Assembly (NCBI RefSeq): GCF_030551755.1
Contig: NZ_JAUPEC010000007.1
Coordinates: 1-64,000, forward strand
Reading direction: 5' to 3'
DNA from: Pseudocolwellia sp. AS88
Lineage (GTDB): Bacteria; Pseudomonadota; Gammaproteobacteria; Enterobacterales; Alteromonadaceae
Length of the DNA: 64,000 nt
The position numbers and the translations under genes were made by a program. Numbering within the stretch: position 1 is the first letter of the stretch; each line of letters starts with the position of its first letter. The notes beneath the pieces were generated by a model. That model did no database searches and was not told the DNA's origin. It worked only from the letters and a program-made list of their open reading frames with translations. Positions 1-64,000 of this stretch are shown here, piece by piece.

Positions 1-76
1 TTAATGAACCGCCCTGTGCGGAGCCGCATGCAGGGTGGTGTGGGGGCTGGAGGTTAGATACCTCCGGCTACCCGAT
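1..76 (+). mobile_element. 3' end of a group II intron (domains V and VI)
   Basis: This is the end of a group II intron RNA; its body and reverse transcriptase gene lie left of the window. Domain V is readable: stem 9-16 pairs with 31-38, a two-base bulge sits at 29-30, and an upper stem 17-21 pairs with 24-28. The lower stem contains CGC, the catalytic triad form known from bacterial class C introns. Domain VI follows at 42-73: GGAGG (49-53) pairs with CCTCC (61-65), more pairs run down to GGG/CCC, and an unpaired A near position 70 is placed like the branch-point adenosine. The intron should end at GAT, about position 76. A TAA at 2-4 could be the stop of the intron-encoded protein. Whether the element is complete cannot be judged here. 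Confidence 0.75.
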
Positions 77-92
77 TATGGATAATAACACC

Positions 93-290
93 CACATCCA
101 TGTTCTTTTTCCAAACCAGTTTAGGTAAAGTGAGGCCCAAGCTTTGGCTGCAACCAAAGCCTTTTTATACGATAGTTCGATTGAATGATGGCTCCTCTGT
201 TGAGAGACCGATAACAAGTAAGAACGTCGTATAAAACTCCAAGCACTAAACTCGAATAGTCAACGGGGCCTCGAGCCCGAATTAGCAAGG
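93..290 (+). ncRNA. Candidate IS110 bridge RNA (approximate ends)
   Basis: The leader between the inferred left end and the transposase start folds into successive hairpins. GCTTTGG/CCAAAGC (141-147 with 154-160) comes first. A long stem, TATACGA plus GTTC (166-172, 175-178), pairs with GAAC plus TCGTATA (222-225, 227-233) and encloses a loop region that contains a small CTCT/AGAG hairpin (195-206). A GC-rich hairpin sits around 264-279. Large internal loops in this position are what bridge RNAs of IS110 elements use to pair with target and donor DNA. The fold was read by eye; guide-to-flank complementarity was not established. Confidence 0.4.
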
Positions 291-305
291 CGGAGTCAGC
301 TTATT

Positions 306-1262
306 ATGAATTGCAAAAATAATCAAAATGAAATTAACGTCGGGGTCGATACAGGTAAAACTCAACTCGACATTTACATACGCCCTTTAGATATTTACTT
401 CACCGTATCCAACGATGAAAAAGGTATCAATAAAGCCATAAAAGAAATTAAAAAACACAAACCAACACGCATTGTGATTGAAGCAACAGGACGACTTGAG
501 CAAGCCTTTATTATCGCTTGTGCAAACGAAAAATTACCGTTTGTTGTTGCCAACCCTGTCCGCATTAAAAAATTTGCAGGCTCTGTAGGGCAATTAGCGA
601 AAACAGACAAGCTTGATGCTAAGTTGATTGCCTATTATAGCGAAGCGATAAAGCCCAAGCTATCTACGCTTAAGCCAGAAACTTTAAGAAAGATGAGTGA
701 CTTATTATCCAGACGTTGCCAGTTAATGGAAATACGCACAATGGAGAAAAATCGTCTTCAAATATTAACAAAATCACTAGAAAGTACGATAAATCCCATG
801 CTCACCGTTATTAATAATCAACTCACAAAAATAGACAATAAAATGGTTAAACTCATTGAGCAATGTGAGGAATATCAAATAAAAAATGACATTATTCAGA
901 GTGTTCCTGGCGTAGGAAATGTCGTTGCATTTAGCCTGCTAAGTAACATGCCTGAGCTTGGCTATATCACCAATAAAGAAGCCGCGGCCCTCGTTGGAGT
1001 AGCGCCAATTAACCGAGAAAGTGGCATATATAAAGGGAAACGAATGATACGTGGCGGACGTCATCAAATACGGACTGCGATGTTTATGTCCATGATGTCA
1101 GCGATGCAATGTAATCCCGTTTTTAAGGCAACATACCAGCGGCTTGTTGCCGCCGGAAAACCAAAGAAAATCGCGATTATTGCCTGTGTAAGAAAGATGA
1201 TTGTGATCTTAAATTCGATGGTCAGAGATGGTGTATATTGGGATCCAAAAATGAATCAATAA
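306..1262 (+). CDS. IS110 family transposase (DEDD recombinase)
   Basis: RNA-guided recombinase of the IS110 family, 318 aa, a normal full length. The N-terminal RuvC-like DEDD domain shows D15 (VGVDTGK), E59 (IVIEATGR) and D101/D104 (KTDKLDAK). A central helical segment follows. The C-terminal Transposase_20 domain (about residues 197-300) contains SVPGVG and a serine at 239 (RESG), the position of the catalytic serine in characterised members. The ORF is intact and starts with ATG after GGCGGAG. The non-coding leader lies upstream rather than downstream of the gene, which fits the IS110 rather than the IS1111 subgroup. It sits directly after a group II intron end, so this is a mobile-element hotspot or nested insertion. 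Function is confident from motifs; activity is unknown. Confidence 0.93.
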   Translation: MNCKNNQNEINVGVDTGKTQLDIYIRPLDIYFTVSNDEKGINKAIKEIKKHKPTRIVIEATGRLEQAFIIACANEKLPFVVANPVRIKKFAGSVGQLAKTDKLDAKLIAYYSEAIKPKLSTLKPETLRKMSDLLSRRCQLMEIRTMEKNRLQILTKSLESTINPMLTVINNQLTKIDNKMVKLIEQCEEYQIKNDIIQSVPGVGNVVAFSLLSNMPELGYITNKEAAALVGVAPINRESGIYKGKRMIRGGRHQIRTAMFMSMMSAMQCNPVFKATYQRLVAAGKPKKIAIIACVRKMIVILNSMVRDGVYWDPKMNQ

Positions 1263-1288
1263 TTAAGATTTGACACCATAGTCACTTG

Positions 1289-2026
1289 TTATGCAACTTT
1301 TACATTCGTCAAATGGTTATTTATTTTATCAGTTAATGTCTCAACAAGATTTGTTTGAACTTTCGAACGTTCGGCTTCAGGCAATGTCTCACTTACTTTG
1401 AGCGCAATACCTATATTTTGAGTTAAAACGAGTTTAGAGTGATATTCACTCATCTTTTTAACTGTACTATTATATAAATAGAAAAAAACACCAGCTATAA
1501 ACTCCCCTAAAATCCCACTAATTGTTGCTAAATTTGCTGTCGATTGCTTATCTAAAAATGACATGACTACGCCAGCCAAAATGAATAAAAATGATACTAC
1601 AGCTACAAAAACAGTAATAGAAAAAGCACTTTTAGCCTGACTTTCGGTCCTATCATAGTAGCGATCTATGTATTTAAAATTAATTTCTACTAGCTTGGTG
1701 AAGAAATCATCTTTTAAATTTTCAGTTATTTTATTTGAGCCTATTACCAAAAGTTGGCGCTTATTATACTGAATACTTGATTTGCTTGAACTTCTCCAAA
1801 CCCACCAACAAAACAAACCGAACAAAGAACCAAAAGTGATATTTAGAGTATTGTAGATAAAATTAAATTCTATTTGAGGGGACAGCCACGATATTAAAAA
1901 TAGCAACGCGACAGGCACCAAAAACCATACTGGTAAATAAGTAGCGCTATAACGACCTTGTAAGTAACGCTCTTCTTTCGCGATATTATCTTCGTGTTGT
2001 TTAATTACATCTTGTATATTATTCAT
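1289..2026 (-). CDS. Four-helix membrane protein resembling the TRADD-N-associated membrane family
   Basis: Protein of 245 aa with two pairs of membrane helices (about residues 30-48, 57-77, 133-158, 165-187), a short N-terminal coiled helix and a C-terminal cytosolic helix. The second half (GILGEFIAGVFFYLYN followed by a charged helix starting KKMSEYHSKL) resembles the prokaryotic TRADD-N-associated transmembrane family, which has been linked to biological-conflict proteins; I recognise this from memory only. It sits alone beside an IS110 element and a group II intron. Its stop codon overlaps the inferred IS right end, so the C-terminus may have been altered by insertion. No enzymatic motif is visible. 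It could also be an unrelated SLATT-like membrane protein. Confidence 0.5.
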   Translation of the reverse strand: MNNIQDVIKQHEDNIAKEERYLQGRYSATYLPVWFLVPVALLFLISWLSPQIEFNFIYNTLNITFGSLFGLFCWWVWRSSSKSSIQYNKRQLLVIGSNKITENLKDDFFTKLVEINFKYIDRYYDRTESQAKSAFSITVFVAVVSFLFILAGVVMSFLDKQSTANLATISGILGEFIAGVFFYLYNSTVKKMSEYHSKLVLTQNIGIALKVSETLPEAERSKVQTNLVETLTDKINNHLTNVKVA

Positions 2027-2067
2027 ATTTACTGCGAATCATCCCTAGTTGCATAACAGTTTATTAT

Positions 2068-2212
2068 GAGGATACAATCCGCCTTTCTACAAAGACTATT
2101 AATCCCCTTTAATTAATAATTAACATCAACATTACGCGATTGTTAATTATAGATCAATTAGTTAAAAATAATACATTAACTGGTTGATGTGTGAAAGGAG
2201 GATTGCATCCTC
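2068..2212. repeat. 145-bp palindromic element with 20-bp terminal inverted repeats
   Basis: The terminal segments 2068-2087 and 2193-2212 are inverted repeats matching at 18 of 20 positions. The right copy is itself part of a perfect 11-bp hairpin with a 3-base loop (2193-2203 with 2207-2217). Inside lies a second inverted pair, ACATCAAC (2123-2130) with GTTGATGT (2183-2190). Further weaker inverted similarity (TTTCTACAA, ATTAATCC) extends to about 2236. It occupies most of the 365-bp gap between the membrane protein gene and sbcC. It has no coding capacity. It may be a small MITE or a transcribed structured RNA. Confidence 0.5.
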
Positions 2213-2391
2213 CTTTCTTGTAGAAAAGAGGATTAATTGCAAGCTGTATATAAAAACAGTGTAATTATGAATTTATTTAAATATTTAATACATCGTCATA
2301 CTTCATTTCAACACTTGTGATTAGTTGGCTACCAAGAGAAGAATTTAGATGTATCTTATTGTTGATCATTTAGCTTAAAAGTTAACAAGAC

Positions 2392-5300
2392 CTAACTTGC
2401 CGTAAACTTAAACTTAGCATCTAACTCACTAATACCTAAACCACTAACCTTTTTCACTTCAATTTGCACGGCGATACGTTGCTTTAATGTTTCAATATGG
2501 CTGATCACACCTATGGTTTTACCACTGGCATTTAAGTTATCTAAAGCATCTAGTGCCATTTCTAAGGTGTCATTATCTAAAGTACCAAAGCCTTCATCTA
2601 AAAATAGTGAATCAATACTGGTTTTTGCGCTAACTAAGTCAGATAAAGCCAAAGCTAAAGCTAAACTCACTAAAAAGCTTTCGCCGCCTGATAAAGTTTT
2701 TGTATCGCGCACGGTATCTGCTTGCCATGTATCAATTACTTCGAGGGCTAAGGTATCTTGCTCTTGTCGTTGTAACTGGTAACGTCCGTGAAGTTTAACA
2801 AGTTGTTGATTAGCTAAATAAACCAAGTGAGCCAATGTTAAACCTTGAGCGAAGCTTCTGAACTTACCGCCATCTCTTGAGCCAATTAAACCGTTCAAAT
2901 GAGCTAAATCGTCAACCGTTTTTTGTTTTTCTACAATGCTATCAAGTAAAGCTTGTTGTTTAATTTTAAGTTTTTTATCTTGTGCCAAATGCTCAGTTTT
3001 TTGACCTAATAAAAGCTGCGTTTGCTTTAACTGCTCTGATAACAAAACAAGCTCTTGCTCTAGCTTTTCGTTATCAAAGTCTTCAATGCCCTTTTCTAAC
3101 AATTGTGCTTTTTGCTTATTCAACTCTTCTAGCGTTTCGTTATGTTGACTCATTAAGATTTGCGACTGTTGCTTATTTCGTTGTAATGTTTCTTTAAGTT
3201 CAACTAAGGATTTACGTTGTTCTTCTGTCATTAACGCATTTTTAAAAGCAGTTTCATCATCAAACATACTTTTTTCAAGGGCTAATTCGAAGGTTTCTAT
3301 CGCTGTTTTTTGCTCCATGTCTAATAACGAATATTGATCATTGCTGGCTTTATATTCGCCCTCAATACTCTGAAACTTTTTAACGAAGTCGTTATATTTA
3401 GTTTGCAGTTCGGTTAAAGCAGCTTGTTCAAGCTTACGTTGTTCTGCTATTTCATCTCTAACTTGGCTAACTAACTTATCTGCGAATAAGGCGGATCTTT
3501 CTGTTGTTGTTTTTGTAAACTCTTCTTCAAGAGCTGCTTTTTGAGCGGTTAATTGAGCAAGCTCTTGTTCTGTTTGTTGCTGCTGACTATTCACAATAGC
3601 GATTTGTTTTTCACATTCACTCAATTGTTCTTTTGTTTGATTGATTTGCAGCACATGTTGTTGATAAACAGTAATTTGTTCTGATTGTGCAATTAACCAA
3701 GCTTCTACTTGTTCAATTGGTGGTAATGTTAAACCAACTGAATTAAAGTCGACACTTAAAGCTTGTAAGCTTTGATTTATCTTGTCGTTTTGTTGAGATA
3801 TTTGTTGGTTAATACTTGTTTGATTTTCATTGTTATCAACTATTTGCTTTTCTAAAGCCGTTAAAGCGCTAGAACCTTCAAGCTGTTGTTTCTCTAACGT
3901 ATGTAATTCGTTCTGAATTAAGTTAAAGGATTGCGTAAGCCCACTAAGCTGATTAACTAACTGATTGATGTGGTGTAATTCAGCATCATTATTATTAAGA
4001 GTTTGCTCAATCACTTGATACTCTTTTAACTCACACATCAAACCAATAGCCATACGTTGTTTAGACCATTGATCAATTAAGGTATTTTGCTCTGTGACTT
4101 TATCGGTAATATCTTTTTCAGATGATGCTAAGTTAGTTTCAACTTTCGCTTTCTCTAAATTAAGTTGTGTACCTTTATCTTTTACTTTTTCTAAAGCCTG
4201 TTTTAATTGATTAAAGCGTTCTTGTGTTTCGTTCTGCTCAATACTTTTATATTGATCTATCGCAGGGTGATCAAATGAACCACACAAAGGACAAGCTTCA
4301 CCCGCCTGTAGGTTATTTCGATGTTCTGTTAATTCAACAATTTTTTTATGTTGATTTAATATCGTTTCAACATCTTTAAACTGTTGGTTTATGGTTTTAT
4401 ATTCAATTCTTAACTGAGCTAGCTGAGCATCAAAATTTACAATAGATTGCTTAAAGTTTTGTGTTGTTTGAAGTGCTTGTTCAATACCTTGTTGCAATAC
4501 AGAATATCGCTGCGCACATTGCATAATTTGCGCTTGAACATTTTGATTATTCTGTAAAAAAACTAACCTTTCATTTAAAAGGCGTTCGCCCTCTTCAATC
4601 GGATTATCGCTGTTGGTTACCGCTTCTTGTGTGCTTGAATTTTGCTGTAACAGTTCAAACTTATTTTGTATAACGTGTTCAAGCTTACTTCTAACCTCGT
4701 TATATTGATTAGTTGCTTGCTGGTTAGTTTGTACTTGATTGTCTTTTTGTATTAAAAGTTGTTGTGCTTGTTCAGCTTGTTTTTTCTGTTGTTGAGTCAA
4801 GTCTGCAATAGTTTGGTTTAAACCATTAATATGCTGAAATTGATTTTTCCATAACGGAAGCTTTTCAGGCAAAGTGCTTAATGATGAATTTTCTTCAATA
4901 AACTGTGTTGATGCGCTAATGCTTTCTTTAAAAGCGGCGACTTGAGTCTCGTGTGTTTGACGTTCGCTGTTTTGCTTACTGAGATTAACACTAGACTCTT
5001 CAAGGTTTTTACTCAGGTTTTCACGTTGTTTAGTGATTTGTGCTATTTCGCTATCAAGAGGAATTATTTTTTCAACAATTAAGCTTTCAGTTGCTACTCG
5101 TTCAGCTTCTGACTTTTGTTGCAGTATTTTTAATTCTTCAAGTTGGCTTTCAGTATATTTAGCATCTTTTTGTGCAAAAGCGAGTTGGTGTTTTAATTTT
5201 TCTTTAGCTGCTTTCTGTGCAATAATTTTTTTAGTTGTACGCTCTTTTAACTCGTAATCAGTTCTTAAACGTTCTGCAGGCTCTGAGGCTTTTAATTGTT

Positions 5301-6135
5301 CTAATTCATTTTGTGAATTTTTTTCTTTTTCCTCACTTTCAGTAAAGAGTTCTGTAGCTTTTGTTAATTTTAAAGTGGTTTCGTTAAAGCTAGTTGCCCA
5401 CGTTTTAGCTTGTTGAGACAAAGTGAATTTTTGTTGAAGCACAAACTCTTTGTTATTACTTTCTTGAATGTCTTTTTCAATCGCTGATATTTCATCGTCT
5501 GACAACAAAGTAACGCCTTTACTTTCTGCTTGTAATAGCTTTAAGGCATCGTTTTCCGCTTTGTGTTGTTCAAACACTTTTTGCGACACAATACCGTAAA
5601 TTTCTGTGCCAGTAAGCTCTTCTAATAACTCAGCTCGATCTTTTGCTGGAGCATTTAAAAATGCAGCAAAGTCACCTTGCGATAACATCATAGATTTTGT
5701 AAAACGAGGAAAATCTAAACCTGTTACCTTGGCAATTTCGGTTCGAACAGTTTGTAGTTTTTCAGCTAATATTTCGCCGTCTAGTGTTGCTAATTCGGCT
5801 TTCGCTGCTTGTAAGTTACCGTCGACTTTACCTTTGGCTTTACGCTGACTCCAAAATGCACGATAACCTTTGCCTTTTACTTCAAACTCAACTTCAGCTA
5901 AACACGTTGCTGTATGGCGTGTCATTAATTGATTTTGATTATCTGATACGGTTAATCGAGGAGTTCGGTGATAAAGAGCTAAACATATTGCATCTAAAAT
6001 TGTAGTTTTACCGGCTCCCGTTTGACCTGTAATAGCAAATAAGGCGTTGTCTTTAAAAGGGCTTTGGGTGAAATCAATTTTCCACTCACCTTTTAATGAA
6101 TTAATATTTTGAAAGCGTAAACTTAAAATTCTCAT
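2392..6135 (-). CDS. sbcC: Exonuclease subunit SbcC
   Basis: Large subunit of the SbcCD (Mre11-Rad50-like) nuclease, which opens hairpins and processes palindromes and protein-blocked DNA ends in the cytoplasm. The 1247-aa protein has the Rad50 plan: Walker A GQTGAGKT at residues 37-44, long coiled coils on either side of a zinc hook CPLCG near residue 615, then the ABC signature LSGGES near 1148 and Walker [11 protein letters not shown] near 1180. It is somewhat longer than the E. coli protein (1048 aa); the extra length lies in the Gln- and Glu-rich coiled coils. Its start overlaps the sbcD stop by 4 bp (ATGA), so the two are translationally coupled in one operon with sbcD first. Confidence 0.96.
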
Positions 6136-7454
6136 TGCGCTTTCTCCGTATTTTTCACTATTTTGCTATCAAGTTCTTCTTTTGCTAATTCAACAGCGTG
6201 CTGAAATAAATGGGTGATACGGGTTTTACGTTCTTTTTGTTCTTCAGTTTCCCAATTTTCATTCGCTAAACGACTTTCAAATACTTCATCTAACGAGAGT
6301 TCATTTAAGGTGATTTTCTTTTGATGACTTGGCATTGATTCACGTGATTTTTTACTACGTCTGATCAAAAGTACTTCTACTGGAAAATCTTCAATAAGGG
6401 TTTCAATACGCGCCGATAAGTCTTGTAAATATTCTGCACTGTTTACTTCAATATCTAACCAAATTTTCATAGGTTCTTTATTTGATTCTGGAATTAGCTC
6501 TTGAGTATCGTCAGTTGGCTTTTGTTCTTCAGCGAGAGATAAATACGGAGCGATATCTTTGTTCAATGATTCTAAATTTGTTTTTAAGGTCACTAAAGGC
6601 TGAAAACACGGTATTTCAATTTCAGTAATAACGCGTTCAAAGTTATCACTTTTTTCAGAAGCCGAGAATTCAACCATGATTATGCATTTGGTTTGACTGG
6701 TTTCATCAAAACTTAACGGAATAGGAGATCCACAGTAACGAATATGCTCAGTTTTAGCGACTTTTTGCGCTCGATGAATATGACCTAAAGCAATATAATC
6801 CGCATCAGGAAAAGCATTTGCTGGAAAAGCTTCTAGTGTACCAATATAAATATCACGAACAGATTCTGACGTAGTTACACCAACCGTCGTTAAATGCCCT
6901 GTCGCTATAATTGGATACTTACCTTGTGATAAGTTTTGAGCTTGATCGAATAAAGTTTGGTAATGACCGCTAATCGCTTGTTGTAACGATTGTTGTTTTT
7001 CAGAAGCTGATTGCCCTGCACTACTTTTAATAACATCACGCGGACGAATAAAAGGGATAGCGCAAATAACTGCTTGTGGTTCGCCTTGCTTATTATTTAA
7101 GGTAAATACTTGTTCTTCAATGTTATCGCTGACCGCTGGAATAACAGTGGTTGATAAACTTTTAAGTAAAGTTTTAGATTCACCTAGCATGGCCACTGAA
7201 TCGTGATTACCCGCTAAAATAACAAGCTGACACTTTAGGATATGCATTTGACTAATAAAGTCGAAATACATTTCACGCGCATAACTTGGTGGAGTGCCTG
7301 TATCAAAAATATCGCCAGCAACAATCACAGCATCTATATCATTATCTTTAACTTGAGTAAGTAACCAATTAAGGAAATGTTGATGTTCTTTAGCACGACT
7401 TTTACCATAAAAGTGTTGCCCTAAATGCCAATCGGAGGTGTGCAGTATTTTCAT
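6132..7454 (-). CDS. sbcD: Exonuclease subunit SbcD
   Basis: Nuclease subunit of SbcCD. The calcineurin-like phosphoesterase motifs are complete: D8 and H10 (SDWHLG), D48 (GDIFDTG), N83/H84 (AGNHDS), H187 (GHLT) and H225/H227 (GHIHRAQ), which bind the two Mn ions. The C-terminal capping domain is present. At 440 aa it is longer than the 400-aa E. coli protein, with an acidic insertion around residues 315-330 and a basic C-terminal tail. The first gene of the sbcDC operon, it overlaps sbcC by 4 bp. Confidence 0.96.
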
Positions 7455-7577
7455 AGAAATTATAACAAGTTATTAAGGTGAACTAGGTTTGGATTCTACC
7501 CGATTTCATTGAAAAATAATGTAGGTTTTACATATATTCTAATGAAAAGTAATACGAATAATGAGTAATGATATGTT

Positions 7578-7611
7578 TTCTCGAACGATGTATTAATAAA
7601 TCGTTCGAGAA
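7578..7611. repeat. Perfect 12-bp inverted repeat between sbcD and the YeeE-family gene
   Basis: TTCTCGAACGAT (7578-7589) and ATCGTTCGAGAA (7600-7611) pair perfectly around a 10-base loop. Neither side carries a T-run on the strand that would end the upstream minus-strand gene, so it is not a textbook terminator. It could be an operator upstream of sbcDC or a terminator of reduced form. Confidence 0.5.
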
Positions 7612-7679
7612 TGAATAAAAGAGATGAGTTTTTAAGCTAAAAAGTTAACCGGTATTCACATATGAAAAGTAATTTTTTA

Positions 7680-8624
7680 TTAATCCCACTTGAAGCATCT
7701 AATAATATAATGCCCACCCCATATGCCGAGTAACATGCCTGCAACAGCACCAAAGCCTGAAGGTGAAAGAGTTGGTAATGCTAATAGTAGTTGAACACTA
7801 TTACCGCCCATCGCTATCGATGCTCCCACTCCCATTAAAGTTCCAGCTAATAGATGCTCAGATAAATATTTAAAACTAGCAGGAATAAAGATAAATCTTT
7901 TTGTACGCCATGCTGCCAAAAACATTCCTAAAAGTAGTGCAATAAAAAATAGATATTGTTCTGATGATGGCCAAGCATTTTGTTTACCGTCAATTAAGGA
8001 AAGGCTTATTTGATGTAATAAGGCGCTAGGCGGCCAGCGAGGTTGATAAATATAAATAAAACCAGACAGAAACCCTATACCCATCATACCAAACCAAAGT
8101 TTTATTCTTTTTTTATCTCCTAATAATGCCCAAACACTAATAGCGACAGTGACTATAATAAGTGGTACATAACTGATCTCTCCAGGTAAAGAACTTCTTA
8201 CCACTTCAATTTTAGGAGGCCAACAAGCAAGGATCACCCATCCCACTAACCAACCTAATATAGTCGCGAACATTCTAGCATCACCACGCGCTAACCGGCT
8301 TAATGTAGAGACTCCACAACTTTTGTTCAGTGCTGCACCTAAGCCAAAAATAAAGCCACCTAAAATAAACCAAACACTTAAAGCATGCGTCCAAAAATTA
8401 AATTTTATATCGCTAAGGTAAGCAAAATATGCGGCCACCCAAGCAAGTACACCACTCAAAAGAATCGCTAATAAGAACTCTTTATTACCTGCTTTCCACT
8501 CATTCACGCCTCTTACCATACATAGGCCAGTTGTTTGAGCTAAATACCCTAGCAAGCAAACACATATAAAAACGCTAACAAACAACATAAATTGTCCTGT
8601 ATCGCCATGCTGAATAACATTCAA
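7680..8624 (-). CDS. YeeE/YedE family sulfur-compound (thiosulfate-type) transporter
   Basis: Inner-membrane protein of 314 aa with about nine to ten hydrophobic segments and the duplicated Sulf_transp (DUF395) fold. Characterised relatives (YeeE/TsuA) import thiosulfate through a relay of conserved cysteines. The first-repeat motif NKSCGVSTLSRLARGD is present with C103, and C35 lies in the N-terminal segment. In the second repeat the usual glycine-glycine-cysteine site reads MGGNSVQ (residues 272-278), so the third relay cysteine is absent. No TusA-like or rhodanese partner is adjacent. The gene stands alone, with the FMN oxidoreductase gene lying upstream on the same strand. Substrate is uncertain because of the missing cysteine. 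Confidence 0.82.
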   Translation of the reverse strand: MNVIQHGDTGQFMLFVSVFICVCLLGYLAQTTGLCMVRGVNEWKAGNKEFLLAILLSGVLAWVAAYFAYLSDIKFNFWTHALSVWFILGGFIFGLGAALNKSCGVSTLSRLARGDARMFATILGWLVGWVILACWPPKIEVVRSSLPGEISYVPLIIVTVAISVWALLGDKKRIKLWFGMMGIGFLSGFIYIYQPRWPPSALLHQISLSLIDGKQNAWPSSEQYLFFIALLLGMFLAAWRTKRFIFIPASFKYLSEHLLAGTLMGVGASIAMGGNSVQLLLALPTLSPSGFGAVAGMLLGIWGGHYIIRCFKWD

Positions 8625-8698
8625 TGTTTATGAAACGTTTAAAAATGAGTGTAAGAAAACTCATTAATATACATAAATTTCTGAGGTTAATTATATTA

Positions 8699-8721
8699 AA
8701 AAGAGACATTTAGCCTCTTTT
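8699..8721 (-). terminator. Probable terminator of the glutamate-synthase-like gene
   Basis: AAAAGAG (8699-8705) pairs with CTCTTTT (8715-8721) across a 9-base loop, with A/T runs on both sides. It lies just after the stop codon of the minus-strand gene ending at 8758. Confidence 0.5.
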
Positions 8722-8757
8722 AAAATAGCTATTATCACTCAGACTTGCTGATCAAAA

Positions 8758-10341
8758 CTACCAAGATGTAGCATTGGCTTGAGCCATGTCGTAGCGCCAA
8801 TCTTCTGGTATTACAACTTCATCCAACAAAACATTTGCATTAATAGTAGGGTAAAGTTGCTCGTAGGTTTTAATGTTTATGCCTTCTACCCTACGATTCA
8901 GATGTTTAGGTTCAAGGTCTTCAACACCATTTAAACCAGCAGCTCCAATTAGCTCAACTAAGTTTTTAACAGTTTCACGTTGAAAGTTAGCAACACGTTG
9001 TGATTTATCAGTAACAATAATCGCTTTATTACGAGAAGGGTTTTGCGTCGCTATACCTGTAGGACAGTGATCGGTATTACAAGTACGTGCTTGAATACAG
9101 CCTAATGAAAGCATCATTCCACGAGCCGAGTTAACCGTGTCTGCACCTAACGCCATGGCTCTTAAAATATGAAATGCTGAAAACATTTTTCCTGAGGCAA
9201 TAATGCGCATTTTGTCTCTAAGGCCAAAACCGATTAAAGCATTATTCACAAAAATTAAAGCGTCTTTTATAGGTGTTCCTACAGAGTTGGTCATTTCAGT
9301 AGGTGCAGCACCGGTTCCGCCTTCACCACCATCAACGGTAATAAAGTCAGGAGTAATCCCTGTTGCGATCATGCCTTTACAAATACCTAAAAACTCGTCA
9401 CGACGACCTACACAAAACTTAAAACCTATAGGTTTGCCTCCTGACAATTCTCTTAACTGTTTAACAAAAAACAATAATTCTGTTGGATTTGAAAAAGCAC
9501 TATGTGCAGGTGGTGAAACCACATCAGCTCCCATAGGAACATGACGAATAGCGGCTATTTCTTCAGTTAATTTGGCGGCAGGTAGTATGCCTCCATGCCC
9601 TGGTTTAGCACCTTGAGACAACTTAATCTCTATCATTTTCACAACATCTTTTGTTGCATTAGTTTTGAAGGTTTCAGGATTAAAGTTACCTTGGTCATCA
9701 CGACAACCAAAATATCCCGTTCCAATTTGCCATACAATGTCTCCACCGTGCTCTAAATGATAAGGACTCATACTGCCCTCACCGGTATTATGTGAAAAAC
9801 CACCAATTTTAGCGCCACGATTAAGTGACATAATGGCATTTTTACTTAATGCACCATAACTCATAGCAGAGATATTAAGTACAGAAGACATATAAGGTTT
9901 AGTACAGTCAGGACCACCAAACTTAACACGCGGATCAAAGTCAGTAAGATGTTTAGGCTGCATTGAATGGTTCACCCATTCATATCCTGCACGATTTACA
10001 TCAAAAATGGTACCGAAAGGACGAGTATCTCTATCACCTTTAGCACGTTGATAAACTAATGATCTAAATTCTCTAGAAATTGGAGTTCCACTGGTATCAG
10101 ATTCAACAAAATATTGTTGAATTTCAGGTCTAACAGCTTCTAACACATAACGAAATCGCCCGAATATAGGATATAAACGACGGATAGAATGTTTAATTTG
10201 TAATATGTCGTACAACCCCATCAAAATTACCGGACCGACAATAGCAAAAGCCCATAACCAAGTAGGTGATATAGCTGATAGTCCAATAATTAAAATGATA
10301 GATGTGAACATGAATGTGATAAAGATTTGACGCATAGTCAT
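8758..10341 (-). CDS. FMN-binding glutamate synthase family protein
   Basis: A 527-aa protein made of an N-terminal hydrophobic anchor (about residues 5-45) and a glutamate synthase central/FMN domain. Typical blocks are visible: NTGEGSMSPYHLEHGGD, GHGGILPAAK, VDGGEGGTGAAP, and an iron-sulfur cysteine cluster C-x5-C-x4-C (GCIQARTCNTDHCPTG, near residue 415). These match the catalytic part of GltB, but the amidotransferase and GXGXG domains are absent, so it is not a complete NADPH glutamate synthase. Such stand-alone proteins are common and their electron donor and true substrate are poorly defined. It is preceded by AAAGGAAAA as ribosome binding site. No gltD lies nearby. Confidence 0.85.
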   Translation of the reverse strand: MTMRQIFITFMFTSIILIIGLSAISPTWLWAFAIVGPVILMGLYDILQIKHSIRRLYPIFGRFRYVLEAVRPEIQQYFVESDTSGTPISREFRSLVYQRAKGDRDTRPFGTIFDVNRAGYEWVNHSMQPKHLTDFDPRVKFGGPDCTKPYMSSVLNISAMSYGALSKNAIMSLNRGAKIGGFSHNTGEGSMSPYHLEHGGDIVWQIGTGYFGCRDDQGNFNPETFKTNATKDVVKMIEIKLSQGAKPGHGGILPAAKLTEEIAAIRHVPMGADVVSPPAHSAFSNPTELLFFVKQLRELSGGKPIGFKFCVGRRDEFLGICKGMIATGITPDFITVDGGEGGTGAAPTEMTNSVGTPIKDALIFVNNALIGFGLRDKMRIIASGKMFSAFHILRAMALGADTVNSARGMMLSLGCIQARTCNTDHCPTGIATQNPSRNKAIIVTDKSQRVANFQRETVKNLVELIGAAGLNGVEDLEPKHLNRRVEGINIKTYEQLYPTINANVLLDEVVIPEDWRYDMAQANATSW

Positions 10342-10796
10342 ACAGGATTTTCCTTTATTTTTATTTTTTTTGAGTTGCTTTAGTTTTTTATAAGACAGTA
10401 TCTTCGCTATTTAAATTTCAATAGAGATGATGTTACTGAATATTTCTAAAGGAAAATCTAAGGGCAAGAACTAAGATTTTTAATGATTAAGTTTAATAAT
10501 CAATACTATATATTTTGTTTAACCTAGGCGGAGTTTCTCTATCAATTTTGATCATAGGCGATTAGAAAATAATATAAATTAATTTGTTAGAAGCGAGATT
10601 TAGATATGTTTTAGACGAATGATACTTAAACCAATAAGCATGGGAGGATTTTAAATTAGACTTTTTTATGAGAGATTCTCATATAGTGATTTAAAGTTTC
10701 TAAGGCTGATTGAAGTTTAATCGTTAAAATATTTAAAGATTTTTTAATAAAATAACCACTAAACATCAACAGGCTTTGAAACAAATAAAGTAGCTG
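10342..10796. other. 455-bp intergenic region without recognised feature
   Basis: AT-rich spacer between two minus-strand genes. It must hold the promoter of the glutamate-synthase-like gene, but no convincing -35/-10 pair, long hairpin or ORF with a ribosome binding site was seen. The short ATG reading frames on the plus strand around 10640-10690 end within ten codons. Confidence 0.5.
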
Positions 10797-11432
10797 TTAG
10801 CGACGATGTACCATTAATGTACCTGAAACATTGCCAACACTAATTTCGGAAAATGTTTGATAGTCAACATCGTTGAAGAAGTCTTGATATTTCTTAGTCG
10901 TTACATAAACCACAACACCTTCACTTTCAGCATCTTCTTCTAAAATAGTATTAATTGCGGCAACTAAATAATGACCAAAACCATGATGTTGGTGAAGTGG
11001 ATGTATCGCAATGAATGACAACATATGAAACTTTTTCAATGGTACTGCGGCAAGTATTTTTTCTTCTTTTTCAATTAATTGCTTAGTGCTGTAATAACCA
11101 GCACCTAATAACATTTTTAAACGCCAATGCCAGAATCTTTCAGATCCCATGCCAACATCTGGTTTATTTAGGCAAGCAACGCCAACAATACTTTCACCTA
11201 AGTAAAGCCCAACCATAGGTTGTTGAGCTTTCCAGAAAGCATTAAGTTCTTCACGAATTGATGTTCTTAATCTCTGCTCGTAATCAGGTTTATCACCATT
11301 AAAAATGTCTAAAAAAACAGGGTCATCGTGGTAGGCTTGATACAATAAAGAAGCAGCAAGTTTTAAATCTTCAGGCGCTAAATACTCAGCCCGTACTTCT
11401 AAATCAGTTTTTGCAGATATTGTATCATTCAT
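10797..11432 (-). CDS. GNAT family N-acetyltransferase
   Basis: Protein of 211 aa with the Gcn5-related acetyltransferase fold. The acetyl-CoA binding segment is visible around residues 138-160 (LSFIAIHPLHQHHGFGHYL, matching the R/Q-x-x-G-x-G/A pattern as Q-HHGFGH), preceded by a strand with GLYLGESIVGVACL. The C-terminus (YQDFFNDVDYQTFSE) looks like the usual residue-recognition helix and strand of standalone GNATs. The acceptor substrate cannot be predicted. The gene is monocistronic; the downstream neighbour is 455 bp away. Confidence 0.82.
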   Translation of the reverse strand: MNDTISAKTDLEVRAEYLAPEDLKLAASLLYQAYHDDPVFLDIFNGDKPDYEQRLRTSIREELNAFWKAQQPMVGLYLGESIVGVACLNKPDVGMGSERFWHWRLKMLLGAGYYSTKQLIEKEEKILAAVPLKKFHMLSFIAIHPLHQHHGFGHYLVAAINTILEEDAESEGVVVYVTTKKYQDFFNDVDYQTFSEISVGNVSGTLMVHRR

Positions 11433-11587
11433 CCAAATTTCCTCAGTTTAACTTGTATATTTTATTATAGGTTTAATTTTTAAAATAACTAAAATTAACG
11501 CTTATTTGTTTTTAGATAACTATAGACTATATACAATATCAACATATTTTATAGTGAGCAAATATTGAGCATGAGGTGTATTTTTCT

Positions 11588-11968
11588 TTAAATCGCTTCT
11601 ATACGTTGATAACTTCCACCAGAACCTATTTCAGTGAGAATATTGTTCTCAAACTGTAAGTATGTACATTCATCTTTACTAGTAACGCCATCTTTATGTA
11701 AGCGTTGAGTTCGATAATATATGACTTTCACCTCTTTACCTTTTACTTGATAAGACTCAGTAAAGTCTGCAACACCTAATAAAGTAGATGCCTGACTGTA
11801 TTCACTATTTAAAGCTAAACTCTCAATATTTTTGCGATTTTCAAACTCATTGCTATGTTTCTTTTGAAAGCTATGCTCATCCTTATCTCCATCAATAGCT
11901 ATAACACAACCTGTTAATCCAAATGTGATTGGAGCGACAATAAATAATGCGAGTAATGATTTTTTCAT
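11588..11968 (-). CDS. DUF3192 family lipoprotein
   Basis: A 126-aa lipoprotein: signal peptide of 20 residues ends in the lipobox LTGC (C21). The residue after the cysteine is V, not D, so Lol-dependent sorting to the outer membrane is likely. The mature part has an NRKNIESLALNSEYSQASTL segment followed by beta-rich SYQVKGKEVKVIYYRTQR, which matches the DUF3192 family found in Shewanella, Vibrio and Alteromonadales. The SmpA/OmlA-like fold suggests an envelope role; the function is unknown. It is monocistronic, with AAGGATAAT upstream of the start. Confidence 0.78.
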   Translation of the reverse strand: MKKSLLALFIVAPITFGLTGCVIAIDGDKDEHSFQKKHSNEFENRKNIESLALNSEYSQASTLLGVADFTESYQVKGKEVKVIYYRTQRLHKDGVTSKDECTYLQFENNILTEIGSGGSYQRIEAI

Positions 11969-12196
11969 AATTATCCTTAAAGAGTTATAAATGTATTTTT
12001 GATGAAAAGATATTTAGTACCAAGCTGAATAATTAATTGATCAACTTGCTATAACATCGTTATTAAGACAGCAAATATCAAACCAGAAAACTAACTAATT
12101 GATTTTGTTTAGTTAATATTTAAATGAATAGAAAAACATATTTTTAATTAGTAAAATGCACTAAAATTTAGTGAATAAATTATTGGGTTTATATAA

Positions 12197-12544
12197 ATGA
12201 CTAACTTTGAAAGAATTACAATTATTGCTAATCAACTAGCAAATGCAGGAAAAAAACCAACAATAGCGTTAATTAAAGCAAAATTACCTAATCCTGTGCC
12301 ACTTCCACAAATTATAGGCGCATTAAAAAGCTGGCATCATGAGCCCGAAAATTGTGTATTTCCTGAAGTTAAAACCATTGAAAGTTCAGGTGAAAGTAAA
12401 GTTGAAGAAAAAATAAAAAGCGAAGACAACACATTAACTCTAGAACAAGTTAATGCTTTAATAAATTCGGCATTATCGCCTGTAAAAGAAGAATTGGCTG
12501 AAGTAAAAAAACAACTACAGCAATTAAAACAGGCGAATAGCTAA
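12197..12544 (+). CDS. Small KfrA-like helical protein
   Basis: Protein of 115 aa. The N-terminal half (residues 3-50, ERITIIANQLANAGKKPTIA then an ...IIGALKSW helix) resembles the helix-turn-helix start of KfrA-type DNA-binding proteins, which share a pattern of an A..L...G..P..A/V..I...L segment ending in a W. The middle is acidic and low-complexity. The C-terminus (about 85-113) is a predicted coiled coil, again as in KfrA but much shorter. This suggests a small dimerising DNA-binding protein. It is convergent with syd and has its own promoter region. Family assignment is by eye only. Confidence 0.5.
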   Translation: MTNFERITIIANQLANAGKKPTIALIKAKLPNPVPLPQIIGALKSWHHEPENCVFPEVKTIESSGESKVEEKIKSEDNTLTLEQVNALINSALSPVKEELAEVKKQLQQLKQANS

Positions 12545-12584
12545 CAAAATACGTAAGAACTTATATAAGTATTTAAAGGATTAG

Positions 12585-13163
12585 TTAAACATCTTCATTT
12601 AGAGAGTTTGCAATAGGCGTTAAACTCTCTAAAAACTCAACAAGGTTATTAGCTAGTTTCTTATGAGGCACACAACCCACCTGCTCTACCCAAACCTCAC
12701 CAGACTCATTATCTAATGAAATAATCATATCGTCTTCATCAGTAACCGCAAAAAACAGAGTAACATTTTGTTTAAGCTTCTGTTTCATCATGATGTGACC
12801 AATTAAGTTTTGTTGTAACCTTTCAAAATCATCTTTATTCCAAGGTAATAACAACGACAAATTACCGTCTTTGGATTCAGCATCAAGAGATTCGCTGTAA
12901 ATACAAGTGAAATAGTCTTGTATATCTTGATGAATAGTAAGGCCTAGGGCTTTGCCTACATTATCAAAATTTAACTCATCTTCAATTACCACAGGTTGCC
13001 AATAAATTTCATGATCATTAACTTGTCCTTTCTCACAAGGCGAAATCCAGTCGGTATCGGCTTCAACACTAGGTAAATGTTGATGAGTTAACTGATAGTT
13101 TTCAATGTATGATGAAGTAAAAGCAAGCAGAGTATTCTTTACAGGAGTATTTGGTAATGTCAT
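12585..13163 (-). CDS. syd: SecY-interacting protein Syd
   Basis: Syd is a soluble protein that binds SecY at the inner membrane and has been proposed to check the quality of the SecYEG complex. The conserved Syd core is visible: DWISPCEKG, IYWQPV, the long region LGLTIHQDIQDYF, and GHIMMKQKLKQ with the C-terminal ESGEVWVEQVG. I place the start at the internal ATG (13163), giving 192 aa, because it is preceded by AAAGGATC and begins MTLPNTPVKN as in relatives. An in-frame ATG 45 bp further upstream (13208) has no ribosome binding site and would push into the shared promoter. It is divergent from queF, as in enteric bacteria. Confidence 0.9.
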   Translation of the reverse strand: MTLPNTPVKNTLLAFTSSYIENYQLTHQHLPSVEADTDWISPCEKGQVNDHEIYWQPVVIEDELNFDNVGKALGLTIHQDIQDYFTCIYSESLDAESKDGNLSLLLPWNKDDFERLQQNLIGHIMMKQKLKQNVTLFFAVTDEDDMIISLDNESGEVWVEQVGCVPHKKLANNLVEFLESLTPIANSLNEDV

Positions 13164-13242
13164 ATCAGAGAAAGATCCTTTAAAATGGCTAAAATATTCA
13201 GCGTGCAAATTACGTTAACATAAACTTGATAACAAGCCCTTT

Positions 13243-14091
13243 ATGACTTTATACAAAAATTCTATCGAACTAAATGGTTTATCTCTAGGTAAACCAACCG
13301 AATATTGTAGTGAATACAATCCATCTTTATTACAAGCTGTGCCTCGCTCTTTAAACCGTGATGGTCTAGGAATAAAAGCGAATGACCTTAAATTTAAAGG
13401 TGAAGATGTTTGGTACGGTTATGAACTTTCATGGCTTAACAGCAAAGGCAAACCTATTGTAGCGGTTGCAGAGTTTAGGTTTGATTGTACAAGCCCTAAT
13501 ATTGTTGAATCTAAATCTTTTAAGCTATATTTAAATAGCTTTAATCAAAGTAAATTCTCAAATTGGGATGAAGTAGAACAACACTTAACGCACGATCTTT
13601 CTCAAACATCGGGTACACAAGCAAAAGTAAGTTTATTTAAAGTTGATGAATGTGAGGCTTTAGCTATTGCGCCAATTTCAGCAAGCTGTATTGATGAATT
13701 AGATGTATCGATTGAAACATACGAGATTGATTCAAGCTTATTAGCCCTTTCAAATACAAATCAACAAGTTGAAAATAAAAAATTAATCAGCCATTTGTTA
13801 AAATCTAATTGTTTGATCACTAATCAGCCTGACTGGGCAAGTGTATATATTACTTATTCAGGATCTGAAATCGATGAAGCTGCATTATTACGCTACTTGA
13901 TATCATTTAGACAACATAACGAATTTCACGAACAATGTGTGGAAAGAATATTCACCGATATTATGGCAACTTGTAAGCCAGATAAACTGAGTGTTTTTGC
14001 TCGTTATACTCGTAGAGGTGGTTTAGATATAAACCCTTACCGCTCTACTGAAACAAGCGTTGCTCCAGCACTTCGTACATTGCGCCAGTAA
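13243..14091 (+). CDS. queF: NADPH-dependent 7-cyano-7-deazaguanine reductase QueF
   Basis: Reduces preQ0 to preQ1 in queuosine biosynthesis. At 282 aa it equals the E. coli long (two-domain, YqcD-type) form. The substrate-pocket motif ESKSFKLYLNSFNQ (about residues 89-102) is intact. The catalytic cysteine lies in SNCLITNQPDW (about C190), with FHEQC further downstream near 225-229. The gene follows syd divergently, keeping the E. coli syd-queF arrangement, and ends in a long hairpin terminator. Confidence 0.96.
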   Translation: MTLYKNSIELNGLSLGKPTEYCSEYNPSLLQAVPRSLNRDGLGIKANDLKFKGEDVWYGYELSWLNSKGKPIVAVAEFRFDCTSPNIVESKSFKLYLNSFNQSKFSNWDEVEQHLTHDLSQTSGTQAKVSLFKVDECEALAIAPISASCIDELDVSIETYEIDSSLLALSNTNQQVENKKLISHLLKSNCLITNQPDWASVYITYSGSEIDEAALLRYLISFRQHNEFHEQCVERIFTDIMATCKPDKLSVFARYTRRGGLDINPYRSTETSVAPALRTLRQ

Positions 14092-14117
14092 TTAGGATTA
14101 AAAAGTATGTTGTAAAC

Positions 14118-14166
14118 AAAAGGTAAGTTTAATGAAAAATTAATATTAACTAACAACTTACCTTTT
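14118..14166 (+). terminator. Candidate terminator after queF
   Basis: AAAAGGTAAGTT (14118-14129) pairs perfectly with AACTTACCTTTT (14155-14166). The loop is long (25 bases) and AT-rich. Location 27 bp after the queF stop and the terminal T-run support a terminator. Confidence 0.55.
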
Positions 14167-14325
14167 ATAGTTAGCTTGAAATATTCGGTGATATGTTTAA
14201 CTTTAATATATACTCAAATTAATATAAGTTAAAAACATTCATCTCAATCTGAAAATTTATTTACTTTATTTTTAAGAATAGAAATAAAGTAGTAATTATT
14301 ATATTTGCAGGAAATAATTATTTTT

Positions 14326-15930
14326 ATGAGCGATAAATCATCACCTGATGCACAAATTATTCAATTAAAACGTAAATTAGAAGCAGCTATTGCTTCTCGT
14401 GCATTATTAGAAAATGATTTAAAAGCACAATCTTCGATGCTAATCGAATTTATTGCAAAGTTAACTCAAACCTGTAAAGGACAAGATAAAACACTTGATA
14501 ACAAACTTGCTAATTTACGCTCTTTACTAAAAAAATCTGCAGCCTTAGCCGATATAGAAAAAGAAATAGCCCTTGTTTCACAACTGCTTCAAAAACATTC
14601 AAGCACTAATGCTGCCAATATAAAATCTCTACATACAGATTTTTTATCAGCAGGAAAGTCATTACAAAAAATTAATGGTTTACCTGGGGACTTAAGACGA
14701 GATTTACGTGCGTTAATAGAAAGCGCTGAAGATGAAAAAGATGCCGTTGTTCAATACGTCCCTATTTTAAATAAATTAATTGCTTTTTATACCATGGCGC
14801 TAGCCAGTAAAGTTAGTGAAAACACCGATAAAAGCACGAATAAATCTACTCAAGAGTTACCAATTTCCACTGCCGAAACTTCAACGATACAGCCTGTAAA
14901 TAAAGCCTTTATCGATAAATTTTCAATTATATTGAATGAATTAGCCTTATCAGATATTAATACGAAACAGCTATCGACCGTAAAAGCTAAGATAAAACCT
15001 GATATGTCTAACGACAATTTATTAGACCGCTTCTTTGAAGTGTTTGATGTGATTGTTGAAGATTTAAAAAATGAACGAAACACAGCAAAAGTATTTTTAT
15101 CAACGCTAAGTGAGACCTTATCTACAGTTCAATCTGCAGTTAAAACCACATTAGCTGTTAGTGCAGAATCAGGCTCAAAACACGAAAAACTCAATATTAT
15201 TCTACAAAAGCAAGTGGGTGAAATGGCGACAGAAATTAGCAACGCTACTTCCCTATCAAGCATAAAGAATGACATTAATGAAAAATTAAAACGCATTGCT
15301 AGCACATTACAGAAAAAGTCTGAATTTGAAGTTGAACAAAATAGTTTATTACAATCTCAAATGAAAGATATGGCATCTAAAGTTGAAGCGCTTCAAGAAG
15401 AAAGCAGAACCTTTGAAAAGCGTATTCAAGAGCAACAAGCTCGCAGTATGCAAGATGCGTTAACTAAGTTAGCCAATAGAGCCTGCTTTGATGATTACTA
15501 TGCAAAATCATTAATGAAATATCACAGCAAAAATTTTGAATTAGTCATAGTGGTTCTCGACTTAGACGACTTTAAACGTATAAACGACACTTATGGTCAT
15601 ACTGCTGGAGATAAAACCTTACAAGTCATAGCGAATACATTACAAAAGAATATAGGCGAAAATGCCTTTGTAGCGCGCTACGGTGGTGAAGAGTTTGTAT
15701 TGATTATGTCTCATGTAAACGAAGCAGATGTTAAGCAACGTTTAGATGCTATAAGAAAACAGATCACTCGATTACCTTTTAAATTTAAAAACGATAAAGT
15801 AAGTATTACCATTTCGATAGGTGCAACTCACGTCACCCCTAAAGATAATACTCATACGGCATTCGAGCGAGCAGATGAAGCTTTGTATAAGGCTAAAGCT
15901 GAAGGCAAAAACCAAGTCATTTATGTATAG
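14326..15930 (+). CDS. Diguanylate cyclase with long helical N-terminal region
   Basis: A 534-aa GGDEF protein making cyclic di-GMP. Residues 1-360 are helical and partly coiled coil without membrane segments, so a cytoplasmic sensor is likely; its ligand is unknown. The catalytic domain (about 365-534) begins with the typical DALTKLANR helix, has DLDDFKRINDTYGH and the active site GGEEF near residue 453. The inhibitory RxxD site normally five residues before GGEEF is absent (ENAF), so product inhibition through an I-site is unlikely. I chose ATG 14326 (MSDKSSP) over TTG 14305; AGGA lies 13 bases upstream, rather far. It interrupts the queF-ppnN order known from enterics. Confidence 0.9.
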   Translation: MSDKSSPDAQIIQLKRKLEAAIASRALLENDLKAQSSMLIEFIAKLTQTCKGQDKTLDNKLANLRSLLKKSAALADIEKEIALVSQLLQKHSSTNAANIKSLHTDFLSAGKSLQKINGLPGDLRRDLRALIESAEDEKDAVVQYVPILNKLIAFYTMALASKVSENTDKSTNKSTQELPISTAETSTIQPVNKAFIDKFSIILNELALSDINTKQLSTVKAKIKPDMSNDNLLDRFFEVFDVIVEDLKNERNTAKVFLSTLSETLSTVQSAVKTTLAVSAESGSKHEKLNIILQKQVGEMATEISNATSLSSIKNDINEKLKRIASTLQKKSEFEVEQNSLLQSQMKDMASKVEALQEESRTFEKRIQEQQARSMQDALTKLANRACFDDYYAKSLMKYHSKNFELVIVVLDLDDFKRINDTYGHTAGDKTLQVIANTLQKNIGENAFVARYGGEEFVLIMSHVNEADVKQRLDAIRKQITRLPFKFKNDKVSITISIGATHVTPKDNTHTAFERADEALYKAKAEGKNQVIYV

Positions 15931-15977
15931 TTTTTCTTCACAAGATAACTTCATTTAACTTCCAATGCCTTGATATC

Positions 15978-15999
15978 AAAACCTGTAATAAACGGTTTT
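15978..15999 (+). terminator. Weak hairpin after the diguanylate cyclase gene
   Basis: AAAACC (15978-15983) pairs with GGTTTT (15994-15999) around a 10-base loop. The stem is short and the T-run brief, so this is a tentative call. Confidence 0.35.
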
Positions 16000-16036
16000 A
16001 TGTCAGGATATCCCCTCAATCCGAAAAGGATTTAAT

Positions 16037-17383
16037 ATGCATACACAACTCGACCCTGTAGGAAATATGAAGCTACTTTCTCCTATGGAAGTAGACAAAC
16101 TTCAACAATCGGCCACTAGTGATTTATATAAGCTTTACCGTAATTGTTCTTTGGCTGTATTAAATGCGGGTAGCCATACGGATAATGCCGAAGAAATTTA
16201 CCAATTATCGCCAGATTTTCAAATAAAAATACTCCGCCGCGAACGTGGTATTAAATTAGATTTGCAAAACCCACCTGAACATGCTTTTGTCGATGGCACC
16301 ATAATTAAAGGGATTCAAGAGCATTTATCAGCGGTTTTAAGAGACATATTGTTCACCAATACTAAATATAACAACATTAGCGACGATTCGAGCGAAATCA
16401 CTCATGTCACCTTTGATATTTTGCGCAATGCCAATGTCATTAAGCCAGAAACAGATCCTAATTTAATCACTTGTTGGGGCGGTCACTCTATTAACCAAAT
16501 TGAATATAAATACACCAAAGAAGTAGGTTATCAATTAGGTTTAAGAGGTTTTAATATTTGCACAGGTTGCGGACCTGGTGCTATGAAAGGACCAATGAAA
16601 GGTGCAACCATTAGTCATGCTAAACAACGTAATAACTTTGGTCGTTATATAGGTTTAACTGAACCAAGTATTATTGCAGCCGAGCCACCAAACCCGATAG
16701 TAAATGAACTAGTTATAATGCCTGATATTGAAAAACGATTAGAAGCATTTGTTCGTATATCTCATGGTATTATTATCTTCCCTGGCGGTGCTGGTACCTC
16801 TGAAGAACTACTTTACTTATTAGGCATAATGCTTAACACTAAAAATCAAGCGCAAAAGTTACCCATTATTTTAACGGGTCCAGTTGAAAGTAAAGCTTAT
16901 TTTGAAGAGATTGACGCCTTCATTGGTGCTACATTAGGTGAGAAAGCTCAATCTCTGTATGAGATAATTATTGGTGACTCAGAAAAAGTAGCTAAAACAC
17001 TCAAAGTAAAATTAGAAGATGTACTCACTTATAGAAAAGAAATAGGTGACTCTTACCACTTTAATTGGTCTTTAGTGATAGAGCCAGACTTTCAGCGCCC
17101 TTTTGAGCCAGATCATGAAAGTATGGCAAATCAAAACATTAGCTTTGATCAAGAAACATCAACGCTTGCAGCAAATTTACGACGAATATTTTCAGGTATT
17201 GTTGCTGGTAATGTAAAAGCTTCAGGTATAAAAGAAGTGAGAGAAAAAGGTCCATTTGATATTAAAGGCGATCCAAAGATAATGGCGCTAATGGACAAAC
17301 TCTTAAAGTCTTTTGTCGAACAAGAACGCATGAAACTACCAGGCACAAAATATCAACCTTGTTATAGAGTTATCGGAGAATAA
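16037..17383 (+). CDS. ppnN: Nucleotide 5'-monophosphate nucleosidase PpnN
   Basis: Cleaves purine and pyrimidine nucleoside monophosphates to base and ribose 5-phosphate; in E. coli the enzyme (formerly YgdH) is stimulated by (p)ppGpp. The 448-aa length matches the 454-aa E. coli protein. The N-terminal PpnN domain ([16 protein letters not shown]) is present. The LOG-fold phosphoribohydrolase motif [16 protein letters not shown] lies near residues 250-265, preceded by [16 protein letters not shown] for substrate binding. xni follows after 3 bp, so the two form an operon, probably with its own start in the 106-bp gap behind the cyclase. Confidence 0.94.
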
Positions 17384-17386
17384 CGA

Positions 17387-18184
17387 ATGAGCGCACATCT
17401 TGTACTTATAGATGCTTTAAACTTGATTAGAAGAATTTATGCGGTACAAGAGCGCCCATTTTTGCTTAATAACGAATTAGCTGACAGCACAAAACAACAA
17501 GTATTGTTCAATACACAACAAGCAACCATCAATGCCGTTAAGAAAATAATAGAGCTTTTGCAGCCTACTCATATCCTAACGGTATTCGATAGTAAAAACC
17601 CTTGTTGGCGTTATGAAATTTTTCCTGACTATAAAAAAGGAAGAAAGAAGATGCCTGAGCACTTAGCTCAGCAGTTACCCTTTATTCAAGACGAATTGAT
17701 GACAATGCGGGTTGACTCGTTAATATCTGAAACTGATGAAGCAGACGACCTTATCGCAACTCTTACTCAAAAAGTGGCGTTAAAAGGCAAAAACGTCACT
17801 ATTGTTTCAACAGATAAGTGTTTCCTGTCGATGTTAAATGAACATATTCATGTTTATGATTATTTTAATAAGCGTTATTTAGATAAAGCTTATGTGGCAG
17901 AAAAGTTTAACGTTACACCAGAGCAACTTATCGACTTTTGGACATTAACTGGCGATAGTACCAATAAGATCCCAGGTGTTGCAGGTATAGGTCAAGTTAC
18001 AGCGGCTAACTTATTAAATGAATATGGAACATTATCAGCCATTACTAACGCTCAAAATTTAAAAACTAGCATAGCTAAAAAACTTGAAGAACATACCGAC
18101 ACTATAGAATTGACAAGTAAATTACTTACTCTAAAAGATGACATTCCTTTAGGTTTTAATTTAAAAGATATTCGCTATCAGTAA
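17387..18184 (+). CDS. xni: Flap endonuclease Xni
   Basis: Xni (YgdG) is a 5'-nuclease of the FEN family, related to the N-terminal domain of DNA polymerase I. The 265-aa protein starts LVLIDALNLIRRIYAVQ, with D9 as first metal ligand. It has the helical arch region, the acidic motif ETDEADDLIATL (about 114-125), VSTDKCF and a helix-hairpin-helix segment PGVAGIGQVTAANLL (about 193-207). Family knowledge: Xni lacks some of the second-metal-site acids of Pol I but retains flap cleavage. Translationally close to ppnN (3 bp). Confidence 0.93.
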   Translation: MSAHLVLIDALNLIRRIYAVQERPFLLNNELADSTKQQVLFNTQQATINAVKKIIELLQPTHILTVFDSKNPCWRYEIFPDYKKGRKKMPEHLAQQLPFIQDELMTMRVDSLISETDEADDLIATLTQKVALKGKNVTIVSTDKCFLSMLNEHIHVYDYFNKRYLDKAYVAEKFNVTPEQLIDFWTLTGDSTNKIPGVAGIGQVTAANLLNEYGTLSAITNAQNLKTSIAKKLEEHTDTIELTSKLLTLKDDIPLGFNLKDIRYQ

Positions 18185-18234
18185 TTTATACCAACGTCTT
18201 ATATCTGTATTTAAAATAATAATCTATAAATTAA

Positions 18235-18261
18235 AAACCCCAAGCCAAAAGCTTAGGGTTT
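18235..18261 (+). terminator. Terminator of the ppnN-xni operon
   Basis: AAACCC and AAGC (18235-18240, 18242-18245) pair with GCTT and GGGTTT (18251-18254, 18256-18261) with one C/A mismatch and a 5-base loop. It lies 50 bp after the xni stop. Confidence 0.6.
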
Positions 18262-18296
18262 AATGTTTGTTGATTCGCTTTATAACGAAATCATAC

Positions 18297-18316
18297 TTAA
18301 CCTGAATTCGGGATAA
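18297..18316. repeat. Extra copy of the MITE terminal repeat, tandem to copy 1
   Basis: TTAACCTGAATTCGGGATAA lies immediately before the left terminus (18317-18336) of MITE copy 1 and matches it at 16 of 20 positions. It is itself nearly palindromic. It could be a relic of a previous insertion at the same site or part of a preferred target. Confidence 0.5.
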
Positions 18317-18597
18317 TTAACCTCAACTCGGGTTAATGAATTTAATAACTCATTGATTTATTAAAGTATATTTTAGCTTTATCAAGATTAAGAACATAAA
18401 AGGCCTTAATTCTCTCTCAATGATGAAATTTATGTGATTATCAAGGCATTTTTATAAACCAATAGCTGGCTATTGGGCGTAAAAATACGGTTTTTTTATT
18501 CCTGATAAAAACCAAGTACCTGCATCCATACAGGCAACGTAGATAGGCGCTTAAATAGCATTATTGAGTAAAATAGCTTAACCCGAACTGAGGTTAA
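18317..18597 (+). repeat. 281-bp structured MITE-like element, copy 1
   Basis: Terminal inverted repeats 18317-18336 and 18578-18597 match at 18 of 20 positions and are each nearly palindromic. The interior is non-coding and carries three hairpins: CCAATAGC/GCTATTGG with a 2-base loop (18459-18476), GGTTTTT/AAAAACC (18489-18513) and CCTG...CAGG (18519-18534). A second copy of equal length lies in opposite orientation at 49323-49603. The right end touches the stop codon of rlmM, between the convergent genes xni and rlmM. No transposase is encoded, so mobilisation in trans is assumed. Confidence 0.8.
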
Positions 18598-19683
18598 TTA
18601 GTCAATTACAGGTAACGGAGATAACAGCCTTGCATGCACTGTAATTTCTTCACGATCGTAATATAAATGTTTAGCAAACAACTCATATTTAACATTGTAA
18701 TGGCTAAACATATCTTTCATGGTTTGCAGATCTTCATTAACTTGTTGGTAACGACCTTTCATTGGAAGCTTTAAATTAAACATAGCTTCTTTACAGTAAC
18801 CCTTCAATAACCACTCAGCCATAAGTTTAGCTACACGTTGTGGTTTTTCTATCATGTCGCACACTAACCAATAATTATTCTGCTTCATTGGCGTGTATTT
18901 AAAACCATCCATCATTTTATGTTTAACTTGGCCTGTTTCCATTAAAGATTCAGCCATTGGACCATTATCAATAGCGGTAACCATCATGCCACGTCTAACT
19001 AATTGATATGTCCAACCACCAGGAGCAGAACCTAAATCAACAGCTTTTAACCCTGATGTTAAACGTTCATTCCATTCATCTCTTGGAATGAAGTATAAAA
19101 ACGCTTCATCAAGTTTAAGTGTAGAGCGACTCGGCGCAGCATTTGGAAATTTTAAACGCGGAATACCCATAACATGTGCTGAGCTATTATGCGCATACGA
19201 ATAGCCTAAAATAACTTCGTTACCACTTAAAAATAAAGCATGTAAAATAGCGCCATCGTTATCGCCTTTTTCAGTTAAAGCACCTGACTTTCTTAATGCT
19301 TGTCTAAGCGGTACAGCAAGTTTACGACAAAATTTAGACAACTCTTTACCGTCATTAGTATCTGTCATTTCCATACGTAAATCAGCATATTGCCAATCTG
19401 CACCTAGTGCTTCAGTAATCGCTTCAACACGGTTGTAATCAGGTAAATCAAGTTTTTCTACGACACTTAAAAACCATTGGCGAGCAAAGATTAATCGTCG
19501 CAGTGGCATTTCACTTAAAAGCTTATCGCCCTCTTCTGCCACATTTAAGTGAAAGTAAACGAGCCCCTGATTTTTTTTCAATTCTAAGTAGCCGTAAACT
19601 TCATTCCACGCTGCTTTTTCTTGAATTTCTGCACCACACTCTTTTTCAAAGCCTGGGCGACAATATAATATAATAGAGGCCAT
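18598..19683 (-). CDS. rlmM: 23S rRNA 2'-O-ribose C2498 methyltransferase RlmM
   Basis: RlmM (YgdE) methylates the ribose of C2498 in 23S rRNA using S-adenosylmethionine. The 361-aa protein has an N-terminal THUMP-like domain (start MASIILYCRPGFEKECGAEI) and a C-terminal Rossmann methyltransferase with the SAM motif DLGSAPGGWTYQL near residues 217-229, followed by VTAIDNGPM and VCDMIEKP. Length matches the 366-aa E. coli protein. It is the last gene of the gcvA-hydrolase-ygdD-rlmM series on the minus strand. Its stop codon directly abuts MITE copy 1. Confidence 0.95.
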   Translation of the reverse strand: MASIILYCRPGFEKECGAEIQEKAAWNEVYGYLELKKNQGLVYFHLNVAEEGDKLLSEMPLRRLIFARQWFLSVVEKLDLPDYNRVEAITEALGADWQYADLRMEMTDTNDGKELSKFCRKLAVPLRQALRKSGALTEKGDNDGAILHALFLSGNEVILGYSYAHNSSAHVMGIPRLKFPNAAPSRSTLKLDEAFLYFIPRDEWNERLTSGLKAVDLGSAPGGWTYQLVRRGMMVTAIDNGPMAESLMETGQVKHKMMDGFKYTPMKQNNYWLVCDMIEKPQRVAKLMAEWLLKGYCKEAMFNLKLPMKGRYQQVNEDLQTMKDMFSHYNVKYELFAKHLYYDREEITVHARLLSPLPVID

Positions 19684-19749
19684 ATTTACTTTCTTATTTA
19701 CTTTTAATGAATTAGGAATTTACCTAAAAGGGATCATGAATATTGTATT

Positions 19750-20157
19750 TTAGTTGTTTGGTTCAAGTACTTTCTTGCTCACAAATATGAGACACAACCA
19801 AGCTAAAGCTAATAACATACCACCAACAGGTGCTAATTTTCCGATAACAGCCCCGATACTTGTAAGAGCAAAAAATGTTTTCACATATAAGCTACCACTA
19901 AAGCACAAAATACCTAAACTGAAACATACTGCCGAACTAAGCAACCATTTAGAGGCTGTTCTTGTGTACCAAACAATCGACACAAATAAAGCAAGCGTAT
20001 GAATAAACTGATAAAATTGCGCGTTTTCAATTCGCACTTTATCAACCACAGATAATGCTTGCCCAGCATGAGCAAACCAAGCGCCGAATAATACTGAAAA
20101 AGCACCACTTATACCAACAAAAAGCAATAATAAGCGTATTAAGTTAAGACTTCTCAT
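19750..20157 (-). CDS. ygdD: DUF423 family membrane protein (YgdD)
   Basis: Small inner-membrane protein of 135 aa with four hydrophobic segments (about 6-28, 45-64, 70-91, 98-127). The DUF423 signature is present in FGAWFAHAGQ and the C-terminal APVGGMLLALAWLCL. Function of the family is unknown. As in E. coli, it lies between gcvA and rlmM on the same strand. Its start overlaps the end of the preceding hydrolase gene by 14 bp, indicating cotranscription. Confidence 0.9.
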   Translation of the reverse strand: MRSLNLIRLLLLFVGISGAFSVLFGAWFAHAGQALSVVDKVRIENAQFYQFIHTLALFVSIVWYTRTASKWLLSSAVCFSLGILCFSGSLYVKTFFALTSIGAVIGKLAPVGGMLLALAWLCLIFVSKKVLEPNN

Positions 20158-20854
20158 GAATAAACCTAGTTAACTGTTCAGCAGCGGTTTTAAGGTGTTG
20201 AGCATGAGTATAGCCCGATTTCACTCTAGGCTTTAAATCATGATCACCGTCTTCAAAATAATAGACCTTACATAAAGGTGAAATATCATAGTTTTCTATT
20301 TCACTTTGGTCTCCTAAAGCATCTCTATCACCTTGAAGAATAAGTGTAGGTAAGAGAGTTTCTTGTAAAGGCTCTAAACGAAGCTTTTCAGGCTTTTTTT
20401 GAGGATGAAAAGGATAGCCAATACAAATTACGCCCATGATGCCTGCTGAAGCTTTTTCGTTTACTTGATAAACTAGCTCAGATGAAGAAAGTGTTGCAGC
20501 TACTCGCCCCCCCATAGATTTACCTCCAATAAAAATAGGTAAGTTATTTGGGTTATTATTAAGGTAATGTTTTACTACAGCTTCAAAACATTCAAGCAAC
20601 AATGGCATTCTGTTAGGCGGGTATTTTCTACCATCAACTAAACGCTTATCCATGTAAGGAAAGTTAAAACGCACTACGTTAATATTTTTCTCATTTAATG
20701 CAGCGGTAAAGTTTTCCATAAAGTGATGACTTTTATCAGCACCTGCACCATGAGCAAAAATAAATAAAGCATTCGGTTGTTCAACAAAACTTTCAATAAT
20801 TGATGGTTCAACTTTTATTGCTTCAATAACGTTAGTTTTAGTATTAATCGTCAT
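20144..20854 (-). CDS. Alpha/beta-hydrolase of the KANL3/Tex30-like family
   Basis: Cytoplasmic 236-aa protein with an alpha/beta-hydrolase fold. The oxyanion region FAHGAGADKSHHF (about residues 33-45) and the nucleophile elbow GGKSMGGR (S near 112) are clear. An acid and histidine follow in LILQGDRDALG and DGDHDLKPR near the C-terminus, completing a plausible Ser-Asp-His triad. The substrate is unknown. The gene overlaps the gcvA end by 11 bp and ygdD by 14 bp, so it is inserted in the conserved gcvA-ygdD-rlmM operon and presumably cotranscribed. Confidence 0.82.
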   Translation of the reverse strand: MTINTKTNVIEAIKVEPSIIESFVEQPNALFIFAHGAGADKSHHFMENFTAALNEKNINVVRFNFPYMDKRLVDGRKYPPNRMPLLLECFEAVVKHYLNNNPNNLPIFIGGKSMGGRVAATLSSSELVYQVNEKASAGIMGVICIGYPFHPQKKPEKLRLEPLQETLLPTLILQGDRDALGDQSEIENYDISPLCKVYYFEDGDHDLKPRVKSGYTHAQHLKTAAEQLTRFIHEKS

Positions 20855-21755
20855 ATAAGTCTTCTTCTTGCTCTAATGCTACAGTTTCTAACACCCATTC
20901 TCTAAAGGCAGCTATTTTACCTAAATCACGTTGATGTTCACGACAAACAATGTAATGGGAATTTTTACTCACCAACACTTCATGGAATGGACAAATCAAA
21001 CGCCCTGAATCAATATCTGGCTTAGCAAAAGCACTGTTTGCTAATGCCACACCTTGTCCATGAATAGCTGCCTGAACCACCATAGCGGAATGACTAAAGA
21101 TAGGTCCATGATTTACATTCACACCTTTAACTTTTACTTTTTTAAACCATAAGGTCCAATCTTTACGAGATGTATCATGTAATAAAGTGTGGTTAGCTAA
21201 ATCTTCAATTTTCTTCAGTGGTTTACCATGAGTGAATATAAGCGGTGAGCAAACCGGAATTAAATATTCTTGGTGAAGTTTTTCGGTATGTAAATCTCCC
21301 CAATCACCACGACCATAATAGATAGCTACATCGACATCTTCAGTTAATAAATTATCTGTTTGTTCTACAGCTTTTATTCTTACATCGATATCAGGATGTT
21401 CGAGACTAAAAGCATTTAATCGGGGAATTAACCATTGAATAGCAAAACTTGGCTGCAAACTAACGGTAATTGCCCCTTTATCACCTCGAGCAAATAGTTT
21501 CTCAGTTGCTTCCTGAATATTATTAAAAACATCTTTAATATCTAAATAGTAAGACTGTCCCTCTTCCGTTAAAAGAAGCGCTCTATTTTTCCGCATGAAC
21601 AACTTAAGACCAATAAATTCTTCTAATGCTTTTATTTGATGACTAACCGCTGCCTGCGTAACAAAAAGCTCTTCTGCTGCACGGGTAAAACTTAGGTGTC
21701 TCGCTGACGCTTCAAACACCCTTAAAGCGTTCAGAGGCGGTAGTTTACTTGCCAT
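20844..21755 (-). CDS. gcvA: LysR-type regulator GcvA of the glycine cleavage system
   Basis: A 303-aa LysR regulator. The N-terminal winged helix (residues 5-65, start LPPLNALRVFEASARHLSFT, then AAEELFVTQAAVSHQIKALE) is highly typical of GcvA. The C-terminal effector domain covers residues 90-295. In E. coli, GcvA activates gcvTHP with glycine and represses it with GcvR; gcvR is also in this window at 43404. The neighbours ygdD and rlmM confirm the assignment by synteny. A LysR-type box and promoter are visible upstream, consistent with autoregulation. Confidence 0.9.
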   Translation of the reverse strand: MASKLPPLNALRVFEASARHLSFTRAAEELFVTQAAVSHQIKALEEFIGLKLFMRKNRALLLTEEGQSYYLDIKDVFNNIQEATEKLFARGDKGAITVSLQPSFAIQWLIPRLNAFSLEHPDIDVRIKAVEQTDNLLTEDVDVAIYYGRGDWGDLHTEKLHQEYLIPVCSPLIFTHGKPLKKIEDLANHTLLHDTSRKDWTLWFKKVKVKGVNVNHGPIFSHSAMVVQAAIHGQGVALANSAFAKPDIDSGRLICPFHEVLVSKNSHYIVCREHQRDLGKIAAFREWVLETVALEQEEDLYDD

Positions 21756-21805
21756 TATTTTATTTCACTTAAATTGATAATCGTTAAGTAGACAAACTTA
21801 TTTTT

Positions 21806-21833
21806 AATATAGTCATATTAGCTAAACAAGCAA
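21806..21833 (-). promoter_or_regulatory. Predicted gcvA promoter
   Basis: Read on the minus strand, TTGCTT (21828-21833) and TATATT (21806-21811) are separated by 16 bases and lie about 50-80 bp before the gcvA start. Both hexamers are close to sigma-70 consensus. Confidence 0.5.
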
Positions 21834-21841
21834 CAAGTATC

Positions 21842-21858
21842 CATTAGTTTTTCTAATG
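21842..21858. promoter_or_regulatory. Candidate GcvA (LysR-type) operator
   Basis: CATTAG-N5-CTAATG is a perfect inverted repeat with the T-N11-A spacing of LysR boxes. It contains CTAAT, the pentamer reported in E. coli GcvA sites. It lies just upstream of the predicted -35 of gcvA, where an autoregulatory site would be expected, and could also serve the divergent small gene. Confidence 0.5.
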
Positions 21859-22059
21859 ATTAACATTAATAATAGTCGTTTTTAATGTTGCCAACATTAC
21901 CTTATTATACACAGCATAGATGAAGGACTTCATCTCAACCCCATAATTGGATGGGCTATAGAAAAAATTGTAAAGTACACATTACAATTAATATTGAGAA
22001 AATAGGTCCTAAAAAATCTATACGTAAATTAATGTATTATTTTTTAAAAAGGGTCCAAA

Positions 22060-22329
22060 ATGAAAAACGTAAAAATGTTAATAACGACAATAGCACTAAC
22101 TTTAGCTGCATCAGCTTCAGTACAAGCTATCGAGTTAGTACAAGTAGAAGATTTAAATAACAATGCTTTAGCAATCAATGTAAACACTGAGTTAGCACAA
22201 TCATTAAAGAATATGAGCGCACTAACAATAAATGTTGAAAAATCTGCTCAAGAGATTCTTGTTATTCAAAGTGATGAACAGTTTAATTCAATCGACTTAG
22301 ACTCTACATTAGTAGCTGTAGCTGAGTAA
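22060..22329 (+). CDS. Small secreted protein of unknown function
   Basis: An 89-aa protein with a clear Sec signal peptide (MKNVKMLITTIALTLAASAS, cleavage after VQA near residue 23). The mature part of about 66 residues is acidic and has no cysteine or known domain. It is preceded by AAAGGGTCCAAA as ribosome binding site. The leader contains two consecutive hairpins, AGATGAAG/CTTCATCT (21918-21935) and CCCAT/ATGGG (21940-21955). The gene is divergent from gcvA, the place where the regulatory RNA gcvB lies in enteric bacteria. It shares a bidirectional terminator with greA. Confidence 0.75.
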   Translation: MKNVKMLITTIALTLAASASVQAIELVQVEDLNNNALAINVNTELAQSLKNMSALTINVEKSAQEILVIQSDEQFNSIDLDSTLVAVAE

Positions 22330-22416
22330 TATATATCTTCTATTGGCTTCTCTAGGGCTAATTTTTGATAGCATACGCTAAGTGTTATTGGTGTAAAAAT
22401 AGTAAATCCCAACCAT

Positions 22417-22444
22417 AAAAAAAGGTGCTTAAAGCACCTTTTTT
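22417..22444. terminator. Bidirectional terminator between the small secreted gene and greA
   Basis: GGTGCT (22424-22429) pairs with AGCACC (22433-22438), flanked by seven A and six T residues. It serves two convergent genes. Confidence 0.85.
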
Positions 22445-22470
22445 AGTATCTAAAATTGCTATTAACAATA

Positions 22471-22947
22471 TTAAATATGATCAACAGCAATAATTTCATA
22501 CTCAACAACGCCACCAGGGGTTGTTATTTCAATCTCAGTATCCACTTCTTTACCAATTAAGCCACGAGCTATTGGAGAGTTTAACGAGATACGACCCGTT
22601 TTAAAATCTGCTTCGTCATCACCAACAATTTGATATTTAACTTCTACTTCAGTCTCAATATTTAATAAAGTAACCGTTACGCCAAAAATCACTTTACCGT
22701 GATTAGGGATTTTTGTTACATCAATAATTTGAGCATTACAAAGACGCCCTTCAATATCTTGAATACGACCTTCACAAAAACCTTGTTCTTCTTTTGCTGC
22801 ATGGTACTCAGCATTTTCTTTTAAGTCACCATGTTCGCGCGCGTCAGCAATGTCTTTAACAATACGTGGACGTTTTTCTGTTTTTAAAATTCTAAGCTCT
22901 TCTTTTAACTGTTCAGCACCAAGAAGTGTCATTGGATATTTGGTCAT
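22471..22947 (-). CDS. greA: Transcription elongation factor GreA
   Basis: GreA rescues backtracked RNA polymerase by stimulating transcript cleavage. The protein is 158 aa, identical in length to E. coli GreA, and starts [18 protein letters not shown]. The N-terminal coiled coil carries the functional tip acids in [20 protein letters not shown] (D41 and E44 region). The C-terminal FKBP-like domain ends in [14 protein letters not shown]. It follows carB on the minus strand as in many gammaproteobacteria, but a terminator separates them. Confidence 0.96.
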
Positions 22948-22978
22948 TTTATTTCTTCTTAATCTTTAATAACAAATA

Positions 22979-23012
22979 AAAAAGTGGTCTTTCGTTAGAA
23001 ACACCACTTTTA
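22979..23012 (-). terminator. Terminator of the carAB operon
   Basis: GTGGT and TTTC (22984-22988, 22990-22993) pair with GAAA and ACCAC (22998-23001, 23003-23007) around loop GTTA with one mismatch, flanked by A and T runs. It lies about 130 bp beyond the carB stop and upstream of greA. Confidence 0.6.
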
Positions 23013-23140
23013 AAAATAAATTTTACTCTACGGGAAATTATAATCCCAACGGCTTTATAAAAAAAGATATGTAGAGTAGTGATTTAACATAGTAAATCAC
23101 TACTCATAATAAAGCTAGTTAGATATTACCTTAGTAATAA

Positions 23141-26100
23141 CTACTTACAACGTAGATGTAATTCTTGAATAGAGTTAACCGTATTTCTATCGTCTGCGGC
23201 ATGAGCTTGGCAAGCTGCAAAGGCTGCATTCAATGTTGTTGTATAGGCAACTTTATAGCGTAATGCGCCACCACGTAACACTTTAGAATCTTCAATCGCT
23301 TTACGACCTTCAGTGGTGTTTATGATGTAGCTATACTCGCTATTTTTAATTCTATCAAGAATATGTGGACGCCCTTCTTGTACTTTATTTACACGACGAA
23401 CAGGAACACCAGCTTCGCGTAAAATAATTTCAGTACCGTGAGTAGCATCAAGCTCATAGCCTAATTCAACCATTTTCTTAGCTAAATCAACTACACGACC
23501 TTTATCACTGTTACGAACAGAGATTAAGGCGCGACCATCTTTAGGAACCGATACTCCAGCACCTAAGTTAGCTTTTGCAAAGGCTTCTTCAAACGTATCA
23601 CCAACACCCATAACCTCACCTGTAGAACGCATTTCTGGTCCAACTAATGGGTCACTTCCGTGGAATTTGTTAAATGGAATAACAACTTCTTTAACAGAGA
23701 AGTACGGTGGAATAACTTCTTCCGTAATACCTAATTCTTTTAAGGTTTTACCTGCCATGACTTGTGCGCCAATTTTAGCTAAAGGTACACCTGTTGCTTT
23801 TGATACAAATGGAACCGTACGAGCAGCACGAGGGTTTACTTCAATAAGGTAAACTTCGCCATCTTTAACAGCCATTTGAGTATTCATTAAGCCAATAACA
23901 CCTAACTCAAAAGCTAAATCTGTTACTTGCTTACGCATTACGTCTTGCACTTCTTGGCTTAAGCTATAAACAGGTAATGAACATGCTGAATCACCTGAGT
24001 GAACACCCGCTTGTTCAATGTGTTGCATAATACCGCCAATAACAACATCCGTACCGTCACAAATTACATCAATATCTACTTCAATCGCATCATCTAAGAA
24101 GTGATCAAGTAATACTGGAGAATCGTTAGAAACACTCACGGCTTCTGTCATGTAACGACGTAAATCATCTAGGTCATAAACAATTTCCATTGCACGACCA
24201 CCTAATACGTATGAAGGACGAACAACCAGTGGGAAACCAATCGCTTCAGCTTTAGCCATCGCTTCATCAAGTGATGTTACTGTTGCGTTTTCAGGTTGTA
24301 GCAAACCTAAACGGTCAACAGCTTGTTGGAAGCGCTCTCTGTCTTCTGCGCGGTCAATCGCATCTGGAGATGTTCCAATAATTGGTACGCCAGCAGCTTC
24401 TAATGCACGAGCTAGTTTAAGAGGCGTTTGACCACCGTATTGAACAATAACGCCTTTTGGCTTTTCAATACGTACAATTTCAAGCACGTCTTCGAAGGTA
24501 ATTGATTCAAAGTATAAACGATCAGACGTATCGTAATCTGTAGAAACCGTTTCAGGGTTACAGTTAACCATGATTGTTTCGTAGCCGTCTTCACGTAAAG
24601 CCAATGCTGCGTGAACACAACAGTAATCAAATTCAATACCTTGTCCGATTCTGTTCGGTCCGCCACCTAAGATCATGATTTTGTCATTATCTGTTGGGTT
24701 AGCTTCACATTCTTCATCATAAGTTGAATACATGTAAGCAGTATCTGAACTAAATTCAGCAGCACAAGTATCTACACGTTTGTATACAGGGAATATATTA
24801 GCTGCATGACGCTTTTTACGAATTTCAGATTCGTTAACACCAATAACATCAGCAAGACGAGAATCAGCAAAACCTTTACGTTTAAGTTTACGTAAGCGCT
24901 CAGGTGTTAATGACTTCATGCCACCTTCTGCAACACTCTTCTCTTCGAGAATTAAATCTTCAATTTGTACTAAGAACCAGCGGTCAATCTTAGTTGCATT
25001 GAAAACATCTTCGATAGTTAAACCTAAACGGAATGCATCAGCAACATACCAAATACGATCTGCACCAGCTTCTTGCAGCTCATGCATTATTTTCGTTTTA
25101 GCACCTTGTTTAGTCACATCAACAATTGGATCAAAACCATTTACGCCTACTTCTAGTCCACGTAATGCTTTTTGCAATGATTCTTGCTGGTTACGACCAA
25201 TCGCCATAACTTCACCAACAGATTTCATTTGTGTTGTTAATCTGTCTTCAGAGCCCGCAAATTTTTCAAAGTTAAAACGTGGGATCTTAGTAACAACATA
25301 ATCGATTGTTGGTTCGAATGATGCTGGAGTTGCACCACCCGTAATATCGTTTTGTAATTCATCAAGGGTATAACCTACAGCGAGCTTGGCTGCAATTTTA
25401 GCAATTGGGAAACCTGTAGCTTTAGAGGCTAATGCTGATGAACGAGAAACACGTGGGTTCATTTCAATGATAACCATACGACCAGTATTTGGACATATAC
25501 CAAACTGAACGTTTGAACCACCTGTTTCAACACCAATTTCACGCAGTACCGCAACAGAAGCGTTACGCATGATTTGGTATTCTTTATCTGTTAATGTTTG
25601 AGCTGGTGCAACGGTGATTGAGTCACCCGTATGGATACCCATAGGGTCAAAGTTTTCAATTGAACAAATAATAATACAGTTATCATTTTTGTCACGAACC
25701 ACTTCCATCTCATACTCTTTCCAACCAATTAATGATTCATCAATCAATAATTCAGAGGTTGGAGAAAGATCTAAGCCACGGGTACATATTTCATCAAATT
25801 CTTCGATGTTGTATGCAATACCGCCACCTGTTCCACCCATAGTAAATGATGGACGGATGATACAAGGGAAACCTAAGTTTTTGCTTGCAGCATGCGCTTC
25901 ATCAATTGTGTGAACAATTTCAGCACGAGGACAATCAAGACCAATATTTTTCATGGCTTGGTCAAAACGTTCGCGGTTTTCAGCTTTGTCGATTGCATCA
26001 GCCGTTGCGCCAATCATTTCAACATTAAATTCAGCTAATACACCTTTAGCTTCTAATTCTAATGCACAGTTAAGCGCAGTTTGACCGCCCATTGTTGGTA

Positions 26101-26359
26101 ATACAGCACAAGGACGTTCTTTTTCAATAATTTTACGAACAACTTCCCAATGAATCGGCTCGATGTAAGTAGCATCTGCCATTTCAGGATCAGTCATTAT
26201 GGTTGCTGGGTTAGAGTTAACTAAAATAACTCGGTAACCTTCTTCGCGTAACGCTTTACAAGCTTGTGCACCTGAATAATCAAATTCACATGCTTGACCA
26301 ATAACAATTGGTCCAGCGCCTAAGATCAAGATACTTTTTAAATCGGTACGTTTTGGCAT
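23141..26359 (-). CDS. carB: Carbamoyl-phosphate synthase large subunit
   Basis: Synthesises carbamoyl phosphate from bicarbonate, ammonia and two ATP, for arginine and pyrimidine biosynthesis. The 1072-aa length equals the E. coli subunit. It contains the two homologous halves, each with a preATP-grasp and ATP-grasp domain: [19 protein letters not shown] at the start and its repeat [19 protein letters not shown] near residue 557, each followed by typical GGTGGG / GGRAME ATP loops. The C-terminal MGS-like allosteric domain (about 930-1072) with [12 protein letters not shown] would bind ornithine and UMP. It follows carA by 25 bp in one operon. Confidence 0.98.
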
Positions 26360-26384
26360 TCTCTTTTCTCTCTCTTGTCTTAGC

Positions 26385-27530
26385 TTAAGCTTTAGCAGCT
26401 TTGATTAAATCAATAAAGTGGTCAAATAAAGGTGCCGCATCATGCGGACCTGGGCTCGCTTCAGGATGGCCTTGGAAACTAAATGCAGGCTTATCAGTTA
26501 AATGAATACCTTGAATAGTGCCATCAAATAACGACTTATGCGTTACTTTTATGTTTGCCGGCATGTTTGATTCATCAATAGCAAAACCGTGGTTTTGTGA
26601 AGTTATCATCACAACATCGCGGCTAAAATCTTTTACTGGGTGGTTAGCACCGTGATGACCATGACTCATTTTAATAGTAGATGCACCGTTTGCTAAACCA
26701 AGTAATTGATGTCCTAAACAAATGCCAAAAACAGGTAGGTTAGTAGCTAAAATTTCTTTAATAGCTTCAATAGCATAAGTACATGGCTCTGGGTCACCTG
26801 GTCCATTAGATAAAAACACACCATCTGGATTCATGGCTAAAACTTCTGATGCAGGCGTTTGAGCAGGTACAACAGTTAATTTACAACCACGGTCAACTAA
26901 CATACGTAAAATATTACGTTTAGCACCAAAATCGTATGCAACAACATGATATGGTTTTTCAGCTGGGGTAACAAAGCCTTGACCTAAAACCCAACTACCT
27001 TCTGTCCATTCATATTGTTCTTTAGTAGAAACAACTTTAGCTAAATCCATACCTTTAAGACCTGGAAATGCTTTTGCTTGAGCAAGTGCACTGGCTTCGT
27101 CTAGTGCTTCGCCTTCAGCAAGGTCGCCAGCAATAATACAACCGTTTTGAGCGCCTTTTTCACGTAATATACGTGTAAGCTTACGTGTATCAATGTCAGC
27201 AATACCTAAAATATTATTGCGAGCTAAGTATTCACTTAGGTTTTCTTCATTTCTAAAATTACTTGCTAATAAAGGTAAATCTCTAATAACTAAACCTTTT
27301 GCTACAATATCACCCGACTCTTCGTCTTCTGAGTTAGTACCGGTATTACCAACATGTGGATAAGTAAGCGTAACAATTTGTTCTGCATATGATGGATCAG
27401 TAAGAATTTCTTGGTAACCAGTCATTGAAGTATTAAATACTACTTCTCCAACAGCCGCCCCATCTGCACCGATAGCGGTGCCTTTAAATACAGTGCCGTC
27501 TTCAAGCACTAAAATGGCAGATTTAGTCAA
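26385..27530 (-). CDS. carA: Carbamoyl-phosphate synthase small subunit
   Basis: Glutamine amidotransferase subunit that channels ammonia to CarB. I place the start at TTG 27530 ([15 protein letters not shown], 381 aa): GGAGG sits 5 bases upstream, and E. coli carA also uses a UUG start. The longer ATG-initiated frame would add an unlikely 14-residue hydrophobic leader. The N-terminal CPSase domain and the C-terminal class I amidotransferase with [10 protein letters not shown] (nucleophile Cys near residue 270) and the late [10 protein letters not shown] block are intact. The 274-bp upstream region holds an ARG-box match and a 28-bp inverted repeat. Confidence 0.97.
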
Positions 27531-27602
27531 TTTAACCTCCGTAAAGAAGAAAACAAACTTAATAATAAACAACTAAATAAATTCTATTATTAAGTATAAA
27601 GG

Positions 27603-27630
27603 TAACATCTAGTATATTTACTAAATGTTA
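27603..27630. promoter_or_regulatory. Inverted repeat upstream of carA, possible operator
   Basis: TAACATCTAGTA (27603-27614) and TACTAAATGTTA (27619-27630) form a 12-bp inverted repeat with one mismatch and a 4-bp spacer, about 75-100 bp before the carA start. The factor is unknown; it does not match the ARG or PUR box. Confidence 0.4.
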
Positions 27631-27752
27631 GATATAAAAAATGCCAAAAAATCGCCCTATAAACTAAAAGACCTGAATTTTTGACAAAATCCACTTATTT
27701 TACGCTTGAATTGCATTTTCGTCTAGTTAAAAATGTAAAAAACAAGCTTTTA

Positions 27753-27770
27753 TTTGAATTTTTATTCAAA
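27753..27770. promoter_or_regulatory. ARG box (candidate ArgR operator) upstream of carA
   Basis: TTTGAATTTTTATTCAAA matches the 18-bp ARG-box consensus wnTGAATwwwwATTCAnw at every defined position. ARG boxes regulate carAB in E. coli. A weaker half-match lies at about 27703-27720. The usual paired box at 3-bp spacing was not seen, which lowers confidence. Confidence 0.6.
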
Positions 27771-27804
27771 ACCGCCAAAAGTAGCAGTTATCTTAAAAAA
27801 TACG

Positions 27805-28608
27805 TTATTTTAAACCTAATACATCTTGCATATCATAATAGCCATTATCAGCTTCACTCAACCAAAATGCGGCACGCATAGCACCTAAAGCAAATGTCAT
27901 ACGTGAACTTGCCTTATGAGTGATTTCTAAGCGCTCACCAATATCAGCAAAAAATGCAGTATGTTCACCTACTATGTCGCCAGCTCTTACAGTAGCAAAA
28001 CCAATGGTTTCTTTATCACGTTCACCAGTGATACCTTCACGACCATATACAGCACATTTATTTAGGTCTCTACCTAGAGTGTCAGCAATCACCTGCCCCA
28101 TTTTTACTGCGGTTCCAGACGGTGCATCTTTTTTAAATCTATGATGAGCTTCAAATATTTCAATATCAGTATGATCGCCAATGGCTTTAGCGGTGATCTC
28201 TAAAAGCTTGAATAACAAGTTAACTCCTACGCTTGTATTAGGCGCAAGTATCACTGGGATTTGCTCACCAGATTGTTTAATTTCATCCACTTGTTGGTCA
28301 TTAAAGCCTGTAGTACCAATAACTAAAGCTTTATTATGTTGTTGACACCATTTTATATTCTCAAGTGTGGTTTCTATTGAGGTAAAATCAATAAAGACAT
28401 CAGCTTCAAGTAGCTCATTTAGATCAACTGAGGTTTTAGAGCCTATAGCACCAATACCAGCTAGTTCACCTAAATCAAAATCAACAAACGAAGATGAAGC
28501 TCTTACACTACCACCAACTAATTCAATGGATTCATGTTCTATCGCTGCTTGAATTAAATTGCGGCCCATGCGACCACTACACCCTAATATGGCTACTTTT
28601 ACTTTCAT
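27805..28608 (-). CDS. dapB: 4-hydroxy-tetrahydrodipicolinate reductase
   Basis: Second dedicated enzyme of lysine/diaminopimelate synthesis. The 267-aa protein has an N-terminal NAD(P) Rossmann motif [10 protein letters not shown] (about residues 9-18) and the DapB active-site segment [15 protein letters not shown] (about 152-166), with the catalytic H-H-R and the K-x-D-A-P-S-G-T substrate motif complete. It precedes carAB, as in many gammaproteobacteria. Start at ATG 28608 fits the family length (273 in E. coli). Confidence 0.96.
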
Positions 28609-28649
28609 TCTTTATCTCTTTATTTCTTATAATCAAATATCTAAAATGC

Positions 28650-29081
28650 TTACGTTATTTTGAAAGGTTGCGCTAATTCAATTGAATTTTGTATCTCATG
28701 CGAAACAACACTAATTATCTTGCCAATACCTTCTGAACTTTCATCATTAGCGATATGATAAAAGGCGCTAAAGTCAGTGAAGAGTTCGTCATTTTCATCA
28801 TAAAACAACCAATTTATACATACATCTAAAGAATGCTTTTGACAATATTGATAGCTGGCCTTATCGGCAACTATCTTTGAAATTTTGGCATGCTTTAAAA
28901 TAGTAAATATATCTATAAATTCTTGTTTAAATTTTTCTTCGTTTTCTAAGTAGGCAATTTTTTCAGGTGTATGTAGTGTACAAGGTAAATGATAACAACT
29001 TAATGCTGCTGCCATATCGTATTGCTTGAATGCATTAACATAGCGTGTAAATAATTCATTTAACTCGTGTTCTACATTCAT
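28650..29081 (-). CDS. NTF2-like (SnoaL-type) small protein
   Basis: A 143-aa protein with the layout of a cone-shaped NTF2-like domain: N-terminal helices (ELNELFTRYVNAFKQYDMAAALSCY), a helix in the middle (EEKFKQEFIDIFTILKHAK), and C-terminal beta strands (VCINWLFYDENDELFTDFSAFYHI). No catalytic motif is evident; such proteins act as ligand-binding modules or hydrolases. It is upstream of dapB by 41 bp on the same strand and may be cotranscribed. Family assignment is by fold pattern only. Confidence 0.55.
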   Translation of the reverse strand: MNVEHELNELFTRYVNAFKQYDMAAALSCYHLPCTLHTPEKIAYLENEEKFKQEFIDIFTILKHAKISKIVADKASYQYCQKHSLDVCINWLFYDENDELFTDFSAFYHIANDESSEGIGKIISVVSHEIQNSIELAQPFKIT

Positions 29082-29144
29082 TAATCGACTAACCTAAAAT
29101 ATACCTAATAACAATGTGCTTAATATAAATTAAACAGATATAAA

Positions 29145-29166
29145 AAAGCCCTCAACGGAGGGCTTT
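29145..29166 (-). terminator. Terminator after fklB
   Basis: AAAGCCCTC (29145-29153) pairs perfectly with GAGGGCTTT (29158-29166) around loop AACG. Read on the minus strand, a T-run (complement of 29142-29147) follows. It lies 10 bp after the stop codon. Confidence 0.85.
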
Positions 29167-29176
29167 AAAATAATAA

Positions 29177-29800
29177 CTAGCTAACAATAGCTAATAATTC
29201 AACTTCAAATATCAACGTCGCGTATGGAGGGATAGCTCCTTGAGAACCACGCTCGCCGTATGCTAAGTTAAATGGAATGTATAAACGCCACTTAGAACCT
29301 TCAGTCATTAATTGTAATGCTTCAGTCCAACCAGCGATAACACCGCCAACTGGGAATTCAGCAGGTTGACCGCGATCTACAGAGCTATCAAAAACATCAC
29401 CGCTAACTAATGAACCATGGTAATGCACACGAACAGTGCTTTGAGCTGTTGGCTTTTCGCCTTCGCCTGTTGCGATTACTTCGTATTGTAAACCTGACTC
29501 AGTAACAGTTACTTCATCACGCTTAGCATTTTCTAATAAAAATGCTTCGCCTTCAGCTGCTAATTCTTTAGCTGCTTCTTGCTCTTGCTCTTGTAATTTT
29601 TTAGAGACAATACCAAAAGCTTCATTTAAGTCTTCTTCGCTTACTTGGCTTGCAACGTCTGCAATAGCGTCAGCTATACCAGCTTGTACCGCTGTTACGT
29701 CGAAATCTTTAAAAGGGTTGTTACGTAATTGGTCACCTAATTGACGACCTACACCGTAACTTACACGTGCTTCGATTGATTCAAATTTGTTTTCAGACAT
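29177..29800 (-). CDS. fklB: FKBP-type peptidyl-prolyl isomerase FklB
   Basis: A 207-aa isomerase nearly equal in length to E. coli FklB (206). The N-terminal dimerisation domain (residues 1-95, with FESIEARVSYGVGRQLGDQL) and the C-terminal FKBP domain (about 105-207) are both present. The FKBP pocket residues are visible in VRVHYHGSLVSGDVFDSS, FPVGGVIAGWTEAL, and YGERGSQGAIPPYATLIFEV. There is no signal peptide, so it is cytoplasmic. Monocistronic, with its own terminator. Confidence 0.93.
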   Translation of the reverse strand: MSENKFESIEARVSYGVGRQLGDQLRNNPFKDFDVTAVQAGIADAIADVASQVSEEDLNEAFGIVSKKLQEQEQEAAKELAAEGEAFLLENAKRDEVTVTESGLQYEVIATGEGEKPTAQSTVRVHYHGSLVSGDVFDSSVDRGQPAEFPVGGVIAGWTEALQLMTEGSKWRLYIPFNLAYGERGSQGAIPPYATLIFEVELLAIVS

Positions 29801-30216
29801 TATTGGGTCTCTTTTATATTAGCTTGGCTTTTCCATGTTTAAATAATTAATTAACCCTCTTAACTTACGTTAATTGGCTAACTTTTAAACACCGATTAGC
29901 TTTAAATAAATTTCGCGCGAAATGATAGCATAGAACATATATCCAAGCCACTTGAAGATAGACGATTTAGACTTGAATACAAGATAGATTTTCGGAGATA
30001 TTGTTAACAAATAATTCAACGTAAAGCGCCATATATAAAGCGAAGTTATTCTCAATTGAACATTTACCGTTATATCTAAAAATTCTGCGTTATTTAAAAA
30101 TCAGATAAGCATAAGCTGAATATAGAGAGAATATAAGCTTGAATACATTTCCTAACACTTGAGCCTTTGAACAATAAAGTTAATAATACCAATCTGCACT
30201 CTTATTAGATTAGATT
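29801..30216. other. 416-bp divergent intergenic region
   Basis: The spacer between fklB (minus) and the NhaC antiporter (plus) must carry both promoters. No ORF with a ribosome binding site, strong hairpin or known operator was found. A CGCGCGAAAT stretch at 29916 stands out only by its local GC content. Confidence 0.5.
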
Positions 30217-31545
30217 ATGACTTCAAACACCAATTCACATGCACGAACATCTGAAGAAAAAAGCTTAATTAGTTTATTACCCTTTGGCGTATTTTTAGGA
30301 TTATTTTTAGGGACTGGAATTGTTCTCACTTTAAATGGTGTTGACTTTGCTTTTTACCAACTGCCTGCCAGTATTGCGATAATTCCTGCCATTTTATTTG
30401 CAATATTTCTGGGTAAAGCCTCGATAAACACTCAAATTAACCAGTTTATTGATGGTGCAGGTCATAACAATATCATTACCATGTGCGTTATTTACTTGTT
30501 AGCTGGAGCTTTTGCCACAGTGGCTAAATCGACAGGTAGTGTTGATGCAAGTGTGCAGCTTGGCTTATCAGTATTCCCTGATTATCTTCTCTTACCTGGC
30601 TTATTTATTGTTGCTGCATTTTTATCTACTGCAATGGGTACATCAATGGGCACCATCGCAGCGATTGCTCCAATTGCATTAGGTTTTATTGAAACTGCTA
30701 ATTTAGACGCGGGTATAGTTGCTGGTTGTATTATTTCTGGTGCTATATTTGGTGATAATTTATCTTTTATTTCTGACACCACAATCGCCTCTACCCGAAG
30801 CCAAGGTGCAAAGATGAACGATAAGTTTAAGGTTAACTTTAAGTTCGCTATCCCTGCTGCACTAATTTGTTTAGTGATATTTTTTGTTATTGGCGAAGAT
30901 ATTCCATTTGAACAAGCTAAAGATATTTCTTTAATTGGTCTTATACCTTACATGGTCATTCTAGTTTTAGCTTTATCTGGTGTTAATGTATTTATTGTAT
31001 TAATAGTAGGGATTATTTTAGCGGCTATTATTGGAATGCTAAGTAATGACTACCAGATATCGAGTTGGGTTAATGACATAAATGCTGGCTTTTCAGGTAT
31101 GCAAGACACCATGATATTAGCTTTGTTTATTGGTGGTTTAAGTGAATTAATTAAACAACAAGGTGGGCTAGCTGCATTAACTTCTGGCGTAAAATCATTA
31201 GCGAATAAGCTTTGTCCTAATAATAAAAAACGTTCAGCGGGTATAGGTATTGCTGGTTTAGCTTTTGCTTGTAACTTCTTCACTGCAAATAATACGGTTT
31301 CTATTATAGTAACAGGGGAAGCCGCTAAAAACTTGGCTACTGATGGTGATTTACCACCAGCTCATTCAGCCAGTATTTTAGATATATATGCTTGTATCAG
31401 CCAAGGTCTTTTGCCTTATGGCGCTCAAGCTTTATTATTAGGCGCTACACTGAAAATATCACCGGTTGAAGTAGTGCTTAGCTCTTTCTATCCTATGGTA
31501 TTATTTTTTGTCGGTGGTTATGCATTCTGGCGAGCGACTAAATAA
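30217..31545 (+). CDS. Na+/H+ antiporter NhaC family protein
   Basis: Integral membrane protein of 442 aa with about 11 hydrophobic segments. The NhaC-family core is visible: STAMGTSMGTIAAIAPIALG and CIISGAIFGDNLSFISDTTI, with the conserved D-N-L-S and S-D-T-T residues that line the transport path, and NFFTANNTVSIIVTGEAAK in the second half. It probably exchanges Na+ (or a carboxylate/amine pair, as in related lactate/malate antiporters) for H+ at the inner membrane. The ATG at 30217 has no good ribosome binding site, which is odd, but no later in-frame start keeps the first helix. It ends in a bidirectional terminator. Confidence 0.85.
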   Translation: MTSNTNSHARTSEEKSLISLLPFGVFLGLFLGTGIVLTLNGVDFAFYQLPASIAIIPAILFAIFLGKASINTQINQFIDGAGHNNIITMCVIYLLAGAFATVAKSTGSVDASVQLGLSVFPDYLLLPGLFIVAAFLSTAMGTSMGTIAAIAPIALGFIETANLDAGIVAGCIISGAIFGDNLSFISDTTIASTRSQGAKMNDKFKVNFKFAIPAALICLVIFFVIGEDIPFEQAKDISLIGLIPYMVILVLALSGVNVFIVLIVGIILAAIIGMLSNDYQISSWVNDINAGFSGMQDTMILALFIGGLSELIKQQGGLAALTSGVKSLANKLCPNNKKRSAGIGIAGLAFACNFFTANNTVSIIVTGEAAKNLATDGDLPPAHSASILDIYACISQGLLPYGAQALLLGATLKISPVEVVLSSFYPMVLFFVGGYAFWRATK

Positions 31546-31580
31546 TTAGATCTCGGTAAAATAAAATCATTTAGCATAAT

Positions 31581-31616
31581 AAAAAGGCGTAAAACCTTAA
31601 GTTTTACGCCTTTTTT
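31581..31616. terminator. Bidirectional terminator between the NhaC and M48 genes
   Basis: AAAAAGGCGTAAAAC (31581-31595) pairs perfectly with GTTTTACGCCTTTTT around loop CTTAA, followed by a T-run. It separates two convergent genes. Confidence 0.9.
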
Positions 31617-31641
31617 GTGTCTAAAAATATTATATGTAATC

Positions 31642-32475
31642 TTAACTTTTCGCTGCTTCAGCCACTTCAGAAATTGGAATATAACTTGGCTTTACACAAG
31701 ACGGAGCTTTAGTGCCTACCATCAGTTTTTTAGATTCCGCCAAATGATCTGTTAACTGTTTTATACGCGTTTCATTAGATGGATGTGTTGACAAAAATTC
31801 AGGCTGAGATGAGGTTGAATTTTTTGCCATATTTTCCCAAAGTCGAATACTAGCACTCGGTTCAAAGCCTGATTTAGCCATTAAGTCTTGCCCTACAATA
31901 TCAGCCTCACTTTCATGGGTTCTTCCATATGGCATTAAAATACCATATTGAACGCCTAAGCCTAATCCAGCCATCCAAAGTGCTTGATTTTCATTTTGTT
32001 GAATAGCAAGCGCCACACCTGCTAATGCTAAGCCACCTTGAGCCACTTGATTAGAAGACAAACGCTCGTTAGAGTGATGTTCAATAACATGCCCTACTTC
32101 GTGCCCCATAATGGCTGCGAGTTGATCTTGGTTTTCAGTAACATTTAAAATACCAGTATAAACACCTATTTTACCGCCAGGTAAAGCAAAAGCGTTTATT
32201 TGTGGAGAATCGAACACAACAACTTCCCAATCACCATCATGAGCTGATTTAGGAACATTCACGGTAATGGCATCAGCAACACATTGTACAAATTGATTTG
32301 TAGCAGGGTCTTTACTAATTTTAATTTCTGCTTTCATTTGTTCGAAAGATGTTGCTCCCATTTTGCTTAATTCTGTATTTGAATAAAGCATAATCTGGTT
32401 TCTTCCTGAAGAAGATGTACTACAAGCACTTAGTAACAATTGAGCGACAACAGCACCCAGTAATAATTTTTTCAT
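31642..32475 (-). CDS. M48 family metallopeptidase, lipoprotein (LoiP/YcaL-like)
   Basis: A 277-aa envelope protease. The signal peptide ends in the lipobox LSAC (C18). Zinc motif HEVGH (about residues 126-130) with second histidine and ESEADIVG further on form the complete M48 active site. The segment after the lipobox (SGRNQIMLYSNTELSKMG) is typical of the YggG/LoiP and YcaL group, which degrade misfolded outer-membrane proteins from the periplasmic face. No TPR domain follows, unlike BepA. It is monocistronic. Confidence 0.88.
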   Translation of the reverse strand: MKKLLLGAVVAQLLLSACSTSSSGRNQIMLYSNTELSKMGATSFEQMKAEIKISKDPATNQFVQCVADAITVNVPKSAHDGDWEVVVFDSPQINAFALPGGKIGVYTGILNVTENQDQLAAIMGHEVGHVIEHHSNERLSSNQVAQGGLALAGVALAIQQNENQALWMAGLGLGVQYGILMPYGRTHESEADIVGQDLMAKSGFEPSASIRLWENMAKNSTSSQPEFLSTHPSNETRIKQLTDHLAESKKLMVGTKAPSCVKPSYIPISEVAEAAKS

Positions 32476-32587
32476 GAAAATTCCTAATTCAATAATTTAA
32501 TTGAAGATATGTTTATAATATTCAAATTTTGATGTGAGATCGACCTTTCAATCGAATATTAAATTTTTAAAGAACAAGTAATCGCTC

Positions 32588-34030
32588 TTAACGAATGTTT
32601 GGTAAATTTTTAGCTCTCTCTTTTAAAAGCTTTTTAATTAGGTGTAATGCGAATTTTAACTCATCTTCTGATTTGGCTGCCATTAATGAAATTCTTACAG
32701 CGGAGTGAGGTGTAAAACTATTAAGAACTTTAGTCGCTTTAGAGTTAATTGCTGTACTTTTAACTTTAAAATAATCAGCATTTGAAACTAGTACCCCCCT
32801 TTCTTCTAAAACTTTACTGAAGTCTTCACTTCTCCAATATTCAGGTAAAATTAACCACAGATGGAAGCTATTCATTTGCGAGCTTATGTTTACCAATAAT
32901 TCATCATCATTAAATATATGTCGAGCAATGACTTGCCGTTTACAAGCGATATCTCTTTGCTGATGTTGAATAGCTAATGCCTGTCCTGAAAATATAAGTT
33001 TAGCTGCTATCGCTAGAGTAAGTGGCACTGGCATCCATATTGTATTTCGTATCGTTGCTTCAATTCGCTGTTTAAAAGCCTCAGGGAACACAATAAAACC
33101 AACACGTAACCCAGGAAATATACATTTAGATAAACTGCTTAAATAAAAACCATGTACTGGTGCAAGGTTAGACATGGCTGGTAACTCAGGACTCAAAAAA
33201 CCATACACATCATCATCAACCAGCCAAATGTCGTGTTTAATCACTATGTCAGCAATAGCCTTTCTACGTTTAATAGACATGACAGATGCTGTTGGGTTTT
33301 GATGAGAAGCAACAACAATAATTAATCTAATATCATACTGTGCAATCGCATTTTCTAATGATTTAGGATTCATTCCTTCATCATCCATAGCCACAGGAAT
33401 AAGTTTTCTGCCAAATTGTTCAGCTAAAGAAATGATCCCTGGATAACAAAACTCTTCAACAGCAATACAGTCACCATACTCAGTTAAAGTATTAATGAGT
33501 ACCATCAAACCGTGCTGTGCTCCACTGCATATTGAAACCTTCTTACCCTCGAGCAAAACGCTTTGAGTACTAAGCCAATGAATCGCTGCTTGATGGTCAG
33601 TTAAACTGCCACCAGCCATGTTGTAATCCATTAAGTCTGATAACTGAGATTGTTCACTCAATTGCTTTATCTGATCGGTAAGTTGTTTATTGGATATATT
33701 AACTTGTGGCTTAATAATAGAAAGGTTAATACTTTTAAGATCATTCGCTTTAATAGCATGAGGCAATATAGGACAAGATGATATAAAGCTCCCTTTACCA
33801 ACTTTTCCAATAATTAAACCTTTTCGTTCAGCTTCTTTATACACTTTAGTTACGGTAGCTACAGCAATACCTAATAGTGAAGCAAGTTGTCTATGAGTAG
33901 GAAGTTTTTCACCCGCCTTTAATTCACCTTGCTCGATAGCCGAGCTAATTTGTAAAAGAAGCGCTTGATGTAGACTAAAGTTAGTTTTTTTATGATCAAA
34001 GCCTTCTAACCATTTCAACGATTCAATCAT
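32588..34030 (-). CDS. MocR family transcriptional regulator (GntR-aminotransferase fusion)
   Basis: A 480-aa fusion of an N-terminal GntR winged helix (about residues 15-80, GELKAGEKLPTHRQLASLLG then a VATVTKVYKEAERKGLI helix) and a C-terminal class I aminotransferase-like domain. The PLP lysine lies in SSLSKCIFPGLRVGF (K near 303), and ASHQNPTASVM provides substrate contacts. MocR proteins bind PLP and often regulate a divergent metabolic gene. Here the divergent partner is the hydroxyacid dehydrogenase at 34234, with a perfect palindrome between them. Strong ribosome binding site AAGGGGAAGGG. The effector is unknown. Confidence 0.9.
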   Translation of the reverse strand: MIESLKWLEGFDHKKTNFSLHQALLLQISSAIEQGELKAGEKLPTHRQLASLLGIAVATVTKVYKEAERKGLIIGKVGKGSFISSCPILPHAIKANDLKSINLSIIKPQVNISNKQLTDQIKQLSEQSQLSDLMDYNMAGGSLTDHQAAIHWLSTQSVLLEGKKVSICSGAQHGLMVLINTLTEYGDCIAVEEFCYPGIISLAEQFGRKLIPVAMDDEGMNPKSLENAIAQYDIRLIIVVASHQNPTASVMSIKRRKAIADIVIKHDIWLVDDDVYGFLSPELPAMSNLAPVHGFYLSSLSKCIFPGLRVGFIVFPEAFKQRIEATIRNTIWMPVPLTLAIAAKLIFSGQALAIQHQQRDIACKRQVIARHIFNDDELLVNISSQMNSFHLWLILPEYWRSEDFSKVLEERGVLVSNADYFKVKSTAINSKATKVLNSFTPHSAVRISLMAAKSEDELKFALHLIKKLLKERAKNLPNIR

Positions 34031-34064
34031 CCCTTCCCCTTAGTAAATAAAGAATACCAATAAC

Positions 34065-34098
34065 TCAAGTAGTACAATCACCCCATTGTACTACTTGA
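34065..34098. promoter_or_regulatory. Perfect 14-bp inverted repeat, candidate MocR operator
   Basis: TCAAGTAGTACAAT (34065-34078) and ATTGTACTACTTGA (34085-34098) are perfect inverted repeats with a 6-bp spacer, located between the MocR gene and the divergent dehydrogenase gene. The right arm ends 5 bp before a TATAAT on the plus strand, so it covers the -35 zone of that promoter. Confidence 0.65.
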
Positions 34099-34103
34099 AG
34101 CGG

Positions 34104-34109
34104 TATAAT
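34104..34109 (+). promoter_or_regulatory. -10 element of the dehydrogenase gene
   Basis: A perfect TATAAT lies about 125 bp before the dehydrogenase start. No acceptable -35 hexamer exists 16-18 bp upstream (that stretch reads CCCCAT), which fits an activator-dependent promoter. Confidence 0.45.
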
Positions 34110-34233
34110 ATTTACTGTTTTAACGATTGTTTATTCAAAAGTGATGAAATAACACAAAACTCATCGCATATTTAAGTACTTACTGGTTAAATAATTCTAT
34201 TGCTTTAATAAGTTTTTTAACGGAGAGAATTCA

Positions 34234-35094
34234 ATGAAAGTAGCATTTATTGGTTTAGGTACTATGGGATATTATATGGCAGGTCATTTACAAAAAAATG
34301 GCTTACAGGTTACCGTTTATAATAGAACACAAGCAAAAGCTCTAGCGTGGAAAAACGAATATAACGGTACTACTGCATCTTCACTTAAAGATGCAGTAAA
34401 AGGTGCAAAATTAGTTATGTGCTGTGTTGGTAACGACAATGATTTACGCGATGTTTGTTTGAGTGAAAATGGAATATTAGCCGGATTAGAGTCTGGTGCT
34501 ATTTTAGTTGATCATACAACCACATCAGCTGAAGTTGCCAAAGAAATATCTGAAGCTTGTCTCAAACAAAGTAATGTATTTTTAGATGCGCCAGTGTCTG
34601 GTGGCGAAATTGGGGCAAAAAACGGTGCATTAACCATAATGGTTGGTGGTAATGAAGAAAAATTTCAACAGATTGAAAGTACACTTAATATCTACGCTAA
34701 ACAAGTTACCCTATTAGGTAACGTTGGCTCAGGACAAACCTGTAAAATGGTCAATCAATTATGTATTGCAGGTATATTACAAGGCTTGAGTGAAGGATTA
34801 ACCTTAGCAAAGAAATCAGGTTTAGATTTAGTTACAGTCAGAGATGTGCTTAAGCACGGCGCAGCACAATCTTGGCAATTAGAACAACGAGCTCATACTA
34901 TGGCTGCAGATGAGTTTGATTTTGGCTTTGCTATAGATTGGATGAGAAAAGATTTAGCCATATGTTTAGAGCAAGCTGAAAAATTAAGTGTAAATTTACC
35001 CGTAGCTAAAATGGTAGATGCTTCTTATGAACGTTTACAAAAACAAGGTTTTAATCGCTGTGATACCTCTGTACTCATCAAAGATATTTCGTAA
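34234..35094 (+). CDS. NAD(P)-dependent beta-hydroxyacid dehydrogenase
   Basis: A 286-aa member of the 3-hydroxyisobutyrate dehydrogenase family. The Rossmann motif GLGTMG is at residues 7-12 (FIGLGTMGYYMAGHLQKNG). The substrate-binding signature DAPVSGGEIGAKNGALTIMVGG (about 120-140) and the catalytic lysine in GQTCKMVNQL (near 172) are intact. Possible substrates are 3-hydroxyisobutyrate, tartronate semialdehyde or a related acid; the sequence does not decide. It is divergent from the MocR gene and probably controlled by it. Start ATG has GGAGAG seven bases upstream. A hairpin terminator follows. Confidence 0.88.
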   Translation: MKVAFIGLGTMGYYMAGHLQKNGLQVTVYNRTQAKALAWKNEYNGTTASSLKDAVKGAKLVMCCVGNDNDLRDVCLSENGILAGLESGAILVDHTTTSAEVAKEISEACLKQSNVFLDAPVSGGEIGAKNGALTIMVGGNEEKFQQIESTLNIYAKQVTLLGNVGSGQTCKMVNQLCIAGILQGLSEGLTLAKKSGLDLVTVRDVLKHGAAQSWQLEQRAHTMAADEFDFGFAIDWMRKDLAICLEQAEKLSVNLPVAKMVDASYERLQKQGFNRCDTSVLIKDIS

Positions 35095-35124
35095 AAACTA
35101 ACAATCTGTCCTAGTACTAATTTA

Positions 35125-35156
35125 AGCAGTTAATCCTTGTTGAGGTTAACTGCTTC
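35125..35156 (+). terminator. Terminator of the dehydrogenase gene
   Basis: AGCAGTTAA (35125-35133) pairs with TTAACTGCT (35146-35154); CCT/AGG extends the stem inward. A pyrimidine-rich TTCTTT follows. Confidence 0.65.
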
Positions 35157-35191
35157 TTTAACTTTATATATTCAATATATAAAGTTAAAGA
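35155..35191. repeat. 37-bp perfect AT-rich palindrome
   Basis: An 18-bp arm (35155-35172) is followed by a single central C (35173) and its exact reverse complement (35174-35191). Only three of 18 arm positions are G or C. It starts at the last bases of the dehydrogenase terminator and lies about 100 bp before the chemoreceptor start, so it may be an operator, a terminator part or a structured leader. Confidence 0.6.
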
Positions 35192-35293
35192 CTTCTCTTT
35201 GTCAAACGTCCTATAAAATGGCTAAAACACATTTCATGACTTATATTTACATGTAATCAGCTAAAAAGCTGTTCTAAATAATTGGGGCTTGAT

Positions 35294-36928
35294 ATGAACA
35301 TCAGAAACATAAAAATTAAACGTCGTTTACAGCTAAATTTAGTGATTGTATTTATATCGTTCTTCATTTCAATACTGCTTACTTTAAATGCATTTAAAAC
35401 ATCACTCTTACAACAAAAATACGAAAAAACTCAAAACTTAGTTGAAGTCGCCTACGAAATTATTCACCATAATTTTAATCGAATAAAAGTCGAAGGTATA
35501 AGCACAGAGCAAGCACAAAAATCAGCTAAAAATGCCATCAATGCACTTCGCTACGATAAAACCAATTACTATTGGATTAATGATTACTCTGCAACCATGG
35601 TAATGCATCCCATCAAACCAGCATTAATCGGCAAGGATCTGTCTGAATTTAAAGACCCAAACGGTTTAAAACTGTTTCAAGAAATGGTTGATATCGTGAA
35701 AAAACAAAAAGAAGGTTTTGTTCCATATTACTGGGCTAAGCAAGCAGGCGAAATACCCGTAGCTAAAATAAGTTATGTTAAAGGTTTTAATGAATGGGGC
35801 TGGATTGTAGGTTCAGGCATTTATCTTGATGATGTAGATGCTGAATTTGCGTCTATGGCAATACTCACCTCAAGTATTGGTGCTATTGCATTTATTATTT
35901 TTATTATTTTCACTGTGTTTATTCAACGCTCTATCCTTAGACCTCTTAATGAAACCGTTGATATGATCACTGACATTAGTGAAGGTGAAGGTGATTTAAC
36001 CAAGCGTTTACAAGTTAAAGGAAATGACGAACTAACCAGTTTAACGCGTGGCTTTAATAAGTATTCTGAAAAAATATCACGCTTAGTGATTGACGTAGAC
36101 TCAAGTGCTACACAAGTTAAGGATAATGCAAAGTCATTAGATAACCTAAATCAAAAAGCTAAGTACTTAGCTGAGCAGCAAAATGATCAAACAGGACAAT
36201 TAGAAAATTCAATGCAGGAGATGCAAGCGACCATCAACGAAATAGCTAAAAATGCTGAATCAGCAGCACATGAAACAAATCAAGGTAAAGCGTTAGTCGA
36301 TGAAGGCCAGAATATAGTAATTAATACTGTAAAAGAAATTGAAGCGTTATCTGTGAATGTACAAGAAGCTTCTGAAGTCATTAAAACCCTTGCTGATGAA
36401 ACAGAAAACATAGGAACAGTGCTTGATGTTATAAGAAGTATAGCCGACCAAACTAATTTGCTTGCACTTAATGCCGCGATAGAAGCAGCAAGAGCCGGTG
36501 AACATGGTAGAGGTTTTGCTGTGGTTGCAGATGAAGTAAGAACATTAGCAAGCAGAACAGGACAATCTACGGAAGAAATACAAAAAATGATTTATAAACT
36601 TCAACAAGGCAGTAGTTCAGCTGTATCCGTTATAGAATCAAGTGCAACAAAAGCTATTGAAACAACCACTCATGTTAACCAAGCTAATGATTCGTTGGAT
36701 AAAATTTCAGAAGTTATCCAACGAATTAACGACATGAATATGCAAATAGCCACTGCAGCTGAAGAACAATCATTATCTGCCAATGAAATTAATGAAAGTG
36801 TGCAACGTATTTCAAACTTATCACACGAATCTCTTGAAGGAACAGATTCAGCCGCACAACGTTCGTCTGAATTAAATGACATGGGAGAGAATTTATTACA
36901 GAAGCTAAGTTCTTTTAAAGTGAAATAG
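35294..36928 (+). CDS. Methyl-accepting chemotaxis protein with sCache_2 sensor
   Basis: A 544-aa membrane chemoreceptor. Domains in order: first membrane helix (about 15-33), periplasmic single-Cache domain (about 40-185; [20 protein letters not shown], and the repeated [12 protein letters not shown]), second helix (about 190-213), HAMP (215-268), and a long cytoplasmic signalling coiled coil whose tip contains [20 protein letters not shown]. sCache_2 receptors often bind short organic acids. I use ATG 35294 (MNIRNIKIK) with TGGGG upstream rather than the TTG at 35282. There is no C-terminal pentapeptide for CheR tethering. Monocistronic with a strong terminator. Confidence 0.93.
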
Positions 36929-36998
36929 AGTTTTCATTAAGGTAATTAATACTACTTTTTCATGAGAATCGTAAAAGTAACAATAAATAAAGATATAA

Positions 36999-37033
36999 AA
37001 AAATGCTCAACTACTTGGTAGTTGAGCATTTTT
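36999..37033. terminator. Bidirectional terminator after the chemoreceptor gene
   Basis: AAAAATGCTCAACTAC (36999-37014) pairs perfectly over 16 bp with 37018-37033 around loop TTG. It separates the chemoreceptor gene from the convergent gene ending at 37083. Confidence 0.9.
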
Positions 37034-37082
37034 ATAATAACAAGCTACAAACCTGATTACAGAGGTAGTAAGATAAACCTAC

Positions 37083-38492
37083 CTATTTGCAACCAAACAA
37101 TTTGTTAGCTTTAATCTCTTCAACAGCAGCTTCAGGAACGGAACTTTCCCATCCTGGTGTTCCAGCCATTAATTGTTTTAATACTTCTCTAGAATAAATG
37201 CGACATAAATCAGTATCGCTACATTCGATACCAGAAATAAAGTTATTCTCTAATAAATGTTTATATAAATAACGTAAGTGATCTGGCACTCTCACTTTAG
37301 AGAAGTCAGTTAACTCACCTGCTTCGTCAAGCTCAGGGTAAACAAACATGCGCGTGTTATCTGGAAATAGCTTACCAAAAGCTTCAAGTATTCCACCTTC
37401 AACCCCACGGTAATATTGCTCATCAAATATTTGTCGCATATTCATCATACCTACCACAATACCAATTTGTAATTGTGTGTATTGACGGAAGTAGGCACGT
37501 AAAGAAAAGTAACGTGTATAATCTGAAATCATTACGCTATAACCTAATGAGTTAAGTAATCTAACTCGGGCAATAATATCAGCCTCTGGGACCTTAGCAT
37601 CATTACCATATGGATCATTTAACGATATTTCAGCAATAGCTATTGTAGTTTTTCCATCTAAATTATTAAGTGCATTAAAAGAGTTTTTACCTTGCTCGAT
37701 CATGTCGACATTTAATTTAGTAACAGGCTTAAACGACCCACGAATAGTTAATACATTCTTTTTGTACAACATATCTGCAGGAACAGTTACTGAACCATCA
37801 GGCTTGAACATAATGGCACGTGTTTTCCAACTACGAATTAAGTGAAGATTAATAGCACGGTTATCTATATCTTCAAAATATGGCCCTTCAAACTCAATGG
37901 CATCAATTTCTATACGATCTTTGCCAATATTATCTGTTAACGAATCGATAATGTTTTTAGGATTTTCAAAATAATAATAAGCGGCATAAATTAGATTTAC
38001 ACCTAAGTCTCCCAACGCTGCCTGCTGTAGTTCAGCATTTTCATCATGCATACGAACATGAATGGTGATATTTGACGGCTCTGCACCTGGGTACATTTGA
38101 ACTCGAACACCACACCAAGCATGACATTCGTTTTTACGATTAAAACTTTTTGCTGCTACCGTTGCTGCATATGAAAAATAACGAGATGATTTAGAACGAA
38201 TATCACCAACTCGATCAACAACCAAATCAAACTCTTGAGTCATCATTGCTTTTACACGAGCTTTACTTACATAACGTCTATCTTCTTGTACACCATATAT
38301 AGCATCCGAAAACTTCATATCATAAGCAGACATCGTTTTAGCGATAGTACCTGCAGCTGCTCCTGCTAAAAAGAATTGCCTAGCAACTTCTTGTCCAGCA
38401 CCTATTTCTACAATAGTACCGTATTTCTTTTCATCAAGATTAAGACGTAAGGCTTTGTTGATAGTACTGCGCGAGCTAACTTTTTTGTCCAT
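37083..38492 (-). CDS. Conserved protein of unknown function (AGQEVARQFF family)
   Basis: Large soluble protein of 469 aa, with no signal peptide or membrane segment. I place the start at ATG 38492 because GGAG lies exactly 5 bases upstream; the longer frame would include this site in the coding sequence. The N-terminus (NKALRLNLDEKKYGTIVEIG, then AGQEVARQFFLAGAAAG) and SAYDMKFSDAIYG are strongly patterned. I recall this family from cyanobacteria, Bacteroidota and marine proteobacteria, where database names such as TonB-dependent receptor or nicotinate-nucleotide adenylyltransferase are attached without domain support. No barrel, HIGH or ISSTxxR motif is visible here, so those names look wrong. 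Function unknown. Confidence 0.8.
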   Translation of the reverse strand: MDKKVSSRSTINKALRLNLDEKKYGTIVEIGAGQEVARQFFLAGAAAGTIAKTMSAYDMKFSDAIYGVQEDRRYVSKARVKAMMTQEFDLVVDRVGDIRSKSSRYFSYAATVAAKSFNRKNECHAWCGVRVQMYPGAEPSNITIHVRMHDENAELQQAALGDLGVNLIYAAYYYFENPKNIIDSLTDNIGKDRIEIDAIEFEGPYFEDIDNRAINLHLIRSWKTRAIMFKPDGSVTVPADMLYKKNVLTIRGSFKPVTKLNVDMIEQGKNSFNALNNLDGKTTIAIAEISLNDPYGNDAKVPEADIIARVRLLNSLGYSVMISDYTRYFSLRAYFRQYTQLQIGIVVGMMNMRQIFDEQYYRGVEGGILEAFGKLFPDNTRMFVYPELDEAGELTDFSKVRVPDHLRYLYKHLLENNFISGIECSDTDLCRIYSREVLKQLMAGTPGWESSVPEAAVEEIKANKLFGCK

Positions 38493-38731
38493 GAGTTCTC
38501 CAAACTTCATCAATAGGTTCACAATAGCTTATTCAATTAAACTAAATTAAGTTAAAAAATAAACAACATGTAAGGATATAGTTTTTATCAATTATATATA
38601 TTATAACGACTTCTTAGTACTTTGTTATTAAATATTATTTTCCTTTTGCACTATAAAAACAGAATAAAAGATTTATCAGGTAAAATAACGATAAAATTAC
38701 AATTTATTGTAGATAAAAAAAGAGCTAAAAG

Positions 38732-39094
38732 GATCCAAAATTTATCTAATTCGATCTGAATATCAATAAAATTTAAGGTAAACAAATGTAGATTTATACA
38801 CATTTACAATAAATAAAGTCATTTCATCCACAATTTAATTAAGTCACCTTAAATTTAGAAGATAATGAATACAAAATCTGTGGATAAAAACAACAAAAAA
38901 ATAACCGTTCAAAAACAACACAACTAGGTTAAATCAATTAAAAACAGCAGGTTATTAGCAATATAAAGACTTGCTAACAATGATATCCACAGGTTTTGTG
39001 GATATCATTGCTATATTAATGAATAACAGGATCATTTCACCAGTAAATTCCTTAATTTTATACACAAAACCGATCCCTTTATATCTTTTAGATC
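38732..39094. other. DnaA-box and GATC cluster in a 714-bp non-coding region (origin-like)
   Basis: Six DnaA-box-like nonamers lie within 273 bp: TTATACACA (38794-38802 and 39058-39066), TCATCCACA (38824-38832), TGTGGATAA (38879-38887), and an inverted pair ATATCCACA/TGTGGATAT (38983-38991, 38997-39005). Five GATC sites occur at 38732, 38753, 39030, 39072 and 39091. To the left (38640-38770) is a very AT-rich stretch resembling a duplex-unwinding element. The whole gap between the unknown gene (minus) and yffB (plus) has no ORF. Genes usually next to oriC (mnmG, dnaA, parAB) are absent. It could be a DnaA titration or reactivation site, a secondary origin, or chance in AT-rich DNA. Confidence 0.5.
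38978..39010. repeat. Perfect 14-bp inverted repeat containing two opposed DnaA boxes
   Basis: CAATGATATCCACA (38978-38991) and TGTGGATATCATTG (38997-39010) pair perfectly around GGTTT. Each arm ends in a DnaA-box-like nonamer with one deviation from TTATCCACA. There is no T-run, so a terminator is unlikely. Confidence 0.75.
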
Positions 39095-39206
39095 CTTCTT
39101 AACACATTAGTGCTCTACCCTTTGATAAAGCTTTAATGCTAAAATAATTTTATTAAATAAAGAGTTAATAACTTCATTTAAATTTTAAAATACAAAGCAA
39201 GGGTTA

Positions 39207-39554
39207 ATGATGACAACCATCTACGGCATAAAAAACTGTGATACGGTAAAAAAATCACTTAAATGGTTAGAAAAAAACAATATAGAATTTACATTTCATG
39301 ATTTTAGAGTAGATGGTTTAACACCAGAGTTACTTTCTTCTTTTGTAGAGCGCAGTGATTGGAATGTATTACTAAACAAACGCAGTACCACATTTAGAAA
39401 CTTACCTGCTGAAATAAAAGACAACTTAACTGATGACGTTATGTTTAAAGCAGTATTAGAACAACCTACATTATTAAAGCGCCCTATACTGATCAGAAAT
39501 GACGTAACGTGTGTTGGCTTTAAAGACGATTTATATCAGGAAAACTTATTATGA
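39207..39554 (+). CDS. yffB: ArsC/Spx family protein YffB
   Basis: A 115-aa thioredoxin-fold protein of the ArsC-like family. The start [20 protein letters not shown] matches E. coli YffB, with the single cysteine C10/C11 in place of a CxxC. The conserved DFRVDGL and KRPILIR segments follow. It may interact with glutathione-linked thiol chemistry; no arsenate reductase activity is established for the family. A second ATG directly follows the first, and either may be used. Its stop overlaps the dapE start by 4 bp, so the two are coupled, as in E. coli. Confidence 0.9.
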
Positions 39555-40690
39555 GTAATAGCACACCCGTTATTGAACTAACTAAAGACCTTATTTCAAG
39601 AAAATCAGTAACACCTGAAGATGCTGGTTGCCAAGATTTGATATCTAGCCGTTTAGGCGCTTTAGGCTTTAATAACGAAACAATGGTTTTTGAAGACACG
39701 ACAAATTTGTGGTCAAGAAAAGGTACACAAGATCCTGTATTTTGTTTTGCTGGTCATACCGACGTTGTTCCTGCTGGTAATTTAGACTTATGGGATACCC
39801 CCCCTTATGAACCAACCATTATAGACGGAATGTTATATGGTCGTGGTGCTGCTGATATGAAAGGTAGTTTAGCTGCCATGATCATAGCAACAGAAAGATT
39901 TGTAGCTGACTATCCAAATCACAAAGGTTCAATTACTTACCTTATTACCAGTGATGAAGAAGGCCCATTTATTAATGGTACAACACGTGTTATCGATACT
40001 TTAGAAGCACGAGATGAAAAAATCACTTATTGTATTGTTGGTGAACCATCAAGTACCGATCTCGTAGGCGATATTATTAAAAATGGCCGAAGAGGCTCTA
40101 TATCTGGTGAATTAACAATTCATGGTAAACAAGGTCACGTGGCTTACCCTGAACATGTAAAAAACCCAATTCATAGTGCTATGCCAGCTTTAGCTGAACT
40201 GAGCCAATGCGAGTGGGATAATGGTAACGACTTCTTCCCTGCTACAAGCTTTCAAATTTCAAACATCAATTCAGGCACAGGTGCTACTAACGTAGTTCCA
40301 GGCCATATTACCGCATTATTCAACTTACGTTACAGTACTGAGCTAACCGACCAAAAGATTGTAGATAAGGTTCATTCGATACTTGATAAATATGACTTTG
40401 AATACACGATTGACTGGACTTTTAACGGTAAACCTTTCATCACAGAGCCAGGTCCATGGTTAGATGCTGTTACAGATGCAATTGAAAGTACTATGGGTAA
40501 ACCTACTGAACTATCGACTGCTGGTGGTACATCTGATGGACGATTTATTGCACCTACAGGCGCTAAAGTTATAGAGTTAGGGCCATGTAACGCAACAATA
40601 CATCAGGTTAATGAAAGTGTTTCGTGTGATGACTTAAACAACCTAGTTGATATTTATTATCAAACACTAGTCAATGTTTTAGGTAAATAA
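39551..40690 (+). CDS. dapE: Succinyl-diaminopimelate desuccinylase
   Basis: DapE removes succinate from N-succinyl-LL-diaminopimelate in lysine and cell-wall precursor synthesis. The 379-aa M20 peptidase-like protein has the zinc ligands in [11 protein letters not shown] and RGAADMKGS, the acidic pair in TSDEEGP, and the late histidine in [10 protein letters not shown]. The lid/dimerisation domain (about 180-290) starts at [10 protein letters not shown]. Length matches E. coli (375). In operon with yffB and with the peptidase gene that follows after 5 bp. Confidence 0.97.
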
Positions 40691-40695
40691 ACAGT

Positions 40696-41376
40696 ATGTC
40701 ACTTGATCACCAACAACTTTGCGGGCTGAGTGATTCACATATCACTTGGCTTTCAGATCGCATTGGTATTCATAAAGAAATGAAATTAGCGTGGCAGTCA
40801 TTAAGTGATGCTGCGTTAACAAAAGGTTTCGAGTTAAAAATTGCCAGTGGTTATCGCAGCTTTGACAGGCAATTATCCATTTGGAATAGAAAGTTTAATG
40901 GAGAACTTGCTACTAAAAATATAAACAATGAAGTGGTTAATTTAAGTGAACTGTCTGATGATGAAAAAGTTGATGCTATATTAACCTATTCCGCATTGCC
41001 AGGAACCAGCCGGCACCATTGGGGTAGCGATATAGATATTTACGCTGATAACTTATTAGCTAACGATAAAAAACTTCAATTAGAGCCTTGGGAATACCAA
41101 CAAGGTGGACCATTTGAACAGCTCAGCCTATGGTTAGAAAAAGATGCTGCATCATTTGGTTTTTTTCATCCATATGATAAAGATCGAGGTGGCGTCGCAA
41201 TAGAACCTTGGCACTTATCCTTTGCACCTATAGCGCAATCTTGTTTATGTGATATTTCAGTAGAAACATTAGCGCAAACCATCACACAAGCAGATATACT
41301 AGGTAAACAGGCAATTTTAAGTAAATTACCGAATATCTTTTCGCAGTATGTACAAAACATAAATAAAGGAACGTAA
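40696..41376 (+). CDS. M15 family D-alanyl-D-alanine carboxypeptidase (VanY-like)
   Basis: A 226-aa peptidoglycan peptidase. The M15 core is present: SGYRSFDRQLSIWNRKF, the zinc ligands in SRHHWGSDIDIY (H and D) and EPWHLSF (third ligand H with catalytic E). No signal peptide is visible, so it would act in the cytoplasm or leave by another route, perhaps recycling muropeptides; this is inference. It follows dapE by 5 bp, placing it in a diaminopimelate/cell-wall operon. The next gene starts 1 bp after its stop. Confidence 0.88.
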   Translation: MSLDHQQLCGLSDSHITWLSDRIGIHKEMKLAWQSLSDAALTKGFELKIASGYRSFDRQLSIWNRKFNGELATKNINNEVVNLSELSDDEKVDAILTYSALPGTSRHHWGSDIDIYADNLLANDKKLQLEPWEYQQGGPFEQLSLWLEKDAASFGFFHPYDKDRGGVAIEPWHLSFAPIAQSCLCDISVETLAQTITQADILGKQAILSKLPNIFSQYVQNINKGT

Positions 41377-41377
41377 A

Positions 41378-41581
41378 ATGGGTGAATGGCTTATTCCTAT
41401 CGTAATTATCGGTGTGGTGTTGTTTTATATCGGTAACTTAAGTACCTTACAAAAAAATGCGAAAACACCTTTACGCAAAAAAGGCTTAAACGATTTAAAA
41501 GAAACGTTACCGCGTAATAATAAAACAGAACATAAATTACAAACTGTTGAAAACAAACCTAGCTCACCTTATAAAAAATAA
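41378..41581 (+). CDS. DUF2897-like small membrane protein
   Basis: A 67-aa protein with one N-terminal membrane helix (residues 3-20, LIPIVIIGVVLFYIGNL) followed by a basic, lysine-rich cytoplasmic tail. The short helix ending in GN-x-x-x-L-x-x-x-A resembles DUF2897 proteins of Vibrio, Shewanella and relatives. Function unknown. It is the last gene of the yffB-dapE-peptidase operon, with AAGGAACG as ribosome binding site. Confidence 0.7.
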   Translation: MGEWLIPIVIIGVVLFYIGNLSTLQKNAKTPLRKKGLNDLKETLPRNNKTEHKLQTVENKPSSPYKK

Positions 41582-41648
41582 GCTCTTCTTTATTTTATTT
41601 TTAGCACCTATATTTATAACTATTTCTTCCTATCATTATTCAATTTAA

Positions 41649-41671
41649 GCCGAGTTAAGGTTAATTTACAC
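41649..41671. repeat. Solo sequence resembling the MITE terminal repeat
   Basis: A segment containing CCGAGTTAAGGTTAA resembles the right terminal repeat of the 281-bp element (about 17 of 23 positions). No partner terminus lies nearby, so it may be a relic or chance. Confidence 0.25.
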
Positions 41672-41691
41672 GAGTAAACACAAGAAACAAA

Positions 41692-41715
41692 AAAGCTCTA
41701 CCGAGGTAGAGCTTT
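41692..41715. terminator. Bidirectional terminator between the dapE operon and bamC
   Basis: AAAGCTCTACC (41692-41702) pairs perfectly with GGTAGAGCTTT (41705-41715), with an A-run upstream. It separates two convergent transcription units. Confidence 0.85.
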
Positions 41716-41749
41716 ACATACATAATTAACCTAACTTTTATATTAATCT

Positions 41750-42838
41750 TTAGAATAAACTATCAAAAGATAAGCCTGTTTTAATAGCAGGTAGGATAAT
41801 ATCTAAAGTATCTGATGTTAGTGCCTCACCATCTTCGTCTAATATCGTTACTATCGTTTTCTCTTCAGACTCTTTAAATAAGAACTTGTACTTACCATCA
41901 GGAATGTTAAGTGTTGCTTCTTCATCACTCCACAAATTATCCCAGAAACTAGGTTCAGGACGTTTATAAGTTGTGAAGTAAATATTTTTACTTTCATTTA
42001 AATCTGTTACTTCAAAATGATTTTCTCTGAAGAAAGTTGGAACATTAGTCCACACAGAATCTAAATCCATATTAACTAAAATAGCAGGTTCGTTATCGCC
42101 ATTAGTAGTTAAAGAAGCATCAATTTGCTTCGCTTTAGTTTGCAGTAATTTATGAGAATAAATACGGTATTGGTAATCAACTTCACCAATCAAGGTGTTT
42201 AACATCGCCATTTCTGCGCGATGCTTTTCAATTGAATTAATATCAGTGGTAGAGTTTAATAAATCAGTTTTCTTGTAATCAATTAATTCAACACTAATTG
42301 CCACACTTCTACCGTGTGACTTCTCTTCAAGTGTGTATCTAAAACGTTTAGATTCAGTTTCTACAACACTTTTAAAGAACCAATAACCACCCTCTTTTTC
42401 TTTCACGTACCAATCAGACTCAAATACAAGGTTGTTATCATCAACAGGCTTCAGTCCTACACCATCAGTTTTGAGTTGAGATTTAACGGCATCTCTTATG
42501 AAGTCTAATAGAACTTGATCATCAATAACTTGGTCAAACCAAACTTGAGGGTTTCCTTCATTACCTTCAATTCTTGAAGAAGCAGCCATAGGTATAACTA
42601 AAGAAGGAGCTCTAATATCCATTTCTTCACCAACAGGTGAATTAGTATCTGGAACTTGAGGAATAAAAAATTCATGCTTTTGTCTAGGTTCAACTAAGCC
42701 AGCAGGCGTTGTTAAAGGTTTAGCTTCGTCTCTGGTGGCGTAATCAAAATTCCCTTCAGCTTGGGTCCTGCTAATGTCATTACTACACGCTGTTATAGTT
42801 AAACTTAATAGCGATAAACAAAATAATTTACGATTCAT
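41750..42838 (-). CDS. bamC: Outer membrane assembly lipoprotein BamC
   Basis: Lipoprotein subunit of the BAM complex that inserts beta-barrel proteins. I place the start at ATG 42838 (MNRKLFCLSLLSLTITACSN, 362 aa), because AGGAG lies 5 bases upstream. The lipobox ITAC gives C18. The unstructured N-terminus (about 20-90, LTTPAGLVEPRQKHEFFIPQ) that binds BamD and two helix-grip domains (about 105-215 and 245-360) fit BamC. In E. coli bamC follows dapA; here the upstream 565 bp contain no dapA. Confidence 0.87.
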   Translation of the reverse strand: MNRKLFCLSLLSLTITACSNDISRTQAEGNFDYATRDEAKPLTTPAGLVEPRQKHEFFIPQVPDTNSPVGEEMDIRAPSLVIPMAASSRIEGNEGNPQVWFDQVIDDQVLLDFIRDAVKSQLKTDGVGLKPVDDNNLVFESDWYVKEKEGGYWFFKSVVETESKRFRYTLEEKSHGRSVAISVELIDYKKTDLLNSTTDINSIEKHRAEMAMLNTLIGEVDYQYRIYSHKLLQTKAKQIDASLTTNGDNEPAILVNMDLDSVWTNVPTFFRENHFEVTDLNESKNIYFTTYKRPEPSFWDNLWSDEEATLNIPDGKYKFLFKESEEKTIVTILDEDGEALTSDTLDIILPAIKTGLSFDSLF

Positions 42839-43403
42839 TAAAACTCCTGCGGATACCATCTGAATCTTTTCTATCACGGCTAATTAGATAATATGATGTT
42901 AACCGATGAGAAATACATGTTGATAAGTAAGTTAAGTAAGCATTTATTTAAACTGACTTATTATTTAATAATTAATTTTTTGAACTATGGCTTTGATAAC
43001 AAATAAAGAATTAAGTTCAAACAAAACTCAATCTACTACTAGCCGCCAAAATAATACAACATGGTACTTGCCTGTTTTTACAAACACAAGAAACCATATT
43101 AATAAATGTTAAATATTCTCACGGAGTTGTCACTTTTTCACATATAATTGCTGTTAAAGTACATAATTCGGTCTATTTAGTTAGAAATAACAAAAGTATA
43201 ATTGTTAGCTTATTTATCTTACAAAAAGCCCTATAATTATATAAATGATAATTCATCAAGCACTAACTGAATAAATATAAAACTAATAGACGAAAAAACC
43301 TCCCTTTAATGTATCCTCCCTAGTGTTTAATAAAAATAATATGAGATACAATAGCCTCCTGAAAAACGATTAAACCATCAAATATTAAAAGGTTACTTCA
43401 TTA
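42839..43403. other. 565-bp divergent intergenic region (bamC / gcvR)
   Basis: This gap occupies the place of dapA in enteric bacteria. It is AT-rich, without recognisable dapA remnants on either strand and without a gene with ribosome binding site. A 42-codon ATG frame (42987-43115) has no Shine-Dalgarno sequence. Three CCTCC stretches at about 43305-43360 precede gcvR, of unknown meaning. Confidence 0.5.
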
Positions 43404-43946
43404 ATGTCTCAATATTTAGTGCTAAACGCTATGGGCTCAGATCGTACAGGTAGCGTTAGCGAAATCATAAAACTAGCGAGCAAATGTGGCTGTAATATTA
43501 TTGACAGTAGAATGGCTATTTTTGGTGAAGAATTTACGTTAATCATGCTGCTTGAAGGCAGTGCTAAGTCGATTAACTTAATTGAGTCAAAATTTCCTAT
43601 CGTGTCTCAAAAATTAGAGTTAATCACTATGATGAAGCGTACTTCAGGTTATAAGTCGCTAGATTTTACTCATCATTACGAAGTTGAATACGCTGGCATA
43701 GATCAACCAGGTATACTTAAATCAATTACAGCATTCCTAACAGCACGTAAAATCGATATTTCTTCTTTAAAATCTAAAATCAATCCAAAAGATAATACCA
43801 CTAATGCAACTATCTTAATCGCCTTAACCGAAGATACTAGTATCGACACAATTGAAAGTGATTTTATCGAGTTATGTGCTCAAATAGGCGTGCAAGGCTG
43901 TATTAAACCAGCAAACCAAAATCTACTAAAATATTTTTCTTCTTAA
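43404..43946 (+). CDS. gcvR: Glycine cleavage system transcriptional repressor GcvR
   Basis: Accessory regulator that binds GcvA and prevents activation of gcvTHP when glycine is low. The 180-aa protein has two ACT domains (about 3-75 and 88-170), starting LVLNAMGSDRTGSVSEI and EVEYAGIDQPGILKSITAFL. Length is like E. coli GcvR (190). It precedes bcp by 56 bp, as in E. coli. Its partner gcvA is in the same window, 22 kb away. Confidence 0.92.
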   Translation: MSQYLVLNAMGSDRTGSVSEIIKLASKCGCNIIDSRMAIFGEEFTLIMLLEGSAKSINLIESKFPIVSQKLELITMMKRTSGYKSLDFTHHYEVEYAGIDQPGILKSITAFLTARKIDISSLKSKINPKDNTTNATILIALTEDTSIDTIESDFIELCAQIGVQGCIKPANQNLLKYFSS

Positions 43947-44002
43947 TTTAGATGTAAATAAGCGTGACACGTTTTACATTTTAACTGTATATAAGGTTTA
44001 TT

Positions 44003-44470
44003 ATGAACACACTTACTGTAGGTGATAAAGCACCACTTTTTACTTTACTGGATGAAAACGAAAAAGAAGTATCTTTAGCTTCTTACATAGGTAAAAAACA
44101 AGTTCTCGTTTATTTTTACCCTAAAGCTATGACACCGGGTTGCACGGTTCAAGCGCAAGGCTTGAGAGACAGTAAAGCAGACCTTGAAGCTTTAAACACT
44201 GTAGTTTTTGGTATAAGCCCTGATGAACCTAAACGTTTAGCCAAGTTCTGTGTTCGTGATGAATTAAACTTCACACTACTTTCAGATCCAGAACATAAAG
44301 TTGCTGACGACTTTGGGGTTTGGGGGCTAAAGAAATTTATGGGCAAAGAATATGACGGTATTCATCGTTTAAGCTTTTTAGTTGGCTTAGATGGCAACAT
44401 AAGCTATGTATTTAATAAGTTTAAAACCAAAAACCATCACGAAGTTGTTCTTGAAGTGCTTAAAGGCTAG
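44003..44470 (+). CDS. bcp: Thiol peroxidase Bcp (peroxiredoxin Q)
   Basis: Reduces hydrogen peroxide and organic peroxides, using thioredoxin. The 155-aa protein carries the peroxidatic cysteine C47 in AMTPGCTVQAQGLRD. The usual resolving cysteine five residues later is glutamine (Q52). A cysteine at position 83 (KFCVRDE) is placed like the resolving residue described for the PrxQ-beta type of Xylella. So this is likely a 2-Cys enzyme of that type rather than the E. coli type. Lies downstream of gcvR and ends in its own terminator. Confidence 0.94.
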   Translation: MNTLTVGDKAPLFTLLDENEKEVSLASYIGKKQVLVYFYPKAMTPGCTVQAQGLRDSKADLEALNTVVFGISPDEPKRLAKFCVRDELNFTLLSDPEHKVADDFGVWGLKKFMGKEYDGIHRLSFLVGLDGNISYVFNKFKTKNHHEVVLEVLKG

Positions 44471-44514
44471 TTCATCATCCTTTTGAGTTTATTGAAAACA
44501 TGCGTAAATACGTC

Positions 44515-44549
44515 AAAGCAGCCTATATCCAAATAAAGGCTGCTTTTTT
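44515..44549 (+). terminator. Terminator after bcp
   Basis: AAAGCAGCCT (44515-44524) pairs with AGGCTGCTTT (44537-44546), followed by more T residues. Confidence 0.8.
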
Positions 44550-44589
44550 AATGCCAATTTCTTTATGTATTTATTGCTTAAGCCTTTAG

Positions 44590-45522
44590 CTAAAAGTAAT
44601 GAACAGCAGAAAGATCACCAAAGAAAGTTTCTACATGCCTTCCTTTCTTTTGCCAGCCTCTTAAAAGAAATACAGTTTTCTTAGATTTCATTGTCCAAGA
44701 AATGCCTCCACCAAGGGAATAAACATCTTCATTTCCTGAACGTTTGAGTTGTTCATTTTCTTCTAAATTGCGAAAGTAGCCTTTACCAAATTTAGCTTCA
44801 GCAAACATATGTATATTATTTTTTAAATTTACAGATAAAAGTGGCCCAATAGAAAAATCTAATGATTCAGCTCTAATTTTCTTTACTGTTCCTATATTAT
44901 CTAAATAGTCTGGCTGAAAAATTAAATTTTCATCACTTTCTAACAACAAATTTTTATATGACCAACTACTAATTAAACTCAGACCAAATTCAGTCGATTG
45001 GCTCAATTTAGGACGATTTAAAAAGAAATGGTCAAAGAGTGACTCACCAAAAAATGTATATAAATCGTGTACACCAAATAACTCAAATTTAGTTGATTCT
45101 ATATTAGAAGAAAAACGAGTCTCACGCTGCGACTCATTCAAAAGATTGAGTGCATTCGTGTTAAAACCTTCAAGTGTTTGGTAGTTTAAGGTGATTTTAG
45201 AGTTCTTAAAGCCTTTATATGAAAATAGAAAATCTTCCGTTTCAGTTTGAGTTCTATCGTTAATAAAGTCTGTTGCATATCCAATTTCAATACCGTTTAA
45301 GTCAACAAAAACGCCGAATCTTTCGTTGTTAACAGGTTCTAATTCAAAATTCACTTTCTCTCTAGTTGGATCGGACTGTGAGTAAATAAGTGAATGAAAG
45401 GTTTGTGGCTTTGAAAAAGTAAATCGTATCGAATTAACCTTCCAGTCAATGGAAGTAGCATTCGAGAAACTTGTATAGAAAGTTAAAACATAAAATAAAA
45501 GAACACGCATTATTTGATCCAA
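44590..45522 (-). CDS. Predicted outer-membrane beta-barrel protein (DUF4421-like)
   Basis: A 310-aa exported protein: hydrophobic N-terminus (MRVLLFYVLTFYTSFSNA) serves as signal peptide, cleaved near residue 22. The rest consists of amphipathic beta strands with many aromatic residues (FELFGVHDLYTFFGES, FSIGPLLSVNLKNNIHMFAE) and ends in HYF, the terminal aromatic typical of BAM substrates. The pattern and the segment GVFVDLNGIEIGYATDF resemble DUF4421 proteins. Function unknown. The true start may be the second Met (MRV). Monocistronic. Confidence 0.6.
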   Translation of the reverse strand: MDQIMRVLLFYVLTFYTSFSNATSIDWKVNSIRFTFSKPQTFHSLIYSQSDPTREKVNFELEPVNNERFGVFVDLNGIEIGYATDFINDRTQTETEDFLFSYKGFKNSKITLNYQTLEGFNTNALNLLNESQRETRFSSNIESTKFELFGVHDLYTFFGESLFDHFFLNRPKLSQSTEFGLSLISSWSYKNLLLESDENLIFQPDYLDNIGTVKKIRAESLDFSIGPLLSVNLKNNIHMFAEAKFGKGYFRNLEENEQLKRSGNEDVYSLGGGISWTMKSKKTVFLLRGWQKKGRHVETFFGDLSAVHYF

Positions 45523-45834
45523 GAATAAAAACAGTATTACAAATAATATACGAGAATCATCAATAATAAAGGAGGTTAATTATCCTAAATTTATAACATT
45601 TCTATCACATTCGATAAAAACAATTGAAATAAGGTATTTAGCCTTACGAACGAAGACATAAAAAAGCTTGAGCTAAAGGATTAGGAATTAGAAGTATTTA
45701 TTAACAGTATGATATTTAAAATAGCTAAGTATGAAGATATGTTGAGCCGACTTTGTTTATTATTTAGATATTTTGGTTGAATAAAGTAGCTAAAACAGCA
45801 TTCAGTTTAACTACCTTATGACAAAACCCATACC
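45523..45834. other. 312-bp intergenic region without recognised feature
   Basis: AT-rich spacer between two minus-strand genes. A GGAGGTTAATTATCC stretch near 45572 looks like a ribosome binding site but leads to no ORF. No hairpin terminator was seen. Confidence 0.45.
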
Positions 45835-46086
45835 TTAATTTTTACCTAAAATACTTTCTATTTCAGTTTTCAAACGTGTTAAAGCATCTAGATGAGTATT
45901 AGAGGATTTAGAGCCTTTCTCCTCCGCTCGTCTAGACTGTGAAAATTTCACAATACCTAATGCTATGTTTATTTTCTTTAATAACTCAGCTGCATCATCT
46001 GGAAGAGGATTAATCCATTGCAATGAAGACGCTAGATCTTCAGCACCTGTTTTTGATAACGATTTTATTAATTGATCGGAATGCAT
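45835..46086 (-). CDS. Small hypothetical protein
   Basis: An 83-aa, probably all-helical soluble protein. I choose ATG 46086 (MHSDQLIKSL) because AAGGGTG lies at good spacing; a GTG two codons earlier is the alternative. The sequence has a middle segment SLQWINPLPDDAAELLKKIN and a C-terminal amphipathic helix (LDALTRLKTEIESIL). It has no recognised domain. Flanked by a barrel-protein gene and a LysE exporter gene, both on the same strand but more than 100 bp away. Confidence 0.55.
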   Translation of the reverse strand: MHSDQLIKSLSKTGAEDLASSLQWINPLPDDAAELLKKINIALGIVKFSQSRRAEEKGSKSSNTHLDALTRLKTEIESILGKN

Positions 46087-46199
46087 AAACACCCTTAGTT
46101 TTTATTATAAATATTTCAATGTAAGCTATTGTCTCATAGAGCAAGATAAATAGTGATTAACTTATTGAATACCTCTAAATATTGCTATCTTAATCTTGA

Positions 46200-46847
46200 T
46201 TAGCTTTCTTCTCCGATAACCGTCGATAAAGTTAAAGCGCCGCCTAAAAATATAAACACACTACCTAGCAAGCGATTAACACATTTAATGTTAGACGACT
46301 TAGAGAGAAAAGGACTGATTTTTGAACCTAAACAAACGTACATAAACATAGATATACACTCAAGCACAAACCAAGTACTGGCCAAAATAATATATTGCTC
46401 TAAAGCAGGTAGTTCGGCATTCATAAAGCTTGGAAATAAAGCGATGAAAAACAATAAATCTTTTGGGTTACTTATACCAACCATAAAACCTTTTTGGTAA
46501 CGCTTAAAAGCAGAATAGTTAATTTTTGGCTTAATATTTTCGTTGTTAACTTCTAACTTTATTCCCCCCTCTTTCCAAGCCATCAAACCTAAGTAAATTA
46601 AATAGGCTGCACCAAGCAGTTTAATAACAAGAAAAAGAGTTGTTGATGCAGCTAAGACAGTTCCGATCCCAATCGCAGAAATAGTCATAAGTAGAAGCGC
46701 TGAAGTTGCACCGCCTAAAACCGTTGGGATTGCTTTTCTGTGGCCAAATTTTAAGCCGTCAGATAAACATAATAAACCTGAAGGTCCAGGGCTTAAGAGC
46801 AAAACACTGATAACACTGATGTACAATAACCATGTACTTAAATCCAT
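46200..46847 (-). CDS. LysE/RhtB family amino-acid exporter
   Basis: Inner-membrane exporter of 215 aa with about six hydrophobic segments. The family signature is visible at the start: LLLSPGPSGLLCLSDGLKFG, then LGAAYLIYLGLMAWKEGG and the central GFMVGISNPKDLLFFIALFP with the conserved N-P-K. I use ATG 46847 (MDLSTWLLYI) with AAAGAGTG upstream; a start 10 codons earlier would give an unusual charged extension. Substrate (lysine, threonine, homoserine or other) cannot be told. It lies 46 bp downstream of the TfoX-like gene on the same strand. Confidence 0.88.
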   Translation of the reverse strand: MDLSTWLLYISVISVLLLSPGPSGLLCLSDGLKFGHRKAIPTVLGGATSALLLMTISAIGIGTVLAASTTLFLVIKLLGAAYLIYLGLMAWKEGGIKLEVNNENIKPKINYSAFKRYQKGFMVGISNPKDLLFFIALFPSFMNAELPALEQYIILASTWFVLECISMFMYVCLGSKISPFLSKSSNIKCVNRLLGSVFIFLGGALTLSTVIGEES

Positions 46848-46893
46848 AAAACACTCTTTAATTAATTCTAAACTCAACCTATAAGATTCAACT

Positions 46894-47277
46894 TCATGAC
46901 TCTATTTCTTTAATTTTAGGGAGCTTTTTTCGCTTGCTTTTCTTAGGTGGTTTTGGTGGCAATGAGTCGACAAAACTTACGCAAAGATTTATCCAATACT
47001 TTAATTCAGCATCAGACTCAAAACCGTCAGGTAATATATAAACTAAACCTTTTACAGGCTTTCCTGTAAAGTCCATTTCAGTGACATGAGGTTTATCTAA
47101 ACAATCAGAATAATGATAAGGCCCAACACGCGCCATAATTTTATCACCAATTATCGCACAACACATATGTTCAGAAAGAATGTAACATAAACCTCCAAAC
47201 ATCTTCTTAACGACTAAATCATTCCTCGTTTCGAAGTATTCATATAGTCGTTCTTCTAAACCTCGATCAAAAGCCAT
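46894..47277 (-). CDS. TfoX/Sxy N-terminal domain protein
   Basis: A 127-aa protein consisting of only the TfoX N-terminal domain (about residues 1-100): KKMFGGLCYILSEHMCCAII and MARVGPYHYSDCL are typical. The C-terminal TfoX domain, needed in the competence regulators of Haemophilus and Vibrio, is missing, and the tail is a lysine/proline-rich segment (PPKPPKKSKRKK). It is therefore probably not a full competence activator. It lies 17 bp from the beta-lactamase gene upstream on the same strand and may be cotranscribed. Confidence 0.85.
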   Translation of the reverse strand: MAFDRGLEERLYEYFETRNDLVVKKMFGGLCYILSEHMCCAIIGDKIMARVGPYHYSDCLDKPHVTEMDFTGKPVKGLVYILPDGFESDAELKYWINLCVSFVDSLPPKPPKKSKRKKLPKIKEIES

Positions 47278-47294
47278 AATGTATCAAATTTCTG

Positions 47295-48179
47295 TTAATT
47301 CTCATAAAGGGCAAATATTTCTTTTCCTATTTCAGCAATAGCTTTATTACGTTCAGGCAAAGTGGCTTTTGTTTGTGTTAAATAAATACTGATAATCAAT
47401 GGTGATCTCGTTTCACTCCATACCACAGCCATTAAAGCTCTTGAGCCAAAGCCACCAGAACCTGAACGATCTGCTATTAACCATCCATTAGGAAGAACAG
47501 AACGGAACAAATCACCTGTAATTTTATTATCTAGCATCCACTGCTTTAGTTGAGATTTGGCACGTTGTGATAATACATCACCAAATAATAAAGTATGTAA
47601 ACTTTTTACCATAGCATTAGGTGTTGATGTATCTCGATTATCACCGTCAAGTGCTTCATTTAACTCAGGTTCTATTCTGTCTAAACGCGTAATGTTATCG
47701 CCTATTGAACGCATAAATTGCGTTAAACCTTTAGGACCATCAATGCCCGCAAGTATAATGTTACTAGCTGTATTATCACTCATCGTCATCGCGGCTTCGC
47801 ACGCCTGTTTTAAAGTGATTTTTTCTCCTATCTTATTTTTAGTAATTGGAGACCATTCAATCAAAGAAGCTGCAGAAATCACAGTAGTTGACTCTAAAGA
47901 CTGCAAACCTTTCTCCGCATCAGATAATAATTTTGCACAAGCAAGTACTTTGAAAGTACTCATTAACGGAAAACGAATATCTCCGTTATGATCCCATAAG
48001 TTATTAGCAGAAACATCGAAAACTGATACACCAATTCGTGAGCCAAGCAGTTGTTCTTGCCCTTTTATTTTATCGGATAGTGTTTGAGCGTTTACATTAA
48101 AGCTAAAAGCTAAAGCAACAATAAAGATAAGAAAGTAAGGGCTGCACTTCACAAAATGTGTTTTAAGATTAAATCTCAT
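47295..48179 (-). CDS. Class A beta-lactamase, CARB-like (RSG type)
   Basis: Secreted serine beta-lactamase, 294 aa. A signal peptide of about 31 residues ends in NVNAQ. Active-site elements are intact: S74-T-F-K77 (Ambler S70xxK73), S134-D-N136 (SDN loop), E170 in EPELNEA (Ambler E166), and R238-S-G240 in place of the usual K-T-G at Ambler 234. The RSG form and the surroundings (RFPLMSTFK, IADRSGSGGFGSR) are hallmarks of the carbenicillin-hydrolysing CARB/PSE group. Predicted to hydrolyse penicillins in the periplasm. No integron attC site or resistance-gene neighbour is seen, so it looks like a resident chromosomal gene. No ampR-like regulator is adjacent. Confidence 0.93.
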   Translation of the reverse strand: MRFNLKTHFVKCSPYFLIFIVALAFSFNVNAQTLSDKIKGQEQLLGSRIGVSVFDVSANNLWDHNGDIRFPLMSTFKVLACAKLLSDAEKGLQSLESTTVISAASLIEWSPITKNKIGEKITLKQACEAAMTMSDNTASNIILAGIDGPKGLTQFMRSIGDNITRLDRIEPELNEALDGDNRDTSTPNAMVKSLHTLLFGDVLSQRAKSQLKQWMLDNKITGDLFRSVLPNGWLIADRSGSGGFGSRALMAVVWSETRSPLIISIYLTQTKATLPERNKAIAEIGKEIFALYEN

Positions 48180-48456
48180 AAATAGTTATCTCTATAAGTG
48201 TTTAAATAGCTGAAAATAAAAAATGTAAACTAGAAACAATCGTTCAAATCTTTATTGCAGTTTATAAATTATTAGAAAAAATACCAAGTTGCTTAATTAA
48301 CGCTTAGCTAGAATTAAACGGCCTATATTTAAAGCTTCATAGCTCCTGAGTGTAAGTTATCAGCTTTATCTGTATCAACCTTGCAATATCATAACGCTAG
48401 AAGTAAAACTTTAACCTCGCTATTGGACCCCACTCTATTTACTATTCAAATGGGTA

Positions 48457-49077
48457 CTAGTCATCAAGCAACCAGCCTTGGCTAACTGCATGTTCAATTT
48501 GACTATTTACATACAGCCATAATTTAGGTGCTAAACCTTCAAGAAAACGGTTACGTTTAAGCACTTGAGATTTTTTTACTTTGTGTCTTGCCCAACTTCC
48601 ACCTTCATTTCTCATGTTTTGTAGAAGAGGTAAAACACTATCTATGGCTTTAGCAAATCGAGCATCTACCGTTTGTGCTTCTTCAAACTCTAGCCATAAT
48701 TGGTTAAACATTTGAAATTGTTTATCCGGTAGCAAACCAAAAATACGTTCTGCTGCTGCAATTTCTTTATTAGCTTGTTCAGCAAGAGATTTTTCATCTG
48801 AAAAAGCGAAAAGATCTCCTGCATCAATTTCAACAATATCATGAACCAATAACATGCACATAACACGCGAGATGTTTACCTCTTCTACCGCATATTCATG
48901 CAAGATGTGAGAGGTTAATGTGATATGCCAACTGTGCTCAGCACTATTTTCAAACCTATTCTTATCAGACTTCACCAATGCTTGTCTGTAAACACCTTTA
49001 AGCCTATCTAATTCAATAATAAAGTCTAATTGCTTGTCTAAATATGAGCCTACTGTATGAGTATCTAATTGTTCCAT
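48457..49077 (-). CDS. HD domain hydrolase (YfbR-like, HD_3)
   Basis: A 206-aa metal-dependent phosphohydrolase. The HD-domain ligands are visible: RFENSAEHSWH (first H), LVHDIVEIDAGD (the HD pair) and a later D in ARFAKAIDSVLPLL. This arrangement matches HD_3 proteins such as 5'-nucleotidase YfbR. I use ATG 49077 (MEQLDTHTVG), preceded by TTGGAAAAA, rather than the TTG at 49113 without ribosome binding site. Nucleotide substrate not determined. Monocistronic, upstream of a gap that contains MITE copy 2. Confidence 0.85.
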   Translation of the reverse strand: MEQLDTHTVGSYLDKQLDFIIELDRLKGVYRQALVKSDKNRFENSAEHSWHITLTSHILHEYAVEEVNISRVMCMLLVHDIVEIDAGDLFAFSDEKSLAEQANKEIAAAERIFGLLPDKQFQMFNQLWLEFEEAQTVDARFAKAIDSVLPLLQNMRNEGGSWARHKVKKSQVLKRNRFLEGLAPKLWLYVNSQIEHAVSQGWLLDD

Positions 49078-49159
49078 TAATTTTTCCAAGATGTCGTTAT
49101 ATCTGTTGTGCAAAGCTTTGCTTCAACGATGATTAAAAGGTGATTTTCTTAAGAAATCT

Positions 49160-49182
49160 AAGCAGTGGTCTAATCACTGCTT
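49160..49182. repeat. Perfect 8-bp hairpin upstream of the HD gene
   Basis: AAGCAGTG (49160-49167) pairs with CACTGCTT (49175-49182) around a 7-base loop, 83 bp before the HD gene start. A second inverted repeat, ATAACTTAA/TTAAGTTAT, lies at about 49195-49224. Roles unknown. Confidence 0.45.
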
Positions 49183-49322
49183 TATGTATGAATGATAACT
49201 TAACCTGAGAATAGATTAAGTTATTTTGCTTCGTAATATATTTGAAGCACCTAATGAGACGAGTAAATATGGGCTTAAAGGGGAAAATAAAAACTGTTAC
49301 ATAATAAGACAATTACATATAA

Positions 49323-49603
49323 ATAACCTCAGCTCGGATTAGGATGTTTTACTCAACAATGCTATTTAATCGCCTATCTATATTACCTGCATGAATGCAG
49401 GCATCTGGTTTTTATCGGGAATAAAAACCACGTCTTTATACGCCCAGTAGTTAGCTATTGGTTTATATAAAAACTTTGAAAATCACACAAATTTAATCAT
49501 GTAGAAAAAATTAAAGCTTTTTATGATCTTAATCCAAATAACGCTAAACGATACTTAAATGAATCAATGCGTTATTAAATCCATCACCCCAAGTTGAGGT
49601 TAA
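49323..49603 (-). repeat. 281-bp structured MITE-like element, copy 2 (inverted)
   Basis: The reverse complement of this segment aligns with copy 1 (18317-18597) along its whole length and has the same 281-bp size. Conserved blocks include TAGATAGGCG, TAAATAGCATT, the GGTTTTTAT/ATAAAAACC hairpin, CCTGCAT/ATGCAGG (perfect here) and the CCAATAG block. Terminal repeats are at 49323-49342 and 49584-49603. It fills the gap between the HD gene and the small exported protein gene. Divergence from copy 1 is clear but moderate. Confidence 0.8.
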
Positions 49604-49633
49604 ATAGAATTAAACCGATTAAATGATCATTTA

Positions 49634-50047
49634 TTAAGCTTTTTTACATGTAGAAGTATCAAGAGATAATTCAGTAATAAATTTACCTTCTTTTCCTAAA
49701 TATCGATAAATCAATACTACACCTAAATCGATAAAGCCTTTCATATCCTTATTTAAACATATAGTATCAATAACATTTTCTTGAATAACTATATCCAACT
49801 GTTCAGCATCCATTTGCTCTGCAATATATTGAGTTAATGTGTTGGTATAGATAAATTGATTTCCTACTGTAGCAACAGAATCTAATCGAGTATCACTATC
49901 AATTATCATAGGTAGTTTTTCAGTGACAACTTTAGCCGTTTGGGTGAGTATATTCGATAGTTCTCGTTCTTCTTTGGTCTGTTGAGCAAAAGAAGAGGAT
50001 GATATGAAACAAAAAGCAATGAACAGAATAGAAGCTGATATACGCAA
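49634..50047 (-). CDS. Small exported protein of unknown function
   Basis: I choose the TTG start at 50047 (137 aa), because AAAGGA lies 9 bases upstream and it creates a clean signal peptide (LRISASILFIAFCFISSSSF, cleaved after FAQ). A longer frame from TTG 50113 would put the hydrophobic stretch 25 residues inside. The mature protein (about 115 aa) is mostly helical with a cysteine pair near the end (DTICLNKDMKG and DTSTCKKA), which may form a disulfide in the periplasm. No known domain was recognised. Its 3' end lies 31 bp from MITE copy 2. Confidence 0.6.
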   Translation of the reverse strand: MRISASILFIAFCFISSSSFAQQTKEERELSNILTQTAKVVTEKLPMIIDSDTRLDSVATVGNQFIYTNTLTQYIAEQMDAEQLDIVIQENVIDTICLNKDMKGFIDLGVVLIYRYLGKEGKFITELSLDTSTCKKA

Positions 50048-50226
50048 AACATAATTCCTTTTATAAAAAAGTGAAGTTAAAAATCTTGTAAATACTTGAA
50101 GAAGTAAATCCAATACTTAAAAATAATATAACTAACTTACACATAACCTACAATTATAATTATTTGCCATAAGGTAAATGTTACCTATTAAAAACGCTTA
50201 AATATCGCTATAAAACAAAGTAAAAA

Positions 50227-50250
50227 AAACCAACTCAATTGTGTTGGTTT
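50227..50250 (-). terminator. Terminator of the yeaC-DUF349 operon
   Basis: AAACCAAC (50227-50234) pairs with GTTGGTTT (50243-50250). On the minus strand a T-run (complement of 50222-50229) follows. It lies 25 bp beyond the DUF349 stop codon. Confidence 0.7.
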
Positions 50251-50274
50251 AAAAGACATCATTCACTCTAAAAG

Positions 50275-53079
50275 TTAGCAATAAATAGGCTTTATACGTT
50301 CAATTAAGCTTAAATCGGTAGAGTTAATACTGCCCTTCTGTAACCATGAGATAAAGCCAGCTTGCAAATCAACACTGTTACCTGAAACCATTTGCTCTTG
50401 CATTAATTGCACTTGAACTTGCATTCTTTGCGATTTGAATGATTCAGGAGATTCTTGTCCAGCAAAGATCTCAAGCTTTAATGTTTCTTCCTGCCTATCA
50501 ACAGTTTTAGATTGTTGTGCAACATCCGTTAGACGTTTCTTCCATGCCGTTGATAATTGCATAAATGCTTCGGTTTCTTGCATTTCTTCAACATTCACTT
50601 CATCTTTAGCTATGATTTCTAAAACGCTAAAAATAGCCTGCCAAGTTTGCTTATCTTTATTGCTATGTATGTAACTAACTTTCAGTTCAATTTCTTTTAT
50701 ACATGCTTCAATTTTATGAACAAACTTTTTATTAATTGGTTTAATTGATAAGGCTTGAACTAATATTGCTTGAGCATTCGATTTAGATACATCTAACTCT
50801 TTAATGCTTTCATTAGTTTTTACAATATTCTGTAGATCGTCTAATTGCGTATTAAGTTGATCTAACAAAGTTTGTTGCTGTGCCTTGTTGGATTCATTTA
50901 ACTCATCACGTTTACTAAACAAAGTATCGTTTATGGCTCTAAACTCTTTCCAAAGCTTATTTTCATGCTTAACACCACTATAACCAATGTTTTTCCACTG
51001 ATTTTGCAAACCTTTTACTGTTTGTATGGCTGCAAAAACATCGTCGCTTTTAGAAGCTTCAATTGCACTTGCCACTAAAGCTTTCTTTAAAACAGCATTT
51101 TCATCGTTATAAGCACGTAATAACTTTTTAATAGGCTGAACAAGGTCATTATATTGAGCTTGAATTTCTTTATATTTAGTACGTTCAACTTCACCAGCGC
51201 TTTGCCACTTTTGTTGAAATTTATTGAGTTGAACATCTACATGCTTCCAATCTATAGGTTCTTGAGCATAAGACTGACTAAACGCGCGAACGTCTTCAAT
51301 AACAGCTAAACGAGCAGCTAAATGTTGCTCTCTAATTTTCTCTTGTTCTTTATAAAACAAGCGACAAGGAGCGAAAGCTTGCTCACAATATTCATTAAAT
51401 TCATTATTCAACTGGCGCTCAACATCATCTTCAGCATGACCTAAAGAATTCCATATTTGACGGTATTCTTTAACTTTAGCTGCTTGGTCGTTCGGATTAT
51501 CAAGAGGCACTTTAACTAATTGCTGTATATCTTCTATAAGTTTTTGTTTGCGAGGCGTTGCAATGTAGTGTTCCCAATCACTCAGTTCTGCCATCTTTTC
51601 ACTGACAGCATCAAAGTCTTTTTGGATCCTGATTTTTTGCTTTTCAGACAGTTGCTCAACTATTTTTTCAATGCGTTTAAATACACCAAAAGCAATATTA
51701 AATTTACCACTAGAAATAATACGTTTTAATTCGTTAATTTTCTTTTGAGCTTGGTTTAATTGAGCTTTTTGATCGGCTACAAATGGCGCTAAACCTTTAT
51801 TCCATGAAGAGGCTATTTCTTTTTGTGCATTGGTTATAGATTCAGGCAAAACACCTGATGATTGCTTTTCTACCGCACGCCATTGCTCTAACCAATCATT
51901 AAATATTGGCTGACGTTCGTTAAACTCTTGGTTATTAGTAGGTAAAGCTAATTGAGATATTTTAGCGATTAACTGGGTTGCATCAGTAACTGACTGAGCA
52001 ATAAGTGGTATTTTTGTTAGTTTATGTTGTTCTTGTTTTAACGCTTTTGAAAGATAACCTTTGTCAGCATTGCTTAATACGGAATCATTTAGTTGCTGCA
52101 TCAGACTTGTAAAAGTTAATTCAAACAGTGTTTCATCAACTTCAGCTTGCTCAAAAATAGCAGTAGTTAATGACTGACTGATTTTAGCAATTTCAGTATT
52201 AAAAAACGCTTTTGCTTCTTTTTGCTCTTGTTCAAGTTTTTCAGCAATAAGTTGTTGTTGGTAAGCTTCAGCTTTAGGTGCAAAAAGTTTTTCTACTTGC
52301 GCTTCGATGGTTTTGTGTTTAGCAATGAAAATGTCTCTATCTTCTTTGGCTAAATAATCAAACTCAAGTAACAAGCTTTGCCATTCATCAACTAATGGCA
52401 CTTTTTTACTTAACATTACGCCATAATCAGCAACATCAGTTAAAGCTAAAAACTTAGATAAATTAAGTTGAGCTTTTTTACTAATGGTTTTCGGTAATTC
52501 AATTAAACGGTCTATTTCAGTTATTTTGTCAGTTATCTTTGCTGAAATGTCTTCGTTACAAGCTTTTTTAAGCAGTTTTTCAAGCTGAGATTTTTCAGTC
52601 ACTTGTTTTAATAAGTGGTGCTGAATTTCTGCTTGCGGTTTTTGAGAAAATACAGACATTAATAACTGAGGTTTATTAATTTTATCAAATAATGCAATTA
52701 CCAAGCTTGTATCAGTTTCTGATGTTAACCAAGCTTCTAAACCCAATAAGCTGTTTGCTGTTTGAATATATTGAAGCTTCTTATCGTTTGATAAAGAAAT
52801 ACTATGCTCACCCGTTAATATTTGAGTGACTTGTTTTCGTGAGAATTCTTTTATCTTTTTATTTGTGTTGTTTTCGCTTTCGTTTAAAAAAATATCAAAA
52901 TCAGCTAATTTGATTAATGCGGTACGTCTTACAAGTTCGCTTTCGTCATGTTGTAGAAGATCTTTAAGAATCACAAGGTGTTCAGGTGTATTTACATCTA
53001 AGTCATTATTTATAGCGGTAATACGTACATTGCTGTCTTTGTGTTGCCATTTTGCTTTGAAAAAATTAGAAAAAATCAT
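50275..53079 (-). CDS. DUF349 repeat protein
   Basis: A 934-aa cytoplasmic, almost entirely alpha-helical protein. Several copies of the DUF349 unit (a three-helix module with W and R/K-rich spacing such as VKEYRQIWNSLGHAEDD, LNKFQQKWQSAGEVERTKY and VKGLQNQWKNIGYSG) lie between about residues 500 and 760. The N-terminal 80 residues look HEAT-like (HDESELVRRTALIKLADFD). No catalytic motif is seen. Function of DUF349 proteins is not established. Its start overlaps the yeaC stop by 4 bp, so the two are cotranslated. Confidence 0.85.
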   Translation of the reverse strand: MIFSNFFKAKWQHKDSNVRITAINNDLDVNTPEHLVILKDLLQHDESELVRRTALIKLADFDIFLNESENNTNKKIKEFSRKQVTQILTGEHSISLSNDKKLQYIQTANSLLGLEAWLTSETDTSLVIALFDKINKPQLLMSVFSQKPQAEIQHHLLKQVTEKSQLEKLLKKACNEDISAKITDKITEIDRLIELPKTISKKAQLNLSKFLALTDVADYGVMLSKKVPLVDEWQSLLLEFDYLAKEDRDIFIAKHKTIEAQVEKLFAPKAEAYQQQLIAEKLEQEQKEAKAFFNTEIAKISQSLTTAIFEQAEVDETLFELTFTSLMQQLNDSVLSNADKGYLSKALKQEQHKLTKIPLIAQSVTDATQLIAKISQLALPTNNQEFNERQPIFNDWLEQWRAVEKQSSGVLPESITNAQKEIASSWNKGLAPFVADQKAQLNQAQKKINELKRIISSGKFNIAFGVFKRIEKIVEQLSEKQKIRIQKDFDAVSEKMAELSDWEHYIATPRKQKLIEDIQQLVKVPLDNPNDQAAKVKEYRQIWNSLGHAEDDVERQLNNEFNEYCEQAFAPCRLFYKEQEKIREQHLAARLAVIEDVRAFSQSYAQEPIDWKHVDVQLNKFQQKWQSAGEVERTKYKEIQAQYNDLVQPIKKLLRAYNDENAVLKKALVASAIEASKSDDVFAAIQTVKGLQNQWKNIGYSGVKHENKLWKEFRAINDTLFSKRDELNESNKAQQQTLLDQLNTQLDDLQNIVKTNESIKELDVSKSNAQAILVQALSIKPINKKFVHKIEACIKEIELKVSYIHSNKDKQTWQAIFSVLEIIAKDEVNVEEMQETEAFMQLSTAWKKRLTDVAQQSKTVDRQEETLKLEIFAGQESPESFKSQRMQVQVQLMQEQMVSGNSVDLQAGFISWLQKGSINSTDLSLIERIKPIYC

Positions 53080-53351
53080 AAATCAGAAAACCTAGCAATA
53101 TTGTTTTGATCGGAAAACTCTTTTTTAAGTTCACGTTTGGTTTTAGTGACTATTTCACCATCAGCACCAACTGTTAACATTTCATCTGAGTTTAAGTGTT
53201 TAGCTTGATATGCCATTACAATTTGCAAGGCTGAATCTCGCTGAGCTTGTTCTACTTTTGTACCTTCTGGCCATTTACCTGTTTCTGCTGCATGTTTAAG
53301 TCGTAAATACATGCTTTCATCCATATTCTCAACAAGCTGTATAATATTCAT
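53076..53351 (-). CDS. yeaC: DUF1315 family protein (YeaC)
   Basis: A 91-aa protein matching YeaC/DUF1315: MDESMYLRLKHAAETGKWPEG, then RDSALQIVMAYQAKHL. The family is small, soluble and uncharacterised. It is the first gene of a two-gene operon with the DUF349 gene, overlapping it by 4 bp. Identification by sequence pattern is good; function unknown. Confidence 0.85.
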   Translation of the reverse strand: MNIIQLVENMDESMYLRLKHAAETGKWPEGTKVEQAQRDSALQIVMAYQAKHLNSDEMLTVGADGEIVTKTKRELKKEFSDQNNIARFSDL

Positions 53352-53560
53352 ACGTGTACTCTACCCAGTGTTAATTACATTAATATTTAGGAGTCAAAGT
53401 GATTTTAATTAACTCCTGATAAACGATATTTTTTACCAGGAGTATTAGTGTTTTATTAATATTAGAACGTAATATACATAAACAATTTAGTGCTAAGTTT
53501 AGTACAGATTAAGTTCTAAGAAATTGATATTAGCTATGAACACCTAATATCGAAGTCAGG

Positions 53561-53887
53561 TTATTTACTACGCTTTAATAGAAGAAGTCTTACACGAGTA
53601 ACAAGATATAAAATAAAACCCAGTACAGTGCTCGCGATTGAAGCGATATATTCAATAGTGCCTGGCTGAGCATCTTTTAGATAAAAGAATAAAAAGCCAC
53701 CACAGAATAGCAACATGGCAATGAAAGAATGTGTCATTAAGCTTTGTTGTTGCTTGATAGCATTCGTTTGCTTGATAAGCGCTAATTTGTCTTGATCGAT
53801 ACCAGCTATTTGAACATCACAATGATTACAGGTTTTTGCTTTATCAGATATTTTCTTTTTGCAGCTAGGACAATTAATTACGGCCAT
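53561..53887 (-). CDS. Zinc-ribbon membrane protein
   Basis: A 108-aa protein. The N-terminus holds a zinc ribbon with two CxxC knuckles (INCPSCKKKISDKAKTCNHC, residues 4-23). After a helical linker rich in Q and K come two membrane segments (about 53-72 and 83-103), ending in a basic tail. I use ATG 53887 (MAVINCPS); the frame continues five codons upstream without a better site. Function unknown; such small zinc-ribbon membrane proteins are common. Monocistronic. Confidence 0.65.
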   Translation of the reverse strand: MAVINCPSCKKKISDKAKTCNHCDVQIAGIDQDKLALIKQTNAIKQQQSLMTHSFIAMLLFCGGFLFFYLKDAQPGTIEYIASIASTVLGFILYLVTRVRLLLLKRSK

Positions 53888-53928
53888 AATTTTCTCACAC
53901 AATAAATTCCCCTGTATTCTACAAAAAA

Positions 53929-53948
53929 AAACGCCTCGATGGGCGTTT
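53929..53948 (-). terminator. Terminator of the alanine symporter gene
   Basis: AAACGCC (53929-53935) pairs with GGCGTTT (53942-53948). Read on the minus strand, a ten-base T-run follows (complement of 53922-53931). It lies 24 bp after the symporter stop codon. Confidence 0.8.
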
Positions 53949-53971
53949 AATTTAAAGATTTTAGGTAAAAT

Positions 53972-55462
53972 TTAAGAATTTTTCTTAAATCTTTTTTCCC
54001 AAAATGTTGCATTTTTAATTCCAAGAGATTCTGGATCGAATGTGTATTTCTCTACACCCGCTTTTTGTTGTTTTTCATAATCTCTTAATGCTGCAATTGC
54101 TGGTTTAGCGATGAAGAATATAATGATAATTCCCACAATATTTAACCAAGCCATTAAACCAACGCCAACATCGCCCATACCCCATGCAATATCTGCTGCT
54201 TTTACGGTTCCATAAAAAGTAGCAACCATAATAAGTACTTTTAGAGCAAACATCATACCTGGTATTTTTACAGTACGACGAATGTAAGCAACGTTGTTTT
54301 CAGCAATAAAGTAATAAGCAAGAATAGTAGTAAAGGCAAAGAAGAATAATGCTAAGGCAATAAACGGCTTACCAAAACCAGAAAACATACTGTCTACAGC
54401 AATTTGAGTAAAGGCTGGACTGTTTGCTGCAATATCACCTGCTATGTTTTGCACAATAAAGCTTGTTGTTCCTTCCAACTGCACATTATACGACTCTGTA
54501 ATTAAAATCATAAATGCTGTTGCAGAACAAACAAATAAGGTATCGATGTACACTGAAAATGCTTGTACTAAACCTTGTTGTGCAGGATGTTCTACTTCAG
54601 CTGCTGCTGCAGCATGAGGACCTGTGCCTTGACCTGCTTCGTTTGAATATATACCACGTTTAACACCCCAACCAATTGCAGCACCAACACCAGCCATTGG
54701 AGAAAAAGCATCATTTACAATCAGCATAAATACGCCAGGTAAGCGATCAATATGTAACCCAAGGATCACACAAGCAATAATGATATAAGCAAACGCCATA
54801 AATGGCACAACAACTTGTGTAAAGCTAGCGATACGTTTAATACCACCAAAAATAATAAAACCAAGCATTAGTACTATAGCAAGCGCCGTAAGTAGTTTAG
54901 TTAGAGCAATATCACCAATAGCTGTATGAATGATATCGCCAGTACCAAACACCATCACAACAGCTTCACCAATACTATTTGATTGAACAGTTGGAAGTAA
55001 TGCACCACATGCTAAAATTGTAGATAAAGCAAATACCCACGAATACCATTTTTGCCCCATAGCTTTTTCAATATAATAAGCTGGACCACCACGATAAATA
55101 CCGTTGTCTTCTTCTTTATAAATTTGTGCATTTGCAGATTCAATATAAGCAGTTGCCGCTCCGAAAAATGCAACAACCCACATCCAAAATACAGCGCCTG
55201 GTCCACCAAAACCAATTGCAGCAGCAACACCAGCAATATTACCTGTACCAACACGACCAGATAACGACACAGCTAAAGCTTGAAAAGATGAAATACCTTT
55301 TGCTGAGCTTTTACCTGAAACTAATAAGCGCCACATTTCTTTTATTTGACGTAACTGTACAAATCGAGTAAGTACAGTAAAAAATACGCCCGCTCCTAAA
55401 CATAAATAAATTAATGCCGGACTCCAAATAAAACCATTGAGTGTATTGACTAATTCTTGCAC
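53972..55462 (-). CDS. Sodium:alanine symporter family protein (AGCS)
   Basis: Inner-membrane symporter of 496 aa with about 11 helices. AGCS hallmarks are present: FQALAVSLSGRVGTGNIAGV (about residues 63-82), GGPGAVFWMWVVAFFGAAT, and GWGVKRGIYSNEAGQGTGPH (near 265-285), where substrate and Na+ bind. It takes up alanine, glycine or a related small amino acid with Na+, suiting a marine organism. Start ATG 55462 has AGGAGA upstream. Monocistronic. Confidence 0.93.
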   Translation of the reverse strand: MQELVNTLNGFIWSPALIYLCLGAGVFFTVLTRFVQLRQIKEMWRLLVSGKSSAKGISSFQALAVSLSGRVGTGNIAGVAAAIGFGGPGAVFWMWVVAFFGAATAYIESANAQIYKEEDNGIYRGGPAYYIEKAMGQKWYSWVFALSTILACGALLPTVQSNSIGEAVVMVFGTGDIIHTAIGDIALTKLLTALAIVLMLGFIIFGGIKRIASFTQVVVPFMAFAYIIIACVILGLHIDRLPGVFMLIVNDAFSPMAGVGAAIGWGVKRGIYSNEAGQGTGPHAAAAAEVEHPAQQGLVQAFSVYIDTLFVCSATAFMILITESYNVQLEGTTSFIVQNIAGDIAANSPAFTQIAVDSMFSGFGKPFIALALFFFAFTTILAYYFIAENNVAYIRRTVKIPGMMFALKVLIMVATFYGTVKAADIAWGMGDVGVGLMAWLNIVGIIIIFFIAKPAIAALRDYEKQQKAGVEKYTFDPESLGIKNATFWEKRFKKNS

Positions 55463-55669
55463 TAAATTCTCCTACCTATTTTTATCGTTCTTATTTTTTA
55501 ATTTAAACATCATGTTTCACATAATGGATAATCTTTTAAAGTCACTTTCAATAAACCTTTAGGCTTATTGAAAAATGAGCTTTTCCCAAAAAAACTCTGA
55601 CTTGTGTTCCCTGATATCTTTTCTTTATTATGTTTTAAGTTGTTCTATTATTATTTTTTAATGGAGGTT

Positions 55670-56794
55670 TTATATATCATCACTCACGTGATAGATAGCG
55701 GTTAAAAAGTCGCGTCCAAATAAACTACTTCTTTCATCAGACCAACCAACCGCAGGATCTGGTAATAAATCATTATCTTTGAACGGCATTTCAATCGTGT
55801 ACGCTAAACATTTGAATTGCTCACCAACCCAATTTGATGCAAGGGTTAAGTTTGCTTGACCAGGTGCATCTTTCTCATACCCCTTGTCGTCTTGAAATTC
55901 AGGTGTTGTAGCCAAAAGAATAGCTTTAAATTTGTCTTCTAAATTTTTAAGGCGTGCGTCGTATGATGGAATACCTTCACCACCAGCTAAAAAGTTGTAA
56001 GGTAATGCCTCATCACCATGTACATCTAAAAATAGATCCACACCTATTTCTAGCATTTTCTCACGAACTAAAAATACTTCAGGGCTTTTATCTAAAGTCG
56101 GAGTTTGCCACTCTCTATTTAAGTTAACACCCACAGCATTTGTTCTTAAGTGACCTCGAACGCTACCATCAGGATTCATGTTAGGCACAATATAAAATAC
56201 CGCTTTATTTAATAAAGCGCGTGCAACACCATCATCGTTATCAAGTAATCGGTCGATAAAGCCTTCCATAAACCATTCTGCCATGGTTTCACCTGGATGT
56301 TGCCTTGCTGTTAGCCAAATATTCTTTTTATCAGCACTTGGCTCACCAACGACAAGTAATGACATATCACGACCATCTAAGGTTTGACCTAAAACGTCTA
56401 ACTGACAATGTGTATTTAATTGTGCTGAATGTAAAAGATTTTGATGGCGTTCGTAGCTATAAGGGCAAAAGTAAGCAAAGTAAACGGAATCAAATTCAGG
56501 TGTTAACGTAATGGTTAACTGTTTACCATCGAATGTAGTTGGTACACGAAACCATTCTTGTCGATCGTAAGATGCAACGGCTTGGTAGTTTTCCCAGCCT
56601 TTAACATAAGCAGACTGAGCAGCATTGGTTATATGTAAAACGTGTTCACAACGATTAGTGTTATGTAACTTAAAATGAAACCACTGAAAGTATTCTGATT
56701 GATGATCTTGCTTGATTTCTAATTGAATATTTGACGGGTTAGAAGCATCTACGACATGGATATTTCCGCTGTCGAAATTAGAGGTTATTTGCAT
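55670..56794 (-). CDS. M14 family zinc carboxypeptidase (cytosolic, AGBL-like)
   Basis: A 374-aa metallocarboxypeptidase without signal peptide. An N-terminal beta domain (about 1-125) typical of the cytosolic carboxypeptidase (CCP/AGBL) group precedes the catalytic domain. Zinc ligands H and E are in ARQHPGETMAEW, the third H in DVHGDE. Substrate contacts are in NPDGSVRGHLRTNAVGVNLN, and the general base glutamate in YTIEMPFKDN. Eukaryotic relatives remove glutamates from protein tails; the bacterial substrate is unknown. Monocistronic. Confidence 0.88.
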   Translation of the reverse strand: MQITSNFDSGNIHVVDASNPSNIQLEIKQDHQSEYFQWFHFKLHNTNRCEHVLHITNAAQSAYVKGWENYQAVASYDRQEWFRVPTTFDGKQLTITLTPEFDSVYFAYFCPYSYERHQNLLHSAQLNTHCQLDVLGQTLDGRDMSLLVVGEPSADKKNIWLTARQHPGETMAEWFMEGFIDRLLDNDDGVARALLNKAVFYIVPNMNPDGSVRGHLRTNAVGVNLNREWQTPTLDKSPEVFLVREKMLEIGVDLFLDVHGDEALPYNFLAGGEGIPSYDARLKNLEDKFKAILLATTPEFQDDKGYEKDAPGQANLTLASNWVGEQFKCLAYTIEMPFKDNDLLPDPAVGWSDERSSLFGRDFLTAIYHVSDDI

Positions 56795-56858
56795 AGAATG
56801 TAAGCTTTTGGAAATTTAAAAATATCAGTGTACACAATCATTCAGCAAATCAGAAGTA

Positions 56859-57344
56859 CTAAAGCGTTCGTAAATACATTCCAGCTTCAGTTGAATAGCC
56901 TACTGATTTGCTAATCACTCTATTATTTTCATCAAAAACATAATAACTAGGATAAGCACCTATGCTAAATTTATGTTTGATTTTTTCGGTACCTAGGGCA
57001 ATAGGAAATGTTAATTGGTGCTCTTGTGTGAAGCCTCTTACTTGATCAACATCCATATAATCTAAAGCCACAGCCACTACATTAACATCTTGATTCTCAA
57101 GATAAAACTCTTCAAGATTTTCAATACTCAAATGACATATTTGACACCAAGGCGCAAAAAAATAAATCACTGTCTTTTTGTTATTTGATAATAACTCAAT
57201 AGGCGTATCCATAATGGTATTTAGGACCAACGACTCTTCTGCCATTTGTGTATCAGTCGACAACATAGACGTTGTTTTAAACCATGAAACAAGATTAAAA
57301 ATTCCAACAAATATAACCACTTGAATAGCCAGATTGCGTATCAC
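56859..57344 (-). CDS. Membrane-anchored thioredoxin-like protein (TlpA/ResA type)
   Basis: A 161-aa protein with one N-terminal membrane helix (about 4-21) and a periplasmic thioredoxin fold. The active site is WCQIC in FFAPWCQICHLSIENL (about residues 71-86), a C-x-x-C pair with Q-I between. The cis-proline segment is IGAYPSYYVFD. Such proteins reduce or exchange periplasmic disulfides, for example for cytochrome maturation or metal proteins; the partner cannot be told. Monocistronic between the M14 peptidase gene and serS. Confidence 0.85.
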   Translation of the reverse strand: MIRNLAIQVVIFVGIFNLVSWFKTTSMLSTDTQMAEESLVLNTIMDTPIELLSNNKKTVIYFFAPWCQICHLSIENLEEFYLENQDVNVVAVALDYMDVDQVRGFTQEHQLTFPIALGTEKIKHKFSIGAYPSYYVFDENNRVISKSVGYSTEAGMYLRTL

Positions 57345-57440
57345 GAAATGTCCTTAATAAAATTAGCAAAAAATAATTAAAAGCTTTGATAGCTATATGA
57401 CCTGATTTTTGTATTTAACATTCATTTTATTTTGAATAAA

Positions 57441-57467
57441 AAAATCCGATGATAAACATCGGATTTT
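57441..57467 (-). terminator. Terminator after serS
   Basis: AAAATCCGATG (57441-57451) pairs perfectly with CATCGGATTTT (57457-57467) around loop ATAAA. On the minus strand it is followed by a T-run. It ends the lrp-side cluster transcript about 55 bp after the serS stop. Confidence 0.85.
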
Positions 57468-57520
57468 CATGGGATAAAGCACAGTAATACCAAGTGGCTT
57501 ATTATTTACTTAATATAAAG

Positions 57521-58807
<1,287 letters not shown>

Positions 58808-58819
58808 TCACGTTTATCT

Positions 58820-59221
58820 TTATTTGTTAAAAATGGAAACAAGAAACATTCCTAATCCAGCAGCTAAAATACATAAGCTGACATTTAGTAATATGTTTAT
58901 CATCGCTTTAAAATATTCACCTTGTTGTAAAATCAAAAAGGTGTCTAATGAAAATGTTGAAAATGTTGTAAAAGCACCCAAAAAGCCAACGCCTATAAGG
59001 GTTCTGTAAACCGAAATTTCAATTATACCTTGTTCAATTAAACCGTATAACACTCCCATTACAAGAGAACCCGAAATATTAACCGCCAGCGTCGCAAAAG
59101 GGAATCCTTTTCCTCCCCAATTTAAAATTAATTGATAAACAAAAAATCGTAAACTGGCTCCACATGCACCGCCTAAAGCGACAAAAAGATAGAGTGATAA
59201 ATTACTTATACCGGTGCTCAT
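58820..59221 (-). CDS. crcB: Fluoride efflux channel CrcB (Fluc)
   Basis: Inner-membrane fluoride channel, 133 aa with four helices; Fluc channels work as antiparallel dimers. Signature residues are in [16 protein letters not shown] (about 16-31), [17 protein letters not shown] (N of the pore; about 46-62), and [16 protein letters not shown] (about 79-94), including the Phe-box and Na-binding TTFSTF. Its start lies inside the end of rarA (20-bp overlap), so it is translated from the same transcript. No fluoride riboswitch is seen because the gene has no leader of its own. Confidence 0.93.
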
Positions 59222-60563
59222 TACTATTCCTATTTAATGAATTCAAATAATTGAGTTTTTCTCTTAGCTGTTTTTCTAATCCGCGGTCTGTAGGCTCATA
59301 AAGTTGTGTGCTCGCAATTTCAGGTGGAAAATAACATTCACCTGCAGCAAAAGCGTTAGGTTCGTTGTGAGCATAACGATATTCATCACCGTGACCTAAG
59401 TCTTTTGTTATAGAGCTTGTCGCATTTTTTAAATGAAAAGGTACATCAAGGTCTGATGTCTGTTTAGCTAATTCTTTAGCACGACTAAAAGCCATATATA
59501 CAGCATTACTCTTTGGTGCTAATGCCATATAAACAGTGGCTTGAGCAATTGCACGTTCTCCTTCGCTTGGTCCAACACGAAGAAAAGTGTCCCATGCATT
59601 TAATCCTAACTGCATCGCTCTTGGATCAGCATTACCAATGTCTTCACTAGCAATAGCAAGTAAGCGTCTGGCTACATATAACGGATCGCCACCGCCAGTT
59701 AAAATTCTCGCATACCAATACAATGCCGCATCGGGATCTGAACCTCGTACCGATTTGTGAAAGGCACTAATCAAGTCATAAAAAGCATCGCCACCTTTGT
59801 CGTACATCGCAATTTTATCGCCAGCAACTTTAATAACAGTTTCAATATTAATGTTTTTTTGCTGATTAAGGGGTTCAATAACTTCTAAACTATTTTCAAA
59901 AAGATTAAGTAAGCGACGAGCATCTCCGCTAGCACTTGCAAAAAGTTGTTTTTTTGCACCTTCATCTATTTTGATTTTAAATTTGCTAACGGCACTACTT
60001 TCTTCAAACTCAATGGCTTTGGCTAATACCACAGCTAAGTTTTCTTCGGTGAGCTTTTTAAGTGTATACACTCGAGCTCGAGATAAAATAGCTTGGTTAA
60101 GTTCAAATGCAGGATTTTCAGTAGTCGCGCCAATAAAGATAATCGTACCGTCTTCAATATGCGGTAAAAAAGCATCTTGCTGACTTTTATTAAAACGATG
60201 GACTTCATCAACAAATAAAACTGTTCTTTTTTGCTGATGAATAGCACGCTGCTTTGCGCTATCAATTGCTTGACGAATTTCTTTAATACCAGAGGTTACG
60301 GCAGATACACGTTCAATTTCAGCATTTGAATGGCTAGCAATAATTTCAGCTAACGTAGTTTTACCTGTGCCTGGAGGTCCCCAAAAAATGAGTGAATGAC
60401 AACGTCCCTGTTCGATTGCAAGTCGAAGTGGCATCCCCATTCCTAATATATGCTCTTGGCCAACATAATCAGCTAAAGTTTTAGGCCTTAATTTGGCGGC
60501 AAGCGGAAGAAATTGCGGATCTTCTTCAAAACTCAGATCAAGAGTGCCATTAGCGCTGGTCAT
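59202..60563 (-). CDS. rarA: Replication-associated recombination protein RarA (MgsA)
   Basis: AAA+ ATPase of 453 aa that acts at stalled replication forks, together with SSB and DNA polymerase. Walker [14 protein letters not shown] is near residues 62-74, Walker [19 protein letters not shown] near 118-135. The sensor 1 region [12 protein letters not shown] and the C-terminal tetramerisation domain ([17 protein letters not shown]-like: [17 protein letters not shown]) are intact. It overlaps lolA by 14 bp and crcB by 20 bp, so all are cotranslated. Length matches E. coli (447). Confidence 0.96.
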
Positions 60564-61251
60564 CTAAATGAGCGCCTTCAGGAATATTAAATTTGAAAAG
60601 AGATGCATCTATATCTGATGATAAATTCATATTATTAAGAGACACTTTACTCAATTGACCTGTGGCATCAAGGAAAGTAAAACCTGATAATTCACTTTTG
60701 TTATTAAAGTTAATTTCTAAGGTTTTAATACGGCTATTAATATCATTTGCATGTATCACATAATTGTTAGTTGATATGCGACTGACTGAGTATTGCTCCC
60801 ACAATGTGGCATCATTGCTTGTGATCAACAAAATAGGTGTATTAGCGATAGCGCCATCAAGTTTATAAGCTGTTACTTGCTCAATAAACGGGTCAAACAG
60901 AAAAATTGATTCGCCATCTGACACAATCAAAGATTCGTCAGGTGATGTGGTATTCCAATGAACCAGGTTAGGGCGTTTTACGGCTAAATCCCCTCCTCCT
61001 GTTTGTAAAACATTGCCTGCATTATCAATAACTTCTTGTTCGAATGCGGCACTGAATTGTTCAATATGGTTAAGCTTTTCCATCAATTCTGTTTTATACT
61101 CAACTGATGTTTCCGCCACTATATTACTTTGTTGGACTAAAACTTCTTTAGCAACAGGTGGAAGGCTCAAATCAGCAGCAACACTCGATAATGTAAGCGG
61201 AGAGCTAATAGAAAAGACTAATGCAGCTACTGTGAAATTCTTTTTATTCAT
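60550..61251 (-). CDS. lolA: Outer-membrane lipoprotein carrier protein LolA
   Basis: Periplasmic chaperone that ferries lipoproteins from LolCDE to LolB. The 233-aa precursor has a signal peptide of about 26 residues ([19 protein letters not shown]). The mature part shows the LolA pattern: [37 protein letters not shown] (open lipid-binding barrel) and [21 protein letters not shown] 20-residue insertion between signal peptide and fold makes it longer than E. coli LolA (203). Overlaps ftsK by 8 bp and rarA by 14 bp. Confidence 0.93.
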
Positions 61252-63817
61252 CGTTAAAATCCTTAATAGGAGGTGGCGCTAATACTTCTCGAGCACCATT
61301 ATTACCTGGCGTGGTTACTATGCCCTGCATTTCCATTTGTTCAACAACACGTGCCGCTCTGTTGTATCCGATTCTAAATTTACGTTGTACGCTTGAAATA
61401 GATACTCGGCGTGATGCAGTAACAAAGTTAACGGCTTCATCAAATAAAGTATCTAGCTCTTCATCATCAGAGCTTTCTGAAACTTCACCGGGTAATAAAA
61501 TTTCTTGATCACTACCGCCTGACAGAATATCTTCAATATAATTAGGCTCTGCTCTTGATTTCCAATCATTAACCACTGCATGCACTTCATGGTCATCAAC
61601 AAAAGCGCCATGTACTCGAATGGGTACAGCTTCACCTGGCGGTAAATAAAACATATCACCCATTCCTAAAAGTTGATCTGCACCTTGTTGATCTAAAATG
61701 ATGCGCGATTCTATTCTAGATTGAACTCTTAGCGCCATACGCGTCGGAATATTGGCTTTAATTAATCCCGTAATAACATCAGCAGATGGACGTTGTGTCG
61801 CTAGAATTAAATGAATACCTGCAGCACGTGCCTTTTGTGCAATACGGGCAATAAGTTCTTCAACTTTTTTACCCACAATCATCATCATGTCAGCAAACTC
61901 ATCAACAATAATCACAATTGACGACAATTTTGTTAATAAGGGCGGTGTTTGGCTAAAAGCATCCTTGGGTTCCCATAAAGGATCAATTAACGGTTCACCG
62001 GCCTCTATCGCCTTAGCAACTTTGTCGTTATAACCTTTAAGATTTCTGACACCAAGCTTTGACATTAACTGATAACGTCGCTCCATTTCTCCTACACACC
62101 AACGCAGTGCATTTGCTGCTTCTTTCATGTCTGTAACTACCTCTGATAATAAATGAGGTATACCGTCGTAAACTGATAATTCTACTTGCTTGGGATCTAT
62201 CATGATCATACGTACATCTTCAGGCGAAGATTTATATAAAATACTAACAATCATGGTATTAACTGCTACGGATTTACCTGAGCCTGTGGTACCCGCAACG
62301 AGTAGATGTGGCATTTTAGCTAGGTCAGCAATAACCGGCTCTCCTGATATATCACTCCCAATGGCCATCGCCAAATTTGAGCTTGACTCAGAGAATTTTT
62401 CACAAGAAATAACGTCGGCAAAGAATACAGTTTCACGGTGTTTGTTCGGTAATTCGATACCGATCACGGACTTACCTTCGATAACTTCAACAACACGAAC
62501 ACTTTTTGCTGATAGCGACCGAGCTAAATCTTTCGATAAGTTGGTAATTTTACTGGCTTTAACGCCTGGGGCTAAATTCAATTCAAACCGGGTAATCACC
62601 GGTCCAGGGAAAACACCAACCACTTCGGCTATAATCCCAAACTCAAGTAACTTTTCTTCGACTAAGCGAGAAACTCGATCGAGTTGTTCTTGATCAATGG
62701 GGTGTTTAGCACGGTCTGGGCGATCTAATAAGTCAAGTCCAGGCATTCCTTTGTACTTGTCTTCTATGTCTGTCGATGGCGCTTGAGCTGCTGGCTTAGT
62801 GGAAACGGGCATGACTATCTTTTCTACATCTTCAAAAGCAGCTACAATCTCGTCAGCATTAACATGCTCTTGAACATTAATTGCTAATGGCTCACCCATG
62901 ATGTCGTTAATATCAACAAAAGGTTCAAGCTCATCATCAAGTTGATATGGGATATCATTATTACTTTGACTAATGATTTCATCATCCTTATTAGCTGACA
63001 AAGATGAAAACGCATGTTCAACATCATGCTTATTTTTGTCGATATCTGATGGCTCTTTCTTAGCAGTAATTTTTGCAGCTACACTCGATATTTTTTGTTT
63101 AAATTTAGAAGGTGTCGCTGGTGTTTTGTCTTCTATAACTGTCTGTTCAGGCTCTGGAGTATCATCTTCTTTTTCTTCAGTCCCAGAAGTGCCAAAATGC
63201 TCTTTTAGTAAACTAGGAAAACCTACTAGATACTGCATAGCACGTATTGTGTACAAGCCAATAGTGTCAATAAAAGCTAGTAAAGAAAAACCAGTTAACA
63301 ACACAAAGCCTGTGCCGCAAAGTAAAAGAAATATTAACGTGCTTCCTACAAATGAAAAGTAAGGTAATAAAGTATTACTTAGCACATCACCTATAATCCC
63401 ACCCGCTGAAAAATAAAAAATGTCGTCAAAGTTCATACTCGCGATCGAGGTAATGCCAACATACAATAAAATAAAGCCAATAAATTTTAACCCTAAAGTT
63501 AAATAATCAAGCTGCATTAATTTGTGATATTTTTGGAAAATTAGCCAACCCGTTAGTGCAATAACAAAAGGTAAGCTGTAAGCCACAACGCCAAAGAGGT
63601 TAAGAAGTAAATCAGATAAGTAGGCACCAACAGCTCCCCCCATATTACGAATAGCGGTTTGATAACCCGTTTGTGCCCAGCCTGGATCTGCAGAATCAAA
63701 AGTGAATAAGATAAGCATCATGTACATAGCGAAAACACATGAAACCAGCAATCCGGCTTCAAGTAGGCGTTGAACGCCATTTAATTTAGAAGATTCTTGA
63801 GACAATATATCTACCAT
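61244..63817 (-). CDS. ftsK: DNA translocase FtsK
   Basis: Links chromosome segregation to cell division. The 857-aa protein has four N-terminal membrane helices (about 22-46, 70-92, 103-128, 140-185), an acidic linker of roughly 180 residues, and the alpha-beta motor domain with Walker A GTTGSGKS near residue 510 and Walker B-type IVIIVDEFADMM. The gamma winged-helix domain (about 795-850, SVQRKFRIGYNRAARVVEQM) recognises KOPS sites and XerD. The linker is much shorter than in E. coli (total 1329 aa) and is close to other Alteromonadales. Flanked by lrp upstream and lolA downstream as in E. coli. Confidence 0.96.
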   Translation of the reverse strand: MVDILSQESSKLNGVQRLLEAGLLVSCVFAMYMMLILFTFDSADPGWAQTGYQTAIRNMGGAVGAYLSDLLLNLFGVVAYSLPFVIALTGWLIFQKYHKLMQLDYLTLGLKFIGFILLYVGITSIASMNFDDIFYFSAGGIIGDVLSNTLLPYFSFVGSTLIFLLLCGTGFVLLTGFSLLAFIDTIGLYTIRAMQYLVGFPSLLKEHFGTSGTEEKEDDTPEPEQTVIEDKTPATPSKFKQKISSVAAKITAKKEPSDIDKNKHDVEHAFSSLSANKDDEIISQSNNDIPYQLDDELEPFVDINDIMGEPLAINVQEHVNADEIVAAFEDVEKIVMPVSTKPAAQAPSTDIEDKYKGMPGLDLLDRPDRAKHPIDQEQLDRVSRLVEEKLLEFGIIAEVVGVFPGPVITRFELNLAPGVKASKITNLSKDLARSLSAKSVRVVEVIEGKSVIGIELPNKHRETVFFADVISCEKFSESSSNLAMAIGSDISGEPVIADLAKMPHLLVAGTTGSGKSVAVNTMIVSILYKSSPEDVRMIMIDPKQVELSVYDGIPHLLSEVVTDMKEAANALRWCVGEMERRYQLMSKLGVRNLKGYNDKVAKAIEAGEPLIDPLWEPKDAFSQTPPLLTKLSSIVIIVDEFADMMMIVGKKVEELIARIAQKARAAGIHLILATQRPSADVITGLIKANIPTRMALRVQSRIESRIILDQQGADQLLGMGDMFYLPPGEAVPIRVHGAFVDDHEVHAVVNDWKSRAEPNYIEDILSGGSDQEILLPGEVSESSDDEELDTLFDEAVNFVTASRRVSISSVQRKFRIGYNRAARVVEQMEMQGIVTTPGNNGAREVLAPPPIKDFNDE

Positions 63818-63888
63818 GAAAAATTGAAGAATTTAATACCTTATAAAATAACAAAATATTGGCCATATTAACATTTTTTTAGCGTTTA

Positions 63889-64000
63889 ATTGGTAACACA
63901 TTGTTAGCTTTTACTTCTTCCATAACCACATAACTACGACTTTCACTTACAGAAGGTAACCTTAGTAATGTTTCACCGAGTAAATCGCGATATGCTGACA
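63889..64000 (-). CDS. lrp: Leucine-responsive regulatory protein Lrp, C-terminal part (cut by window edge)
   Basis: Reading the minus strand from the window edge gives SAYRDLLGETLLRLP followed by VSESRSYVVMEEVKANNVLP and the end IKR. This matches the C-terminal end of Lrp, including the RAM/effector-domain strand. About 37 residues are visible; the rest lies right of the window. The position upstream of ftsK is the same as in E. coli. The gap to ftsK is 71 bp, so ftsK may have its own promoter. Confidence 0.92.

Follow-up and report, generated by a model that had tools for sequence, protein, structure and literature searches.

Positions 38971-39005 of the window (the whole 64,000-nucleotide stretch of Pseudocolwellia sp. 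AS88 DNA that was analysed) very probably form a DARS (DnaA-reactivating sequence) core, namely that of the second DARS of this genome, which is situated near the terminus in closed relatives and is accompanied by an empty rppH-mutH address. The assignment is based on the observed geometry, profile match, conservation and location of the site. The kind of element is known; its address, in a family mostly without a DARS2 at rppH-mutH, appears to be the new part. No report of DARS2 in Alteromonadales or Colwellia, or of a DARS at dapE, was found in the open-licence literature searched. The initial annotation had offered four explanations for DnaA boxes at this position. One of them, a DARS, is strongly favoured by our analysis, whereas a replication origin, DnaA titration and regulation of yffB-dapE are disfavoured. 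The DARS is favoured because of the head-to-head pair of boxes, their 5-bp spacing, the third box position 3 bp away and the family-wide conservation, evidence that the annotation had not cited.

Architecture of the probable DARS core

The core lies in the intergenic region 38523-39206 between divergent genes, as the initial annotation described. The relevant features of the region are as follows.

37083-38522, minus strand: gene for a 479-aa protein, no Pfam match, 88% identical in Pseudocolwellia agarivorans
38645..38878, no strand: stretch replaced by ackA-pta in P. agarivorans (blastn against L136)
38879..38970, no strand: box-III-side flank, candidate regulatory region, conserved in the genus only, includes the exact box 38879 (minus strand)
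38971..39005, minus strand: whole DARS core, boxes I-5-II-3-III, 35 bp, found with a profile from other families (25.5 bits)
38971..38979, plus strand: position of DARS box III, TTGCTAACA, three mismatches here, followed by a 3-bp spacer (38980-38982)
38983..38991, plus strand: DARS box II, ATATCCACA read on the plus strand, head-to-head with box I across a 5-bp spacer (38992-38996)
38997..39005, minus strand: DARS box I, ATATCCACA, one mismatch to TTWTNCACA
38975..39013, no strand: extended inverted repeat holding boxes I and II, 17-nt arms, 94% complementary, 5 nt between them
39207..39554, plus strand: yffB (ArsC family), downstream neighbour and part of the conserved locus
39551..40690, plus strand: dapE (M20 peptidase family), conserved neighbour

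On the minus strand, the element reads ATATCCACA-AAACC-TGTGGATAT-CAT-TGTTAGCAA, with boxes I and II head-to-head and 5 bp apart as in a DARS. Order, orientation and the 5/3-bp spacing are the same in DARS1 (TTATCCACT-ATTCC-TGTGGATAA-CCA-TGTGTATTA) and DARS2 (TTATTCACC-TTTTC-TGTGGATAG-AGT-TGTGAAGAA) of E. coli MG1655. Both E. coli DARS are described with equal I-II-III spacing and a box I that points against the other two boxes (excerpt of PMC5742627), and the MG1655 DARS2 stretch used here is flanked by the primers of a DARS2 deletion (excerpt of PMC4585315).

A weight matrix whose 22 training sites (21 loci) all come from other families recovered the core as the best match in the window, followed by a palindromic overlap of the same core (14.2 bits) and a third match of 4.4 bits. 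Sites were called above 13.1 bits, the best score among 30 mononucleotide shuffles; the reversed window reached 11.5 bits. The pattern used to gather the training sites leaves little freedom in boxes I and II, so that the profile mainly tests the spacers and box III; box III contributes 1.2 bits to the score of the window site. E. coli DARS2 scored 27.7 bits as compared to 25.5 bits for the window site, which is likewise a second DARS beside a uvrB-linked DARS1. The uvrB-linked DARS1 of the own genome scored 44.3 bits and E. coli DARS1 48.6 bits, the latter not being an independent value because the training sites L101 and L102 share a 28-base stretch with it. The strict I-5-II signature occurs at only two sites in the 4.30 Mb of the own genome (reversed control, 0) and in 97 of 148 genomes of the order, with a single match of the reversed control over all 148.

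Flank and core together (38879-39010) are 80% identical to G001, and the core stands out against diverging flanks in alignments of both the genus and Colwellia. Box III is more variable. A DnaA box with zero or one mismatch occupies its position in six of 20 distinct family cores (for example TTATCCACA in L047 and TTATTCACA in L049), a set that remained from 27 scanned loci after one without a pattern match and six repeats were dropped; the window has three mismatches there. In the three genus members G000 (the own genome), G001 and G002, the position reads TTGCTAACA, TTGTTAACA and TTGTTAACA, respectively. Together with the intact uvrB-linked DARS1 that the genome has kept, this could indicate an ancestral DARS that is now decaying or inactive in the genus through loss of box III. 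We regard such decay as a minor possibility, as none of the three genus members has lost boxes I and II or their spacing despite the diverging flanks of the alignment. Moreover, the crucial boxes for ADP release in E. coli DARS2 are 1 and 2, while full activity also requires box 3 (excerpt of PMC4585315), and eight of the 20 distinct cores end in AACA instead of CACA, which argues against simple decay in one genus.

DnaA boxes and GATC sites around the core

Attention had been drawn to this region by a cluster of DnaA boxes and GATC sites between 38732 and 39094, which is confirmed. Three exact TTATNCACA boxes (38794, plus; 38879, minus; 39058, plus) and five GATC sites (38732, 38753, 39030, 39072 and 39091) are present, and their density is indeed unusual: three exact boxes or five GATC sites occur nowhere else in the 64 kb when a 363-bp frame is slid along it, the mean per frame being 0.07 exact boxes and 0.77 GATC. 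The count of six box-like nonamers has to be corrected to seven that deviate from TTWTNCACA by one base or not at all, at 38794, 38824, 38879, 38983, 38997, 39056 and 39058, of which 39056 overlaps 39058. Genome-wide, TTATNCACA is found 210 times versus 268 times for the reversed control, so the nonamer as such is not enriched; further box clusters of the own genome are located at C3:34868-34982 (oriC) and C6:88198-88288.

Conservation was compared across 27 loci, including that of the window and with L131 repeating L038. Exact boxes at the offsets of 38794 and 39058 are absent from all the other loci, and one at the offset of 38879 exists in G001 only. The GATC at 38732 likewise has a counterpart at the same offset in G001 only, and two other GATCs are common to five Colwellia loci. 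The strongest boxes and the GATC sites of the initial annotation are thus mostly unconserved, and the conserved boxes are the one-mismatch boxes at 38983 and 38997. A role of the GATC cluster as SeqA or origin signal was rejected, as it shows almost no conservation in the 27 loci.

The three exact boxes within 363 bp, the maximum of the window, could alternatively mark a DnaA-titrating or datA-like inactivating site, where DnaA would be sequestered or its ATP hydrolysed, and a DARS may itself titrate DnaA to some degree. In datA, DnaA boxes 2, 3 and 7 act with an IHF site. The window site shares with datA an intergenic cluster of DnaA boxes; in the comparison of the 27 loci, it showed neither an exact IHF site nor a conserved multi-box array. 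Titration is disfavoured, and in our view quite improbable, because the strong boxes are unconserved and the conserved unit is the head-to-head I-5-II-3-III arrangement typical of DARS. In addition, minimal datA contains an IHF site (excerpt of PMC5742627), whereas no exact match to the IHF consensus WATCAANNNNTTR lies within -500 to +450 of the core. The site is also terminus-proximal in closed relatives, where E. coli datA works less well (excerpt of PMC5010248).

An alternative or relic replication origin would also combine DnaA boxes and GATC sites with AT-rich sequence, as this intergenic region does. The chance of this is next to nil, as the genome has a standard oriC on contig C3, 6 kb from dnaA, the GATC cluster of the window is unconserved and the site is near the opposite pole in closed relatives. 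The C3 oriC carries 15 GATC within 442 bp; 11 of these are located between its two flanking genes, which we take to be mioC and mnmG. With this dense GATC region located, identity of the window site with oriC was rejected. crtS of Vibrio cholerae is a further chromosomal site that combines GATC and AT-rich DNA with a weak DnaA-like box and has an initiator as its target (excerpt of PMC3937223). It works, however, on RctB of a second chromosome, and is likened here by description.

Distribution in the family and genomic neighbourhood

The window site is intergenic and conserved among relatives. When 98 family genomes were searched at the DNA level, 30 gave a match, and 28 of these (own genome included) have a DARS-like core with at most two substitutions; the matches of L060 and L062 cover a different part. 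Strict DARS matches were found somewhere in 53 of 59 family genomes, with one match of the reversed control. In 34 of the 59, a strict core lies 131-1318 bp upstream of yffB, always in the same orientation (34/34). The remaining strict sites comprised 59 rows, of which 56 were classified after two strand duplicates and G034:C84 were left out: 48 are linked to uvrB, four to pta/ACT, two to rppH-mutH (G022 and G024) and two lie elsewhere (G051 and G053). The four pta/ACT-linked sites have no yffB in the fetched stretch and adjoin pta and ACT (G015, G049) or ACT only (G045, G055), so that the pta/ACT/yffB-dapE locus holds a strict core in 38 of 59 family genomes.

Profile searches (above 13.1 bits) extended this distribution. 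Of 30 yffB loci, 22 were positive, including six that the strict pattern had missed (G024, G027, G038, G042, G046 and G053); eight of 11 further genomes were positive at yffB (G012, G019, G021, G022, G028, G035, G044 and G047), and G040 has a profile core beside pta on another contig. The 14 sites upstream of yffB found by profile only have the same orientation as the strict sites. By strict and profile matches combined, the pta/ACT/yffB-dapE locus is occupied in 53 of 59 family genomes and without a core in six (G013, G020, G031, G037, G048 and G050), among which G020 has pta and ACT.

Many relatives show the order pta, DARS, ACT-domain gene, yffB, dapE; where the stretch is long enough, ackA is seen to precede pta. 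ackA-pta is missing between the 479-aa protein gene and the core in the species of the window, and both genes are present in P. agarivorans (L136). PF01515 (PTA_PTB) had no match in the own genome (99.99% complete). Judging from its relatives, ackA-pta was probably lost in this lineage. pta was also not seen in the available stretch of several Colwellia loci, such as L135, L150 and L151. An origin of boxes 38794 and 38824 as remnants of the pta 3' end was hinted at by a MAFFT alignment and discarded, as it was unsupported by blastn and tblastn. Colwellia-type loci (L037, L046, L135, L150 and L140) have a second conserved block between pta and the DARS core, which contains two GATC and is inverted-repeat-like.

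The inverted repeat might instead serve as a transcription terminator of pta or as an operator of yffB-dapE. The hairpin follows pta by about 110 bp in P. agarivorans, and TTTT occurs within 11 nt of the stem in four of 20 distinct cores. Against these functions, no terminator-like site was detected in 38500-39300, the element is kept where pta is missing, and the fixed third box position and the 3-bp spacing would be left unexplained. The variable distance to yffB, 131-1318 bp for strict matches, speaks against regulation of yffB-dapE, as do four genomes that have the core with pta and/or ACT while yffB is absent from the fetched stretch. A terminator or operator is very improbable, and a DARS that is kept at this locus remains the preferred reading.

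An unusual address, probably near the terminus

E. coli DARS2 is located between rppH and mutH, and its box-III side contains IHF (IBS1-2) and Fis (FBS2-3) sites. Relatives of E. coli whose DARS2 core is positioned as in E. coli have conserved the IHF and Fis sites, too (excerpt of PMC4245941). The exact IHF consensus was absent from 22 of the 27 family loci scanned.

At rppH-mutH, the best profile score of the own genome is -0.1. The mutH region exceeded 13.1 bits in two of 23 hand-picked family genomes (G022 and G024) and in four of five hand-picked genomes from outside the family; in G050 and G098, mutH has no adjoining rppH. Of the 21 family genomes negative at mutH, all except G013 and G050 (that is, 19) have the pta/yffB site. 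Mutual exclusion of mutH-linked and yffB-linked DARS was dropped as an explanation, as G022 and G024 carry both. The 21 DARS loci outside the family were linked to uvrB (17), to mutH-rppH (two) or to neither (two), and none had yffB or dapE in its flanks (up to 1.5 kb). DARS-like sequences at uvrB and mutH are also described for V. cholerae (excerpt of PMC6090056).

In 11 closed genomes, the site lies at 0.78-0.94 (median 0.88) of the distance from dnaA to the opposite pole when sizes rounded to 0.1 Mb are used, and exact lengths available for eight give 0.79-0.95. An E. coli-type dif consensus with at most three mismatches matched in three of 16 genomes, where the site is 0.80-0.89 of the way to dif; the opposite pole was otherwise taken as dnaA plus half the genome length. 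Judging from these closed relatives, the site would be terminus-proximal in the own genome (50 contigs), too. In E. coli, the corresponding values are 0.41 for DARS2 and 0.66 for DARS1, relative to oriC and dif. The window site thus differs from E. coli DARS2 in its presumed position and its pta-(ACT)-yffB-dapE address, and also in the extended palindrome around boxes I and II, the weak box III of the genus and the lack of an exact IHF site.

The best reading of these patterns is that a DARS was gained near the terminus and stands in for DARS2 in most of the family. More specifically, we give even chances to a scenario in which a DARS originated at the terminus-proximal pta-dapE address or reached it as a copy, the mid-arm DARS2 at rppH-mutH was then lost in most members, and the new site survived the loss of neighbouring genes. 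G022 and G024, which have both addresses, would be the intermediate state of such a gain followed by loss.

Other DnaA-related and accessory sites

The second strict site of the own genome, G000:C37:257, is 2.2 kb from uvrB and near-identical to E. coli DARS1 (bioD-uvrB) over the core. While DARS1 and the window site share their geometry, it is this site that is the DARS1 counterpart of the genome, and the window site is without a uvrB link. A tRNA-Asn at the contig edge beside C37:257 was found in one ARAGORN run and was absent in another.

The cluster at G000:C6:88198-88288 (L068:5199-5289), between an SLT_4 gene and a CNNM/CorC gene, has three exact TTATCCACA and TTCTCCACA, two of them head-to-head and 5 bp apart. 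It is a different cluster that exceeds the profile threshold as well (14.0 bits) and could be a further DnaA-control site. Two exact TTATCCACA on G000:C4 (L069:2942 and 3084) are situated just upstream of a 914-aa ORF, presumably DNA polymerase I-like. In G216:C40, G186:C79, G107:C6, G228:C1 and G169:C26, all of one genus (g62), a single locus contains DARS-like cores in tandem, separated by 341-342 bp. At the start of the window, positions 7-76 (plus strand) match a group II intron RNA (RF00029, 47.6 bits) that adjoins ORF 306-1262, which we assume to be transposase-like.

Proposed function and implications

In the current model of DARS function, ADP-DnaA assembles head-to-head on boxes I and II, ADP leaves, and apo-DnaA dissociates and takes up ATP (excerpts of PMC8682772 and PMC5742627). 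From analogy with E. coli, we infer DnaA binding, ADP release and a role in timing for the window site; how its address arose is likewise inferred. Briefly, ADP-DnaA would bind boxes I and II head-to-head and lose its ADP; apo-DnaA would then leave and rebind ATP, which would supply more ATP-DnaA for initiation at the oriC on C3. This putative reactivation would take place between pta, missing in the species of the window, and (ACT)-yffB-dapE, where most of the family appear to keep such a site.

Relocation of DARS2 near terC in E. coli leads to asynchronous initiation and fewer origins (excerpt of PMC5010248). If our interpretation is true, the family would naturally show an arrangement comparable to one that, in engineered E. 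coli, impairs initiation, and DnaA reactivation would be coupled to the end of replication and not to its middle. The position of a DARS is regarded as one element of the initiation clock, and a DARS that is naturally near the terminus would make the role of position directly testable. The I-5-II-3-III arrangement offers a simple signature for finding DARS in unannotated genomes, and the family would show that the address of a DARS, and not only its sequence, evolves.
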